From contig JACTVC010000004.1 of assembly GCA_018417955.1 (NCBI GenBank), positions 248,001 to 312,000 on the forward strand: 64,000 bases of DNA. The letters run 5' to 3'. The notes under the pieces were generated by a model. It was not told the origin of the DNA. It searched no databases and saw nothing but the letters and a program-made list of their open reading frames with translations. The DNA comes from Laccaria trichodermophora (Eukaryota > Basidiomycota > Agaricomycetes > Agaricales > Hydnangiaceae). How positions within the stretch are numbered: the first letter of the stretch is position 1; each line of letters opens with the position of its first letter. Shown piece by piece: positions 1 to 64,000 of this stretch. The translations under genes and the position numbers were made by a program.

Positions 1-348
1 TTCCAAAAATTATTTCCAGAGAGGAGAGGTGAGAGCTCAAGGATTGAATGAATGCCTCTATACTCCAATTCGAAGCTAGATAGGAGGAACTTGGAGAGAG
101 AATAAATCAGTACCACATCTCACAAGGAGATCTGGCATCCTCAATCGATATCGTTCCGTGTGGGGGCAATCGGAATCGGTTTGTGGGGTCGCGAGCTCGG
201 ATGCATGTGGCGCCGAAATTGTGGTGTAACAGGTGTTACATAATAGATACGTGACAGCTTGTCACATGGTCCTCGTGACTTTGAAATTCTTCCTTCGACA
301 ACACCCAAGCCTGACGAAACTTGAGGGTTCCTTTCTGGCACATTGCGC
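1..348. other. Upstream region of the MRS2-type gene
   Basis: No convincing coding sequence is seen here. Short open frames on the minus strand have no family resemblance. The stretch should hold the promoter and 5' UTR of the transporter gene that starts at 349, but I cannot point to a specific promoter element. Confidence 0.4.
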
Positions 349-2371
349 ATGCATAGAGCTTGCTGGAAACACTTCGCAAGTCATGTAAGGCCAGACCCTT
401 GCTCCCAGGCCAAGAAAATTGTCACAAATCAAGCTCATCTTGGTGTCGGCGGTGCAACCAAGCGCTGGATCTATACCTCCAATGTTCGACCACAGTACAC
501 CCCTCTACTTCCGTTTGGCGTGTCGAAACACTCGGGGAGGGGAGTTCGTCCATCCATCTACGCCAATAACCGACGAATATTCTGGCCTTCAAAATCTGCC
601 GCTGAATTCGATGATCTACCCGACAATCAAGAAGACGCGGCAAGGGCTACTATTCTCGACAAAGTGATGAAGGGACGACAGCCAACTGATCTTATGTTGC
701 GTTGTAAGTCCGCTCCGTAGTTGTGAACGACATTTATTGAAGTTCATTTCGTTAGGTACGGTGCTGGACTCTGAAGGTATTCGAATCGATGAACAGCAGA
801 CCACTTCATTCAGTTTGACGTAATTACGCACAGGCAACGTGAAAACAATTTCCGGTCAATTCAAGAAGTCCGAACTCTGCACAGAGCATCGGTTGAACGT
901 GTGTTATGTCTTCAATTGATGAACATACCAGCTAACGCATGCACCTTCTGTGACAGGCCCGTGACTTGCGTAAAATCGATTCGAGGGTCCCCAACCTTGT
1001 TCCCACAATCCTTGTAAGGAAGGAAGCCATTCTGGCATGTATTGCTGTTTCCTTTCATGTTACTCGATTCTGAGTACATTCTAGGTTAATATTCTTCACA
1101 TTCGAGCTCTGGTCAAGGCGGATGCTGTTGTTCTATTTGACACATACGGCAGCGCTGACTCAAGACTCCATTCTGTATTTTTATACCACCTAGAAGTGAG
1201 TAAATAACTCATCATGGCTTGGGCCGCACTCACCCCGTCGTCAGCATAATCTCAAAGGTACTGGATCACCTTATGAATTTCGGTATTCGACCTTTTGCAC
1301 TCTACAAGTCAGACAGACGCTCATTCACCTGCTGTTTTTAGAGCTATAGAATCGATTCTACTTTCGGTACTCAGCGCTTTAGAAGCTGAGATGGTTTTTA
1401 TTAGAAACCTCGTTGGTGGCCTTCTCGCAGAAATGGAAGATAACATCGACCACGATCGTTTCAAACGTCTTCTCCACTACTCTAGAAGATTAGCAAGTTT
1501 CAAAAACAGAGCCAAATTGGTACTATTCAGTTCCTCTGCCCTCCTTATCTGCATTCTCACGCACATCCGCAACCAGGTCGAGGAAGCTTTAGATGAAGTC
1601 CTCGCTCAAGGTAATGGACGCTCCACTCATAAGCAAAGACGGCATTAACGCTTGATCTTAACTCTAGATGAGGACATGAATGCGATGTATCTGAGTGATA
1701 AAAAGAACAACGTCAATCGTGAGCTTCACGATCACGAGGACCTTGAGGTTCTCCTGGAATCCTTCTCAAAACAAGTGGAAGAAATTGTAAATGAGGCCGA
1801 AAGTATCGAAGTTGGTGACCACTGTAGCCCATGTTACCGATGCTCACATTCCTCGGGTTAGAGTAATGTCCAGTCGACTCAAGAAATTGTCGAGCTCATA
1901 CTCGATGCCAATCGTAATGCTTTGCTCGCCCTCGATCTTAAGGTGGGTATCGTAGTGAGATCCTTCGTCACTCTACAACTAAAACTTCCAAGGTTTCAAT
2001 CGCAACGCTAGGGGTTGGTACAGGCGCTCTCATTGCCGGCTTGTTTGGCATGAATGTGAGTTAACCTAAACCTTGGATTTTTCGTCCTACTGACCTTCCC
2101 ATTCAGCTGACCAGCCATATAGAGCACCACGATTATGCATTTTATGCTATGACTGGAGTTTCGACAAGCTTGGCTATCATCGTTGCATGGGCTGGCTTCA
2201 GGACGTATGTTGTTGATTTATATCTGTCTGTGCAAGCCCCTAATTCCGAGCAATAGGCTTGCCAGGATACGAAAGGTGGGGCTCTCCAGCAACTACCCCC
2301 GCGCTGGGAAGTCACCCAAAGCCTGGCTCCCTTTACCCCTGCGTAAACGAAGTTTGGATGGATGGTCATGA
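349..2371 (+). CDS. MRS2: MRS2/LPE10-type mitochondrial magnesium transporter
   Basis: CorA-superfamily Mg2+ channel of the mitochondrial inner membrane. The joined exons read through the typical fungal Mrs2 core: CTVLDSEG, the ARDLRKIDSRVPN block, a long helical region (ESILLSVLSALEAEM, then DEDMNAMYLSDKK) and the signature GLFGMN at about 2031-2056, which ends the first membrane helix. A second membrane segment follows (YAFYAMTGVSTSLAIIVAW), then a basic C-terminus ending at the TGA at 2369-2371. The first in-frame ATG is at 349; the six bases before it in the same frame start with TTG and are not used. About ten introns of roughly 50-60 bp are needed, including 704-755, 777-833, 1196-1244, 1283-1341, 1520-1576 and 1611-1667. 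One, 1035-1084, needs a GC donor: the nearby GT choice leads straight into a stop. The N-terminus is basic and Ser/Arg-rich, consistent with a mitochondrial presequence. Confidence 0.93.
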
Positions 2372-4440
2372 TCACGAACTAATTTGCGATCCATGACTCC
2401 ACCCATTAAAGGACTCCTCCACACGAATCCTCGCGGGCTGCAATCAATGTCCCAACATGTCATGGTCCGAGTGAGGGGGATCGGAAGCATCGGGGGACTG
2501 GAGATCTTCGGAGTTGTTTTTACTCGGTTTGACCGATCCAATCCAACTGCAGTTCCGTACCAGTATGGGTTGAACCACTCTGTCTTCGTCCGCACCGATG
2601 AAAGCGAGACTCATTCCGGATCTTACTTTACGTCGGGTGACGATGTATGAAGCTCAATCTCATTTGTCACACTCATAGCAACCGTCAGCACCGTCATGTC
2701 ATCGTCAGACCGCAAGACTGTTCCTGAGCGGAGGCATCTGTCGCATGGTCTGCTCAGGGCTTTGTTATTATCATTTCATTTCCTCCAATAAAAGAAAACG
2801 TCCTCTGATTAGGTCAGGTGTTGATCAGTAACAATTGAGATCAGCTGACGCTATTTTGACGCATAGGAGCATTCATTCTCGTTCATTCTGATGTGAAAAT
2901 GAGGTATGCATTAAGGTGTGCACTGGGTTTACGATGGGCAAGTAAGTATCACCTTGGTGCATTTCAGTCCTTCATTTGATGCTTTCTTGAAAAGAGCACG
3001 GGCGTCTATACGTAGGAGGAATATGGTGCCACAAAGGTGGCATCACACGCGGTGTGGAGACGATAATTTTTGTCTGGCGTCTTTTGGCCGGTAAATGGTG
3101 CATTGTTCACTATACATCCGAGAAGATTCGACCTCGGATTCATCTCCGGCCTTATCGCCGTATGGAGGAAACAAGAATAAGACGAGTTGATTGATCATCG
3201 ATTATAGAGAAAGCCTGGCGTTCCACGCCTGATCAACGGGTCCTTTCGAAGAATACCGTCAATTCGCCAGATACTAGAATAAACATTACGCAGTGTTGCG
3301 TAATAAGGCACAGTCGAGAACGTATAGCCAGCGATCGATCGACAGGTTGTCATTCGAATCAGAGTCTTGAAAGTAGATGTGGAACATGACCGGGATTATA
3401 CGACGGAAAACGGCATTTTTTTTTCCCTTCCAGACAGTCTCCACCGTCACGCTTCATAATTAGCAAAGCACGTTCCTAACATCTTGTCAGGTGGCAAGCT
3501 ACGCAGATCCGAAATTACCTTGCAACTGACCAGGTACTCCTGATATTTCCGATCGAGATGAGACGCTTCGAGCTTCCTTTAACAGGGCTAGATATCAAGA
3601 ACACTCCAGTAATCTTCATATACTTCCATCCCATCAAGGAAAAGTCTGCATAGTCTGCCGAGGCTCAAGCTAAACCCGGATCGAGATGAATGGTTTGCGC
3701 CATTCGTTGAGAGGAAAGCATAATTTGCACGGAGACAGCCTTATGATCAAGGACACAATACTAGCGTGATCGTTTTCGGGAAGAAAGATATGGGGAAAAC
3801 CCCTCCTTCCGTGAACCGGGATCTCCTGGTGAGGGGAGAAAATCGCAATAGAAGGCTGGGCAGGTTCAGCTAGGAATAACCCAATGCGCTCTATCACATC
3901 ACATGGCTAGATCACAGGATATTGAACACTAAAAGCCTGCAGAATCCGTTGCGAGGTCGTGATCCCCGAAAAATATTGCTGTCGGAGGTAAGGTGCGCTG
4001 ATGCGCAACGATGCGTGTAAGTAGTACCGTAGCCTTGCCATAGCCAACAGAGCGCCCATCGCAAATTTCAAGGAGGCCAAGACAGTCAGAAGTTTGTACA
4101 GGCCTAACAGCTCCATTGAAAATTACTTGGAGAAGTCAATTTAAGACTGAAAATAATGGCTTGAGGTTCCGCGTGTCCTACAAGACCATTTGGTAGTGAT
4201 GGAGGATTCAGTCTCGGGCAAGTTGCTTGTCACAGTTCGACAGTCATCAGCTCGTTTCCCGATGATTTCAGCGACCAACGTGCGTCTTTCTTGGAGAAAG
4301 CAGGGGCACGAGGGATGGGATTGCGGAATGTCATCAGAACAATCTTGAAAGCCATGCAATCGTGACCGTGACGGAGCTGTGATTAAACTCACGTGACATC
4401 GTTACGGAACGCGCCTACTGTCATTGCACCTTGACATTAA
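2372..4440. other. Non-coding stretch, no gene recognised
   Basis: About 2 kb with many stops in all frames and only short open frames. One minus-strand frame (3907-4116) has a hydrophobic run but no recognisable family or partner exons. I see no RNA gene or transposon end here. Confidence 0.4.
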
Positions 4441-4447
4441 GTACAAG

Positions 4448-4910
4448 TACTTATGACGACGCCACAAGGAATTGTGCCGTCGTCATTGTTTTTCACGTCC
4501 AGTTCACCCAACTTCACCCTCCTCTCCCACCACCCTGCTCGATCTCAACAACCCCATGTCGGATTACTATCAAATCGCTGCCACACCACCACACCACCTT
4601 CCTGGTGACGACGCCGTCGCATGAAATTACGGTGGCGTCCTGTTCACTACCGATTCCTCTGATTTCGCCCCTCAGCGCTGACCCGCTCGATCTCAGCTAT
4701 TCTGGCTTATATTCCCACTAAACGTTAACTAAACGCTATCCACTACATCACACAACTTCCTCTATGACCACGCTGCAAATTTGTGCAGCGTTGTCATGGT
4801 GCTTCACCCGTGTTTTACCGGAAACCCACCACCCTTGATCGCCACCTAGCGCCCCCCACCTCACCTTGGAAAGGTTGGCCCAGATCTTGCGTGACTTTTG
4901 CGTATATCCT
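4448..4910 (+). repeat. Degenerate ~155-bp tandem repeat with internal hairpins
   Basis: Three related units begin near 4452, 4607 and 4762, a spacing of about 155 bp. Each starts with a short inverted repeat around ATGAC(G/C)ACGC that can fold on itself, and the first two also share a later block containing CGCTCGATCTCA-like sequence. The open frames over it are low-complexity Pro/Ser/Thr/His and are not supported as genes. Confidence 0.6.
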
Positions 4911-5534
4911 CCCCCACCACAGAATCTCGCGATTTTATACGGACTCTCGCCACCAAACTCGTTTCAACCCTAAATCCAACGACGTTTGATCGCCCCGCTG
5001 TTTAGCGGTTTTTCTTGGCTTTTCAATGCGTAGCAGCGAGCCGATCCGGAGACGGGTGGTGTAGGGGGTTTGCGGTGGGTCCGACTTCGAGTGCGAAGGT
5101 ATGCGAGGGAGGGAGACAGGGGAGTATAGGAACGTGGAAACAGGCGATGGCGGTACAAAGGGAGAAGGAGCAGGCAACGGAATAACGAGAACCCTGCAAC
5201 GGCAGATACAATTGGAATGAGATGTACGTCCTCACTAAGATATTTTTTCGGCGCTAATTCTCTGTAGGACGACTCTATGAACGACATACCAGTACCAAGC
5301 GCCTCAAGCTCTGCTACTCACTCCCTATCTGATCTTCCCTTCCCACCCAGTATGAAGAATCGAGGGAAAAATCAGAGGGGTTCGATCGCCAAGCATCGAA
5401 GAAAAGAAGTGTATATTTGATGAACCGAGATGGGCGCTACGTGCGTCTAGCCTCGTTTTGAGCGGGTTATCGGCGGAAGGGCTACGGAAGCCTGATTAAA
5501 AGTAAAAACCCATGCGTTTGCCTACAGTAACCAT
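4911..5534. other. Non-coding stretch
   Basis: Only overlapping, mutually exclusive Arg/Pro/Ser-rich open frames are seen on the minus strand, with no family resemblance. Nothing else is recognised. Confidence 0.35.
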
Positions 5535-5813
5535 TTACTCGCCTTGATCTAGCTTCAGTTTCAATGCACGGACATCTTTGTCCTTCGTCGAGCCGACAAG
5601 AGCGTCGACGGTCGATGCTTCACCCGACACAACATGGCTCTCGGATATGTTGTAGATGACAATGGTAACAGAACCAGGATTAGCCAACGTATCAATATAT
5701 TGACGTAGATCCTCTTCGGTGCAAGCAACGGCGGCCATAGCTCCAGGATTGAGTGGGTTACCATTCAAAAGCCCAGAACCCTCGCATATAAATTTAACGG
5801 CAAAGTGCACCAT
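5535..5813 (-). pseudogene. Orphan fragment of a polyketide synthase acyltransferase domain
   Basis: The 92-residue frame reads like the middle of a fungal type I PKS acyltransferase domain: NPLNPGAMAAVACTEEDL, then VTIVIYNISESHVVSGE, then VDALVGSTKDKDVRALKLK. Known AT domains continue after this point into a conserved His-containing block; here the frame stops after LDQGE. Nothing PKS-like is visible on either side (no ketosynthase, dehydratase or carrier domain). It is therefore read as a relic of a lost or relocated PKS gene. It lies about 200 bp downstream of the phosphotransferase-like gene on the same strand. Confidence 0.75.
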
Positions 5814-6010
5814 TAGCCACTACCTCTACTACAACGAAAATCCTTATGCGTGTATTATTCTTAATGATCTTCAAATCATTACTAATGCGTAGTACAATTT
5901 ACGGTATATACTGCACAATACTATCCAGTACTGGAAATATGGTGATATATTCTTCTTATTGTCTATTCGCATTTGAAGATAATTTTTAAAGAAAATAAGA
6001 AAAAAATCTC

Positions 6011-6979
6011 CTACTCGTTCACGATTGTATCTATTACACAACGAGAGTACCTCCTTTCAGAACTATTCGTTTTGGTCATTTGCGCTTCGATAAGCAAGGC
6101 TTTCCACAGTGTCCAGGCGCGTGCGCGCTTCCACGTATCTTCATCAAGAATGAGTGTATCGCGGAAAACCCTACGAGCATTTCCTTTGAAGAATGTCCAA
6201 TACATCGTTAGATCACAAGCGGGATCTCCCGCCGCAAGCATTCCAAAATCTATGACAGCAGTTAGTTCTTTAGATCCCTGATTCCCTCTAACTAGCAGGT
6301 TGTCTGTCTTTATATCTCCGTGAACCCATACCGGCTCTTTTGTCCATTTAGACCGAAGACCTTCTTCCCAAACGTGGGTCGCGTAGTCGGTATTAATCCT
6401 ATCCCTGAGTCTATTCAGCGCTTCGCGTGTTTCGTTGTCATAAACTAGTAACGAGCCTCCGCGATAAAAATTGTGAGGACCAGGGGGCAGACCGGCGGTG
6501 GTATCGATTTTCTGTAAGGCTATTAAGAATTTTGCGAGTGTTTTAGCCAATCGCTCTTGTTCAGAGATGGGCATCTGAACCGAGGATAAGGCATCTCCCT
6601 CCAACCAATGGTAGATAGACCATCGGTATGGATAGCCACATCCGGGCTCGCCCAAGCCTATAGGCTCCGGGACATTCAGCGGAAGAGAAGGTCTCAGTCT
6701 TGGGAGTAATAGCTGTTCTTTTTCTACCTGCGCCGCATATTCTCGCTTGCTTGGGAAACGTAAAAGTTTGTCTTCACCTAGACGATAAGTTTTATTATCG
6801 TGTCCTCCAGGTCTCACAGGTCGAATAGAGTCTCGCCACTGGTCGAATTGTTTTGTTACCAGGCGGTATGCGATTTTCTCGTCAACAATGTCAGTGTTGT
6901 TGTTATTGTTATCGTTGTGTCTTCGTCTTATTTTAGAACAAGATCTGATGGTATTACGACAGGGACGGGCAAAGAGCAT
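6011..6979 (-). CDS. Aminoglycoside phosphotransferase-family protein, bacterial-like
   Basis: A 322-residue intronless frame. It carries the APH/choline-kinase fold motifs: a nucleotide-binding N-lobe (RPVRPGGHDNKTYRLG, then YAAQVEKEQLLLPRL), the catalytic loop VWVHGDIKTDNLLV and the metal-binding AVIDFG, followed by GDPACDLTMYWTFF. The spacing and wording (PPGPHNFYRGG, VYDNETREALNRL) resemble bacterial APH-family enzymes of unassigned substrate much more than the fungal APH-like families. The longer upstream open frame (to 7306) runs through GC-rich repeat, so the ATG at 6979 is preferred. The extra N-terminus, about 40 residues before the bacterial-like start, is basic and Arg-rich with a run of Asn, and could be a mitochondrial targeting extension added after transfer. 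Horizontal transfer is an inference from sequence style and lack of introns. The substrate cannot be deduced. Confidence 0.85.
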   Translation of the reverse strand: MLFARPCRNTIRSCSKIRRRHNDNNNNNTDIVDEKIAYRLVTKQFDQWRDSIRPVRPGGHDNKTYRLGEDKLLRFPSKREYAAQVEKEQLLLPRLRPSLPLNVPEPIGLGEPGCGYPYRWSIYHWLEGDALSSVQMPISEQERLAKTLAKFLIALQKIDTTAGLPPGPHNFYRGGSLLVYDNETREALNRLRDRINTDYATHVWEEGLRSKWTKEPVWVHGDIKTDNLLVRGNQGSKELTAVIDFGMLAAGDPACDLTMYWTFFKGNARRVFRDTLILDEDTWKRARAWTLWKALLIEAQMTKTNSSERRYSRCVIDTIVNE

Positions 6980-7061
6980 TTTCAGATCACGGTGTGGCCC
7001 GATACTGATGTCCGTGTGATACTGAGTGGATTTTGAAGATACTGAAAAAGTTAGGGATGCA

Positions 7062-7625
7062 CTAGCCAAGCACGGTGGCACAATCAAGGGGGAGGACGGG
7101 GGGCGCGTTTTGGAGCAACTCTGGTAGAATAAAATAGTTAGTAATAAAACAAATGAAAAAAAAAGATGGAGGACGCACCTGCCAAGCACGAGGGCACGAT
7201 CGGGCACGGGAGAGCGGCGGACGAGCTCGGGACGGCGGTGAGCGGCGCGTTCGAGCGCACGATGGCGGTGGAGGGCTCGGGAGAGCGGGGGGGCTCGTTT
7301 GAGCACCAGAGGGCGGTGGGGGCACGTTCGAGTGCAGAGGGGTAGTTGGGGGCACGTTCGAGTGCGGAAGCGGCGGTCGAGGGCAGCGTTTGGGCACAGT
7401 GGTGGTTGGGGGCTCGTTGAAGCACGGGAGGGCGGTTGGGGGGGGGATGGGAAGGTTCGAGCGTGGGCGGGCTCTTGCTAGCTATCTCCAGTCGTAATTT
7501 ATCGTACGAGACTAGGTATATCTACCTATTGCAAGTTATCTACGTGTAACATTAGCGAAATGAGAGTAATGAATGAGTGTAGCACACTCACCTTCAGTCG
7601 TCGTTTATCGTAAATAGTCCTGTTT
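7062..7625 (+). repeat. GC-rich repeat block, copy 1
   Basis: The left part is a G-rich degenerate minisatellite built on GGGGGCACGTTCGAGTGC-like units. The right part (7486-7622) has CAGTCGTCGTTTATCGTA-like motifs and a block GAGAGTAATGAATGAGTG. The same arrangement recurs in the same orientation at 13140-13470. Proline- and arginine-rich open frames on the minus strand are by-products of the repeat. Confidence 0.75.
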
Positions 7626-8050
7626 TTACCGCGCCCTCCGAACCGCATCAGAAAATGCTTATGTAAAGTGCGGAGTTTAAAACCGGAACACCCTCATAAC
7701 TCTCGACGCGTTTAAAGTTTTTCAACACTGTCTGCCATCACAAATTTCGTTCACATTTCATTATGACCTCAACCTCAACGTATAGCAACATCTCAATTGT
7801 CAGATTTTTCAAGGAATTGCAACCAATCACTGAAATACCAGATTGAACTCCAGGGTTGACTGAGACTGGACCTGACCTAACTGCAGTTAGGGTTAATCCA
7901 TACTAGCTGATACCCATGTGTTTGCACAGGTCCTCCTTGATATTACTCATGATTAAGTAGTTGATTCGACAAATCAGAAGTGTTAATATATTATTTACAA
8001 ATGGTGGTTGAGGTTGAGGTAGAGGAGAAGGTGAAGATGGGGTATCTAAG
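7626..8050. other. Intergenic, nothing recognised
   Basis: Unique-looking sequence between the repeat block and the decayed gene to the right. No coding signal or repeat end is seen. Confidence 0.3.
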
Positions 8051-9844
8051 AATCTAAGAATCTTGCTTTCTTGATTGGGCTAAGAGTTGCCTGACTGAAA
8101 TCAAACTGAAGCCCTTTGTGCTTCAAGGAAGTCAATGTAGCTTCTGATAAAATTGAAATTATTTGGAAAGTAGTCAAAGAAAGAATAAAATAGACTTACC
8201 AGCATCAGCCACTTGATTGGGACCAACAGGCACAGCTGTCTTTCCCAAGATATTGACCTGCTCAACTTCAACCTCAAAAAATTGTGGGTTCCCATCATCC
8301 TTCTGGAGAACTCAGGAGAGAAATCCAGTAACAGCCACAATATGTCCAACTTGAAGCTTTGGCATTGTCATCCATCAAGGAGATGGTTTGATAACACAGC
8401 AGAGGGGGAGTGACAAATTTTTAAGGCCAGGCTTCAGGTTTTTATTGTAGTCCTTGTAGACATAGGTGTATTGCTCCAGGACAAGGTCAATTGTGACCAT
8501 GCCAGACTGTGTGTCAGAATGGACCATGGTAAGGTAGCCATATGCATGGATGATGAAATGGTTGCAGGCATGTTGTATCTGTGTGGGAATGAGCTGTAAA
8601 ATGGAATGAGTTATCTTATCTGATGAAAAAAGAAAGCCTTACTCACAGAAATGATGTCCCCTACCAAAGAGTAATCTTTGTTACTCAACTCCAGTGATGC
8701 AATGTTCAGAAAAATTTTGCCAGCAGAGTCAAGAAGCTTAATGCAGGTGAATATGCATTTTAGAAATAAGGAAAGGTAAAACTCACATTTGCAGTGATAA
8801 AGTACACATCAACATCATTGAAGATGAGGCCCTGGCTGTTGGGGTAGCACAGCAAGGCCAGTATACCCTTTTCAGACTTCTTGTTAGCATGCAAAGGTAT
8901 ACACTCAAAATATTTTATGTACCTTGTTCAGTTTGACCTCTATCAACAGTTTGTTGTTGTTGTTGTTGCCTTTCACACTTGTGCTGCAGGCATTGACCTA
9001 AAGAGTGGGCATTGGAGATCTGTGGCAATTCATTGATTGTTGGTGTTGATTGGCCCCTCTCTTGCTGTTGTTGCTGCCTTTCACACTGCATTAGGGGTCT
9101 GAGTGGCTTCATTTGTCATTGTTGTGGACATGGTGGTGTACTTTGACCTCTGTCAATGTTCTGTTGCTGTCATTGTAGCTTTTCACACTCATGCCACAAA
9201 TGCTGAGCTAAAGAGCAGGTGTTTGGAGTCTGGTTCACTTCACTTGTCATTGGAGTGGGCTGAACTGTTCCAATTGCCCTTTGCAACAAAGAAGAAATAA
9301 GAGTATAAGGAATCTAAGGCAGGAAAATTAGTTAGAAATTCAATAAAGATTGAGAACATACCTCAATCCCAAGGCTATGACCTCCTGCAGTTCCCTCAAC
9401 AGCAAGTCAGCCTGCCTGCAAATTTTCTCTACTCAGAAGGGTGCATACAGCCCAAGCTGTCCAGCAAACTGGCTATTCAGAGGTAGTTGCATCGTAGGTT
9501 CATTTTTGTCCAAGGGTTGGGGTGGCTGACAATGCCTGGGACTGCTTTGAATGTTGATCTGTCATGACTCTCGCACTGATGCTCTGGAAGACGTTCTTGC
9601 CCTTTCATCTGATATGGTCAGTGGTGTAGGTGTTTCTGATCTAGGATTGTGAATTTTGCAGCAGCAGGGGCTTCTGTCTCCAGCAATGTTCAAATTGCAA
9701 AGCACCATACAGGCTTCTTCTTGTTGCTGCTGGGGAGTGGAGAAAATGTGATTATGGGCAGACCTACAAAAAAAAACATTCAGCATCAGAAAGCAAAAGG
9801 TAGATTCAAAAGCCAAGCAAATACATTGGGAAAGGGAGGTTCTG
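8051..9844 (-). pseudogene. Decayed multi-exon gene of unknown function, Gln-rich
   Basis: Minus-strand exons can be joined by canonical introns. One exon reads GILALLCYPNSQGLIFNDV then DVYFITAN up to a donor near 8787. The next reads LLDSAGKIFLNIASLELSNK. The next contains HAYGYLTMVHSDTQSG and VTIDLVLEQYTYVYKD and ends in the stop near 8377. The upstream part contains degenerate Gln-rich units (CERQQQQQERGQS-like) and at least four TGA codons in frame, for example near 9145 and 9447, in contexts where CGA or another sense codon would fit. I do not recognise the family. The 5' end is cut by a solo LTR at 9845. It could be a degraded transposon gene. Confidence 0.5.
9840..9844 (+). other. Target-site duplication (left) of solo LTR
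   Basis: TTCTG lies directly before the LTR and again directly after it at 10164-10168. Confidence 0.85.
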
Positions 9845-10163
9845 TGTGAAGCGTTCACTCTGAACTTCTCACATAGCTGAAGCCAAGAGGGAAGGAGGAG
9901 GCAAGAATGGGTGGATCTGGGATCAACACCCATAAGTGAGCAATGAGCAGTTACAAGATACTCAGCTGGCCCAACATGATTATGCATACTGTAGGAAGTA
10001 CAGATATACAAAGCACTACATGTAGTGCAAGAGGATGGCAAGACTGCTGACAAGATGGTGGTTCAAGACAAAAGATCAATATATTATGTAAGATATCCAA
10101 ATCTAGCTATATACCACTGTTTGACTATGGCCTCTGGGCATTCCCTTCCAATCCTATATCACA
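9845..10163 (-). mobile_element. Solo LTR, 319 bp
   Basis: Begins TGTGAAGCG and ends ATATCACA on the plus strand (TG...CA ends), flanked by the 5-bp duplication TTCTG. It is the same length as the two LTRs at 60095 and 63653 and differs from them at about five positions, so it is older than that element. The strand is given by the polarity of the full element. It results from LTR-LTR recombination of a former insertion upstream of the decayed gene. The cysteine-containing open frame inside it is simply LTR sequence. Confidence 0.92.
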
Positions 10164-10773
10164 TTCTGGGGGTGTTCAAGGTGAGGGTAAGCTTTAGCAA
10201 GCCCACTCTCACAAAATGTGTGGCATCAGGGTCACCAGTCAGAACTTTGCAGAATCAAGATAGAATGTTTAGGCATGACTTTGACTTTCAAATCACTTCA
10301 TACTCTTTCTGAAACTATGACTTAGACTTATGAGCAAAGCAGAAAGGATTGAATCTAACCTTGAGCTGAGTCAATGAGAGTCTGATATCCAAGAAGCACA
10401 TGTGGAAAAGGTGATGCAAGCAAGAGGTAGAGATGGTCCTAGCCTGGAAGTCCTAGTACTCTCTCATGTTGTACACAGCAATGAACGGAAAATGCAAAGC
10501 TGCCAGTTTGTGGATGTGGTGAGTAAGTATTGTATCTCCCCCTTGTCTCACCAATGATTGTGGTTATGTAAGGTTTGTCTTCAGGGTTTGTCTCCATGAG
10601 AAAGATCAAAACACCACTTCCAATTGTTATAATAGATCAAAAGTAAAATAACTGGTTATTATGCAGTTAACTAACCATGGTTGTAACTGGCCCTGATATA
10701 CCCCTCCAAGACACACCTAGGAACGTGAAAAACACTAAAAGTTTGACTGAGTTATTGAAAATATCATCCAAAA
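10164..10773. other. Intergenic, no gene recognised
   Basis: AT-rich with short open frames only. It may hold further remains of the decayed gene interrupted by the solo LTR, but I could not join convincing exons. Confidence 0.3.
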
Positions 10774-10775
10774 TA

Positions 10776-11184
10776 CAGTCATCCACCTGCTAATGATACA
10801 CCCAAAATGAGAAATTAGCTTCAACAGATTTGAGCACAACCATTCTCTACAAAAACTACATGAAAATCTCAGATAAATTCCCTTCTATCACTGTACCAAA
10901 TTTCAGAATGTTTGACCCACATTTCACAAAGAAAATTTAAGATTATGGGTGTATCATTGAGGGGTGTGGCTGTATTTGGCTATTTCCAAAAAACAGTCCA
11001 TTTTGTATGCTCCACAGCTTTGCCAATTCTGCCCCACTTGCATCCAAATTATGTGCAGTGGTAGATATGAGTTTGTACTACTTATTACAACTTGTTTCAT
11101 AAAAATCGGTCTGGTATTGAGTGAGATATTAGTCAAAAGTGTATCAAATGGGGGTGGCATATCATTAAGGGGTGGATGACTGTA
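10776..11184. mobile_element. Tc1/mariner-like MITE, 409 bp
   Basis: Terminal inverted repeats start CAGTCATCCACC on both ends, continue imperfectly (…AATGATA…), and are flanked by TA on each side (10774-10775 and 11185-11186), the target duplication of Tc1/mariner elements. There is no transposase open frame, so it is non-autonomous. Confidence 0.8.
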
Positions 11185-11186
11185 GT

Positions 11187-11493
11187 AGATTTTCAAGAAT
11201 ATTATCATAAATTTGTCACTTCTTCACTGAATTTAGCATTCTTGGGCTTGGTCTCAGTTATTTTCCAGTTAACTAACCTAACTTCCAAACACTATATATA
11301 TATGTAGCAGGGCAAAGGGTACAGCACAATAGCACATAAGAGGGGGTCAGATAAGGGTACAAAAGAATAGCTACCAGGGGAAATTAGCATATGGTCAGGG
11401 ACAATAGCATGGAGTAAGACACACCATGGTTTAGGGTCCAGTTAGAAAGGGTGACAGTGTGAAAGGGTGAAAAAATGTGAAGGGATGAGTCAA
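11187..11493. other. Downstream region of the symporter gene
   Basis: AT-rich, with a short TA run near 11296. No gene is seen. It should contain the 3' UTR of the symporter gene. Confidence 0.3.
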
Positions 11494-13098
11494 TCATATT
11501 TCTCCAGGGTCATTCTTCCCCTCAGTTTGCTCTGTAATCTGTACGACCCTAATTCTATCCTCAGCACAAACTTCATGATCGGGTTTCGGGATCATGGGGT
11601 TTGTCTGACTATCATCGGCAGAATGAGCAGCCAGAGCTGGAAGCACCAGGAGCGGACGATTGAGGAAGCTATGAATAGCGTTCTCTGCCACAGCCCACAA
11701 ACCAACGCCCAGCGTTGAGGCGATTATGGGAATTACAAAACTAGGCCAATCATAATACTTGAAGAAAACATAGTTCATTCCCTTCGCAATACTTCCCTCA
11801 CGAATGTATCCAAACAAGACAATAGACCAGAATCCAGTGAAACAACCAAAAAGGGTAGCGCCGCTTGTGACGTACTTACTAACTCTGTCCCACATACCGA
11901 GAAAAATCGGCGCCGCGGACATAGTGCAGAGCGTACCACCAACCAGGAAAAGGGAATTGATATTATAACCTTGGAGCGAGATCACGACCGCAGGAATATT
12001 TATGAGGAAAACGAAAATGCGGATATATCTTGTGGAAAATTTGCGCAGAAAGACCGCTGAGAAGGTATTTGTAATAGCATTCTCCCATGTGTCAACGTCG
12101 CCTGTGTTCATGGCAACGGCAGCAACGGCCACAACAATAAGAATCCAGGTTGGAGCTCCTCTTCCTCCCGTGTCAAGGAGATCAAAGAAAGCTGTTGACC
12201 CCGTAGGATCAGAAAGCGGGACACCGCTCCAGATCGCCAAAAAACCTCCAAAGCCATATAAGAAACATACGGCTACAAGGAGCATAAAGGCCCAGAGAGC
12301 GCCTCTTTTAAGCGCGCGATCATTTTTAGAAGCCCACGCCCTTTGCCAGGGTCCCTCACTGAAGAGAGTTCCTGTTATGTTTGCTAGAGGTTGGCAGACG
12401 ATGGCCGAATATCCCCAATAGTTAGGGCCGAGTTGGTGATTGAGAGGTGGAAGGGGTCCAGGACGAAAAGTAGAGGCGACGTAACCATACACAAGTAGGA
12501 GAAGAAAAACAGAAATCATGCCTTGAATAACATCAGTGAGGATACTGATGTAAAGACCTCCGACTGCAGTATAGATCGAGGTTACGATGGCGACAGTCAG
12601 TACGATGGGAATACGAGAACCGCCGAGCGTGAATTCAAAGAGATTGCCTATAGCTGTGTACTCAGCAGCAAGTGCGAGGAACATGTTTAAAAGCATCAAG
12701 GCGGCAACGTAGAATTGGACGGCACGACCGAAACGCCAACGAGCAAAATCAGTGATGGAGACGATGTGCGGATACTTCTTTCTGAGAATGGATCCAAGGT
12801 GAGCGACTACGAGCACTGGGAGACCGCAAGATACGGCAAACGCGACTAGGCCGATGATTCCGGCCGAGACGACGTACGCTGGAAGAGCGAAAATCACCCA
12901 ACATCCAACGTTAGATGCATAATACGACCAGGCTATGATCCACTCAGGAGATGAATCCCTTGCTGTGAGGAAAAAGTCTAGTGATCCACTATTCGGATTG
13001 ACGCGGAGGAGTCGTCTCGTAAGGACAAGGGCGACTATTCCAAAAAGAACGACTTCCGGGATGCAGACAGCGTATGCAAGCGTCGGAACTTTGACCAT
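11494..13098 (-). CDS. Sodium:solute symporter (SSS) family transporter
   Basis: A 534-residue intronless frame starting at an ATG at 13098. It has about 12-13 hydrophobic segments from the N-terminus (TLAYAVCIPEVVLFGIVALV) to WPSFVIPIIASTLGVGLW, followed by a hydrophilic tail of about 60 residues. SSS-fold features include the early SLDFFLTARDSSPEWIIAWS, SITDFARWRFGR, and YTAVGGLYISILTDVIQG, the sodium-site helix region of this superfamily. These proteins couple solute uptake to Na+ or H+ across the plasma membrane. The fungal relatives best known are urea/polyamine permeases, but the substrate cannot be assigned here. The upstream region is repeat copy 2, the same sequence that lies upstream of the phosphotransferase-like gene. 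Confidence 0.88.
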   Translation of the reverse strand: MVKVPTLAYAVCIPEVVLFGIVALVLTRRLLRVNPNSGSLDFFLTARDSSPEWIIAWSYYASNVGCWVIFALPAYVVSAGIIGLVAFAVSCGLPVLVVAHLGSILRKKYPHIVSITDFARWRFGRAVQFYVAALMLLNMFLALAAEYTAIGNLFEFTLGGSRIPIVLTVAIVTSIYTAVGGLYISILTDVIQGMISVFLLLLVYGYVASTFRPGPLPPLNHQLGPNYWGYSAIVCQPLANITGTLFSEGPWQRAWASKNDRALKRGALWAFMLLVAVCFLYGFGGFLAIWSGVPLSDPTGSTAFFDLLDTGGRGAPTWILIVVAVAAVAMNTGDVDTWENAITNTFSAVFLRKFSTRYIRIFVFLINIPAVVISLQGYNINSLFLVGGTLCTMSAAPIFLGMWDRVSKYVTSGATLFGCFTGFWSIVLFGYIREGSIAKGMNYVFFKYYDWPSFVIPIIASTLGVGLWAVAENAIHSFLNRPLLVLPALAAHSADDSQTNPMIPKPDHEVCAEDRIRVVQITEQTEGKNDPGEI

Positions 13099-13139
13099 AC
13101 TTTCTGACTGCTCGCGAAGAGGCGCAGATAAGGGATGCT

Positions 13140-13470
13140 TGTTGTAAGTTATTTTCAGTCGTCGTTTATCGTATGAGACTGGGTATCATATCTACCTAGA
13201 GGGGGCACGTTCGAGCGCGGGAGGATGGGTTGGAGGCACGTTCGAGTGCGCAGCGACGGTCGGGGGCAGCGTTTGGGCACGGGGGTGGTTGGGAGTTGCT
13301 CGAGCGCGGGCGGCTATTGTAAGCTATCTTCAGTCGTCGTTTATTGTACGAGACTGGGTAAACCGTAAGTATATCTACATGTAAGATTAGTGAAACGAGA
13401 GTAATGAATGAGTGTACTAGTAGCATACTCACCTTCAGTCGTTTATCGTACGAGACTGAGGGTCTACTAG
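13140..13470 (+). repeat. GC-rich repeat block, copy 2
   Basis: Matches 7310-7622: the GGGGGCACGTTCGAG units at 13199-13300, then CTTCAGTCGTCGTTTAT with a GAGACTGGGTA block, then GAGAGTAATGAATGAGTG. The motif CAGTCG(TCG)TTTATCGTA occurs several times within the block. It sits within about 50 bp of the symporter start codon, so it may contain that gene's promoter. Confidence 0.75.
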
Positions 13471-13599
13471 AAGAAGATCGCGATCATGATTACAGCAAGA
13501 TAGACGAGTCGCCAGCCAGTCGTTCTGAGGTGTTTGTGATTTGTTGTGGCTTTGTTGTGGGGTCAAACATCAGAGAAATAAGAACACCTCAGAACAAAA

Positions 13600-13970
13600 G
13601 GGAGAGTTAGGTGATAAGTAGACATCACAACAGGTATGTAAGTGGAGGTCAAGTTGGTGAAGAGAATAGAGCAAGGTGTGTGGACATAAACAAGACTGTC
13701 GTAGTCTTATCGAGCAAGTCGACACGTCAAAATTGTCTTGAAAAAGTACAAGGAGATAGATGATTGGATAGATCATCTCGAGTATCATTGCTGCATCGGC
13801 ATATATTATGCATCAGATAGTGCAGCGGCTTGCCTTCGACATCACCAGGCACTTGAAGCCTGAAGGTGCGCACCAGCGAGTGGTCATGGGCAGTTCGCGA
13901 CCGTGTGGCATAGTGTCCCCCATTCCCATTTCCATTCGCGAACGCACGTCAATCCATCGCCTTACCATTT
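13600..13970 (-). pseudogene. C-terminal and 3' UTR remnant of the mucin-like gene
   Basis: Aligns in the same orientation with 16130-16560, the 3' end of the mucin-like membrane protein gene. Shared blocks include ATCATTGCTGCATCGGCATA, then CGGCTT.CC.TC.ACA.CACCAGGC, and CCATTCCCAT.TCCATTCGC. Many substitutions and small indels break the frame. It is a diverged duplicate fragment. Confidence 0.7.
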
Positions 13971-14154
13971 CTCTTGCTTCCCCTTCAATCCTATACACGA
14001 CAACTGAAAAAGTTCAATGATACTCATTTATAATACAAATTTTGGTTTTTTATCTGCACGCCGCTCCATAGCCAGCGCATCCAAGAAAACGAAAGTATCG
14101 TGCAAGAACTATCATTCCAAACGCCTGCATAAAAAAAATCATCGAGGGTGTTCA

Positions 14155-16062
14155 TCAGCGCGCAGTAGTAACAACAGGCATCGCAAATCCGTTATAAACA
14201 TTCGGAACTCTAAAAAATGGAATGGATCGCTGTCCTGGACGGTGAAATGGGTTGATCGTCGCCTGATACGACCGCGACTTTGAAAGCGCCATCGCCGACC
14301 TCTGATCGTTGATCATGGGAATCCAAGATTGAAGCATCTTCGGAAGCATGGCGGCACACAAGTCCGTGGATTGCTCAGCGTACTCTGTGATCGCAAACGG
14401 GATATCGCCGCTATCAAGGTAGAATGCTTAGATAAAATGACGACGGAAGGCAAAAGTAAAAACGCACGCTGCAGTGATGAGTATGGGATCAGCCCAACTC
14501 TCATAGGCGCATAGCCCCGCGTTGATAGCCACTATGGCATCAGGGTACTCGCCAGCGTCCAGGACAGCTCTTGTCCACAATTCGGCTTCAGCCCAGAGCT
14601 TGAGTGATATCGAGCCGCCGCCAGTTTCCTTTGGTGCAGTGTAGTTCCAAACAGCGTCCTTGGTCGCGAGCGACCCAGGATATTGTTTCCGAGCAGTTTT
14701 AACGAGATCGTGAACCACTTTTCCAAAGAAAATCAGAGTGAGGTCCGTGTTTGGGAATAAAAGAGCAAGTTCAGAGAACCTACGGATGTGAGAGTTATAC
14801 GCGTAAGGCACGAGAAAGTAGCTTACAACGGAAGAAAGTCGAGTTCCAGCTCAACGCCAACATAATGGACTCGCAATGCTTGACGCTTGGATGGGGTACT
14901 GTCCGGGTCCACCACATCCAGGATCTTCGTCAAGAGGTGATACACCGAGAGCGGAAAGTCCATCAACAATGCCGCTGGCGACTTCATCTCCAGTCCTCGC
15001 CAAGCATACCATGACTCCCAATCCTTCACCTGGCCATACGTCGGTTGCTTCGGCGGCGGAGAGTCCTTGGTAAAGAACAAACGCGGCACGTCCTTCTCAT
15101 CTTTCAACTTCCACGAATCGATTTCCTTCGGCCACTCCTTCTTCAACATAATCTCGCCGTGGGTATAAGGTTTCTTGCGGGACTTCCGCATCGCTAGACC
15201 AAAAACGGGATCTTTCATCGTGGCCAAGGTGGATGCAGCCCCGTCGTGGGATCGCATACCGCCTGGGACAGACCAATACCCGAAATCTGCTCCGTATCCT
15301 AGGACACCCATCCGCGCTTTTAAAAGATCGTGGTTGAAAGAACCGTCCCATTCTATGCGAACCCAGGGGAACTTGAGGGCTTCGGATTGGAAGTAAGGAA
15401 CGTGCTTCATGTGCTCCTGTGGGCAATACATGTACCATTTTCAACAGGTAAAGTTGAGAATGGAACACACCTTGTTGTTCGCACAGAGCTCTTTATGAGT
15501 TTGAGCCCCAGGCTGGGCGCCAGACTTCCAACTTTTCAGCTGGCACTAAATGTAAATCAAGCCCGTGAGTGGTCATGACTTTTCTTGTTGAAGACTTACA
15601 GCTTTGCTGCAATAAATGAACGCCTTGCATCCACCTATTAAATTGTCAGGGTGTGATCAGCAATCCGGGAATTCAACTACTAAACTCACTGCATTGGAGA
15701 GGCTACAAATCGAACAGCCGAATCAGCAAAAGAAATCTTCGCCAACAACCCGAATAAACCCACCTTCCATTTCCCAGTCGTCGCGTCCTTCTCACAAAAC
15801 TGATGACATTGACTGCACTGTTCAAGTCAAGAGAGGCGCCATCATTCAAGCTCAAGCGCCCAGGGGTGCATTACAATAGACTCACAGCAGCACCCGCACT
15901 AAAATCCATCGCCTTGATCTTACCCGGATCATCTCCCCGTTTCTCGGCATCCTCCCACTCCTTCGCTTTCTCGTACACCCTCTCGAAAATGAGGTCGACG
16001 GCGGAAGTTTTGTTGACTATTTCGATCATTTGTCGTGCCCCAGGATAAGGGCCTGATGCCAT
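14155..16062 (-). CDS. MYND-type zinc finger protein, MSS51-like C-terminus
   Basis: The start ATG is at 16062 (MASGPYPGARQMIEIVNK). After the first intron the exons give a complete MYND finger: CSQCHQFCEK, then LQCSGCKAFIYCSKACQ, LKSW and HKELC, which supplies the Cys/His zinc ligands. The following exons (HMKHVPYFQSEALKFPW, HYVGVELELDFLPL, FSELALLFPNTDLTLIFFGK, SLATKDAVWNYTAPKETGGG, PDAIVAINAGLCAY, FRVPNVYNGFAMP) are the conserved C-terminal region typical of fungal MYND proteins related to the Mss51/translational-activator group. Six or so short introns are required; the last one is near 14418-14467. The function in this species is unknown. The family includes mitochondrial translation factors and uncharacterised cytosolic proteins. 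Confidence 0.85.
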
Positions 16063-16375
16063 ATTGTTACTGGTGGGATGAAAGAGGTTGACAGGGGGAG
16101 AGGAAGAGGAAGAGGTAGACGCGCGTTATATAGCATCAATAGACATCGCGATAAGTACGTAAGTAAGCAACAACGCCAAGTCCGGGGTGTGGAAGATCGT
16201 CTGTCAGTGAGGAGAATAGAGTGAAGTACGTAACGTAAGTATATGAACACGAACGAAAAAAAGAGTCGTAATATAATCCAAAAAACATCAAGAGGCGACA
16301 GCGTACAAAGAGAAATGTCCAAATCTCCCTTGCAAAGATACATAACAGCAACAAAGAAAATAAAGTCTCGAGACA

Positions 16376-18150
16376 TCATTGCTGCATCGGCATATCAGGT
16401 ATCAAATAATGCAACGGCTTACCCTCAACACCACCAGGCCCAAAGCTGCTCTTATGCACCAATTCCTGGTCATGCGCAACTTGCGAATGAACCGACCCAG
16501 GCCGACTTCGCGTCCTTGATCGCGTGGTATAATGTCCTCCATTCCCATTCCCATTCGCACGTAAACTAGCATCAGAGCCATTAGACCTCAAATCCGGAAA
16601 AGCAGCGGCATGCACCGCCGACGGTGATACAGGCGAAGGTTGTGCTTGTGACGACAGCTCAAGCTCATGGTCTTCATACGCCGGCACCGGTTTTCGCTTC
16701 TTACTACCCCCACCCAAAGACGCACGGTTCGCCTTTTTCGCGTCGGGGCTTACGGGGGATGTGGGCGGTGCTTCCTGTTGATGATGATGGTAATAGTTAT
16801 TTGGCGTAGATGGCTGTGTAGCGCCTCCTGTGGAGGTTGATCGGTTGAGTGGTGATGGGTATAGGCCTGTGGATATGGGTGGTGGGTAACTTGGAGAATC
16901 AAAAGATGCTTTTCGGACCGATTCCGAGACGGAGGGCCGTCGGCCCCGTAGAGAACGGGAATGGGCGATGGGAGGGGCACCCCCGAATTCCATGGTGCCG
17001 ACTGAGTATCCATTATGTGAGTTGGAGGTTGATGCCTGTGAATAGGAGCGTGACAGCCTCCTGCCCATGGGCTCGTGGCCCTGGCTGTGCTGTAACGTAG
17101 GCAAAGTCGCCAGCGACACCCCCGTTTCCTGTTCGTATGGGGAACCATATTTGCCTGGGGAGAACTTGTCTTCAGGAGCTGTGCCTTCGTCAGAACCCAT
17201 GTTCGCCTGCTCGAGAGAATCTTCTTGTATGCTGTGACGAGAGGACTTGCTATTGCGCGCTTGCAGCCCCGCATGCGAATCCGTTGATTTGAGTCCATTC
17301 CAGCCTTTTGATCCCCCTCCTCCTCCTTTAAAGTTCCTGTTCCGCTTCCCGACTTTGCGTCTCCGGAGCAAACAGAAGAATATCGCGGCGATTACAAAAA
17401 GTAAACCGAAAGATCCAATTACAATCCCTACAATAGCACCTGTATTGATCGAGGAGGAGGAACCCGCGACGAGTATCGGTGTCGTTGTCGTTGAAGAGGA
17501 TGGTAGAGGGTGTGATGCTGATGTAGAGGCTGCAGTGACGAGACATGAGGTATTGGAACCCGTGCTAACGAAGAACGCCGCAGAGGTCTGTATGAAGGAC
17601 TGGCTGTCGATTCCAGCATATAGCCGATACCACCCTTGTGGGACGTTAACGGCGGGCCATGTAAAGTTCATCGAAGTAGGATCAAGCGCAGCGGCGAGTT
17701 TAACCGTAACGGTGGCTAGAGCTTGTATGCCTGGAGATACAGTGCTAGTCGATACTCCAGATACACTGCTTGAGCCAGATTGTGGTACATTGAGATTGGT
17801 AACTGTCAAGCTCATGGGGGATTCGGGGCCGAGGTAAAACCATATTATTAACGTTGACGTGCAGGTGGTGAGTTGGTCGATGATGTCGAATGTGAGAATC
17901 GTTGAAGGGGTGACGGTGGCTGCACTTGAGGTAGAGGTAACAACTGAAGACGAAGGAGATAAGCTTAGGAATGTAAGTAAGTTTGAGAGATAACACATAC
18001 CTATAGACAACGTTAGTATTGAGCCAGGAGGGAGTTAGACGGGCTTGATGTCATACATCAGCGAACGTCGTGTATGTAGATGATTACGATACATACCGTT
18101 ACCTGATGATGATTGCTCGAGTGCCGAACCAGAAACGGTGGTGCCTTCAT
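16376..18150 (-). CDS. Single-pass membrane protein with mucin-like ectodomain
   Basis: The main exon starts after an acceptor near 17942 and runs to the stop at 16376. The exposed part is Ser/Thr-rich (SSSVVTSTSSAATVTPST, later SHPLPSSSTTTTPILVAG) with a conserved FYLGPESPMSLTVTNLN block and WYRLYAGIDSQSF. One membrane helix follows (GAIVGIVIGSFGLLFVIAAI), then a basic stop-transfer RRRKVGK and a long, disordered cytoplasmic tail rich in Ser, Pro, Gly and His (NNYYHHHHQQ). This layout is common in basidiomycete surface proteins or possible wall sensors. A short upstream exon (GTTVSGSALEQSSSGN) is supported by conservation in the pseudogene copy at 23.3 kb. The true start codon and signal peptide could not be placed, so the 5' limit is approximate. 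Confidence 0.75.
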
Positions 18151-18639
18151 GGGATTAAGGGTGGGTGCCAGTGACTGCGAAGATCGACGGTACCTTGTCT
18201 CCCCACTAGATCGACGTCCCTTCCATAAACCCCTTCATTCAAGAAGGAGAGCAATATAACAAGCACTGGACAAAGTCGAAGGAGCAATCGAAAGACCATA
18301 TCAGCTTTGCTGTTTGGTGGACGAAGATGAGGTACCCAGCCAGCTCTTGTTGAAAAGCCACGCGGGTATCACTCAGCTCGACAGCAAGGTGGCGGCGATA
18401 AGTGTTGGTCGTGCTGCAGCACCGTCCGTGGTAGCCAATCACCGTTTGAGGCCGTGAGATAGGTTGCCATCAATCACAAAATTCAAGCTTAGAAATTGTC
18501 CACTTCTCTCGTTGCCGACGTTCATCCGACTTTTGTTTGCGCAGTCGTCGTGCAGCGCTCGCGTGGGGTAAGTCTGATTTACAAATACTGTACAAGCTTT
18601 GCTTTTCTCAAGTTACGGATAGGTTTTGTCCAACAAAAT

Positions 18640-20070
18640 TCAACCACCTCTTCCTGTTACACGATATGTCATCTCCTCACTCAGGCCAGTATAATTGGCA
18701 GGATCGCATAGCCTCTCCAACTGCTCTCTTCCAATTCCGGATTCCGTGATCTCCTTGCGGTCACAAAGAAAGTCGAACAATGACCGCTGGGAGTCCTTAT
18801 CCTGCGCCAACTCCCTGCACACATCATACACCAAATCATGCGCGACTTGCCTCCCAATCATCGGCCCAAGCCCCATCATAACCGCCTCACTAACTATACC
18901 CCCCCTCGTCAACTCCAAATTCCTTCTCATGGCTTCAGGGTGAACCTCCAATCCCTCAATCAAAGTCTGTGTATGCACCAACGTCGCATGAGTCATCGTC
19001 GCCATCTGCGGTAACACGATCCACTCAATCTCCCAAGGACCCGTACTCCTCTCATGGTCCTCCACCATCGCTTCAAATAAAGCCGCACTCAACTGCTTCA
19101 CCGTGCTCGCCATAGCAGTGACATACACACTCGAAATCGGATTCCTCTTCTGCGGCATCGTGCTACTGGACCCACGATGCGGTGCGTAAGGTTCAGATAC
19201 CTCCCCTACCTCCGTCTGCATGAGCAACTTGACGTCCAGCGCGAATTTCGCACAGGTCCCCGTCACCAACGCGAAGAACGCGCCTATTTCGGCAATACGA
19301 TCTCGTTCGGTGTGCCAGGCAATGTCAGGCGCTTCCAGGCCTAGACGCTGCGCCAGCGCCGCTTGGACTTCCATCGCCTTTCCGGTACTTGCCAAGGTAG
19401 CCAGCGTTCCCGCAGCTCCGCCAAATTCAAGTACCAGCAAACGAGGAAGGATCTGTGATAGACGTTGTTGGTGACGCTGAAAGGTCGCTAGCAGTCTTGC
19501 CATTTTGAATCCAAAGGTCATGGGTACGGCCTGCTGCAGGTTGGATCGCGCAGGCATTGGAGTGGCAGCATGTTCCCTAGCGAGAGCACGCAGTGCCGCA
19601 GTTATCCCGTTTAACGATTCTGATACTATGTTGCACGTATCCCTAAGCTGCAGGACTGTCGCTGTATCTGTTACATCCTGTAACACATACATCTCAGTTT
19701 TGTTGAGATCCAATCAAATGCGATTTCTTCCACAGACCTGCGTCGTTGCACCCCAATGAGCCCATTCGCCCAACCCAGGTTCGACCTCATTAACCAGCCT
19801 AACCAACTGCTTCACCAGCGGAAGTACCGGGTACCCAATCTTCACCGTCTCAACCTCCAGTTCTTGCATATCGATCAAGGAGATATCACATTTCGACCTG
19901 ATAGCCACTGCCGCTTTGGGGGGTATGATACCCAGGTCAGCTTGGACTTCTGCTAGGGCTGCTTCGAACTCGAGGTAGTAATTTGTGCGGCGTTCATCGG
20001 ACCAGATGGCAGCGGACACAGGGGTTGAGAATATGTGTCGGAAGATGAGAGAATCAGTGACGCTCGACAT
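18640..20070 (-). CDS. PcaB-like lyase (fumarase/aspartase superfamily)
   Basis: Two exons: 20070-19738 and 19677-18640, joined by a 60-bp intron so that GEWAHWGATTQ continues into DVTDTATVLQLRD. The superfamily signature GSSSTMPQKRNPIS is present, with a His-containing segment near MTHATLVHTQ. The order and wording fit 3-carboxy-cis,cis-muconate cycloisomerases (PcaB) better than adenylosuccinate lyases or argininosuccinate lyases, although many fungal members are annotated only as adenylosuccinate lyase-like. The length of about 456 residues is normal for the family. If it is a PcaB, it would act in the protocatechuate branch of aromatic catabolism, plausible in a litter- or wood-decaying fungus. 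The substrate remains an inference. Confidence 0.85.
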
Positions 20071-20275
20071 GGTTTACACACTTAACGCGAGTATGGGCAA
20101 CAATGGAGCTCAGTTGATCAATGTAGAGACACTGGTGCTTCATAGGTCACGATATCATATGGGTACTATTCCATAACAAAACAAAGACTCTAGTGAAGGA
20201 GACGAGAACGAGGGATAATGTACTCTAACCGTGGTGTAGTAGAGGACCATGCAAACCGTCCAATTTCCAACGCAA

Positions 20276-21389
20276 CTAGTACTCATCATCTTCGTCAATA
20301 GGACAATCTGGCATTTCTTCATCTTCTATCATGATAGTGACTCGGGAGCCCGTCAACAAATCTTGCAACAGCCCCGGCATGGAGAGCAAAAGCAACGTGC
20401 CCGTTAAACAGCCGAATTGTACAGGCACCGTTCCCAAAACCGTAATCGGAACCGGCTCTTTATCGAGGTATTCAACCAACTGCTTGACAGAGGGCGAATC
20501 AGGGTGTTCCTTGATAAAAGAAACCGTCACGACCATCGAATAAGACGGGAAAGTCGCTTGAACCGTGTTGTTATGTGAAGAAAACGCGATTGGCAGATCC
20601 AATCCTTCACGAAGGACACGCAAAGCAGGGAACGGAAAATGGTAGTCATCAGGATTGATATCCTTCGTGATATCCTTTGAAACGAACGGTCTTCCAGTGT
20701 CCAAGAGCTTGTTGAACGCCGCACACCAGCATTGTGTGAAAGTCCGACCACTTGCATCCGAGGCCGTTCTCGAGTTCAAAAACTGCACACAGCTGGCAAC
20801 GACGAACTCGACCCTAGCACCCTTGGCCTTGTTGCTCTGTATACAATCGACACTACAGCACGAATCCACGATGAAAAGAACGTCCAGCCAGGATTGAGCC
20901 GAAGCCTCCGTCTTCAGATCTTGAACAACACTCGATAGGTTGATTTCTGGCCCTGTGCCATGCTTCTGATTCATCGTAGGGACGAGGACGCCGTTATGAG
21001 CGATGCTGTGACCCGCGTAGTGGAAGATGAAAAGCTTGCGACTCTGGTTTTCGGATGGCAATGCGTTACACATATCCCGAGATAGTTTCATGTTGGTATG
21101 TTCTTGCGATAGGATGTACTTGTATGCGTCGACGTTATGCAGCTTCTGGATGGTCTCGATGAAAAGAGCGCTGTCGTTATCTGCACCAGTATCGTCGGAA
21201 CCCCAGTAGGTCGAGAAAACCGAGATCTTGTCGTAGACATTGTTGGACGTCGCGACTCCTAGGCGCTGAATCGCGTCTTGGATTTCTGTATCCACGATTT
21301 GGGTTAAAATTCTTCACAAACTTGAAGGGACATCACATACCAAGAGTAGAAGAAGGAAAACAGTAGTTGACGCCATTGATATATGACAT
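20276..21389 (-). CDS. Caspase-like protein A (C14-type fold), catalytic dyad intact
   Basis: Exon 1 is 21389-21341 (MSYINGVNYCFPSSTL) and exon 2 is 21285-20276. The 55-bp intron between them has a GTATGT donor and TACAG acceptor and keeps the frame into EIQDAIQRLGVATSN. The fold is caspase/metacaspase-like: FIFHYAGH holds the catalytic His, and LFIVDSCCSVD the catalytic Cys. Acidic C-terminus (EDEEMPDCPIDEDDEY). It is a close paralogue of gene B at 23593-24732. In B the sequence corresponding to this intron is coding, so A has gained the intron by conversion of coding sequence or B has lost it. The substrate and role are unknown; such genes are expanded in agarics and are often considered cell-death or defence related. 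Confidence 0.85.
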
Positions 21390-21539
21390 TATGTGTGTGG
21401 AAGTCCGGGTGAAACTGAGAGTGAAGGTGGTTCAAGTTCAAGTTCAAGTTGTGTCTCGAAGCCGTGCTATTTATAGTGAACCCTATCCAAGAAAGGGAAC
21501 GACAGAAATAGGAGAAATCCCTGCACTTGAAAAGGCCAA

Positions 21540-22140
21540 CAACAGCGGGATAATATACATCGCTGCACAAAAAGACGAAGAGACGTGGTCCTCTCTTGAA
21601 CCCACCAGGAAACATGCCAGTCGGACTAGGCGAGGAAATTGCTGATAGGGATCGACACCTTGAAAAAAAGATATCGCGTGTCGGCGAGATTCCCTCCAAC
21701 TTCGAATAGCTGCATAAGTCGTACTGTGGAGACGGTCAGGGAAGATAATTGCAGGGTTCAAGTCACCCACACCGTTAATAGCTGCAACACATTCCCCTCT
21801 TTTTCACTTCGGTACCTCTCTTCGATATCACACTGCAGCTTCTACATCAGCATCGCACTGCCCTCTGCTATCCTCTTCAACGACAACGAAACCGTTACGT
21901 CTGCAAGTCGGCTTCCTCATCCTCGATCCATGCAGACGCGATTGATGAGATTGTGATTGGACCTTTAGTTTTATTTCTCTTTGGTGCCTCGATGTTCTTC
22001 TATTTGCGCCGCGCGGGTGATCATGGGCTCTGACGAAGGTCATCGGAGCAGGGACAAGATAACTTTAAAGCTGACGTCCCTTGCCTCTGGAATCACTTTT
22101 GTCGTGAACGGCGATTGACGGAGGAGCAGGCTTTGTGGTG
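21540..22140 (-). pseudogene. Calcineurin A pseudogene pieces, with internal inversion
   Basis: 21588-21640 matches the calcineurin C-terminal tail (pseudogene PGGFKRG versus the same block in the gene near 25250). 21655-21837 matches the exon around [17 protein letters not shown] and the preceding intron and exon (gene 26868-27125). 22033-22135 matches the next upstream stretch (gene about 27110-27215) but in the opposite orientation. The catalytic middle, more than 1 kb, is missing. The copy lies upstream of caspase A, as the intact calcineurin gene lies upstream of caspase B, so the pair was duplicated together. Confidence 0.75.
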
Positions 22141-22590
22141 AGGTATTGGAACCCGTGAAACGAAGGCCGCAGAGTGTACGAAGGACTGGCATTCACTTCC
22201 AGCGTATAATTGATCATGATACCAGCCTTGTGGAACTTCACATGGCCCTCCGTTAACGCCCATTGAAGTAGGATCAAGCAGAGGCGAGTTAAACGGAACG
22301 GTGGCTAGAATTTGCACGCTTGGGGATACAGTTCTTGTCGATGCTCCAGACAGGCTGCTTGAGCCAGACTGTGGTACATTGAGATTGGTAACTGTCAAGG
22401 TCATGGGGGAATCGGGGCCCAGGTAGAATCGTATTATTGACGACGACGCGTAGGTGGTGAATTGGTCGATGGTGTTGGATGTGAGAATCGCTGAAGGGGT
22501 GAGGTGAACCGGTGACGGTGGACCGTGGCTGCACTTGACGTAGACGTTTGGAGCCGGCTGAAAAAATAAATCCACCGCCGGATGCAACGA
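21838..22590 (-). pseudogene. Mucin-like gene pseudogene, N-terminal half, partly inverted
   Basis: 22136-22590 matches the ectodomain part of the 16.4-18.1 kb gene in the same orientation (shared FYLGP(D/E)SPM.LTVTNLNVPQSGSS). 21838-22020 matches its linker and membrane helix (pseudogene IVIGPLVLFLFGASMFFYLRR) but reads on the plus strand. The open frames are interrupted. Together with the calcineurin pieces it forms a mosaic. Confidence 0.75.
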
Positions 22591-22599
22591 CTATTTCCA

Positions 22600-23095
22600 G
22601 GACCATAAAAATATGCGAGAGATTTACGTTGTGTGTGTGGTACATAGCATCGCATCTTCTCGCTGTGATAACATCCCTTTTTTTTTTGAGAAAAACTAGC
22701 AGCGTACAATGGATCGAGCCGCGACGGGCTGGTAGATTGATCTCGAGGCAGTGGTTGATTTTATGAATCGATTTTCGGCCTCCTTACGATGCCAAATGGC
22801 CATAAAATATATTTCATATGTCTGCGAACAATTCTTGGTGAAACCCATAGACAGAAGCTGGCGCTCAAAAGACATTTTGGAGTGCAATTAGCCGTAATTT
22901 CCCCATCGCTCATACATTGATTCAAATCCAAATTTAGCTCGAAGAACGGAATTTCATCCTCTCTTGTTCCCGAAAAGAGCGTAAGCATCACGATTCACAA
23001 ACGTCGCGTTCTAGAGTTACAATGATCCCGTCCGGTATTTACGACGCCGCGTCTTTGCGGAGTATTCGTGCGGCTGTTTTCGGGACGCAGTCCCG
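22600..23095. other. Intergenic between pseudogene pieces
   Basis: No coding signal, repeat end or RNA gene is recognised in this interval. Confidence 0.3.
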
Positions 23096-23099
23096 TTTG

Positions 23100-23335
23100 A
23101 AAAACTGAACACGAAAGAGATAAGCTTAGGAACGTGAGTTTTTGAGATCTATAACACATACCTATCGACAACGTTGGTACTGAGCCAGGAGGGTGTTAGA
23201 CCGACTTCATACGGTCATACATTAGTAGACGTCTAGAATGTATATCATTTGGATACATCCCGTTACCTGACGCTGAGGCGCTATGTAATGCCGAACCAGA
23301 AACGGTGATACCTTCGTGTATAAATCGACTATCAT
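23100..23335 (-). pseudogene. Upstream exon and intron remnant of the mucin-like gene copy
   Basis: Matches 17955-18155 of the intact gene: GATAAGCTTAGGAA.GT, ACACATACCTAT.GACAACGT and the block coding for TVSGSAL. It continues the pseudogene at 21838-22590 after a gap of about 500 bp. Confidence 0.65.
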
Positions 23336-23592
23336 TTGCACAAGAGGCTACCGGATCGCATATGGGTTAAGAATGAAGATGAGAGAGGTGGCCACGGTGA
23401 CGCTCATTGTCCACACTCGGCGCAACCTTGGGCAACTGTGGTGGAGCCCAGTTGTTGCCCATGGCCAATTGGTGCCAGAGACCGTCGATTAACAGATTTT
23501 TATCTAACAATATGACGATGGGAACGTACATGAAAGTAGAAAAAGTTCTACGAGAACTATTCACTGGTCAGATGAAATACACAGCAGCACAC

Positions 23593-24732
23593 TTATTTAC
23601 AAGATACGAGAGCACGAGAGGATGTTCTTTGAATGTATTCCTCTTCAGTGAGCTGTCGAGCATAATGGGAACGATGCAAGCTCACCTTCTGGTTCAACTC
23701 ATCTTCTAACATGAAGGCAACTCGGGAACCTGCAAGCAACTCTTGCAAAAACACAGACATGCGAAGCACAAGCAACGTGCCAGATACTGGCAGTGTTCCC
23801 AAAATCGTGATTGGCACTGGCGCGCTGTTGAAGTATTCGATCAACTGCTTGACAGAGGGGGAATGAGGATTTTCCTCGACGTGAAAAACCGTTACGGCCG
23901 TTTGAGAAATCAACACGGACGAAAAAGATGATTCGATCGTGCTGGGATGGAGGGAAAACGTGATGGGCAAATCCCATCCTTCAAGCAGAACAAACAAGGA
24001 GGGAAACTGCTCGAGCTCAGAGTCGGAATTGATATTCTTGACGATGTCCTCGGAAGTAAAAGATTTCCCAGTGTTCAGCAGCTTGTTAAAAGCTGCGCAC
24101 CAGTGCTCCGTGAAAGTTCGGCCATCCGAGTTCGTCACTCCCTTGCGTGCAACGCCAGCGACGGACTCTATCCTCGCGCCCTTGGCCATCGAGCCCCATC
24201 CACTGACAGCGATAGGAGTAAAGCGTGAATCCACAACGAAAAGAACGTCCAGATCTTGACACGAAGCCTCCGCCTTTAAGTCGTTTTTCAGGCTAGATAG
24301 GTCGAGTTCTGGCCCTTTGCCCAGTTTCTGACCGATTTTTGGGGTGATGAATGTGGTACCAGGAATGCCGTGGCCCGCATAGTGAAAGATAAAAAGTTTG
24401 CGATTCGAAGTCCTGGGTGGCAATGCGCTATACACATCTTTGACTAGGTCCATGTCGCAATGTCCTTGCGACAGGATACACTTGTGGGCGTCGACGTTTC
24501 GGAGCTTCTGAATGGTTTCAATGAAAAGAGAGCTGTCTTTATCTCCGCCAGTATCATCAGAGCCCCAGTAAGTCGACAAAACCGAGATGTTGTCGTAGAC
24601 ATTGGAGGTTGCGACTCGAAGGCGCTGGATCGCGTCTTTGATCTTTGTCTCCAGGATTTGTGCTTGAACTCTTCGCAAAGGGACGTTACCAGGAGCGCTA
24701 GAAGGATACCAGCGGCTTATACCATTTGACAT
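23593..24732 (-). CDS. Caspase-like protein B, catalytic cysteine replaced
   Basis: Intronless frame of 379 residues from an ATG at 24732 (MSNGISRWYPSSAPGNVPLR). It aligns with caspase A over almost the whole length: NVYDNISVLSTYWGSDDTGG, then FIFHYAGHGIPG with the catalytic His kept. The position of the catalytic Cys reads LFVVDSRFTPIA where A has VDSCCSVD; the codon at about 24223-24225 gives Arg. Protease activity is therefore not expected, and it may act as a decoy or regulator, or be starting to decay. The C-terminus is extended by about 30 residues compared with A. The gene is followed upstream by calcineurin A on the same strand. Confidence 0.85.
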   Translation of the reverse strand: MSNGISRWYPSSAPGNVPLRRVQAQILETKIKDAIQRLRVATSNVYDNISVLSTYWGSDDTGGDKDSSLFIETIQKLRNVDAHKCILSQGHCDMDLVKDVYSALPPRTSNRKLFIFHYAGHGIPGTTFITPKIGQKLGKGPELDLSSLKNDLKAEASCQDLDVLFVVDSRFTPIAVSGWGSMAKGARIESVAGVARKGVTNSDGRTFTEHWCAAFNKLLNTGKSFTSEDIVKNINSDSELEQFPSLFVLLEGWDLPITFSLHPSTIESSFSSVLISQTAVTVFHVEENPHSPSVKQLIEYFNSAPVPITILGTLPVSGTLLVLRMSVFLQELLAGSRVAFMLEDELNQKVSLHRSHYARQLTEEEYIQRTSSRALVSCK

Positions 24733-25020
24733 TATGAGTGTGGAATGTGGTTCTAGTTCAAGTTGTCTTGGAACTCCGCCTCACCGTGTGCGCGAGGTTT
24801 CAGTCCACTCGATAGGTACCCCAAAAGTTTCAGCTGAAACAATGGGTTTTATAAGGAAAAAGTGTTTTGATATCGTAAGGAGAACTGAACAGAAAATAAG
24901 AGAAATGCCTCCACAAACAACTTGAAAAGGAAGGATAAAATACATCGCTGCACAGAAAGACAAAGAGACCGATTAAAAGAAAGGATATACTCCAGGTATT
25001 GGGGGATCAATGCAGTTAAT

Positions 25021-27457
<2,437 letters not shown>

Positions 27458-27742
27458 CGCGGCAATGATCTGATTGTAGAGGTCGTCGAAGAATCACTGA
27501 GGCCTGTGCACCGGTGCTGTGGTCGAAGAGGGGATGGAGGATGTGGAGGAGAAACAAGGAGATCAGGAAGATTACGACACAATTCACTTTTGTGTGCCCG
27601 CGTGCCCGCGTTCCTTGGCAGACAATTACAAGCTAAATCTCAAATTATTCTAAATGTCACTTTCACTGCCTTACGGCGCTCAAGCATCAGGTTGTAATTG
27701 GAATCGTTCATCGGATACGCTCCATATATACACTGGCCAGCT

Positions 27743-28850
27743 CTACAACTTCAAGGGCCCTGGGAAGTATGCGTTCAGAACATGCTTAGCCACATTGAAA
27801 CCTAACAAAGAGACAATATAGGCTGTGAAGAGTGGGAGTAGAGGGGAGAGTAGGAGCTCTGAGCGGACTAAAAACGGTAGAGCTGTATCAGATAGGAATC
27901 AGTGGGTGAAGGCAGTGAAGACGTTCGGCAATTCATACCGCTGAGTCCGAGGTAGATTCCGTAGGTATATTGGGCGAACCTGTGTCAAAGCGTCAATTCC
28001 GAAGCGCACAAACAGACTAAACGCTTACGCAGCTAGGTATAGTGTGTTACCAACCCATAGACACACCCAGTTGTCCTTGAGGACGATTGGCAGAAGGAAG
28101 AGCTGTGCAAGGTAAAGAGTGAGAAAGAGAGGAAAGAATGCATTCGTATGAACGTCGAAGGCGTATGCCCATTCTACTCTTGAGTCGGCTGGCGTGGAAT
28201 GTGACGGCGGTGAGAGGAGCAGACGATTGGAAGTAAACCTGACATGATGACTCCCGTAAGCCGGTGAAGATAAGAGGGTTGACTTGAAAGTACCATAAAA
28301 TGGTTGATATCACTATTCCTGATAGAAGGAAGTCGCGCAAAATCATGGTTACGGCCAAATTGACGATACTCCAGATATCCCTCGAGTAAATAATGCCCCA
28401 GGCGATGGCGGAGACTGATAAATTGTTGAGTTGGTATGCCACATATACGTCTACACACCACTCACCACACAGACACGCCCCAATAAGCACCAAAATGGCA
28501 GGGTCGTCTCTTGACCAAGTGTTTTTCGTTTCTGATACCAAACGTCAGGCTTATGCCATCATCGCGAAACTAATTCACCAACGTTTATGAAAATAAACAT
28601 TTCGGTAACTGCATCACCAGTTAGACCATCTGTGTGGCGCGTTTAGAATGGAAAAGCTTCGCACTCACACTCTCCTCGGCGCGAGGCAGAGATAAGTCAA
28701 CTGCCATGCTGCAAGCTCAAAGTCCTAAAAGTTCGATGAGAAAACTTATAAGCTTCGAATACGTCAAAATATACGTACCATTTGTTGGAAGCGGTGAAAT
28801 CGCTTGAAAATTACGGGCACTCGAAACGAAGTATTGGTGCGACTTGACAT
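27743..28850 (-). CDS. UNC50: UNC-50 family Golgi membrane protein
   Basis: The start ATG at 28850 gives MSSRTNTSFRVPVIFKRF; splicing then gives DFELAAWQLTYLCLAPRR, KNTWSRDDPAILVLIGACL, VEWAYAFDVHTNAFFPLFLT, LYLAQLFLLPIVLKDNWVC, WVGNTLYLAA, QYTYGIYLGLSALPFL and a final exon ending GFNVAKHVLNAYFPGPLKL with the stop at 27743. These are the hallmarks of UNC-50/Gmh1, a multi-pass inner-nuclear or Golgi membrane protein involved in trafficking. About six short introns are needed. It is divergent from the WW-domain gene, with starts 280 bp apart, so the two probably share a bidirectional promoter. Confidence 0.92.
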
Positions 28851-29129
28851 GTTACCGTCTTCTGGCGAAAATGATGTATTTGTTGGGAGCACCATTGTCG
28901 AATTCGCTGCCCTTGGTCGTCGAAACAAGGCCAGCGTAGAGATTATGAAAGTATATTACAAGGAAATAGTCAAGCGTGGGCGAGCAGTTCGTTGCTGGAG
29001 GTTGTAAGTAGCAGGCTGCAATGCGGGATTTGATTTTTAAGTCGGCGCTTAAATAGTGCAACGAGGAAAAACAAGCATCTCGTCGTCAGTATCACCCTTT
29101 TCTCAACTTCTTCGCCATTTTCCCTCACT
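28851..29129. promoter_or_regulatory. Divergent intergenic region between UNC50 and WW gene
   Basis: Only 279 bp separate two start codons that point away from each other, so both promoters must lie here or overlap the genes. I cannot mark a specific element. Confidence 0.5.
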
Positions 29130-32100
29130 ATGGAAGAAGACAACGAACTCCTTGACTGGAGCAATGAAGACGACGAGCACCAGGACTTGCACAGGAAAGG
29201 CTCTATAGAGCAACGAGGTGATGTTGACGAGATGGAAGATGCTGTGTCTCTGGGGGAAGACGAGGATGAGCAAGGGTATTTTGCCTACCAGCGCGAGCAC
29301 GAAGACGCGTCTGGATTACTAGGCGACAAAGACCTCATTTCTAGGCCAGCTTCTCCCCAAGATTTGACAGCCCACTCCAACAGCAGCGAACACCAGTCTC
29401 ACCACTCGTCTCAGGATGTCATCCAGGACAACTCATCCACTCACAATAGGCCCCCCTCCTCCAGGGATTCTCCTCGTCGCCGCCAGAACTCCAAGAATAA
29501 TCACTCTCCTCAGCGCTCTAGTTCTCTTTCCGCTAACGCACTTAGACTTACCCATGCGCTTCCCCCCAAACCAGTTGTCGCAAACGTGCCATATCTGCCC
29601 CCTTCGCATCCATCGATCGTCGAAGCTACCAGTATGGTCAGTGCCACCAGGACTGCAGGCCGCGAGTCGAAAAAGTCAAACGGAGTCTCCGCGTCTGCTG
29701 GGAATGGCAAGTCCACCAGCTCTGCCGCGGTTGAGCGCGATTCTAGCTTGCCTTCAGAATGGGAAGTGAGACACCCCAGAAGCGGTGGTGGTGTATACTA
29801 CTACAACATCGAAACACACCAGTCGACTTGGACCCGTCCTCCCGTGAGCCTATTCTTCCTGGAAATCCCGCAGCACCAGTATTTGCCGCTGTCGCGGAAC
29901 TAGCGTGTCTGCGGGAGACAATCCTCGGAGTCCACCCTTTCTAACTCATCTCACTCGCAGTCATTACGAGCCACCCGTGGCACTTCAGCCTCTCAGCCTG
30001 ATTTTGATATAGCAGAGGCCTCAAAGCACCCTTCGTCGTCAAACCCGCTCTCTTACGAAGATCGACACTACCGGCCTCCAGGAAGCGAACCCGGGCCTCC
30101 CACGGAAAGTCGGTCTAATGACAGGGCTCAAGATTCTTCCAATGCTCACTATCACCGTCAAGACGAATATGCTGTGACGCCTCCTGCATCTCCGACACGT
30201 TATAGGGACCGAGAAAGGGCTAGATCTCTTTCTCCTAATCTTGAGCCAGAGGCAGCTTATTCTCGGAGTAGAGATCGAGAATCACGCTCCGGCCGTAACT
30301 CACAGCGTCCAGGTCGTGGAAGGGTTGCCACTAACGCAGATTCTCCAATACAGCATAGGGAACGTGAGCACCCATCGGCTGGGCCTGATTACCCTGAGCG
30401 ACATTGGGGAAGGCCCCCGCCCGTTCTTCCCACAGAATACACCGGCAAGAATGACCATTCGACACGTCGTCCCCCTCGTCAACGGCAGCAAGGAGACGAT
30501 ACGTCGTTTGAACATCTTGCTGACGATCGAGATAGGGCCCCCTTAAGAAGGGGTGCCAGTAATCGGGTGTCCAACAGGGACCGTGAACCCGAAACTAGGG
30601 AGCATCTTGTTCAAAATTCAAGCATACCCACATCTAGTACGTTATCAGCCTCATCCCATCCTCACTCTCCCCACCTCTCGTACCCGTACATGGCAGCCTG
30701 GTTCGCGCCATTGCACCTCAGGTTTCTGAAGAGCCTGGTAGAGGCTGTGTGCCAGCTGCATTATCTGTACCCCCCCTTCGTGTTCCTCGGCTCCTCCCTC
30801 CTCCCTTCCGACTCAAGGACCCTTATCATGGATTGCTTTTCTTTCTTTCCATTTTCTCACTCGTCTCACTGTCAACCCACTTGTCCCCTTTTCTCATTCA
30901 TGTCTGTTGTTTCCCCATATTACAGGACATAGGTCTCCTCCTCCGCATATGCGTGACCGCGATGTCCCATCGTACGATCCTGCGAGGGAGCGTGAACAAA
31001 AAATGATTGAAGACCCACAAGCCAGATCAGCCCATCCGCCATCCTCTTCACGAAGAGAGAAACCGCCTCGTCTCAACAACAGATTAGCCCCAACAACTGC
31101 ATCATCATCAGCCACGGCGTCAGTCACTTCAGATGGCCCTCCAACCCGACACAGAGATTATATACCTTCCGGAGATGTTGAGTATTCTCACCGTCGAGGC
31201 GTGGATCGAGAACGAGAACGTGACCTGGACCGTAGTCATGGCCATGATGAGTTAAACAGACATGCTAACACCCAGCCAATGATCCCTGTAGATTCTGTCC
31301 CTTCCTACTCAAGGTCACGACCTGGCCGGGATTACGATATGGAGAGAATGCAACCTCCTCTTGATCACGAAAGGTTGTCGATGGCATTGGATCCAGCAGA
31401 ACAATTATCTCGTACGTTTCTGCCTGCCACTTTGAGTCCACTTCCCTCTCCCTTCTTCTCCCGTTGCTCTATCCCTTCTCTTGGCATCCATTGTACTCAA
31501 CAATCTTGATTGTTTGACGAAGTAGGTCGGAGCCGTGTACCACTTCCACCGCAAGAAATGTCCTTCCGTGACACAGTAACAGCAAGACCTGGTCCTCCAA
31601 CTCACGACGTCGATTATCACAACCGAGAACCACCGAGGCAGTCGTTTGCGCCGCCCACGCACTCGCCCCCGAGAAATCAATTCCCTAGGTCAGGGCTTCC
31701 CATTCAGAGTGTCAACGGAATGCCGCCTACCGGACCACGTCAACAGCAATTGGATGCGTTTTCTACTTCCAGACTAGCCAGACCGCTTCCGTCTGGTTCT
31801 GCAGGTCCTGATCACCCCGGAGACCGTTCTCGCTCTGCTAGGCAGCAGCGTGATCGTGGCCCATCTTACGGGCAACGGCCAGGTCTTCCTCCCGTTGACA
31901 CTCGTATAGATGTTGATCGCGATGAGCCTATGTCGTCCTCCAGGTATCCCCCGTCTCCACCGATGAGGAGTGCTGAATCTGCGAGCAGAGGGATGTATGC
32001 GGACAGGGAGACTGCTAATGCTGGGGCTCCAAAGGCGCCCAAGGCCATGAAGCATCCTTCAACTTCACCTACGGCGTCTTATGGACCGCTGCCACCAGTT

Positions 32101-34016
32101 GGTAGGTCAAGGGAACGCTCTCCCCCATTCAGTGCACCTCCTGGTGGAGATTCTAGGGATGGAAGAAGGGACTACGACCCAAGACCAGATGGAGGGGTAG
32201 CATGGAGGGGTGACCGTTCAGGTCCAGGGCAGCACCTCCCTCCTCCTCCTGTTGAAAGAGGTTTCCCTGTAAGTCTTTGTCCTCCAATGGTGTTGCAGCC
32301 TTCTTATGCTTCCTTCTAGCTGCGTCGTGGTGACACTCGAGGCGGTCGACAGCCTGTTTTTGCTTCGAGACCTGTACCAGTTTCAGGAACTAACAACATT
32401 CCAATCGGAGTCAAACGTCCATTTGACGGCAATGTTCCCCCTCATGAACCTCCTCTCGCACCTCCAATGAATCGCTACAACCAGAATCCTGGGCCAATTC
32501 CATCTCCAGTATTAGTGCCGAACGCCGGTTATGACTCTCGTGATTTTCCACCTGGAAAAGCAATTTATGAACGCGTTCGTAACTACTTTTTGCCACTGTA
32601 AACCATGCTGATGCGTCTCATGATTAGCCTCCACCTAATGTTCCAATGGTCGAAGGATACCGAAATCGCTTTGAAGGGCCCGAACCTGCTCATCGCCCAG
32701 AGGATCCATTCGTAAGCGTATGCGTGTAAGTTTATTGTCAACTGTTCTGACCATCATGTTTGGCAGCCTCCACAGCCTTTTGAACGTCGTCAAGCACCTC
32801 CTGCTCCGGTACCAGCACCAGCACCAGCACCAGCTCCGGCACCTCCATCAGGTCCTCCATCTGCACCTCCAACAGAAGAGAATAAGCCCAGACGAGAGGC
32901 ACGGGTAAGTCATGCTTGGCCTCTATCTCGACCCTGATGCTAAACGCTCTCCGACAGAAGTCGCGATTCGACAAGCCGGCAGAATTACCACCAAGGGCCT
33001 GGGTTCCGCGTGAACCTTCGCCCACCTCCGATATGGTGGTCCATTCCGCCAACGTCGAGAAAGAAGGAAAGGCGCCAACGCCACCACCAGTCTCCAGAGA
33101 GCCATCAGCAACGTCCCCAATATGGGACCTTCCAGACCGTCCTCCTCCATCTTCACGGTTTTCTGTCGATGAATACAAGTCAGATGCTCGATCAGTCAGC
33201 TCTCGTTCTGGGCCGGTGACGGAGGCTGAAACTCGGCCCAAAGAGCTTCTGGAGCGATTTTCTACCCCTCCTGTTCGTTCAGGTGATGGAGGCCCTCCAA
33301 ATAATAATTGTCCTCGTCAAAGTCATGCATTACCTCCCAATCCGACAACTCGTCATCGAGAAACTCACACCTTCCCTCAGGACCCTGCTCCAGGATGGTC
33401 TGACACTCGTCGAGGCTACGAGGATGGTAGACCGAGGAGTCGTTGGGGTGAGCCCAGACGTGATGGTCCAGTCAATCAACCTTCGGCTCCAGAGCCAAGT
33501 GCTTCTCGCATGGTTGTGGATGAACCGCCTGTTCACAGCCGACCAGAGGAATACGGCGAAACTCGGACTTCGAAACCTATCCGCATTCGACGACCACCTA
33601 TGGGATCTGGACCTGACGTCACTGCCCAGACACGTGTAGCGTCAACACCATCAAAGGACAGCTACGTTCCCTCTGAACAAGCAGGGCCTGCGATTTATGA
33701 GCGGGAAGGATACGATCTCGCCAAGCGGCTCGACAGGCCGCCAGGTCCTCGACGGGGAGGATCGTTGTTGGATCGACTGTCGTTGGATGACGGGCCTCCT
33801 CCGCCTGTGATTACAGCAAGTAACACGCCTCCACAGCCTTCTCTGCGAGATAGGGTACAGCTAGTCCCGGCGAAGAGGGATAGGGAGGACATGATGGGTG
33901 ATTATTACGATACGCCGTTTGATGGTGATGATGGGGGCATCGATTCCTTGTCGAAGAGGCAGAGACAGAAAGGGGTGAAGCCGAGGAGGGGTAGGAGGAG
34001 GGGAGGGATGCCGTAG
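29130..34016 (+). CDS. Large disordered protein with one WW domain
   Basis: Starts with an acidic N-terminus (MEEDNELLDWSNEDDEH). A single WW domain follows at about residues 210-240: LPSEWEVRHPRSGGGVYYYN, then THQSTWTRPP, with both signature Trp and the Tyr block. The rest, well over 1,000 residues, is predicted disordered: Arg/Asp/Glu/Ser-rich repeats (RDRERARS, VDRERERDLDR) and Pro-rich blocks, including a CCAGCA microsatellite at 32811-32835 coding for Pro-Ala. It ends in a very basic tail (KPRRGRRRGGMP). At least seven introns are used, for example from 29844, 30608-30929, 31412-31525 and 32270-32320. The composition suggests an RNA-processing or transcription-coupled protein that binds proline-rich partners such as the polymerase II tail, but no specific orthologue is recognised. 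Confidence 0.85.
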
Positions 34017-34380
34017 GTTTACAGAGAAGTTTGAGAAAGTTTCTTGAGACGTCGTTCAGATTTCCCTTTGTCAGGATACGATGCGTTTTCGTAGTACAGG
34101 GATAAAAGTAATATGGGATTCGTGTTCACAGTTTAGTTCGCAGAATACAAGAATTTATTCGACGGTTGTGAAGCTATGTACAGTACTCAGAACTCTGCCA
34201 GTTCTCCACGTATGGTTTTGATGATCGTGTTCAATCTATCATTGTGAATCGAAGCAGAAGCCGCAATCTCGAAACGCTCACCTTGCAGCTAATTCATACC
34301 AGGATCATGTCGGACGCTGCAGAGTGTTAGTCCGCTGTTGGTTCTGAGAATACTTATTGCCACACCATTGTAAAACCGAA
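34017..34380. other. Intergenic between convergent genes
   Basis: Should hold the 3' UTRs of the WW gene and the minus-strand hypothetical gene. Nothing else is seen. Confidence 0.35.
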
Positions 34381-35103
34381 TCAGAAGGAAGATGATTCAG
34401 GGAATGCTTGGTCGTGGCTCCGTTTTGAGGCGCGGATATAGTCGCAGTGACCAGCGGGAGTGTTGGTTCCTTTCGGAGAAGTCGAGGCAGAGAGCACAAG
34501 AGGGGATAACTTGGAAAGCCCAGGAGACAACTGCGAGCCAGAAGATGCTTGTGACGACGGCTTCAAAGACTCGATCTCCACATCCATGCTATCATCACCA
34601 GAAAGCTGCCATGACAACACCTGAGCTTGACCGAGTTGAGATAACACCTGAGCAGGACTGCCTAGCGCCAGAATGGGCATCTCATGAGCTGTAGTAGCAG
34701 ACTTAGAGGACGTATAGGTGGATTGAAACTTGGTAAGATGTTGTTCCCAGGGATGACGCAGTCTAGGGTTCGGGATGAGTGCTTTTTTGTAAGGCTTTCG
34801 AGGCTTCCTTAGGCGAGCATTTGGATTGCTGCCAGTGGGATCTGGTACGAATTGGTTGAAGGCGGAGGTGAATTTGTTTTTGGGGTCTGGTTCGACGTTT
34901 CCGGTGGTGAGCTCAAGAGAGAAGGAGGAGTATCCTGGGAGACTGGGAACTTGAGGTTTCGTTGACTTTGTAGAGAGCGTTGCGGGCATGGTGGTTTGGA
35001 TGTGTGTACTGCGTTGCCAGTGGTGGGAACACTTCATGGTTGGATTTAAATTTCCGCTTTGTGTACTATGCCTCATGCACATGGCCTTACATAGTATGCC
35101 CAT
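34381..35103 (-). CDS. Hypothetical protein, Ser/Pro-rich
   Basis: One open frame of up to 240 residues. The upstream ATG is at 35103, but the ATG at 34989 (MPATLSTKSTKPQVPSLPGY) looks a more natural start. It has a short basic central block (ARLRKPRKPYKKALIPNP) followed by a Ser/Gln-rich tail. No domain is recognised. It may be nuclear because of the basic block, but this is only a guess. Confidence 0.5.
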   Translation of the reverse strand: MGILCKAMCMRHSTQSGNLNPTMKCSHHWQRSTHIQTTMPATLSTKSTKPQVPSLPGYSSFSLELTTGNVEPDPKNKFTSAFNQFVPDPTGSNPNARLRKPRKPYKKALIPNPRLRHPWEQHLTKFQSTYTSSKSATTAHEMPILALGSPAQVLSQLGQAQVLSWQLSGDDSMDVEIESLKPSSQASSGSQLSPGLSKLSPLVLSASTSPKGTNTPAGHCDYIRASKRSHDQAFPESSSF

Positions 35104-35338
35104 ACCACATTAAGAATAGTATTTGTAAACGCGTTGTGATTGTGCAGAGCAACCTGGTACATACAACGAACGGAAGGGTTTCCGTGTATCGCGTACTATT
35201 GCCACTCTATGCAACCATGACATATCAAGACCAACAGTTATTTCCAAACTTCGCCAGTAAGTGGGCCTCCTGATCTGCTCCGTTGCTTTCCGCCTTTCCC
35301 ACTGGCCAGTCATCAGGTTTTCGGCTATGAAAACCATG
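35104..35338. other. Intergenic between F-box-like and hypothetical genes
   Basis: Short stretch with no coding or repeat signal that I can recognise. Confidence 0.3.
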
Positions 35339-36462
35339 TCACGACTCCTTAACTTCAACGAACAAAATGCCTTTGTCGTGAAGTAAAGGTAAAGCCTTAA
35401 GGACAGCTTCCAATATGCCGTTCCCGCGTTCAGATTCTAGCACATCGTCGTCATAACGAAAGTCATATCTGATGTCGATATTAACTCTTTGTAACTGTGA
35501 ACCATTCGGATGAGTTACAATGGAGTCTAGATGGCCCCAAACATCATCGTGACGTAAATCCCTGTAGAAATCAGACTCATTCAAGAAGAAGTAACCTTCA
35601 AACGTAATATACAGGTTGATACGTTCAAGTGTGGCAGGGGATGTGAGACTGGCACAAAGACAACGCATCAAAAAGGACAAGATGGCGAAGTCAGACATGC
35701 TTGCGGAAGACGGGTCGATGTAAATTTCGAGAACGCGCAGATGGGACATGAATGGTAAGAATCTCGCCTCAGTCGGATGATCTATGTTCCGAGGACCTAA
35801 ATCAGTGAGAAATAAGCATATCTAGGAAATCTCCTACCATGGGCTGAATCATGAAAAGACCACAAACATTGGTCAATTACTGTTTGAGAAACCGTTGTCG
35901 CCACTCCCTTCGGTGTCAGCGAGCTTGGCTGCTCGCCATCAGAATAGTTGAGCGAGACATCACTTAGATGCAATTTCGCAAGGTACACAATGCCAAGGAA
36001 GAGGGTAATTGGTGCATTTTTGATGTTATTGATGTAGAGGATTTTGAGGGTGGGTGAATGTATGAGAGTCGAGAGCACATCCTTCAATTCACCGCTAAAG
36101 CCCCTCCAATTCATAGCCCGCACACAAGAGAGCGAGAATTCCTCTAAGCGACAGAACGAGAGTTGGAGAATGGCAAGTAACTTGTCAGAAAAAGGTTTGG
36201 AATCCCGCCAACCGTTCGCGTAATGGACATCTATCTTTCTGACAAAGGATCGAAAGACTGGATTTTGGACGAGGACTTCATGAAGCCTCTGGTAACCTTT
36301 ATCGTTGGATCCGAAACGAATGCTGTAGAATAGCTGCTTGCGACTTGGGAGAAGGAACGAGGAAGAAGCCAGGGCACATTGCTTGAGTGAACGCTTGTCA
36401 TTGCCAAGTGCCACAATAACATTGTCGATGATATCCTGTGGGATTTCCACTGAATTCGCCAT
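35339..36462 (-). CDS. F-box-like / leucine-rich-type agaric protein
   Basis: Exon 1 is 36462-35838 and exon 2 is 35796-35339, separated by a 41-bp intron (35797-35837). The start MANSVEIPQDIIDNVIVALG followed by SLKQCALASSSFLLPSRKQL is the degenerate F-box-like opening common to large agaric families. The rest (FSLSCVRAMNWRGFSGELKD, LYINNIKNAPITLFLG, RVLEIYIDPSSASMSDF) has irregular leucine-rich character. Such proteins are assumed to be substrate adaptors of SCF ubiquitin ligases, but Skp1 binding has not been shown for most. The total is about 360 residues, normal for the group. The family is highly expanded and fast evolving. Confidence 0.75.
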
Positions 36463-36689
36463 GTTGACTGCGATCGATTGGGGACACGCAAAGCTGGACG
36501 AAGTCGTAAATACATACGTATGAGTGTCCGCTTAGGGCAGGTTCTGGCCTCCTCTTAGATACCGAATAATCACTGTAGCGCGCCTACGGGCGCAAAGCCT
36601 GCTACAGCGCAACTACAGCGATTAGATAAAGAGGTTTTTTTTTTGTCAGAGTGATTTTTGCGATCGTTTATGTATTGGCTGCTCGTCGC

Positions 36690-36709
36690 CGAACCGCGCA
36701 AGCGGTTCG
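36690..36709. other. Perfect 8-bp hairpin with GCAA loop
   Basis: CGAACCGC, loop GCAA, GCGGTTCG. It lies in the 440-bp intergenic region before the membrane-protein gene. It may be part of a small transposon relic. A nearby CTGTAGC/GCTACAG inverted pair lies at 36573-36616. Confidence 0.5.
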
Positions 36710-36901
36710 CTCCTCACAGCAGTGCAAGTTGGAGCTCCTCAAGACGATGACGAAAGCGGAAACCAAGCAAGTGCAAAAGGAGTACAATGGAGCCCTTGAG
36801 AGCTGCAGCGCTGCAGGCTAAGACCCACTACTTACGTAGCGGGCATTTGGATTCACTTCAACTTTAAAACTCGAAAATACCCTAGAACCCCTGCTTGCAG
36901 C

Positions 36902-38231
36902 ATGCACACCAAGTACTCTAAGCACGACATAAAGCGCTGGCATCTCGAACTCCATCCAGACGTTGTGAAAGAGTTGGCTACTAACTCATTTCCGCACCCC
37001 ATCAAACACGCTTTCCATCCCACTCATGCAAATCTGACCCACACCCACGGAGGTGAAGTAAAAACGCAGGAATGGACTTCCAGACATCATAGGAAACGCA
37101 GACACATCCAGGTGTCTCCGCGCACCAACAAAAAACGCCATGAAACAACTTTGTTGAGGAAAATAGCGCGTCTACGGAAAATTGAATACTGGAATATCAG
37201 TTGGTGGGTGGCCACGGTACGTCTTACATTCTCTCTGAAAACTTGAAAATGGACATTTAATAACTAATTGGCTCTCCAATCGTAGAGCTTCACATTAGGA
37301 AGTATCATCTGGGTCGTCAACGGCTTCGCTTCCTGGCTCCCGCTCGTCAATTCCCACTTTGGCGTATCCTTAGTAAGCACGGGCGTCACCGCCTTCATTG
37401 GTGCGACCATCTTCGAGTTTGGATCCATTTGCGGTATGTGGGAGGCTTGGAACAGGGACGATCGCGCCTCGTTTGGTTGGGCCGTCCACCATAATCATGA
37501 CGAGGAGCGCGTGGAGGTTAAGAGAGAGGATGTGGAGGTGGCTGTTGTGCAGCGGGGAGGGAACAAGCGCTGGATATGGTTTACGCTTGATAGAAGGTAT
37601 TGGCGCGAGCTTGGGTTCTTGGCGGCGTTTTGCCAGTTTTGGGGTGCGACTATCTTTTGGATTAGCGGGTACGTTACGGGCCATATCATATATGTGATGG
37701 GCTCGATTAACACCGAAACTTCTAGCTTTACCGCCCTGCCCTCCATTCAGGAAGGCCTCTTGTCCAAGAATGGCGTAAGAGACGGCGTGTTCTGGACACC
37801 ACAAGTCGTCGGAGGCTCGGGTTTCATCATCAGTTCGTAAGTTATAGCCTTCCTTTCAAACTTATCCCTCCTCACTCACCGTCATCTTACCAGCACATTC
37901 ATCATGCTCGAATCCCAACATCAATGGTACAAACCAAAACTCCGCGACTTAGGCTGGAACATTGGATGTTCGTATCCCTTCCCCCCTTTAAAATCCAATT
38001 AACCCGTCACTAACTCACGTATTCTCCTGCCTCCGTAATACTTATCTTATCATCCCAGTCTGGAACTTCATCGGCGGCATAGGGTTCACGTTATGCGGCG
38101 CACTGGGGTACGGGTCTGCGTCGAAGAGCGGCGTGTTATATCAGAGCTCGCTGTGTACCTTTTGGGCCAGCTGGGCGTTCTTGATCGGGAGCGTTCTTCA
38201 ATGGTACGAGAGTGTGAATGGTGTCCAATGA
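36902..38231 (+). CDS. Conserved fungal integral membrane protein, unknown function
   Basis: Starts MHTKYSKHDIKRWHLELHP, with a basic N-terminus up to RKIARLRKIEYWNISWWVA at the end of exon 1 (37215). After an intron the membrane part follows: SFTLGSIIWVVNGFASWLPL, VSTGVTAFIGATIFEFGSI, LGFLAAFCQFWGATIFWISG, FWTPQVVGGSGFIISS, FIMLESQHQWYKPKLRDLGW, then FWNFIGGIGFTLCGALGYGS and LCTFWASWAFLIGSVLQWYE. There are about seven membrane segments. The family is widespread in fungi without an assigned role. The gene, its 3' flank and the start of the next caspase-like gene are copied in reverse at 52.3-56.3 kb. Confidence 0.85.
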
Positions 38232-38876
38232 ATTTTGACGGGGTTGTCGAATTTTGTATTAGTGAGTCTACGAAGACTTTTTGCTACTCTGTTTCCGAAA
38301 GATGGGACAGTCGGGTTGGAAACGAGCGCAATTCTCTTTCGAGCTCACGAGAACACACAAAAATTGCACATGACCTTAACGCACCTGGTGTCCACTTGCT
38401 ATTCTTGTCTTGAACTTTTAAGTACTAGACAGTTGAGTAACCGTCGGAGATCAACCAAGCACATGCAGGATCTGATCCGGGCTTACTCGGTCAAGTAGCG
38501 CCCATAACTCGAACATTGCTTTGATTCTTTTTCTACAATCACTAGCATCTGCAAATCGATGATGTTTCTCGAAACCGCTGATGTCCTCGTTGAGAATTAC
38601 GTTGAATTGTTCTGGTACCTCTTACAGTTGAGATTTTCCTCTCTTCGTCTCTAACGAGTTTATTGAATTATCTGATTATCGATAGAGACCACCAGAAAGA
38701 GGCAAAGTAAATTGATGATTTTTTGGGGTAGTCATCACGATGCTGAATACAACTTGTTACTAGAATTCTTCCACACGTTTACTCCGCGTCTAATGCAAAG
38801 GTCCTTGCAAATTCCAGCTCGTTAAAGCCCCCAGTCAGGTGGGGGGTTTTCATTCTATTATTTCATGATCCAGCTG
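38232..38876. other. Intergenic; downstream part duplicated at 53.16-53.49 kb
   Basis: No gene. The stretch 38290-38420 is matched in reverse at 53280-53440 (GATGGGACAGT.GG.TTGGAAAC and TCGCACATGACCTTA-like blocks), showing that the duplication covers non-coding sequence as well. Confidence 0.6.
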
Positions 38877-38979
38877 ATGGAAATCACCCCAGGCGTCTCT
38901 CCAAAATCAGGTCAGGATTCTCTTTCTTGTTATTTCATAGCAATTGTAATCTAAACAAATTTTATTAAAATAAAAGCGT

Positions 38980-41177
38980 CGAGAAGCCGTCATGCCCAAC
39001 ACCGGTCGAGCCGTGCGTTCACCTTTGCTCGCAGAATTGAATCCACTAATCAGAAAATTAAATTCATAGGAACCCCACCGCTCCTCCTCTCTTTGCATTA
39101 ATCATCGGCATCAACAAGTACAGCTACTCTAAATTCACTGTTCTCAGCGGAGCAGTGAACGACGCTGACTCAGTCGGAGAATACCTAAAAGAGGACCTAT
39201 CCGTGCCTCCCCCACATATCAGGAGTTTACGCGATGAAGCCGCCACAAGAGCCGCTATAATTCAGGGATTCATGGACCTCCGAAGTAATGAGAGGATTAA
39301 ACGTGGAGACCCAATTCTTATTTTTTATGCGGGACATGGTGCGGAGACCGACGTCAACGGCAGGAAGAAGGAGGAGGAAGAGAAAATACAAATGATCGTT
39401 CCGTGCGATTACGGTGAGGGGGAGGCTGACATTGATGGAGTACCGGATCGGACTATAAATGCGTTGCTTGAGGGACCCGCTAGGGAGAAGGGAGATAATA
39501 TTGTAAGTGCCGTCATTTTCCAATTCAAATGTGAGGTGCTGACCAGTTGTATCTATACAGACCGTGGTTTTCGACTGCTGTCATTCCGGTTCTGGGACGC
39601 GCAAAGGGGCGCCTGAGGACCACACGCGTGTCAACCGATCCGCGACACTTATGAAGGATGTGCCCTCCCATCTCGACAGCGACACACTGGCAGGTGCCCG
39701 TGGCGGTCGATTGGCCAAAGGGTTCCTACAAAAAGGATTAAGGTCTCACGTCCTTATGGCCGCCTGTGGCCAAGCACAGCAAGCTGTCGATGATCGCATT
39801 CATAAACGCGGTGTTTTTACTCATGCGCTGGTTACTGCGCTGAAAACTATCGGGGCGGATCGATTGACATATACTGAGGTGCTGCAGCGCATGGAACGGC
39901 TTCCGATGTACGTTCTTTCTCAAAACCATTTCAATATCAAACTCATGAATTTTACGTTCAGGCAAGACCCGCAGTGCGAGGGGTTCCACCAGGACCGTAT
40001 ATTCTTCCATTCGAAAGCCCCTAGCGCCGGTCGAGTCTTCTACAATGCCCACCTCGACGAAAAAGGTTCTGTGATCATCGAAGCAGGGAGCGCACATGGA
40101 ATCACATCAGACGCAGAATTTGCGATTCACAGCAGCCAAGACTTCAAAGCCGACTCACTCCTCGGAACTCTCGTAGTCACTGAAGTAGAGCCTTTCTCTT
40201 GCTCTGCACGGTTTCCTCTTGGTACCGACAAAAATAATTTTCTGGAGAACGGACCAGCGTTCGCACTGGAGACCAAGGCTGGCAAGCAAGCTGATTTCCG
40301 GATCCATGTTCCTTTGTGTTTTCGATGCCATCGCACTGGAGATGAAATATATAGATCCTGAACACGGAAGAATAGTGGTTGTGGAGAAAAAACAGTATCC
40401 TGATTTAGAAGTTACCCTGGAAGACGGGCGAATTGTTTTCAACATCCTAGATCACCGCATCACGCGGTATGGTTTGACGCGCATGCCGTTTTCCGTTGCC
40501 CCCGACGCTCAGGAGGTATACCCCGTCATGCGAGCAGCAGCGCATTATTACTGGCATCTCAATCGTACGAGCACGATACCGGCTTTGGAAGGACAACTTC
40601 ATGTGAGTTTACAAGGCGAGCGTCGATATTAATTTCCGGCCCGTTCTTGGTCCCACTGGACCGAACCTCAATCTCTTTGGCGTCATTGACCTCGTCGCGG
40701 ACGGGCGTTTTAAGTACGGAATGAAGATAACCAATGATTCCCCGTTCGATCTCTATCCTTCAATATTTTTGTTTGACAACAGTGATTTTTCTATCGGTAA
40801 AAGAATTGATTTTTGCGAAGGCGAGATTTACTGAGCTGATTTTGCTGTATGAAGATCCATATTATTTGCCCCCGACCTCGGGACAACGTCTCGACGCACC
40901 ACTTCCCAAGCGAGGGGGCTCTCTCACTATTGGCTATGGTTCTGGCGGCGCTGCTCCTTTCACTTTTCAAGTTCGCGATAATCAGAATGTGGATGTGGGG
41001 TTTTTCAAGTTTTTCTTGACAACTCAGCCCGTTAGGTACAATAACGTGCCGCAACCATCTCCATTCGCTTTTAAGCGGGGTATGTTCAGATCTCGTCGTG
41101 AGACACTACCGATATTCGCTACAATGACCCTACCTGTGGTTCAAAGAAGGAGGAAACTTTCTACTATTGACCGGTGA
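38980..41177 (+). CDS. Caspase-like protein C (metacaspase-type motifs), frame damaged
   Basis: Exons give LFALIIGINKYSYSKFTVL, then SGAVNDADSVGEYLKEDL, ILIFYAGHGAE (catalytic His), intron 39505-39560, TVVFDCCHSGSGTRKG (catalytic Cys), SHVLMAACGQAQQAVDD and FTHALVTALKTIG. A 51-bp intron (39909-39959) leads into QDPQCEGFHQDRIFF. A long C-terminal region follows (GAVNDA-type agaric caspase proteins end in a DFSI, PPTSGQRLD, LTIGYGSGGAAPFTFQVRD module, seen here at 40790-40990). The frame shifts at about 40315-40330 and again at about 40600-40615, where no good intron exists, so the gene is either decaying or contains sequence errors. The first exon is uncertain. Confidence 0.7.
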
Positions 41178-41274
41178 TTATTACTACAATTCTGAATGGA
41201 GTTAACGGTTGGACGTTGAACGCTCAAGCGCTCATGCATCATGCACTATGCTTGGAATTACAGGCAGTAATTGA

Positions 41275-41607
41275 CTACAATTTGAACTTGTAAAAGAGAA
41301 CACTGGTCCGACTGAATGATCCGAAAAGTAATCCAGTGTCAACGTCCGGATCCTCCGCAAGGGCAATAAGCATTGAAAAATCAAAGGCCTCCAGAGAGTC
41401 ATCGTTTTGACCTAAAAAAGACAACCTCAGAAGATCCGGAATAGTTTCCCTCCCGTAAGTTCCTCTGATCATTTCCCGGAGTGGGGCATCTAGATATGCA
41501 AGGCAGGGAACACTTGAGCAAATCAGAACCTTGATTGGCTTCAGCTGATAATGATATCTGCCGAGCATGAGTCGAGGATGCAGAGTGTTTGCGGTAACTC
41601 GCCCCAA
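41275..41607 (-). CDS. Possible small hypothetical protein
   Basis: A single open frame of 110 residues with no recognised domain. The first codon is not an obvious start in good context, and no partner exon was found. It could be a relic of a larger agaric family gene. I list it only because it is the longest frame between caspase C and RPT6. Confidence 0.2.
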   Translation of the reverse strand: MGRVTANTLHPRLMLGRYHYQLKPIKVLICSSVPCLAYLDAPLREMIRGTYGRETIPDLLRLSFLGQNDDSLEAFDFSMLIALAEDPDVDTGLLFGSFSRTSVLFYKFKL

Positions 41608-41995
41608 ACCAATCAGCGAACGTGACGACTAGAGATCTGAGCTCGATATAAGGGTGTGAACCCTTTTATTCGGCAGCGGCTTCGTCAAGATCACAGATAT
41701 AGTCGAATGTGCCATCGGTAAAAGAAAAGCCAGATATATCAGTTTGGGGTATCGGAACGGTGGGCAGGATCTTAGGTACACCCATGAGGGTCACGTCCTT
41801 GCGATTCCAAAAAAATGGGGTGCTGGGTGGCTATGTTGCGCAATAAATTATCAACGTAAAGATCATCTTGATAGTCGTTCGTCGGCATGTCGTTGGAGGG
41901 GAAAGACGAATGGAAGTCACTGCATGGAGAAGAACGTGACCTAAACGCGCGTGACTGACGACGCGTACTCCCATTGTCTTCCAAACACTAGCATT

Positions 41996-43537
<1,542 letters not shown>

Positions 43538-44168
43538 AACGCATTTCTTATTTTCCATTTGTGTCATTTTCGAATCATTTGTTCTCATCTCTCATTGACT
43601 TCTGCGTGAAGGCCAAGTACGCTTGGACATGCATAAGTATATGGGTTTCGAACTATTGAACCCAGCGCCCTCCATTATGACCCCTCGAAGTTCTAACAGC
43701 TCCGTTACAATGGGGCGTCCGTCCGTCCGCGACACGTCGAAAGAATTTTTGGCTTCACACGTCGTCGATTGGGTCATGAAAGGCAGTTCAGAGGAAAAGT
43801 GCACACCCTTTCCGTGGCCCGTGGCTGTAGGTGGGAGAAGCTACGGACGTCAAACATTGGATCACAGGGTCTTGTGAGCGTGCAAGCGTCTTTAAGAAAA
43901 CGATTGACAACCTGCTGGTATGACTTGGGCAGTGGTACACGAAAACGATGGAAACGTCTTTATGAGCAGCATTTTTGGAGCACTTGTAGTGATACTAAGG
44001 TCTGAATCAGAGGCAACTAATTATGTAGAATTCCGAGAATGAATTCTCACAACTGATCTCCGACTAATCTCACCTCTTGTTCATCGACCACGACGACCAC
44101 CCAAATTATCAACGTCATTAGCCCTTTAAACTCTCCTAGATTTCATACTACAACACGTCATTCCACTC
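43538..44168. other. Intergenic, no gene recognised
   Basis: Overlapping short frames only. There is no splice-joined coding signal, RNA gene or transposon end that I could support. Confidence 0.35.
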
Positions 44169-47100
44169 ATGGAATCTTCCTCATTAACCGCACTGCTGCA
44201 CAACGCCGTCGCAACCACCATCTCTGGAGGTACACAGCTCATCAACGCCGGTCGTGATGTCGTTCTCCATGGCTATCCGGCCTCTTCTCCCGCAGGTATG
44301 TCAAATTTATGCCAATCTGTCAATACTATCAAATGTCTTTTTGCGTCTAGGTCTTCCGGACTTGCTTAGGCCTGTCTGCGACGGTACGCACACTCGCGGG
44401 GGTCACGTTGGCCGATGCGATCCAGGGACTCGCCTGGAGGTCATCACTCAGATCAAGCAGTGGCTTGATGACTCTGACAAGCAAGCTGCCGTCTGCTGGC
44501 TCAATGGGCCAGCTGGCTTTGGCAAGTCAGCATTAGCTCAAACCATTGCAGAGCACTATGCCACAGAGGGCCGCCTTTTAGGGAGCTTCTTCTTTCTTCG
44601 AGGCGCTGGTGAACGAAGCCACATATCTCGCCTAATTCCTACCCTTGCCCATCAGATCTCTGTTTTTGTTCCTGCTGCAAAGCCATCACTTGAGAGGGCT
44701 CTTCACGATGAGCCAGCCTTGCTTGAACCCTCTGTCTCTCTTGCACATCAATTTCAGAAGTTAATCATAGATCCAACTCATTCTACCACTTTCAAAATCC
44801 TCTCTAGTATTGAAGCCTTCTCTGGTTTTGCAAGGCAAAAGATTCTTGTTATTGATGCTCTTGACGAATGTGATGACAAGGCTGAGATGGCACACTTCAT
44901 CGATGTTTTGATCAATGTGTCTGTAAGGGACGTTATCTTCCTTTCCGAATACTTCTTACCAGCAGGGTGGAGGAACATATTCAGAAAAGATTTGATAATT
45001 CTGGCACTCAGTCAGTTTTATACCGTCTGGACTTGGCAAATTATGATGCTTGTTTGGATATCCAGGTTTATTTTGAGAAACAGTTTAACTGCATCTATGA
45101 TCAGAACTTGTGATTGATGCAGAGGATATCAAAGCCCTGGCCATCTACCAGGGATCTTGCTATACTCCTAAACATGGCTGGTAGTTCATTTGCATTTGCC
45201 ACTACATTGATTCAATTTGTTGGAGGATATTCCATACCACACAAAGCTTTGCAAAAACTACTGGAATCTGGGATCACTAGTCTGGATCCACTCTATGAAC
45301 AAGTTCTCTCCTCTGCACCTGGGACAGCAGACTTCCATCAAATTCTTGGAACAATCATCATTCTAGAGGACAACAAATCTATTACTTTCCTTGGCTCTCT
45401 CCTCCATCTTCAGAATGAAGATGTTATTTGTGAGCTCTTGCAACTACAGTCCATTATCAACATCCCTGGAAAAGATGATGAGCCTATCATGCTCTATCAC
45501 ACATCTCTCAGAGATTTTCTAACTACCAAATCACGATCAAAGCAATTTTTCATTGATCCCCCTCTGCAACACCTTCATATGGCCATACATTGTTTGAAGC
45601 ATCTTACAGAATACCCTCCAAAAGACTTTTTTGAGGGTGATGTGGCCCAGTATGCTTGCTTTAATTGGCCATGCCATATTCTTTTAGGATTTCAGAAGAA
45701 GGAATTAAATGTGGATGAAACAATCATGACCTCTTTGGTAAAAATTTACTAACTTTTCAGAGTAATTCATGGTATAATACCATGCTGAATTTTGGAGTTT
45801 CAAGGATGTTAAACTGTGTGAGAGATGGAAGGGATTTGTTTCAAGTCAGTCCTTATGATTCTCATATGATCATGACACTCTTAGCATATATAAGACATTG
45901 CAGGGGTCTGTTGTTATGAAAGAATTGACCAAGCTATTCAAACAAGTTATTGGTGTCTATCAAGTAAGTGTTTACAAATAGGAGATCTCAAATGATTTAT
46001 CAAGATCTTCCAACAGACAGTAAGTAACAGAACAATAATGCTGCTCAAAAGTTAATCTGTAAGATGAATAGGAGGTATGTGGTAATAAACAGTATCTTAA
46101 AGGTAAATATTGACCTGTTTTACAGAAAGTAAGCTAAGATATAATAAGATTGATTGCTGTTGATAAAGCACAGGAAGTAAGCACAAAACAATTACCAAGC
46201 AGAGCAAAATTTTATTCTTATTGTTGTTTTTCTTGCAGAATGTAATGTCTACAAATTGTTCAAGTTGTTATATATTCTGATAGAGGTCATTAGTTTGTGA
46301 GCAATCACTTTGCATAATATGATACACCTCATCATCAGCTGTCCATTTTCTGTAGAAAGTAAGTAATAACTGTTGATCCTGCAATGTATACAGCTAATGT
46401 GGTTATTTATAAATCTAGAGGGTAATATATAGTCTATTCATATTTCCTCTGCATGCTTATAGCAGAATATTTTAGTGGGTAAGTGATTATAAAACTTCCC
46501 AAATAATATTGATCTGACTCAATTCTCTGCCAAACCTACCATTTCTTAGGTGGTGAGTTGTTCTATTAGTGTTTATTATCTGTTCTGGCAACTCATTCCT
46601 TGCACCATTCTGGTAATCATGATGTGTTTCAAACCTATTTCAGAAAGTATGCTTTCTTGCATTTTATATTGCACACTTCTAAAACACATATTCTGGTCAA
46701 TTCTTTTAGGTGGTAAGTTAGCATTCCTTTTACTATGCACTCTTCTAGTAATGGAGACTGTGTCTGTCTTGTTTCAGGAGGTGAGTTGGCCAGGTTTCAA
46801 TGTGTGCTCTTCTGGTAACAAAGACTGTGGCCTATCTTATTTCAGAGAGTGAGTTGGCCTGGTCTTTAATGTGCTCTCTTCTGGTGACACAGACTGTGCC
46901 CAACTTGTTTCAGGAGGTGAGTTTGCCTGGTTTTTATGTGCACTCTGCTGGTGACAGAGAATGTGGCCTGTCTTGTTTCAGCCAGTGAGTTGGCTTGTTT
47001 TTTTATGTGCACTCTTCTGGTGACACGAAGGCCTGTTCTGTTTCAGTTGGTGAGTTTGCTCAGGTTTTAATGTTCACTCTTCTGGTGACACAGACTGTGG

Positions 47101-48070
47101 CTTGTCTTGTTTCAGACAGTAAGTTTGCCTGGTTTTTATTGTGCTCTCTTTTGGTAAACATCTTGATGCTTCTGTCTTTCTTAGGAGGTGAGCTGCTTTG
47201 CTTTTGGCCATGATTTTTTTTTGTCACACATCATCTCTCTCTATGTTTCTTAGCAAGTCAGTTACCTGTTTTTTGGTATATATTTCTCTGGAAAACCATT
47301 TTCAACATTTCCTTTTAGCATGTGAGTTTTCTATATTATTGTCTCTATCCATTCTACTCACCAAGTTCCTGCACTTCCTTTTTTATTTATAGAAAGTATG
47401 TCATCTCTCCTACATGTCTTGTAAGTTGTATTGATGGCTTTCATTTTTTGATCTACATGTATTCAATCATTATTCTTTATCAGATAATAAATCTCCAATC
47501 AATATCATTGAAGAGGGTTAGTTAAATTTTGACACACCATGGACCAATTTTATCACATTTCTGTGTTTCCTTTTTTTAGAATGTAGGTTATCCATCCATT
47601 TTTATTTCCAACACCCTGATATATACACATATATTGTTATTCACTCAGATTGTATGTTTTTATTCTCTGCTACCCAAAAATGCTCACATTTTGTAGCTTG
47701 TATGTCTTTCTCCAGATTATAGCACTTTCCCCTTCCAACTATTCTTTCTGATAGGAAGTATGTATTTCTTTACATCATTTAACCAGGTCACTTACCTCAC
47801 ATATATAGTGGGCAAGCCAACTCCATCTTCTATCATCTTTAAATCATTGGTGTCTAAACTTCTCTCATTTTTAGAGAGTATATTTTCTTGCTCTCACTGC
47901 ACACTCAATATTCATTATCAAAATTTATAGAAAGATATAGAGCTATCCAAATTCAATGAGGTCATTTATTTGCAAAATGTCAATTTTTGTATGTGTATTT
48001 ATCTGCTCTATATCTTCTTGTTCACCAACTCCACTCCCCTTAGTGGTTGATACACCCTCTATACCTATAA
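44169..48070 (+). CDS. NACHT-domain (NLR-type) protein whose 3' half is split into one-codon exons
   Basis: N-terminus MESSSLTALLHNAVATTISG; intron 44296-44350; then the NACHT domain: PGTRLEVITQIKQWL, Walker A LNGPAGFGKSALAQTIAE, ILVIDALDECDD (Walker B), followed by the usual FAFATTLIQFVGG block and HTSLRDFLTTKSRSKQFF. This is the agaric NWD/NLR architecture, a putative intracellular immune or incompatibility receptor with STAND ATPase. The frame is broken at about 44923 (shift), 45111 (TGA) and 45738 (shift or stop). Each break can be removed by a phase-0 intron: 44923-44984, 45066-45122 and 45711-45760. After exons at 45761-45844 and 45904-45963 come 28 exons of three bases each (see the array entry), then KDIELSKFNE (47931-47960) and WLIHPLYL with a TAA at 48068-48070. 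No ankyrin or WD repeats follow. Whether the protein is made is unknown. Confidence 0.7.
45964..47930 (+). other. Array of 28 one-codon exons separated by short introns
   Basis: From the donor at 45964 onward the sequence repeats the pattern acceptor AG, three bases, donor GT. First base of each three-base exon: 46017 ACA; 46072 GAG; 46126 AAA; 46174 GAA; 46239 AAT; 46294 TTT; 46356 AAA; 46419 AGG; 46476 TGG; 46550 GTG; 46644 AAA; 46710 GTG; 46778 GAG; 46846 AGA; 46914 GAG; 46982 CCA; 47047 TTG; 47116 ACA; 47185 GAG; 47254 CAA; 47319 CAT; 47393 AAA; 47580 AAT; 47649 ATT; 47697 CTT; 47755 GAA; 47809 TGG; 47875 AGA. Introns are 45-91 bp except one of 184 bp (47396-47579), which may hide a decayed unit near 47484. 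One donor is GC (47812). All exons around and inside the array are phase 0 and none of the 28 codons is a stop. Acceptors are pyrimidine-rich (TTTCAG, TTTTAG) and donors mostly GTGAGT, GTAAGT or GTATGT. Confidence 0.88.
46713..47253 (+). repeat. Eight near-identical ~65-bp introns inside the array
   Basis: Introns 46713-46777, 46781-46845, 46849-46913, 46917-46981, 46985-47046, 47050-47115, 47119-47184 and 47188-47253 are 62-66 bp long. They share GTGAGTT.GCCTGG at the start, CACTCTTCTGGTGACACAGA in the middle and GGC.TGTCTTGTTTCAG at the end; the first and last are the most diverged. The three-base exons between them are GAG, AGA, GAG, CCA, TTG, ACA and GAG, so the exons vary more than the introns. 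Confidence 0.85.
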
Positions 48071-48833
48071 ATCCTCAAACATCCCTATGATTGAGTCACA
48101 TATACACTGAGGAGAACAAATCTCTATGTACAGTGTCAGCTATCTCTTTAGGTGTAGATGAAGTAATGTTTTTGCTAAGAATACCACCTGTGGACTCAAT
48201 AATTTTTTTCTCATTCAAATATCCCAGCTTCTATAAAATCAATATTTTGTTGGCATCTGTTTCAAGCTCTTGAGTAGGGATGAGAGGAAGTCAGAGGTTG
48301 GTGATAGGTACCACTGGTAGATACAAGCTCTGGAATAGGTACACAATCTAGAATAGAATTGGCATAGGAGAGGCAAAGAATGAAGGAAGTCCCTAGGATC
48401 AGCCATGGAAAGCAGCTGAATGCTCAACTGCAGGTGTGTTTTCCACAAATGTTCTAGATCATTATTCCAAGGTGGCATTGACAGTCCTCGTATTGTTATA
48501 AAAGATATGTCATGTATACATTAGTTGCAGCAGAGTACCAGAATTCCTGCTTGAGAATGTTGTCTTTTTTCTTTCTTCTTAACCACCTTTTTGTAAAGCT
48601 GCAAGAAACAAAGTACTTTAACAAGTGCAGCTTTAAAATGGTGGGTTCCTATGCTGGCTGGGCTCAGGGTTTTGAGGCGGAAATTGCGCCGAGGTGCTGC
48701 TAAGTATCTTTAGGAAACCTTGTTGGCAGATATTTGGATTTCATCCCGATCGCGTGATCACCAAACAACTAATTTCAAGTCGAGTCAGCGATCATAATCT
48801 AATCTATAATTTGCTTTCTCCCCCATCCCAACC
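48071..48833. other. Intergenic, AT-rich, no gene recognised
   Basis: No splice-joined coding signal. It should include the 3' UTR of the NACHT gene and the promoter of the tRNA synthetase gene. Confidence 0.35.
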
Positions 48834-50554
48834 ATGTCAACGCCTGAAGAGAAATACGACCTCATAACCCGCAGACTACAAGAAGTTCTCGGTGGCGACT
48901 CGGTAAAAGCCATTTTGGCGGAAGGAAGGCATCCGAAATGTTACTGGGGTGCGTTGCTCGTTTGATCTCGAATTTCAGGCATACTGATTTTTGTGATTGA
49001 TGTATAGGAACTGCACCGACTGGACGACGTTTGTGATCCATATACACACCAACAATTCCCAGCAGATTCTGACGAAAGGATAAAGCGCATATAGGCTACT
49101 TTGTCCCCTTGACCAAGATCGCTGATTTTCTTAACGCGGGTGTTCATGTACGTATCGTTTTGGTTCTTCTCCTTCTCTTGATCCTTACTAACCCTTCCAT
49201 CGACCACATATCAGGTGACTATACTCCTCGCAGGCGAGTTGTGCTTGACCTGTATCGGCCCTTACCCTAACCCGCCTTCTAGATGTCCACGCGTTCCTCG
49301 ACAACCTCAAAGCCCCACTCGAGCTTGTTGAACATCGAACGCAGTACTACCAGCGCTTACTAACGACTGTCTTCACATCCCTCGGCATCCCCACATCAAA
49401 GCTCAAGTTTGTCCAAGGGTCGTCCTATCAACTGACAAAAGAGTATAACCTCGACAACTACAAACTATGCGCTATCGTGTCGGAACACGATGCGAAGAAG
49501 GCTGGGGCGGAGGTGGTCAAGCAGGTTGAGAGCCCGCTGCTGAGTGGGTTGCTCTACCCTGGCTTACAGGCATTGGACGAACAATACCTCGATGTTGATT
49601 TCCAATTTGGTGGTGTGGACCAGGTAAGTTTCCCTTCCTCAACCTCAACCTTATCCCTCCCTTTCCACCTTTCTCCTTCGCAAGCTAACAACCCTCCCAC
49701 TAGCGCAAAATCTTCACATTCGCAGAACTCTACCTCCCCCGACTCGGCTACGCCAAACGCGCTCACTTAATGAACACCATGGTCCCCGGCCTCGCAGGCG
49801 GCAAAATGTCTGCGTCCGACCCCAACTCCAAAATCGACTTTCTTGATTCTCCCGAAGTCGTCAAGAAGAAACTGAAAGCCGCCTTTTGCGAGGAAGGAAA
49901 CGTCGATGAGAACGGGGTGTTGGCGTTCGTTGGGGCGGTGTTGATACCCATCTCCCAACTTCGCCTATCGCGTCAGCAGAGTGAGGAGCTCGAGGCGGGC
50001 CTAGGCGACCAACGCCCTTTCATCAGCGATGATGCGCCCCCGGGAACCGTGTTTACTATCGAACGTGACGCCAAGTTCGGAGGCCCATCGCATTATTCCT
50101 CCTTTGAGCATTTGAAGGAGGAGTTTAGAGAAAAGAAGGTCCATCCGGGGGATTTGAAAGCCAGCGTGACGAGTGGGATCAATCGTCTCCTTGAGCCGAT
50201 TAGGAAGGCCTTTGAAGGGGATAAAGAGTGGAAGCGGATAGCGGGGTTGGCATACCCTGAGGTTGGGAAGGTTGAGAAGAAGAAAAAGGTGGGTTGATTG
50301 CGAAATGCGAGAGAGTGGAGTAGGAGCTTACTTTGCTGTGTGTGTGCGTGTAGGAAAAGGTGTACCATCCACCGCCGCCTGGGAAGGGGAAGAATGCGAA
50401 ACGCGTTCAGGTCGACGGCGATGTTCCAGCAGAGCATGGGACAGCTACGGCAGTTGTAGTGGATGGCCAGGGGCCCACTGCTGTTGTTGATGCCGCCAAC
50501 TCAGATGCCGTATCCTCGAAACAAGTTGGGGCCATTGTTGACGGGGCGCCATAA
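48834..50554 (+). CDS. TYS1: Cytosolic tyrosyl-tRNA synthetase
   Basis: Class I aminoacyl-tRNA synthetase charging tRNA-Tyr. The ATG at 48834 gives [20 protein letters not shown]. Splicing gives GTAPTGR then [19 protein letters not shown], which carries the HIGH-type motif. Next come [19 protein letters not shown], the tyrosine pocket region [35 protein letters not shown] and the KMSAS loop ([19 protein letters not shown]). The C-terminal part ends with a Lys- and Pro-rich extension ([18 protein letters not shown]) and an Ala/Val/Gly-rich tail to the TAA at 50554. The intron between the ILLA and DVHAFLDN codons needs a GC donor (AG followed by GCGAGT near 49231). Length and motifs match fungal Tys1, with the tail slightly long. 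Confidence 0.95.
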
Positions 50555-50858
50555 CAGAGTCAACGTCGATATACGTTCAATGTACAACATTAGATGAAAT
50601 TTACGGATTTCAGCTCACGGAGTGTCGATATCTACAATTACAGTAACATTAACGGCTCTCTCCGAATCTAAAGCACTGTTCGTTCTGCCAGGATAATATT
50701 CAATTGGTTTCACCCAAGCGCCATAAATCCCAAATGAATCTGAAGAGTTTACAAAAAACGAGAACATATTCCCATGAAGTAACGTCATGGTCGTTATATG
50801 TAAGTACATGTTTAGCGCTAAGCGGCGAATACTCGTGAGTAATCGTATATATCGTACA
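50555..50858. other. Intergenic between convergent genes
   Basis: AT-rich 3' flanks of the tRNA synthetase and the AttH-like gene. Nothing else is seen. Confidence 0.35.
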
Positions 50859-52190
50859 TCAGTCCACATTGTCGCGCTGGAGGGATGAGCGCAGCCACGT
50901 CTTGCACCTGGTCTCACCCTCCAGATGATCCTCAAGCCCAATACTCTCACAATATCCAACACCTTCCATCGTGACCTCTTTCCCATCAATGTGTCCTGTC
51001 GCTACCACGGTGCACGCTGCTTCTGCATACTCAGCCAACCCACCCTGCCACAACGACTGCTGATCACAGACAGTAGTCACGACGACATTAAGATTGACCG
51101 TTGCTGACTGCACAACAAACTGCCACGCCGAGGGATAGTTCGCGTCTGTTTCTGGGCTCTTTGCGAATTGGCCGACATCCAGGATCGCTTCGACAGGCGT
51201 CGATGATTTCCCTTTGACGTAGATTCCAAAGCCCCATAAAGAAGGTACGATTTTACCGTCGTGTGGGCAAGCCAGCGTGATGGCGCGGTTACCATCAAAC
51301 TGGAACTCGAACCAGCACCATCCGCTTCCCCCCGACTTTGTTGGACTGGTTGGCACATCCCAACCGCCCCACTGATGGTCCATCCAGGTGAGACCTGAGG
51401 TAACAACATGGCGATGCCCGTCAATCTTCACAGATCCGGTTGTGGACTGGTTAGCCCAGCTATAGTAGTACCAAGATGGCGTACCAGGCGCACCAACAAA
51501 CCCGTTGGCGCCCTGCAAGAAAAGTGGGTTCGTGGCGGAACAATCTAGATTAATCTCTATTGTTGGGCGACCAACAAGAGAGTCGCCTGGACCTTCTATG
51601 TGCACGCGTAGGGGGAAGACATCAACACTGCCAATGAACGAGTTCTTCTCAACACTCAGATGGAACGGGTTGTTGCCATACTTGACACCACCCTCGATTG
51701 GAGCGCGTGTAATGACTGGAAAGGCATGATGAACAGCCGGGGCACCAGGCATCTCGAGTGTGATACCCAAAGATGTGCTGAAGATCTGCCGGTCTAGATC
51801 TGTAGTATGCTTTGGCGAGGACGCATGTGTACCAATGGCCTTGCGGAAAATGATGAAGACCGCGCTGACACGGCCACCACATTCGAGGTTGAGGCTGAGC
51901 GTAACGAAATGCCATTCAATCGGCACGTCGAAATGCTCCCCGTGATCGGCAGGGAAGTGGAGTGCAGGTGCAGACGGAATCGACTTGGGAAGGGTGAGGC
52001 CCGTGCTGGTCCATGCGCCGAGAAGCCCATATGCTGCTTCTACATCGGTTGGTGACGGAGATGATGAGGCCACTTGCTTGATAAGTGCCAGAATCGAGGG
52101 ATCGTAAAAGCCTTGGATTGTATCGACGAATGACAAGAAGATCTTGCCCAACTTGGAATTCTTCGTGGTTTTATGACTGTTTTCTGCCAT
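50859..52190 (-). CDS. AttH/CrtC-like lipocalin-fold protein
   Basis: Intronless frame of 443 residues from the ATG at 52190 (MAENSHKTTKNSKLGKIF); the longer frame begins with GTG and is not preferred. Family marks are the early PIEWHFVTLSLNLECGGR with a partner FIIFRKAIG, the central HLSVEKNSFIGSVDVFPLR, WYYYSWANQSTTGSVKIDG and the hallmark TSGLTWMDHQWGGWDVP, then WCWFEFQFDGNRAITL. These define the AttH/CrtC superfamily, which includes carotenoid 1,2-hydratase CrtC, kievitone hydratase-like proteins and Diels-Alderase-like enzymes of fungal pathways. The reaction cannot be predicted. No secretion signal is obvious at the chosen start. No biosynthetic cluster partners are seen next to it. Confidence 0.8.
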   Translation of the reverse strand: MAENSHKTTKNSKLGKIFLSFVDTIQGFYDPSILALIKQVASSSPSPTDVEAAYGLLGAWTSTGLTLPKSIPSAPALHFPADHGEHFDVPIEWHFVTLSLNLECGGRVSAVFIIFRKAIGTHASSPKHTTDLDRQIFSTSLGITLEMPGAPAVHHAFPVITRAPIEGGVKYGNNPFHLSVEKNSFIGSVDVFPLRVHIEGPGDSLVGRPTIEINLDCSATNPLFLQGANGFVGAPGTPSWYYYSWANQSTTGSVKIDGHRHVVTSGLTWMDHQWGGWDVPTSPTKSGGSGWCWFEFQFDGNRAITLACPHDGKIVPSLWGFGIYVKGKSSTPVEAILDVGQFAKSPETDANYPSAWQFVVQSATVNLNVVVTTVCDQQSLWQGGLAEYAEAACTVVATGHIDGKEVTMEGVGYCESIGLEDHLEGETRCKTWLRSSLQRDNVD

Positions 52191-52277
52191 TCTGTGAAGG
52201 ACGCTTTGCCAGACTTGTCCCCCTTCCCTTCGCACTTTTTAAGCATTTCGAAAGCCTCTTCTCACAATCTGTCGCTG

Positions 52278-52841
52278 TCAGCGCGCGACCGGTAGTGATC
52301 GAACGCCGGAACCCGCTCTAAACTGTTCGGAGCCCGCCAAGAGGAGTCCGCTATCCATCGCATCGAGTCTACACTGAACATTAATCTCTGCACCATGTCC
52401 CGCATAGAAAATGAGAATTGGGTCTCCACGTTTAATTCGCTCAGTACTCCAGAGGTCCATGAATCCCTGAGTCATAGCAGCGCTTGTGGCGGCTTCATCG
52501 CGTAGACTCCTCATATGAGGGATCACGGATAGGTCCTCTTTTAAGTATTCTTCGATTGCGCCAGCGTCGTTCACTGCTCCGCTGAGAACAGTTGTGTTTG
52601 TTGATGCCGACGGTTGAGTAAAAGAGAGGAGAAACGGAGGGTTTCTCTGGATATAATAGTGGATGTAATTCTGCGAGCAAAGGTGAACGCACGGCTTGAC
52701 TGGCGTGGGGCATGACAGCTTCTCGGCGCTTTCAAACAAAGTTTCTTCAGCGTACACTTGGCATGAAATACCAAGGAAAATCCTGACGAGAGACGGCTGA
52801 TTTCCATTGGCTAGCTTATCTAGTATAATGAAAGACCCCAC
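52278..52841 (-). pseudogene. Truncated copy of caspase-like gene C
   Basis: Contains the same blocks as gene C: SCPTPV(K/E)P, VLSGAVNDAG.IEEYLKEDL, RSLRDEAATSAAMTQGFMDL and ERIKRGDPILIFYAGHGAE, with the catalytic His, then unrelated sequence and a stop. The catalytic Cys exon is absent. The intron before VLSGAV is retained as open frame with changes. It is part of the inverted duplication of 36.9-39.4 kb. Confidence 0.85.
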
Positions 52842-53725
52842 CTAAATGGAGTCTTTAAGGAGCCGGGATTCGAAAGGACCTTAACAAAGGACGCCAAGTC
52901 AACGCGCGAAAGAATTCTAAAACCAAGTTGCACTCAGCATGCGTCACAAGATGACTACCTCGAAAGCTCAACGACTTACTTTGCATCATCCTGTTGGTCT
53001 CTATTGATAAGCAGATAATTGAATTGACCTCGTTATAGGCGGTACCAGAACAGTTCAACGTAAGTCTCATTGCTCAACGAGGACATCTGCGGTTTCGAGG
53101 AACCGGTTGGCAGGCACTAGTGATTGTAGGAACAGAGTCAAAGCAGCGCTCTAAAGTCAAATCATGGGGGCTACTTACTTGACTTACTCAGCCCCAATTG
53201 TCAGGCTATCCTGCACGAGTTTACCAAGGAGGCCTTGGCGGATGTCTGACAGCGATTTCAATTGTCTACTTCCTCGAAACCAGGCGAGCAACGTGCAAGA
53301 TAAGAATGAGACGTGGAGCACCTTGTTCCTGACATGCAGGTGCGGTAAGGTCATGTGCGATTTCTGTTTGTTCTCGAAAAACGACTGGGATCTGTTTCCA
53401 ATCCAACTGTCCCATCAGAGATCGACCCCCACCCCGTCAAAGTCATTGAACGCAATTCACACTCTCGCACGCCAATGCGTCACATAGAGTGAATTCTATG
53501 CCCGCGATAATTTTCCTGACGTGGGAGGAGAAACGAGTAGTATGGGGGGAAGAGAATCCATGAGTTGGTGACAGGTTGAGGTAGGATTTTTCCAATGTTC
53601 CAGCCTAAGGAGCGAGATTCTGGTTTGTAACAATTGTGTTGGGATTCGAGCAGGATGAACGTACTGGCGAGATGAGGGTCGGTGGGGTAGACTAAGTGTC
53701 CTACGTCTCCCCCACTCAGACACAC
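52842..53725 (-). pseudogene. 3' part of the duplicated membrane-protein gene and flank
   Basis: 53160-53490 matches the 3' flank of the membrane-protein gene (38.3-38.5 kb) in reverse. 53500-53725 contains STFILLESQHN and a broken equivalent of YKPKLRDLGWNIG. No intact frame remains. 52842-53160 shows no further feature. Confidence 0.7.
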
Positions 53726-55520
53726 GTGATGTGTTCACCTTCCGTATATGGTAATCTCTGCCGTATATGGCAATCTCACGACTTAGGGCAATGTGCCATT
53801 GCCCGGGGAGAGCTGGGCCAGCTGGGTAGACTTGAAAGGAAAGGTATAGCTTATGCCCAGTCAAAACCCCGACGGTTGAAATCGGCTGAGAGTGGCTGAA
53901 ATTGGCAAAAAACGATTTTGACAGATGTTCGGACTATAGCAGATGAAAATCGGTTGGAATGTGCTGATATCGTGCGATGTTCAAAATACTTAGTAAACAC
54001 AGCTGCTGAGATCAGCCGAAATCGGTTGATATCTACTCTGTATTGTAATGGTCATCGGATGAAATCAGTCATGGTAGAACGATTTATGTGATGATAAAAG
54101 ATCATTTTCTATTCGATATCGTACGAAACAAGCAGATTGTACACCTATGAACCCATGCCCTGCTTCCTCCTCTCCTCCTTCGCCGCGCTGACTAGTTCAT
54201 GTCTGACAGTATAGAATTAGTTATCTTCCCCAGCATCATATGATAAAAAGCTTACCTTCCTCTCCTCCGCAAGTTGAACTCATCGGTTGCCTCTTTTCGT
54301 GAGACTTTCCGAGCCGAGTCCTTGCAGAAATGATGACCAAACAATCTAAAGAGGTTTGCGTTAGACGTGGATATGGTCAATGATAGAGACTGTGCATCAG
54401 GCGTGGGGTCGCTCAACGGAAAAGGGGACGCCGGGGTTTTCGATGCCTAACTCATCTAACGGTCTTTTAGTTGAAGGGTGGGGTGCGAGATTGAAAATGT
54501 AACGTACCTGAGACAGAAACAACAGCCGTCCCTCGAACAGGTACTGTAGACTTTAATATATGTGCGTCGTCAACGCCTCGCAGGAAGAAGATAACACGGA
54601 GTACGTACAATGGATTGATGAGTTTCAACTGGAGTCAAAGAAGGATGTGAGCAACGAAGGAATGGCATACAATGTGAATCACACCTTGATTGTGAGAGGC
54701 TTAGCGTTGGTGGCTTGAGTTAAGTCGACAACTGGTGGTGGTGGAGAGTCATCGGGAACATCCTGGATGGGAGAGAGCCGTGTTATGGAGTTCACCTGTG
54801 TGATGATGGGAGAAGGCAGCACTGGCGAGGAAACATCGCTCGCGTAATTATCAGGGACACCGGCTGTCATCGCCAGGTGGCGGGGACTACTGGAGTGCCG
54901 TCAACGACTGTGACGTGGGTGAGAAGGTTGTTGACAGGGATGAGCGGCGATGTGATGGAAGTAGCTGAGGTAGGTGTCGATGGAACCGTTGGTGGTATGC
55001 CGGGAGAAACTGGGATCGTGACTTCAGTAAGGGACGAGGTCACCGTTAATGGTGAGATCGGAGGTGCAACCGTGATGGGTGTCGATGGGATTGAAACTGT
55101 CGTAGTGATTGGAGTTGGTGTCGAGGAAACTGTCGATGAAGTGTAGAGAAGGTGTCCATGTCAGCCCCGAGAAACGACATGATGGTGGAGTGAAAACAAG
55201 ATGGAAAGAGTCGGAAGGAGAAAATTTCTTGGGACGATGGAGGACGATGTGGTACGACGGAAACGTTTAGGCGCACATTTAGGAGCGGTCGGAGTTTGAA
55301 CTGACTTGGTGCGCGTTTGAGAGCCTGTTGGGAGTAGCTAAACGTGTCAATGCAAACATGCGCGCGAATTCTCAAGCCACACATAATTTATATGCACAAG
55401 TGCACATATGCATAATTAGATGTGTGTTTATGTTGTAGATACAATGTGAACATTTAAAATCTGCTCTCTCATGTTTGATTGGAAATTGAAATGATCTGAA
55501 CCGATTTGATTGTGTCAGGT
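53726..55520 (-). other. Insertion splitting the duplicated gene; possible Thr/Pro-rich gene inside
   Basis: This 1.8 kb has no counterpart in the 37-38 kb original, so it was inserted into the copy (or lost from the original). On the minus strand from about 55180 to 54680 there is an open Ser/Thr/Pro/Val-rich sequence (TVSSTPTPITTTVSIPSTP, then PISPLTVTSSLTEVTIPVSP), followed in another frame by LSPIQDVPDDSPPPPVVDL, perhaps joined by introns. No domain is recognised. 53870-54060 contains several scattered copies of a GAAATCGGTTGA-like motif. Confidence 0.4.
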
Positions 55521-55539
55521 CGGATCGCTCCGCTCACAG

Positions 55540-56320
55540 CTGATTTGAGTCAACCTGAACCATCGGGGTTTTCACTGGGGCTTATGCCCGAGCCTCCGAC
55601 GACTGGTGGTGTCCAGAACACGCCGTCTATTGGGAGGGGGGCGATAAAGCTAGAAGTGTTGGTGTTACTGTCCGAGCCCATATATATGACATAATCCATA
55701 ACGTACCCAAAGTTAGAAAAACGCCGCCAAGGACCCAAACTCTTCCTATCAAGCGTAAACCATATTCAATGCTTCTCCCCTCCCCGCTGTACAACAACCA
55801 CCTCTGCGTCCTCTCTGAACCTCCATGACTGTGGTGAACGGCCCAACCAAAGGAGGCGTGGTCGTCCCTGTTCCAGGCCTCCCACATACCACAGATGGAT
55901 CCAAATTCGAAGATGGTCGCGCCGATGAAGGCAGTGACGCCCGTGCTTACTAGGAACACGCCAAAGTGGGAATTGATGAGCGGGAGGAAGGAGGCGACGC
56001 CATTAACGACCCAGATGATGCTTCCTGGTGTGAAGCTCTACGATTGGGGAGCCAATCAGCTATTGAATATGTAGTTTTGCAGAAAGAATGTAAGACGTAC
56101 CATCGCTACCCACCAACTGATATTCTAGTACAATTCTAGTATTCGATTTTCCGTAGACGCGCAATTTTCCACAACAAATTTGTTTCATGGCGTTTTTTCG
56201 TTGGTACGCGGAGACACCTGGACGTGTCTGTGTTTCGTATCATGTCTGGAAGTCCATTTGGGCATTCGTATTTCACCTCCGTGGGTGTGGGTCAGATTGA
56301 TTTGCATGGGTGCAATGGCC
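55540..56320 (-). pseudogene. 5' part of the duplicated membrane-protein gene
   Basis: Matches 37020-37830 in reverse: VSTGVTAFIGATIFEFGSIC, GMWEAWNRDDHASFGWAVHH, the intron at 37216-37285, and the N-terminal block at 56210-56300 that corresponds to the HTHGGEVKTQEW region. Small deletions shift the frame after HHSHGG, so it cannot code for the whole protein. Confidence 0.85.
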
Positions 56321-56697
56321 CGGGCCAATGTGCGTTTGATGGGGTACAGAATCGAGTGACTAGTAGCCGGCGACTAGTAGCCGGCGACTCTTTGACAACG
56401 TCTATGCGGCCAGCGCTTTATGTCGTGCTTAGAGTAACTAACTGGTGTGCATATTGCAGGCAGGGAGGAGTTGTAGGATATTTTCAGTTTCTTCAAGCCT
56501 AAAATTGAAGTGAAAACTGAACTCGGTCAACCTAGTATAGGCCCTATTATAAGCGGACACTCTATATCTAGCTTAATTCGGATTTTAGATAGTAAATTAG
56601 TAATAATAATATCCGAGGAGACAGGCAAGACCTGAGCGTCTGGAGAGCTCGATTGTGTGTAGTAACCAACCAGGGCTCTGGTGCCATGTCTGGGACA

Positions 56698-56783
56698 CCT
56701 TATGTCCATATATAGACATAATTTATGTCTATATTGAGACATGTCCAAAAAAAGACATAAGGTCGTCCAAAAACAGACATAAG
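56698..56783. repeat. AT-rich cluster of GACATAA inverted repeats
   Basis: CCTTATGTC at 56698 and GACATAAGG at 56754-56762 form the outer inverted repeat; further copies of GACATAA/TTATGTC lie inside and at 56776-56783. It may be a small palindromic element. Confidence 0.5.
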
Positions 56784-56854
56784 CCATCAATCTCACACCC
56801 ACGCCCAAATAGGCAGCTGCTCAAGTAGTTGACCTACTACTGGCTTTTCTCCCT

Positions 56855-56860
56855 GTGCTA
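56855..56860 (+). other. Putative target-site duplication GTGCTA (left)
   Basis: GTGCTA directly precedes the left TIR and also directly follows the right TIR at 59088-59093. Confidence 0.65.
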
Positions 56861-59087
56861 TATGGAAAGCAAGACTGATCTGCTCGGAATTCTCGGTTGC
56901 TGATTTATTTGCTAAGTAATATAATTGATTTGTGGTATTTGCACCACAATTACATAATATACAGCTATGTTGTTCAAGTGCCTTTCTTCATGGTCTACTC
57001 GATGCCTTCATCATGTAACAGGCAAATTACATCATGGCCTTGCTCACTCGTCTGACATTCCGCTTCTGATCAATTCATCCCAGGGCTTGACAGTTATATG
57101 AGTGTCATTGTGATTTTTCCTGACAAGTTAATTTAAAGGTGGCATCAAGACTCAACCTACAACTCACATTTCTATGTGGCACTGTTTTCTTTGGCCAGCA
57201 TTGAATCTAGTCACACAAATTATATATAAATAATCTTTCTTCTGTGGCACTGATCTTGACATGGATGATGAGTCCATCACCCATTTCACCATTCACTAGA
57301 AAAGACTAAAGAAATTTACTATCTTGTCATGGTCTATTCTGCCTGGTTCACTATACCCTAAAAATATGCATTATTTTCTTGAAGGTCTCTTCAATGGAAG
57401 TATGATCTCCACCCCAGGAAATCCTGCAGGAGAGCAGGTTATTCATCAAAAGTGACTGAGGAACAAGACTCACCAGTTCAGCAATGTCTCTCATGTCTAC
57501 ATCCAGTCCAATGGTAATTGATTTCATCTTGAAGTTTAAAATTCCTTCTTTCACTTCTCAATCAGGTGGACCAATCAACATATAGAATGTGATCAAGTCT
57601 TCTGGGGCACATCACAGTGTCCTGTCATCAAATAAATTATCACAAACAACACTGGGTGTTGGGGAGTTTCATGATAATTTTGAGGCAGTTGTTTGCTGCA
57701 ACAACAATGCCCACAATTTCTTGAATGCCATCCACCCAGTTTGTTTGATAAACTAGTTACCACAACATCATGTGCAAGATGGCATTGCTAATAGAAAGAA
57801 TGTGAAGTTGTGAGTGTGTCTATTCAAAATTATGTGGGGAGAAGCCTCACATCCTTTTCTGAATATTTCCTGAATAGCTCTTTCTGAGTCAGCCACAAAT
57901 TGATTCAAAAGGTGCAAGATCACAATGAGTCTGCATGAAAATTTGCACAAAATCATACTCATCTTGGGACTTTGGCAGTGACAAAATTACTCTGCTTTTG
58001 CAAGCACAACCATCCCTGCATGGTCTGAGATGCCACCAGATGCTATTCTATGATTGGAGGCTAGTCTACTGTCATCTGAGAGCTGTGTGAGGCTACTCAT
58101 GACTGACAAAAGTGATCATGATTCCCACAGCTCTGAAACTTTGTGAAGCAATAGTTCAACCATTCTGCAAGCTAGAAATGCAAAACTTGGTGAGCTGAAG
58201 TACCATGTATTGAGCTCCAATAATGTCTTAAAAAAACTTGATAAAGTGAGATTCTGCACTCACTGAAGAAAGATTATAAAATTTCAAAATTTGTGAAGTA
58301 TCACCAATTACAGCTGATAGAAGCAACATAAGGCTTAGGTTTGTTATCAAGAATTACTTCACCAGAACCCATCTGTATCCTGGTAAAATTTCATGGCGAA
58401 ATAAAATCTTCTTACATAGATACAATTTTGATGCATCTTAAGATCTTGCCATAAAAGGGGGAAGGATGGGATTTAAAAAAGATAAAAATCACCCTTCAAA
58501 AGCATCTGAAATATGCTCAATTTCTCTGTCCAAGACCTTGGGCTTGTTGTTACTATATTCAAAAATAGTGCAAAAATAGTGTCTGCATTCACTTTTGTCT
58601 GCCATGAGTATAGGGTGGGCTTTGTTGCACCTGGAAGCATTGTAGTGTTTTGGATGCAGCAAAACTACTTTAGCACTGACATAGCCATGCACTCAAGATG
58701 CTAATGCTTGGAGGTTGGTTGGAGGATCATTGTGTGATGTTTCTTCAAGGAAGTATGTGCAAATGTGCCTCAGTGTTGGTGTATTTTGTCAATTTAAGCC
58801 TGAAACATCTTGGGAACATCAAGTAAGTTGATTTAAATCTGTAATTACATTGCAGAATTACTGATATTCTTTGAATTAATAAGATACCCAGTAACGATAT
58901 GTGTTCCAACAGTGCCAATACTTGATGGATGTTAGATGGCAAGACTTGGGCAATGGCTCTGTGAAATTCTTCATTGCAGATTGCATAATTATGGTACAAA
59001 TACCATGAATCAATTATATTACTTAGCAAATATGCGGCCATCAATTGGCAACCGAGAATTCCGAGCAGATCAGTCTTGCTTTCCATA
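56861..59087. mobile_element. DNA transposon with ~110-bp TIRs, 2.23 kb, decayed inside
   Basis: Left end TATGGAAAGCAAGACTGATC and right end are exact inverted copies for the first 40 bases, then match imperfectly for another 70 (left copy lacks about 11 bp). GTGCTA flanks both sides. The inside has only short open frames on the minus strand (57351-57554, 57768-57962, 58489-58692, 58745-59086), none recognised as a transposase. The last of these starts inside the right TIR. The superfamily cannot be named. A 6-bp duplication is unusual for the common superfamilies. Confidence 0.65.
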
Positions 59088-59093
59088 GTGCTA

Positions 59094-60089
59094 TGCGCCG
59101 CAGGCCAGAAAAATATTTGAATAGCTCACTTACCTTGTGGGAAATTATAGGATACACTAATATGAACCCAGAATGCATTTTTAAATCACTGAAAAGAGAA
59201 TTTGTGCTGTTCTGAGCATAAAGTCAGTTCCACTGCAATTGCTCATCAAAGTATGTGTCGATGCTAGTAGAATATCTCAGAGTATGTGGAAGCACTTTAC
59301 ATGCACTTCTTCCTCCTAATGGCAGGTTGTTGCATTAAAGGCAACAAAAAGACAGAATCAATGGGTAAAAAAATGTTGTACTGCTTTAAAAATGCAGATA
59401 CAGGAGTGCTGGTATGTTGTTAATATTTCCTCACATAGTCTTGACCTTCATATAAAAGAATTTGTAACAATCTCAAGATCTGGACTGTGTTGCAATAAAT
59501 CTATCTAAAGTTGACAATAAATCTGTCATAATTGAACAATCCTTGCTGCTGATCTATAATTCTACATATATAATCAGTGGAAAGTATCCTGCTTCTTACA
59601 TGCACATTTTTGAAAGGAATTGAAACATTCTCAGCTGTTCCAGACATGACACTAGAGCCATCATTATTCCTGTTCATTGTAATTTTCAGTACTCTATCCT
59701 TGTTAGCTCGACATGAGGAACTTGAACATAAATCTGCTTTGCAATTAATCTGAGCTTTTGGCATAATCTCCTGTCTTGTGGTTTCATGTGTAAAAATGCA
59801 TGCTGATGGGAAGACTCACTCATAATATCTAACCATTTTCCTCATAGTTGTGGCCCCTGATAGGTGCCTGCCCCATTTTTAAATGGTAGATAGGGAGAGG
59901 ATATATTTCACAAATTTTCCTAGCAATCTGTCAAGTTTCTAACAAGATACATATTTGTGGTTCAATTATCTCTGTGAAAAAAAAAAAGATGTCAATCACT
60001 GGAATTGAACTTAGATTGGCCATAAAAGGAGATCAAAAAAGCGCAATAATCCACTACACTATACAGCCCTATATAATATTTACATGTAG
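59094..60089. other. Intergenic, AT-rich, no gene recognised
   Basis: Short frames only. Donor-like sequences on the minus strand near 59115 and 59805 hint at old exons, but none could be joined. Confidence 0.3.
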
Positions 60090-60094
60090 TTACC
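60090..60094 (+). other. Target-site duplication TTACC (left)
   Basis: TTACC directly before the left LTR; the same five bases follow the right LTR at 63972-63976. Confidence 0.9.
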
Positions 60095-60413
60095 TGTGAA
60101 GCGTTCACTCTGAACTTCTCGCATAGCTGAAGCCAAGAGGGAAGGAGGAGGCAAGAATGGGTGGATCTGGGATCAACACCCATGAGCGAGCAATGAGCAG
60201 TTACAAGATACTCAGCTGGCCCAACATGATTATGCATACTGTAGGAAGTACAGTTATACAAAGCACTACATGTAGTGCAAGAGGATGGCAAGACTGCTGA
60301 CAAGGTGGTGGTTCAAGACAAAAGATCAATATATTATGTAAGATATCCAAATCTAGCTATATACTACTGTTTGACTATGGCCTCTGGGCATTCCCTTCCA
60401 ATCCTATATCACA
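60095..60413 (-). mobile_element. LTR (left in window, 3' LTR of the element), 319 bp
   Basis: TG...CA ends. Identical to the LTR at 63653 except at one position found by eye (CGAG here, TGAG there, near 60186). The element is read on the minus strand because the bases next to this LTR give a polypurine tract there. Confidence 0.92.
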
Positions 60414-61200
60414 AAGCCCCCCAATGTCCAGAGGGCATGTAAGGAAAACAATGGTGGGGAAGAATAATAGAATAGAAATCCTCTTGCCCCCCAGAGTGAA
60501 TATCAGGATAAAATGAGACCAAAAGGTAGTAAAGCAAAGAAGATGAATAAAAGAAAGAAAAAATTTGGCCCCAAATAATTTGCTATCTGGAAAGCTGGTC
60601 ACTGTAAGCTCCCAGCTTAACCCAGAAATACCCATATGATCCTCCCATTCTCTCTTCAGTGATGTATAACCATGAGTACTGGGAAACCATGCAAGTGGAT
60701 GGCTTCCAGGTCATCCATCCCAACTCCATTGCCTTTCCCCATCAAGATGGTGTAGCATGCTTCCATCATACTTGTGGTCTGGGTATAAGACATGTATAGT
60801 GTGATAGAGGCTTGTGCCTCTCCACTCAGATCGTTGATCCCAACTCAACTCCCTCTACCCATCAAGATGATGTAGCTTGCTTCCATTGTGGTGTGTCGTC
60901 TGGACGTGGGGAGCGTGTAATGGGATAGAGGCTTGTGCCTCTCCTCCCATCTTCCACCTATACTCCCCTACAGCCCCCCACTTTTCCAGTGTGCGAATCT
61001 CAAGAATCAAGCCAGGGAGGATAGAGGCGAAGAGATCGTGCAGTGGAAAATTACAAGCCGTGATCCTAAGTTGGTGTCTGAGTGGGTAAAGGTGGTGCCA
61101 TGTTGGGTAGGAATGATAAGAGGTCAAAGGAAAGGAGGGGAAAAAAATGTTGTCATAAATTTTGCCCCCCAGAGTGGACACAGGCCATGCAACACACAAG
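60414..61200 (-). repeat. Internal region of the LTR element with a ~120-bp duplication
   Basis: 60719-60830 and 60839-60955 are related (CCCAACTC...CCATCAAGATG.TGTAGC.TGCTTCCAT...GATAGAGGCTTGTGCCTCTCC). GCCCCCCAGAGTG also occurs twice, near 60486 and 61165. There are no coding features. Confidence 0.6.
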
Positions 61201-61204
61201 CAGC

Positions 61205-61590
61205 AATCTGTAAGGTTACCATGATTGAAGAAGAGTCCGCTGCATAATGTGCAAGCAGCAACTCCTCAACGCTGATCCACTGCAAAACATGCGAGCTGCA
61301 ATCAGGAGCCAGAAGGTTACCATGATTGAAGAAGAGTCCGCTGCATAATGTGCGAGCAGCAACTCCTCAACACTGATCCGCCGCGTAACACGCGAGCAGC
61401 AATCAGTACTTCTGAGGGACCCAGAAGGTTACCATGATTGAAGAAGAGTCCGCCGCATAATGCGCGAGCTGCAACTCCTCCACACTGATCCGCCGCGCAA
61501 CGCGCGAGCAGCAATCAGCCTTCTGATGGAGCCAGAAGGTTACCATGACTGAAGAAGAGTCTGCCGCGTAATGCGCGAGCAGCAACTCTC
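61205..61590. repeat. Four tandem copies of a ~110-bp unit
   Basis: Each unit starts AAGGTTACCATGATTGAAGA (near 61214, 61314, 61427 and 61540). Inside each full unit, a sub-motif CCGCxGCxTAATGCGCGAGC-like occurs twice. Some copies have CG changed to TG or CA relative to others. A diverged copy of the sub-motif occurs at 63500-63525. Confidence 0.75.
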
Positions 61591-61926
61591 AACCAGTTGA
61601 GGTGTCTCCCCTGCCCATAAGAGTCCTCCAATCAAGTCTTAACACCCCAAATAGAGGGGAGATCCTGAGGTAGCCAAAAATGTGTTTGAGCATAGCGTAG
61701 TGATTTCTGGCCCGTTCCTGGGGATCAAATACCCGTTCGAAAGCTATGAACGACGCATTTCCAACGGTATAATTCGCGTATCGTGACGAGCCGTGGTTGT
61801 CGAGATAGAGAGGTAATACCCAGAAACTGCAGTTCTGGAGTAAATGCATACTGCAGACCAAGCTGTTGTCCGTTATCGATGTGAATAGGTGCGTCGGAAA
61901 GGTACGATTCAGGCGTTTCAAACGGG

Positions 61927-62988
61927 CTATAGAGCGTCCGATGCGAGCAGGTTATGACAATAGGAATGGGGAAATGGTTGTTGAAGAGATGGCACTGTAA
62001 CACAAGGACCGCTCGTCCGTTTGGCGCGTATAAGAGCTTCCCAGAAGCGCATTGACCGTGGCTTCAAAACAAGCCAATGAACAAAAGGAACGACGAGGAT
62101 CTCGCCGAGAACGGACGAGATATGTTCATTTTGGCCATGCCAGGCTGAACTAGGCGAAGCGCAGCCAATATGTGACAGTTTGGCGAGTTCATGGGGTCCA
62201 AAGAAAGGTATGAACGAGGGCTTCCCAGCGCAAAAGAGACGAGAGCAATCGGGGTGTTGGTTGGCGAGATATGACATGAACAAGTCACATGCAAATGGTT
62301 GTTGGAGGGATGGTGCTGTGACACGAGAACCGCTTGTCCGTTTGACGCGTATGAGGGCTTCCCAGAAGCGCATTGACCGTGGCTTTAAAACGAGCCAAAG
62401 AACAAAAGGGACGACGAAGATCTCGCCGAGAATGGATGAAACATGCTCATCTTGGTCATACCAGGCTGAACTAGGCGAAGCACCGCCAATAGGTGACCGT
62501 TTGGCGAGTTCAGGGAGTCCACAGAAAGGTGTGAATGAGGGCTTTCCAACGCAAAAAGGATGAGCGCAATCGGGGCATCGGTTGGCGAGATATGACATGA
62601 ACAAGTCACATGTAAGTGGTTGTTGGAGGGATGGTGCTGTAACACAGGAACCGCTCGTCCGTTTGACGCGTATGAGGGCTTCCCAGAAGCGCATTGACCG
62701 TGGCTTCAAAACGAGCCAAAGAACAAAAGGAACGACGAGGATCTCGCCGAAAACGGACGAGAAATGTTCATTTTGGTCATACCAGGCTGAAGTAGGTGAA
62801 GCGCACCCAATACGCGACCGTTTGGCGTGTTCAGGGGGTCCAAAGAAAGGTATGAACGAGGGCCTCCCAGCGCAAAAGAGACGAGAGCAATCGGGGCGTC
62901 GGTTGGCGAGATATGAGGTGAATAAGTCCCATGTTGATGTCCCATCAACCCCATCCAACCCAAAACCACTCCAAACCCTTCTAACCAT
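61927..62988 (-). CDS. Repeat-encoded open frame inside the LTR element (107-residue repeats)
   Basis: An open frame of 353 residues on the element's sense strand. It consists of about three copies of a 321-bp unit (for example the block around ATTGACCGTG at 62051, 62372 and 62693), and 321 bp equals 107 codons, so all copies stay in frame. Each unit reads CDLFMSYLANR.PDC, then KPSF.PFFG, AKRS.IG.ASPSSAWYDQ, LGEI.VVPFVLWLVLKPRS, MRFWEALIRVKRTSG. A CPDC-type cysteine pair recurs in two of the repeats. No family is recognised. No ATG-initiated start in good context is evident beyond the one at 62988, so translation is unproven. Confidence 0.5.
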   Translation of the reverse strand: MVRRVWSGFGLDGVDGTSTWDLFTSYLANRRPDCSRLFCAGRPSFIPFFGPPEHAKRSRIGCASPTSAWYDQNEHFSSVFGEILVVPFVLWLVLKPRSMRFWEALIRVKRTSGSCVTAPSLQQPLTCDLFMSYLANRCPDCAHPFCVGKPSFTPFCGLPELAKRSPIGGASPSSAWYDQDEHVSSILGEIFVVPFVLWLVLKPRSMRFWEALIRVKRTSGSRVTAPSLQQPFACDLFMSYLANQHPDCSRLFCAGKPSFIPFFGPHELAKLSHIGCASPSSAWHGQNEHISSVLGEILVVPFVHWLVLKPRSMRFWEALIRAKRTSGPCVTVPSLQQPFPHSYCHNLLASDAL

Positions 62989-63652
62989 TCAGAAACCAAG
63001 AAGAGCCATTCCAGGGAGCTCATAGAGAAGTAAGGAGGATGAGAACACTCATTCCTCAAGCAAGAAAACAGCAAAGATTGGGAGAGAAGCATAGTAGGGC
63101 ATAGCACATAATTTCCAGAGCAGCAGACTGAACTGGAGGGATGTCAATGAACATCTGGCTGTTCTTGAAAGGCCTAGATGCTAAAAGACAAGGGAGATGG
63201 TTGAGGAACAGGTGGAGTCTGAGAGACAGTGAAGCAGCGCAAAGCAGCAGGCGACACTGGTTGTGGGCGACCTCCTCACCAAGTCAATGGTCGCGTAGTC
63301 GCGGAATCCAGACATAGGTGAGTAGGAACTCTCCTCACAGTAGACTTCAGGCCACGTAGTCGCAAAATCCCAAAGCCCAGCTGCTCAGAGTCAGCGCAGC
63401 AACCCAATCGAACAAACCTCAACCAGCTGTGCAAGCACAAGCTAAAGTCAATGGTTCATCCAACTGAAGGATGGATGAGCCCTTTCACATGAAGTAATAA
63501 GCCTGCCGCGAAGTGCGTGAGCTGCAGCTACCATCCATGCTAAGGTTCCTCCTGTGATGAGCTGGCGCATTCCCACAACTCTCCAGCTCTCCCTCTACCA
63601 AGAAATGCAGACTTCAACCATGCTTTGGTGAAGTCCGCGGTGCCCCCACCAT
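62989..63652. other. 5' internal part of the LTR element
   Basis: Leader region between the primer-binding site and the repeat-encoded frame (read on minus). It has no coding signal. It contains short related blocks with GTAGTCGC near 63295 and 63357. Confidence 0.4.
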
Positions 63653-63971
63653 TGTGAAGCGTTCACTCTGAACTTCTCGCATAGCTGAAGCCAAGAGGGA
63701 AGGAGGAGGCAAGAATGGGTGGATCTGGGATCAACACCCATGAGTGAGCAATGAGCAGTTACAAGATACTCAGCTGGCCCAACATGATTATGCATACTGT
63801 AGGAAGTACAGTTATACAAAGCACTACATGTAGTGCAAGAGGATGGCAAGACTGCTGACAAGGTGGTGGTTCAAGACAAAAGATCAATATATTATGTAAG
63901 ATATCCAAATCTAGCTATATACTACTGTTTGACTATGGCCTCTGGGCATTCCCTTCCAATCCTATATCACA
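63653..63971 (-). mobile_element. LTR (right in window, 5' LTR of the element), 319 bp
   Basis: TGTGAAGCG...ATATCACA, followed by TTACC (63972-63976), the target duplication. The minus-strand primer-binding site candidate lies directly inside. Confidence 0.92.
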
Positions 63972-64000
63972 TTACCATATATGTAATTTTTGAAAAACGG

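Follow-up and report, generated by a model that had tools for sequence, protein, structure and literature searches.

How does the end of a gene come to be divided into dozens of exons of a single codon each, and are such triplets really codons? This question is raised by a stretch of 64,000 nucleotides from Laccaria trichodermophora (contig JACTVC010000004.1, positions 248,001 to 312,000), hereafter called the window, in which a NACHT gene copy carries at its 3′ end 29 successive units of the form AG-NNN-GT/GC, at 46017-47877 on the + strand. The features of the locus, all on the + strand, are as follows.

44347..45749, +: NACHT coding region of the window copy, delimited by tblastn in the own genome, three-frame translation and the upstream DNA of 17 copies
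45845..45903, +: predicted intron of 59 nt preceding the last ordinary exon, GTCAGT...TTGCAG by sequence reading
45904..45963, +: final ordinary exon, of 20 codons (GSVVMKELTKLFKQVIGVYQ), with a phase-0 end ahead of the array
46017..46478, +: the conserved N-part, formed by units 1-9 and read as T E K E N F K R W, with eight introns of 45-62 bp
46550..47321, +: the variable middle, formed by units 10-21 and read as V K V E R E P L T E Q H
47393..47877, +: the conserved C-part, formed by units 22-29 and read as K R N I L E W R, where unit 23 follows an AAG acceptor and unit 28 precedes a GC donor
47931..48050, +: predicted terminal exon, with the phase-0 reading KDIELSKF...

The Array in the Window

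The first-pass annotation had placed an array of one-codon units in the NACHT gene, and an array is indeed present there far above chance: 26 YAG-N3-GTN[AGT]G sites are found in 45964-47930, against 0.85 ± 0.91 (maximum 4) in 400 first-order Markov simulations. When the distance between acceptor and donor is varied, no site is found at spacings of 0, 1, 2, 4, 5 or 6, one at 8, two at 9 and seven at 7; the last are attributed to the second GT contained in GTRAGT, for which reason an exon model with spacing 7 was dropped. That is to say, only the spacing of 3 is enriched in the array. Over the rest of the window, on both strands, the chain parser returned spacing-3 chains of at most three units, and neither the Rfam scan nor the tRNA scan gave a match in the window.

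A YAG acceptor together with a GT donor is present in 27 of the 29 units. The other two are TGG at 47809-47811, followed by a GCAAGC donor, and AGG at 47514-47516, preceded by an AAG acceptor. The GC donor at the penultimate TGG is shared by all 16 arrays of the main family described below and by the more distant L028, and is absent from L027. Since 13 of the 17 arrays compared there have the same AAG acceptor, the AGG is counted as a unit, which had been hidden in a supposed intron of 184 bp that now divides into 118 + 63. Thus the array earlier described is borne out, while its count rises from 28 to 29; likewise, the spacing of 45-91 bp given for the introns stands, with a single intron of 118 bp in place of the 184-bp one. 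A further match of the parser, AG-TAA-GT at 45963, is the upstream exon's own donor and was removed by hand.

The upstream exon had been read in phase 0, and it does end at 45963 in agreement with the open reading frame that intact paralogues show. Its preceding predicted 59-nt intron coincides with the place where a gene model of Laccaria amethystina (P0043) joins FQ to TSQGS. Beyond the array, the candidate phase-0 reading meets no stop before about 48050 in the window copy, but in most paralogues a stop comes after no more than about 10 codons.

The Gene Family in the Genome

The array is not confined to the window. When the own genome (59.0 Mb, 77 contigs) was searched at the DNA level, it turned up again on contigs C34, C76, C23 and C12, and at least 17 further arrays are located on the NACHT copies nearest to the window copy. 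Sixteen full arrays, including that of the window, make up the main family, with 26 to 103 triplets each; to these are added a truncated copy with three triplets (L025) and a 3′ end piece with one triplet (L024), which is probably the 3′ end of L019, whose array is seemingly separated from it by about 9 kb of other sequence. In several copies, the homology extends from about 2 kb upstream, through the NACHT gene, to about 290 bp beyond the last unit. The protein search revealed two more distant NACHT copies, L027 and L028 (57% and 51% identity), with arrays of 24 and 29 triplets. Since 86 of the 196 candidates were scored in that search, the total of at least 18 arrays, of 24-103 units, is a lower bound. 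No chain of more than two units was found downstream of four NACHT genes with 34-36% identity (2.6 kb examined in each) or of a truncated copy with 70% identity (2.0 kb).

For all counts over the 18 arrays, L024 and L025 were left out, and leading false matches of the parser were removed from the window array (one, the TAA above), L011 (one) and L019 (two). L011 was also omitted from the columns of the N-part, L019 from those of the C-part, and L018 from the pair comparison on C76, which leaves seven of the eight main-family copies there.

Among named organisms, the best relatives of the NACHT protein are those of L. amethystina, at 79% and below; none were found in viral contigs. A transporter gene elsewhere in the window has two JGI proteins as its top matches (87 and 92%), followed by Mortierellomycotina at 55-57%, with Laccaria in 0 of the 62 matches. 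In six copies on C76, the pre-array exon recurs downstream in inverted orientation, which suggested a mobile element with terminal inverted repeats; as no such inverted exon is seen with the window, C12, C23 and C34 copies, it does not belong to the system and this candidate was rejected.

State of the NACHT Copies

The spliced prediction of L016 contains a NACHT-type NTPase domain (PF24883, E 1.8e-24; PF05729, E 4.6e-9). In the same Pfam scan, no WD40, ANK or TPR repeat was detected to E 0.1 in L016 or in the relative P0001 (569 aa from a start of its own). As to a possible N-terminal effector domain, P0001 has no Pfam domain ahead of residue 68. The window copy matches the L016-type NACHT protein by tblastn in two pieces, 44347-44922 and 44931-45749, as it also does with the intact paralogues; a frame shift lies near 44925, an in-frame TGA at 45111-45113, and near 45740 it is about 10 nt shorter than its paralogues. 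With this broken frame, a working protein from the window copy may be absent; the copy may be a pseudogene, or the defects may be partly a fault of the assembly, so that the finding leans on the family more than on the window copy.

Such defects raise the possibility that the arrays are relics, which were once useful, are now decaying and are kept by duplication alone, with neutral triplets. In 10 of the 18 copies, that of the window among them, the NACHT match has stops or frame breaks, one unit of L011 has lost its acceptor, and the apparent separation of L019 from L024 points the same way. However, the match is stop-free and in one piece in the other eight copies, among which are L013, L015, L016 and L020, and these eight tend to carry the longer arrays: 36, 56, 46, 38, 27, 103, 49 and 47 units, against 27, 27, 46, 31, 26, 28, 48, 29, 24 and 29 in the broken ones (median about 46 vs 28.5; Mann–Whitney p 0.02, n = 8 and 10). 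This difference would, within the limits of small numbers, fit ongoing use; and as even the broken copies are free of stops in their triplets, decay is an improbable account of the family.

Are the Triplets Codons?

First of all, the spacing of three is a property of the whole family. In the 18 fetched sequences, 609 YAG-N3-GT[AG][ATG]G sites were counted, while every other spacing between 0 and 15 gave 13-38. The splice signals, which had been called good in the window, are good throughout: the donor has G at +5 in 694 of the 717 units, and the acceptor is CAG or TAG in 692. A branch-site-like motif occurs in 369 of the 699 introns, compared with 226 in shuffled ones, which means that almost half of the introns lack it by this crude motif.

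Secondly, the triplets are free of stops. The absence of a stop codon in the window array was correctly noted before, and it extends to all 18 arrays (0/717 triplets), although 52.5 stops would be expected from the positional base frequencies with the positions taken as independent. The 717 triplets are non-independent, because duplication relates the units of one array to each other; with every array-codon combination entered a single time (315 combinations), the expectation falls to 18.6. Control triplets taken at 14 fixed offsets in the introns contain 6 to 50 stops each, and the chain parser is blind to the content of the triplet.

Thirdly, the triplets are conserved where the introns are not. 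In L028, the most diverged copy, the match of introns 1-8 with the other arrays is 0.537, against 0.530 after shuffling, whereas the mean BLOSUM score of codons 1-9 is +2.38 in register but -0.53 out of register. The corresponding values for L027 are 0.592 (shuffled 0.553) for the introns and +2.71 and -0.71 for the codons. At the N-end, unit 2 is GAG and unit 9 is TGG in all 17 arrays compared; at the C-end, ATT at position -5 and TGG at -2 are found in 17 of 17, and CTT at -4 in 16 of 17. The conserved end units thus predict a tail of the form TENENF-K-K-W ... I-L-K-W-R, with a middle of variable length in between.

These observations also bear on the possibility that the array is a minisatellite-like repeat in an intron or 3′ UTR, with AG-NNN-GT as a mere part of the repeat unit and no splicing of single codons. 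Part of the window array does consist of a 69-bp tandem repeat (6.3 copies, 46728-47155, in the middle of the array), the long arrays mostly have units of 63 or 69 bp, and the arrays are nearly CpG-free, a trait shared by two further stretches of the window, of which at least one has dispersed repeats. In a passive repeat, however, the triplet should be as uniform as its flanks, while here it is the most variable part; L028 has introns unlike those of the other arrays, yet it retains the 3-nt spacing and the codons; and a repeat of this kind sits badly with 717 triplets free of stops. A passive repeat is therefore very unlikely.

A hint of cross-species support for splicing onto the first triplet comes from two of the 120 listed relatives, of which most others stop short of the start of the array: the L. 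amethystina model P0043 is spliced to the first ACA and then reads on into its donor (TVSN...), and the metagenome protein P0078 runs into the donor of the first ACA in the same way. When a composite spliced tail was searched by tblastn against the own genome, all 10 matches lay within its first 23 residues, which belong to the pre-array exon. The first-pass annotation had proposed comparison with paralogues in which the codons are contiguous; no contiguous tail was found in the genome, and the nearest paralogues are likewise split, so that this comparison is unusable as it was worded. Against the protein database, the spliced tail gave four candidates and none at E ≤ 10, which is to be expected if gene callers miss 3-nt exons and is equally expected if the tail is not made. 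Taken together, the triplets are predicted to be coding one-codon exons, for which the new support consists of 717 stop-free triplets and of codons conserved beside introns at chance level.

CpG Depletion

The 699 array introns contain 27 CpG against 1774 expected (ratio 0.015), where the whole window has a ratio of 0.84, and this points to strong CpG mutation, probably via methylation of repeats. Other CpG-poor stretches of the window lie at 8001-10000 (0.04) and 58001-60000 (0.13). Only 1 of the 717 triplets ends in C; since a C before the donor GT forms a CpG, such mutation would explain this scarcity. It leaves the lack of GGA, GGT and GCT unexplained.

The Hypervariable Middle

Between the conserved ends, introns and triplets behave in opposite ways. 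In the eight longest arrays, each with at least eight units of equal length, the introns of one array are 0.81-0.97 identical to each other, whereas the identity of the triplets is 0.29-0.37, about the level of unrelated codons. In six of these eight, every intron column is less variable than the least variable triplet column; the exceptions are L013, with one intron column that breaks this rule, and L022, with two.

The middles also differ greatly between copies that are otherwise close. L011 and L016 have NACHT-exon DNA of 97.3% identity, and their middles, DRGFDWRQ and SSWGDDARWARAFFGGWQ, align hardly above shuffled ones. In the 21 pairs formed by the seven C76 copies, the excess of the middle alignment over shuffled sequences ranges from -0.06 to +0.22 per residue; as 16 of the 21 are slightly above shuffled, some common descent is left in the middles.

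In the 376 codons of the main-family middle, usage comes close to a single codon for each amino acid: Ala is GCA in 14/14, Gly GGG in 21/21, Asp GAT in 40/40, Asn AAT in 31/31 and Arg AGG in 41/45, and Cys is absent. This looks like the reuse of a limited set of cassettes. Blocks are repeated within arrays, such as RIED in L013, and in 7 of 16 tests (p < 0.05) the introns are more alike between units with the same codon, the other nine being not significant and the ‘before’ test of L023 running in the reversed direction. More similar introns at same-codon units are what block copying would give.

Proposed Explanation and Mechanism

What can be read from the sequence is 18 arrays with conserved end codons, hypervariable middles, like introns within each array and no stop. 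The explanation that best covers them, held here with good confidence, is that these NACHT (NLR-type) copies have a tail predicted to consist of one-codon exons, whose middle is likely reshuffled through recombination at near-identical introns to yield a variable recognition tail. The course of events would be the following. Transcription would run across the array; because the introns are short (45-70 bp), the spliceosome would take each intron as a unit and join the 3-nt exons successively, so that each triplet would be spliced into the mRNA and translated, giving a NACHT protein with a tail of 24-103 residues. The sequential or possibly recursive removal of the introns, proposed in the first-pass annotation, is plausible. 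In the genome, unequal exchange or conversion between near-identical introns would add, delete and permute single codons while the frame is always kept, and diversifying selection would hold the codons apart as exchange makes the introns uniform. As the sensor, the tail would take the position of the WD40, ANK or TPR repeats of other fungal NLRs.

It may also be that the exons are real and that diversity arises chiefly by alternative splicing, with in-frame skipping of subsets giving many tail isoforms per gene, as is reported for Tuber melanosporum. With every exon of 3 nt the frame survives any skip, and the 3-bp exons of the Tuber NACHT-ANK genes are described, in the papers that cite them, as alternatively spliced. 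Nevertheless, the genomic differences from copy to copy already diversify the tail, and the predominance of alternative splicing is a real but lesser possibility. More speculative still, and rather doubtful as a whole, is the combination of the two in a receptor of up to about 100 one-codon cassettes, in which recombination in the germline would edit single residues and exon skipping from cell to cell would create a combinatorial immune repertoire.

If the triplets are spliced as the preferred reading of reshuffled one-codon exons holds, these genes would represent an extreme of exon size and of exon number per gene, and would test the spliceosome on dozens of adjoining 3-nt exons. They would also diversify a receptor by shuffling single amino acids in a frame-safe manner. 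For annotation, the spliced tail, which matched no database protein, would be a warning that gene callers overlook tails of this kind.

Comparison with Known Systems

The first-pass annotation considered the architecture undescribed, and this does not hold. It has been reported that the NACHT-ANK (nank) genes of Tuber melanosporum contain dozens of alternatively spliced 3-bp mini-exons (Iotti et al. 2012, as cited in PMC4986451, PMC10197012, PMC9815663 and PMC3689799). By these citing descriptions, the two systems have in common an expanded fungal NACHT family and tens of codon-sized exons toward the C-terminal recognition part, and what is new is a variant without ankyrin repeats, since the Pfam scan of one copy, L016, and of the relative P0001 showed no ankyrin or other repeat domain. 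Compared with what the citing papers describe, homogenised introns with hypervariable codons, conserved ends and arrays of up to 103 units are added here. Full-text literature searches, outside whose coverage most subscription journals lie, returned T. melanosporum, seen through the descriptions above, as the sole match of this kind, and no report of one-codon exon arrays in Laccaria or other basidiomycetes. With a second, seemingly unrelated fungus beside the truffle showing the same architecture, as far as that of the truffle is described, convergence and common origin can be tested against each other.

Small exons in large numbers are also known outside the fungi. The micro-exon genes of Schistosoma, as far as described in PMC10526429, likewise have many tiny exons, mostly multiples of three; they differ in encoding secreted parasite proteins without NACHT, in exons of mostly 15 bp and in introns of up to 5 kb. 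The bicycle genes of aphids, according to PMC9168663, form a fast-evolving family with many small internal exons of the same phase, but this phase is 2 rather than 0, and the products are insect effectors without NACHT.

In its proposed mode of variation, the system resembles fungal NLRs such as the NWD genes of Podospora, whose near-alike, hypervariable WD40, ANK or TPR repeats have few variable positions and are described as subject to repeat shuffling and diversifying selection (PMC4986451). Both have the C-terminal location in NACHT proteins and near-alike repeats with variable positions. The repeat of those NLRs, as described there, is a protein repeat of many residues, whereas in Laccaria the DNA repeat would correspond to one residue, the remainder being intron. 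By analogy, the exchange in these arrays would be like that of the WD, ANK and TPR repeats of fungal NLRs, with a single residue as its unit.

Codon Composition of the Arrays

In the arrays, that is, the rows of predicted one-codon exons at the 3′ end of the NACHT gene copies, there are no cysteine codons among the 717 triplets of the 18 full arrays counted in the genome, the window's included, and only one triplet ends in C. Moreover, almost a single codon is used for each amino acid in the middle, the variable part between the conserved N- and C-parts of the predicted tail.

An Inverted Exon Copy and a Probably Split Array

On contig C76, an inverted copy of about 190 bp, comprising the pre-array exon (the last ordinary exon upstream) and intron 1 directly after it, is found in six of the gene copies there (loci L011, L013, L015, L016, L017 and L018), and it sits about 910–1110 bp past the index taken as the array end. 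On contig C34, the array of locus L019 (1144736) ends after its penultimate unit, the GC-donor TGG, while L024 (1153808), about 9 kb further along, consists of the last unit and a 3′ end matching L019; judged from this arrangement, an insertion probably split the L019 array from the 3′ end at L024.

Other Genes and Repeats in the Window

Further features of the window
9845–10163, copies on either strand: repeat element of about 320 bp (DNA matches in its own genome)
11497–13185, minus strand: sodium:solute symporter gene (Pfam match, PF00474)
60094–60500, edge set by the query end: second dispersed repeat (DNA matches in its own genome)
61972–62933: three 321-bp tandem repeats within a 353-residue open frame on the minus strand

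The closest named relatives of the symporter belong to Mortierellomycotina (55–57%), and no named agaric was found among its 62 matches, which could reflect either horizontal transfer or a database gap. The tandem repeats have a period of 107 codons in their frame, which has no Pfam match.

The first repeat element has at least 38 further copies in the genome at 98–100% identity and in both orientations (40 of 417 candidates scored), and it resembles a dispersed repeat of recent origin or else a solo terminal repeat. For the second, at least 33 further copies were found at 99–100% identity (40 of 364 candidates scored).

Two stretches are almost without CpG, with observed/expected ratios of 0.04 (8001–10000) and 0.13 (58001–60000), and in this depletion both resemble the array, whose ratio is 0.02.
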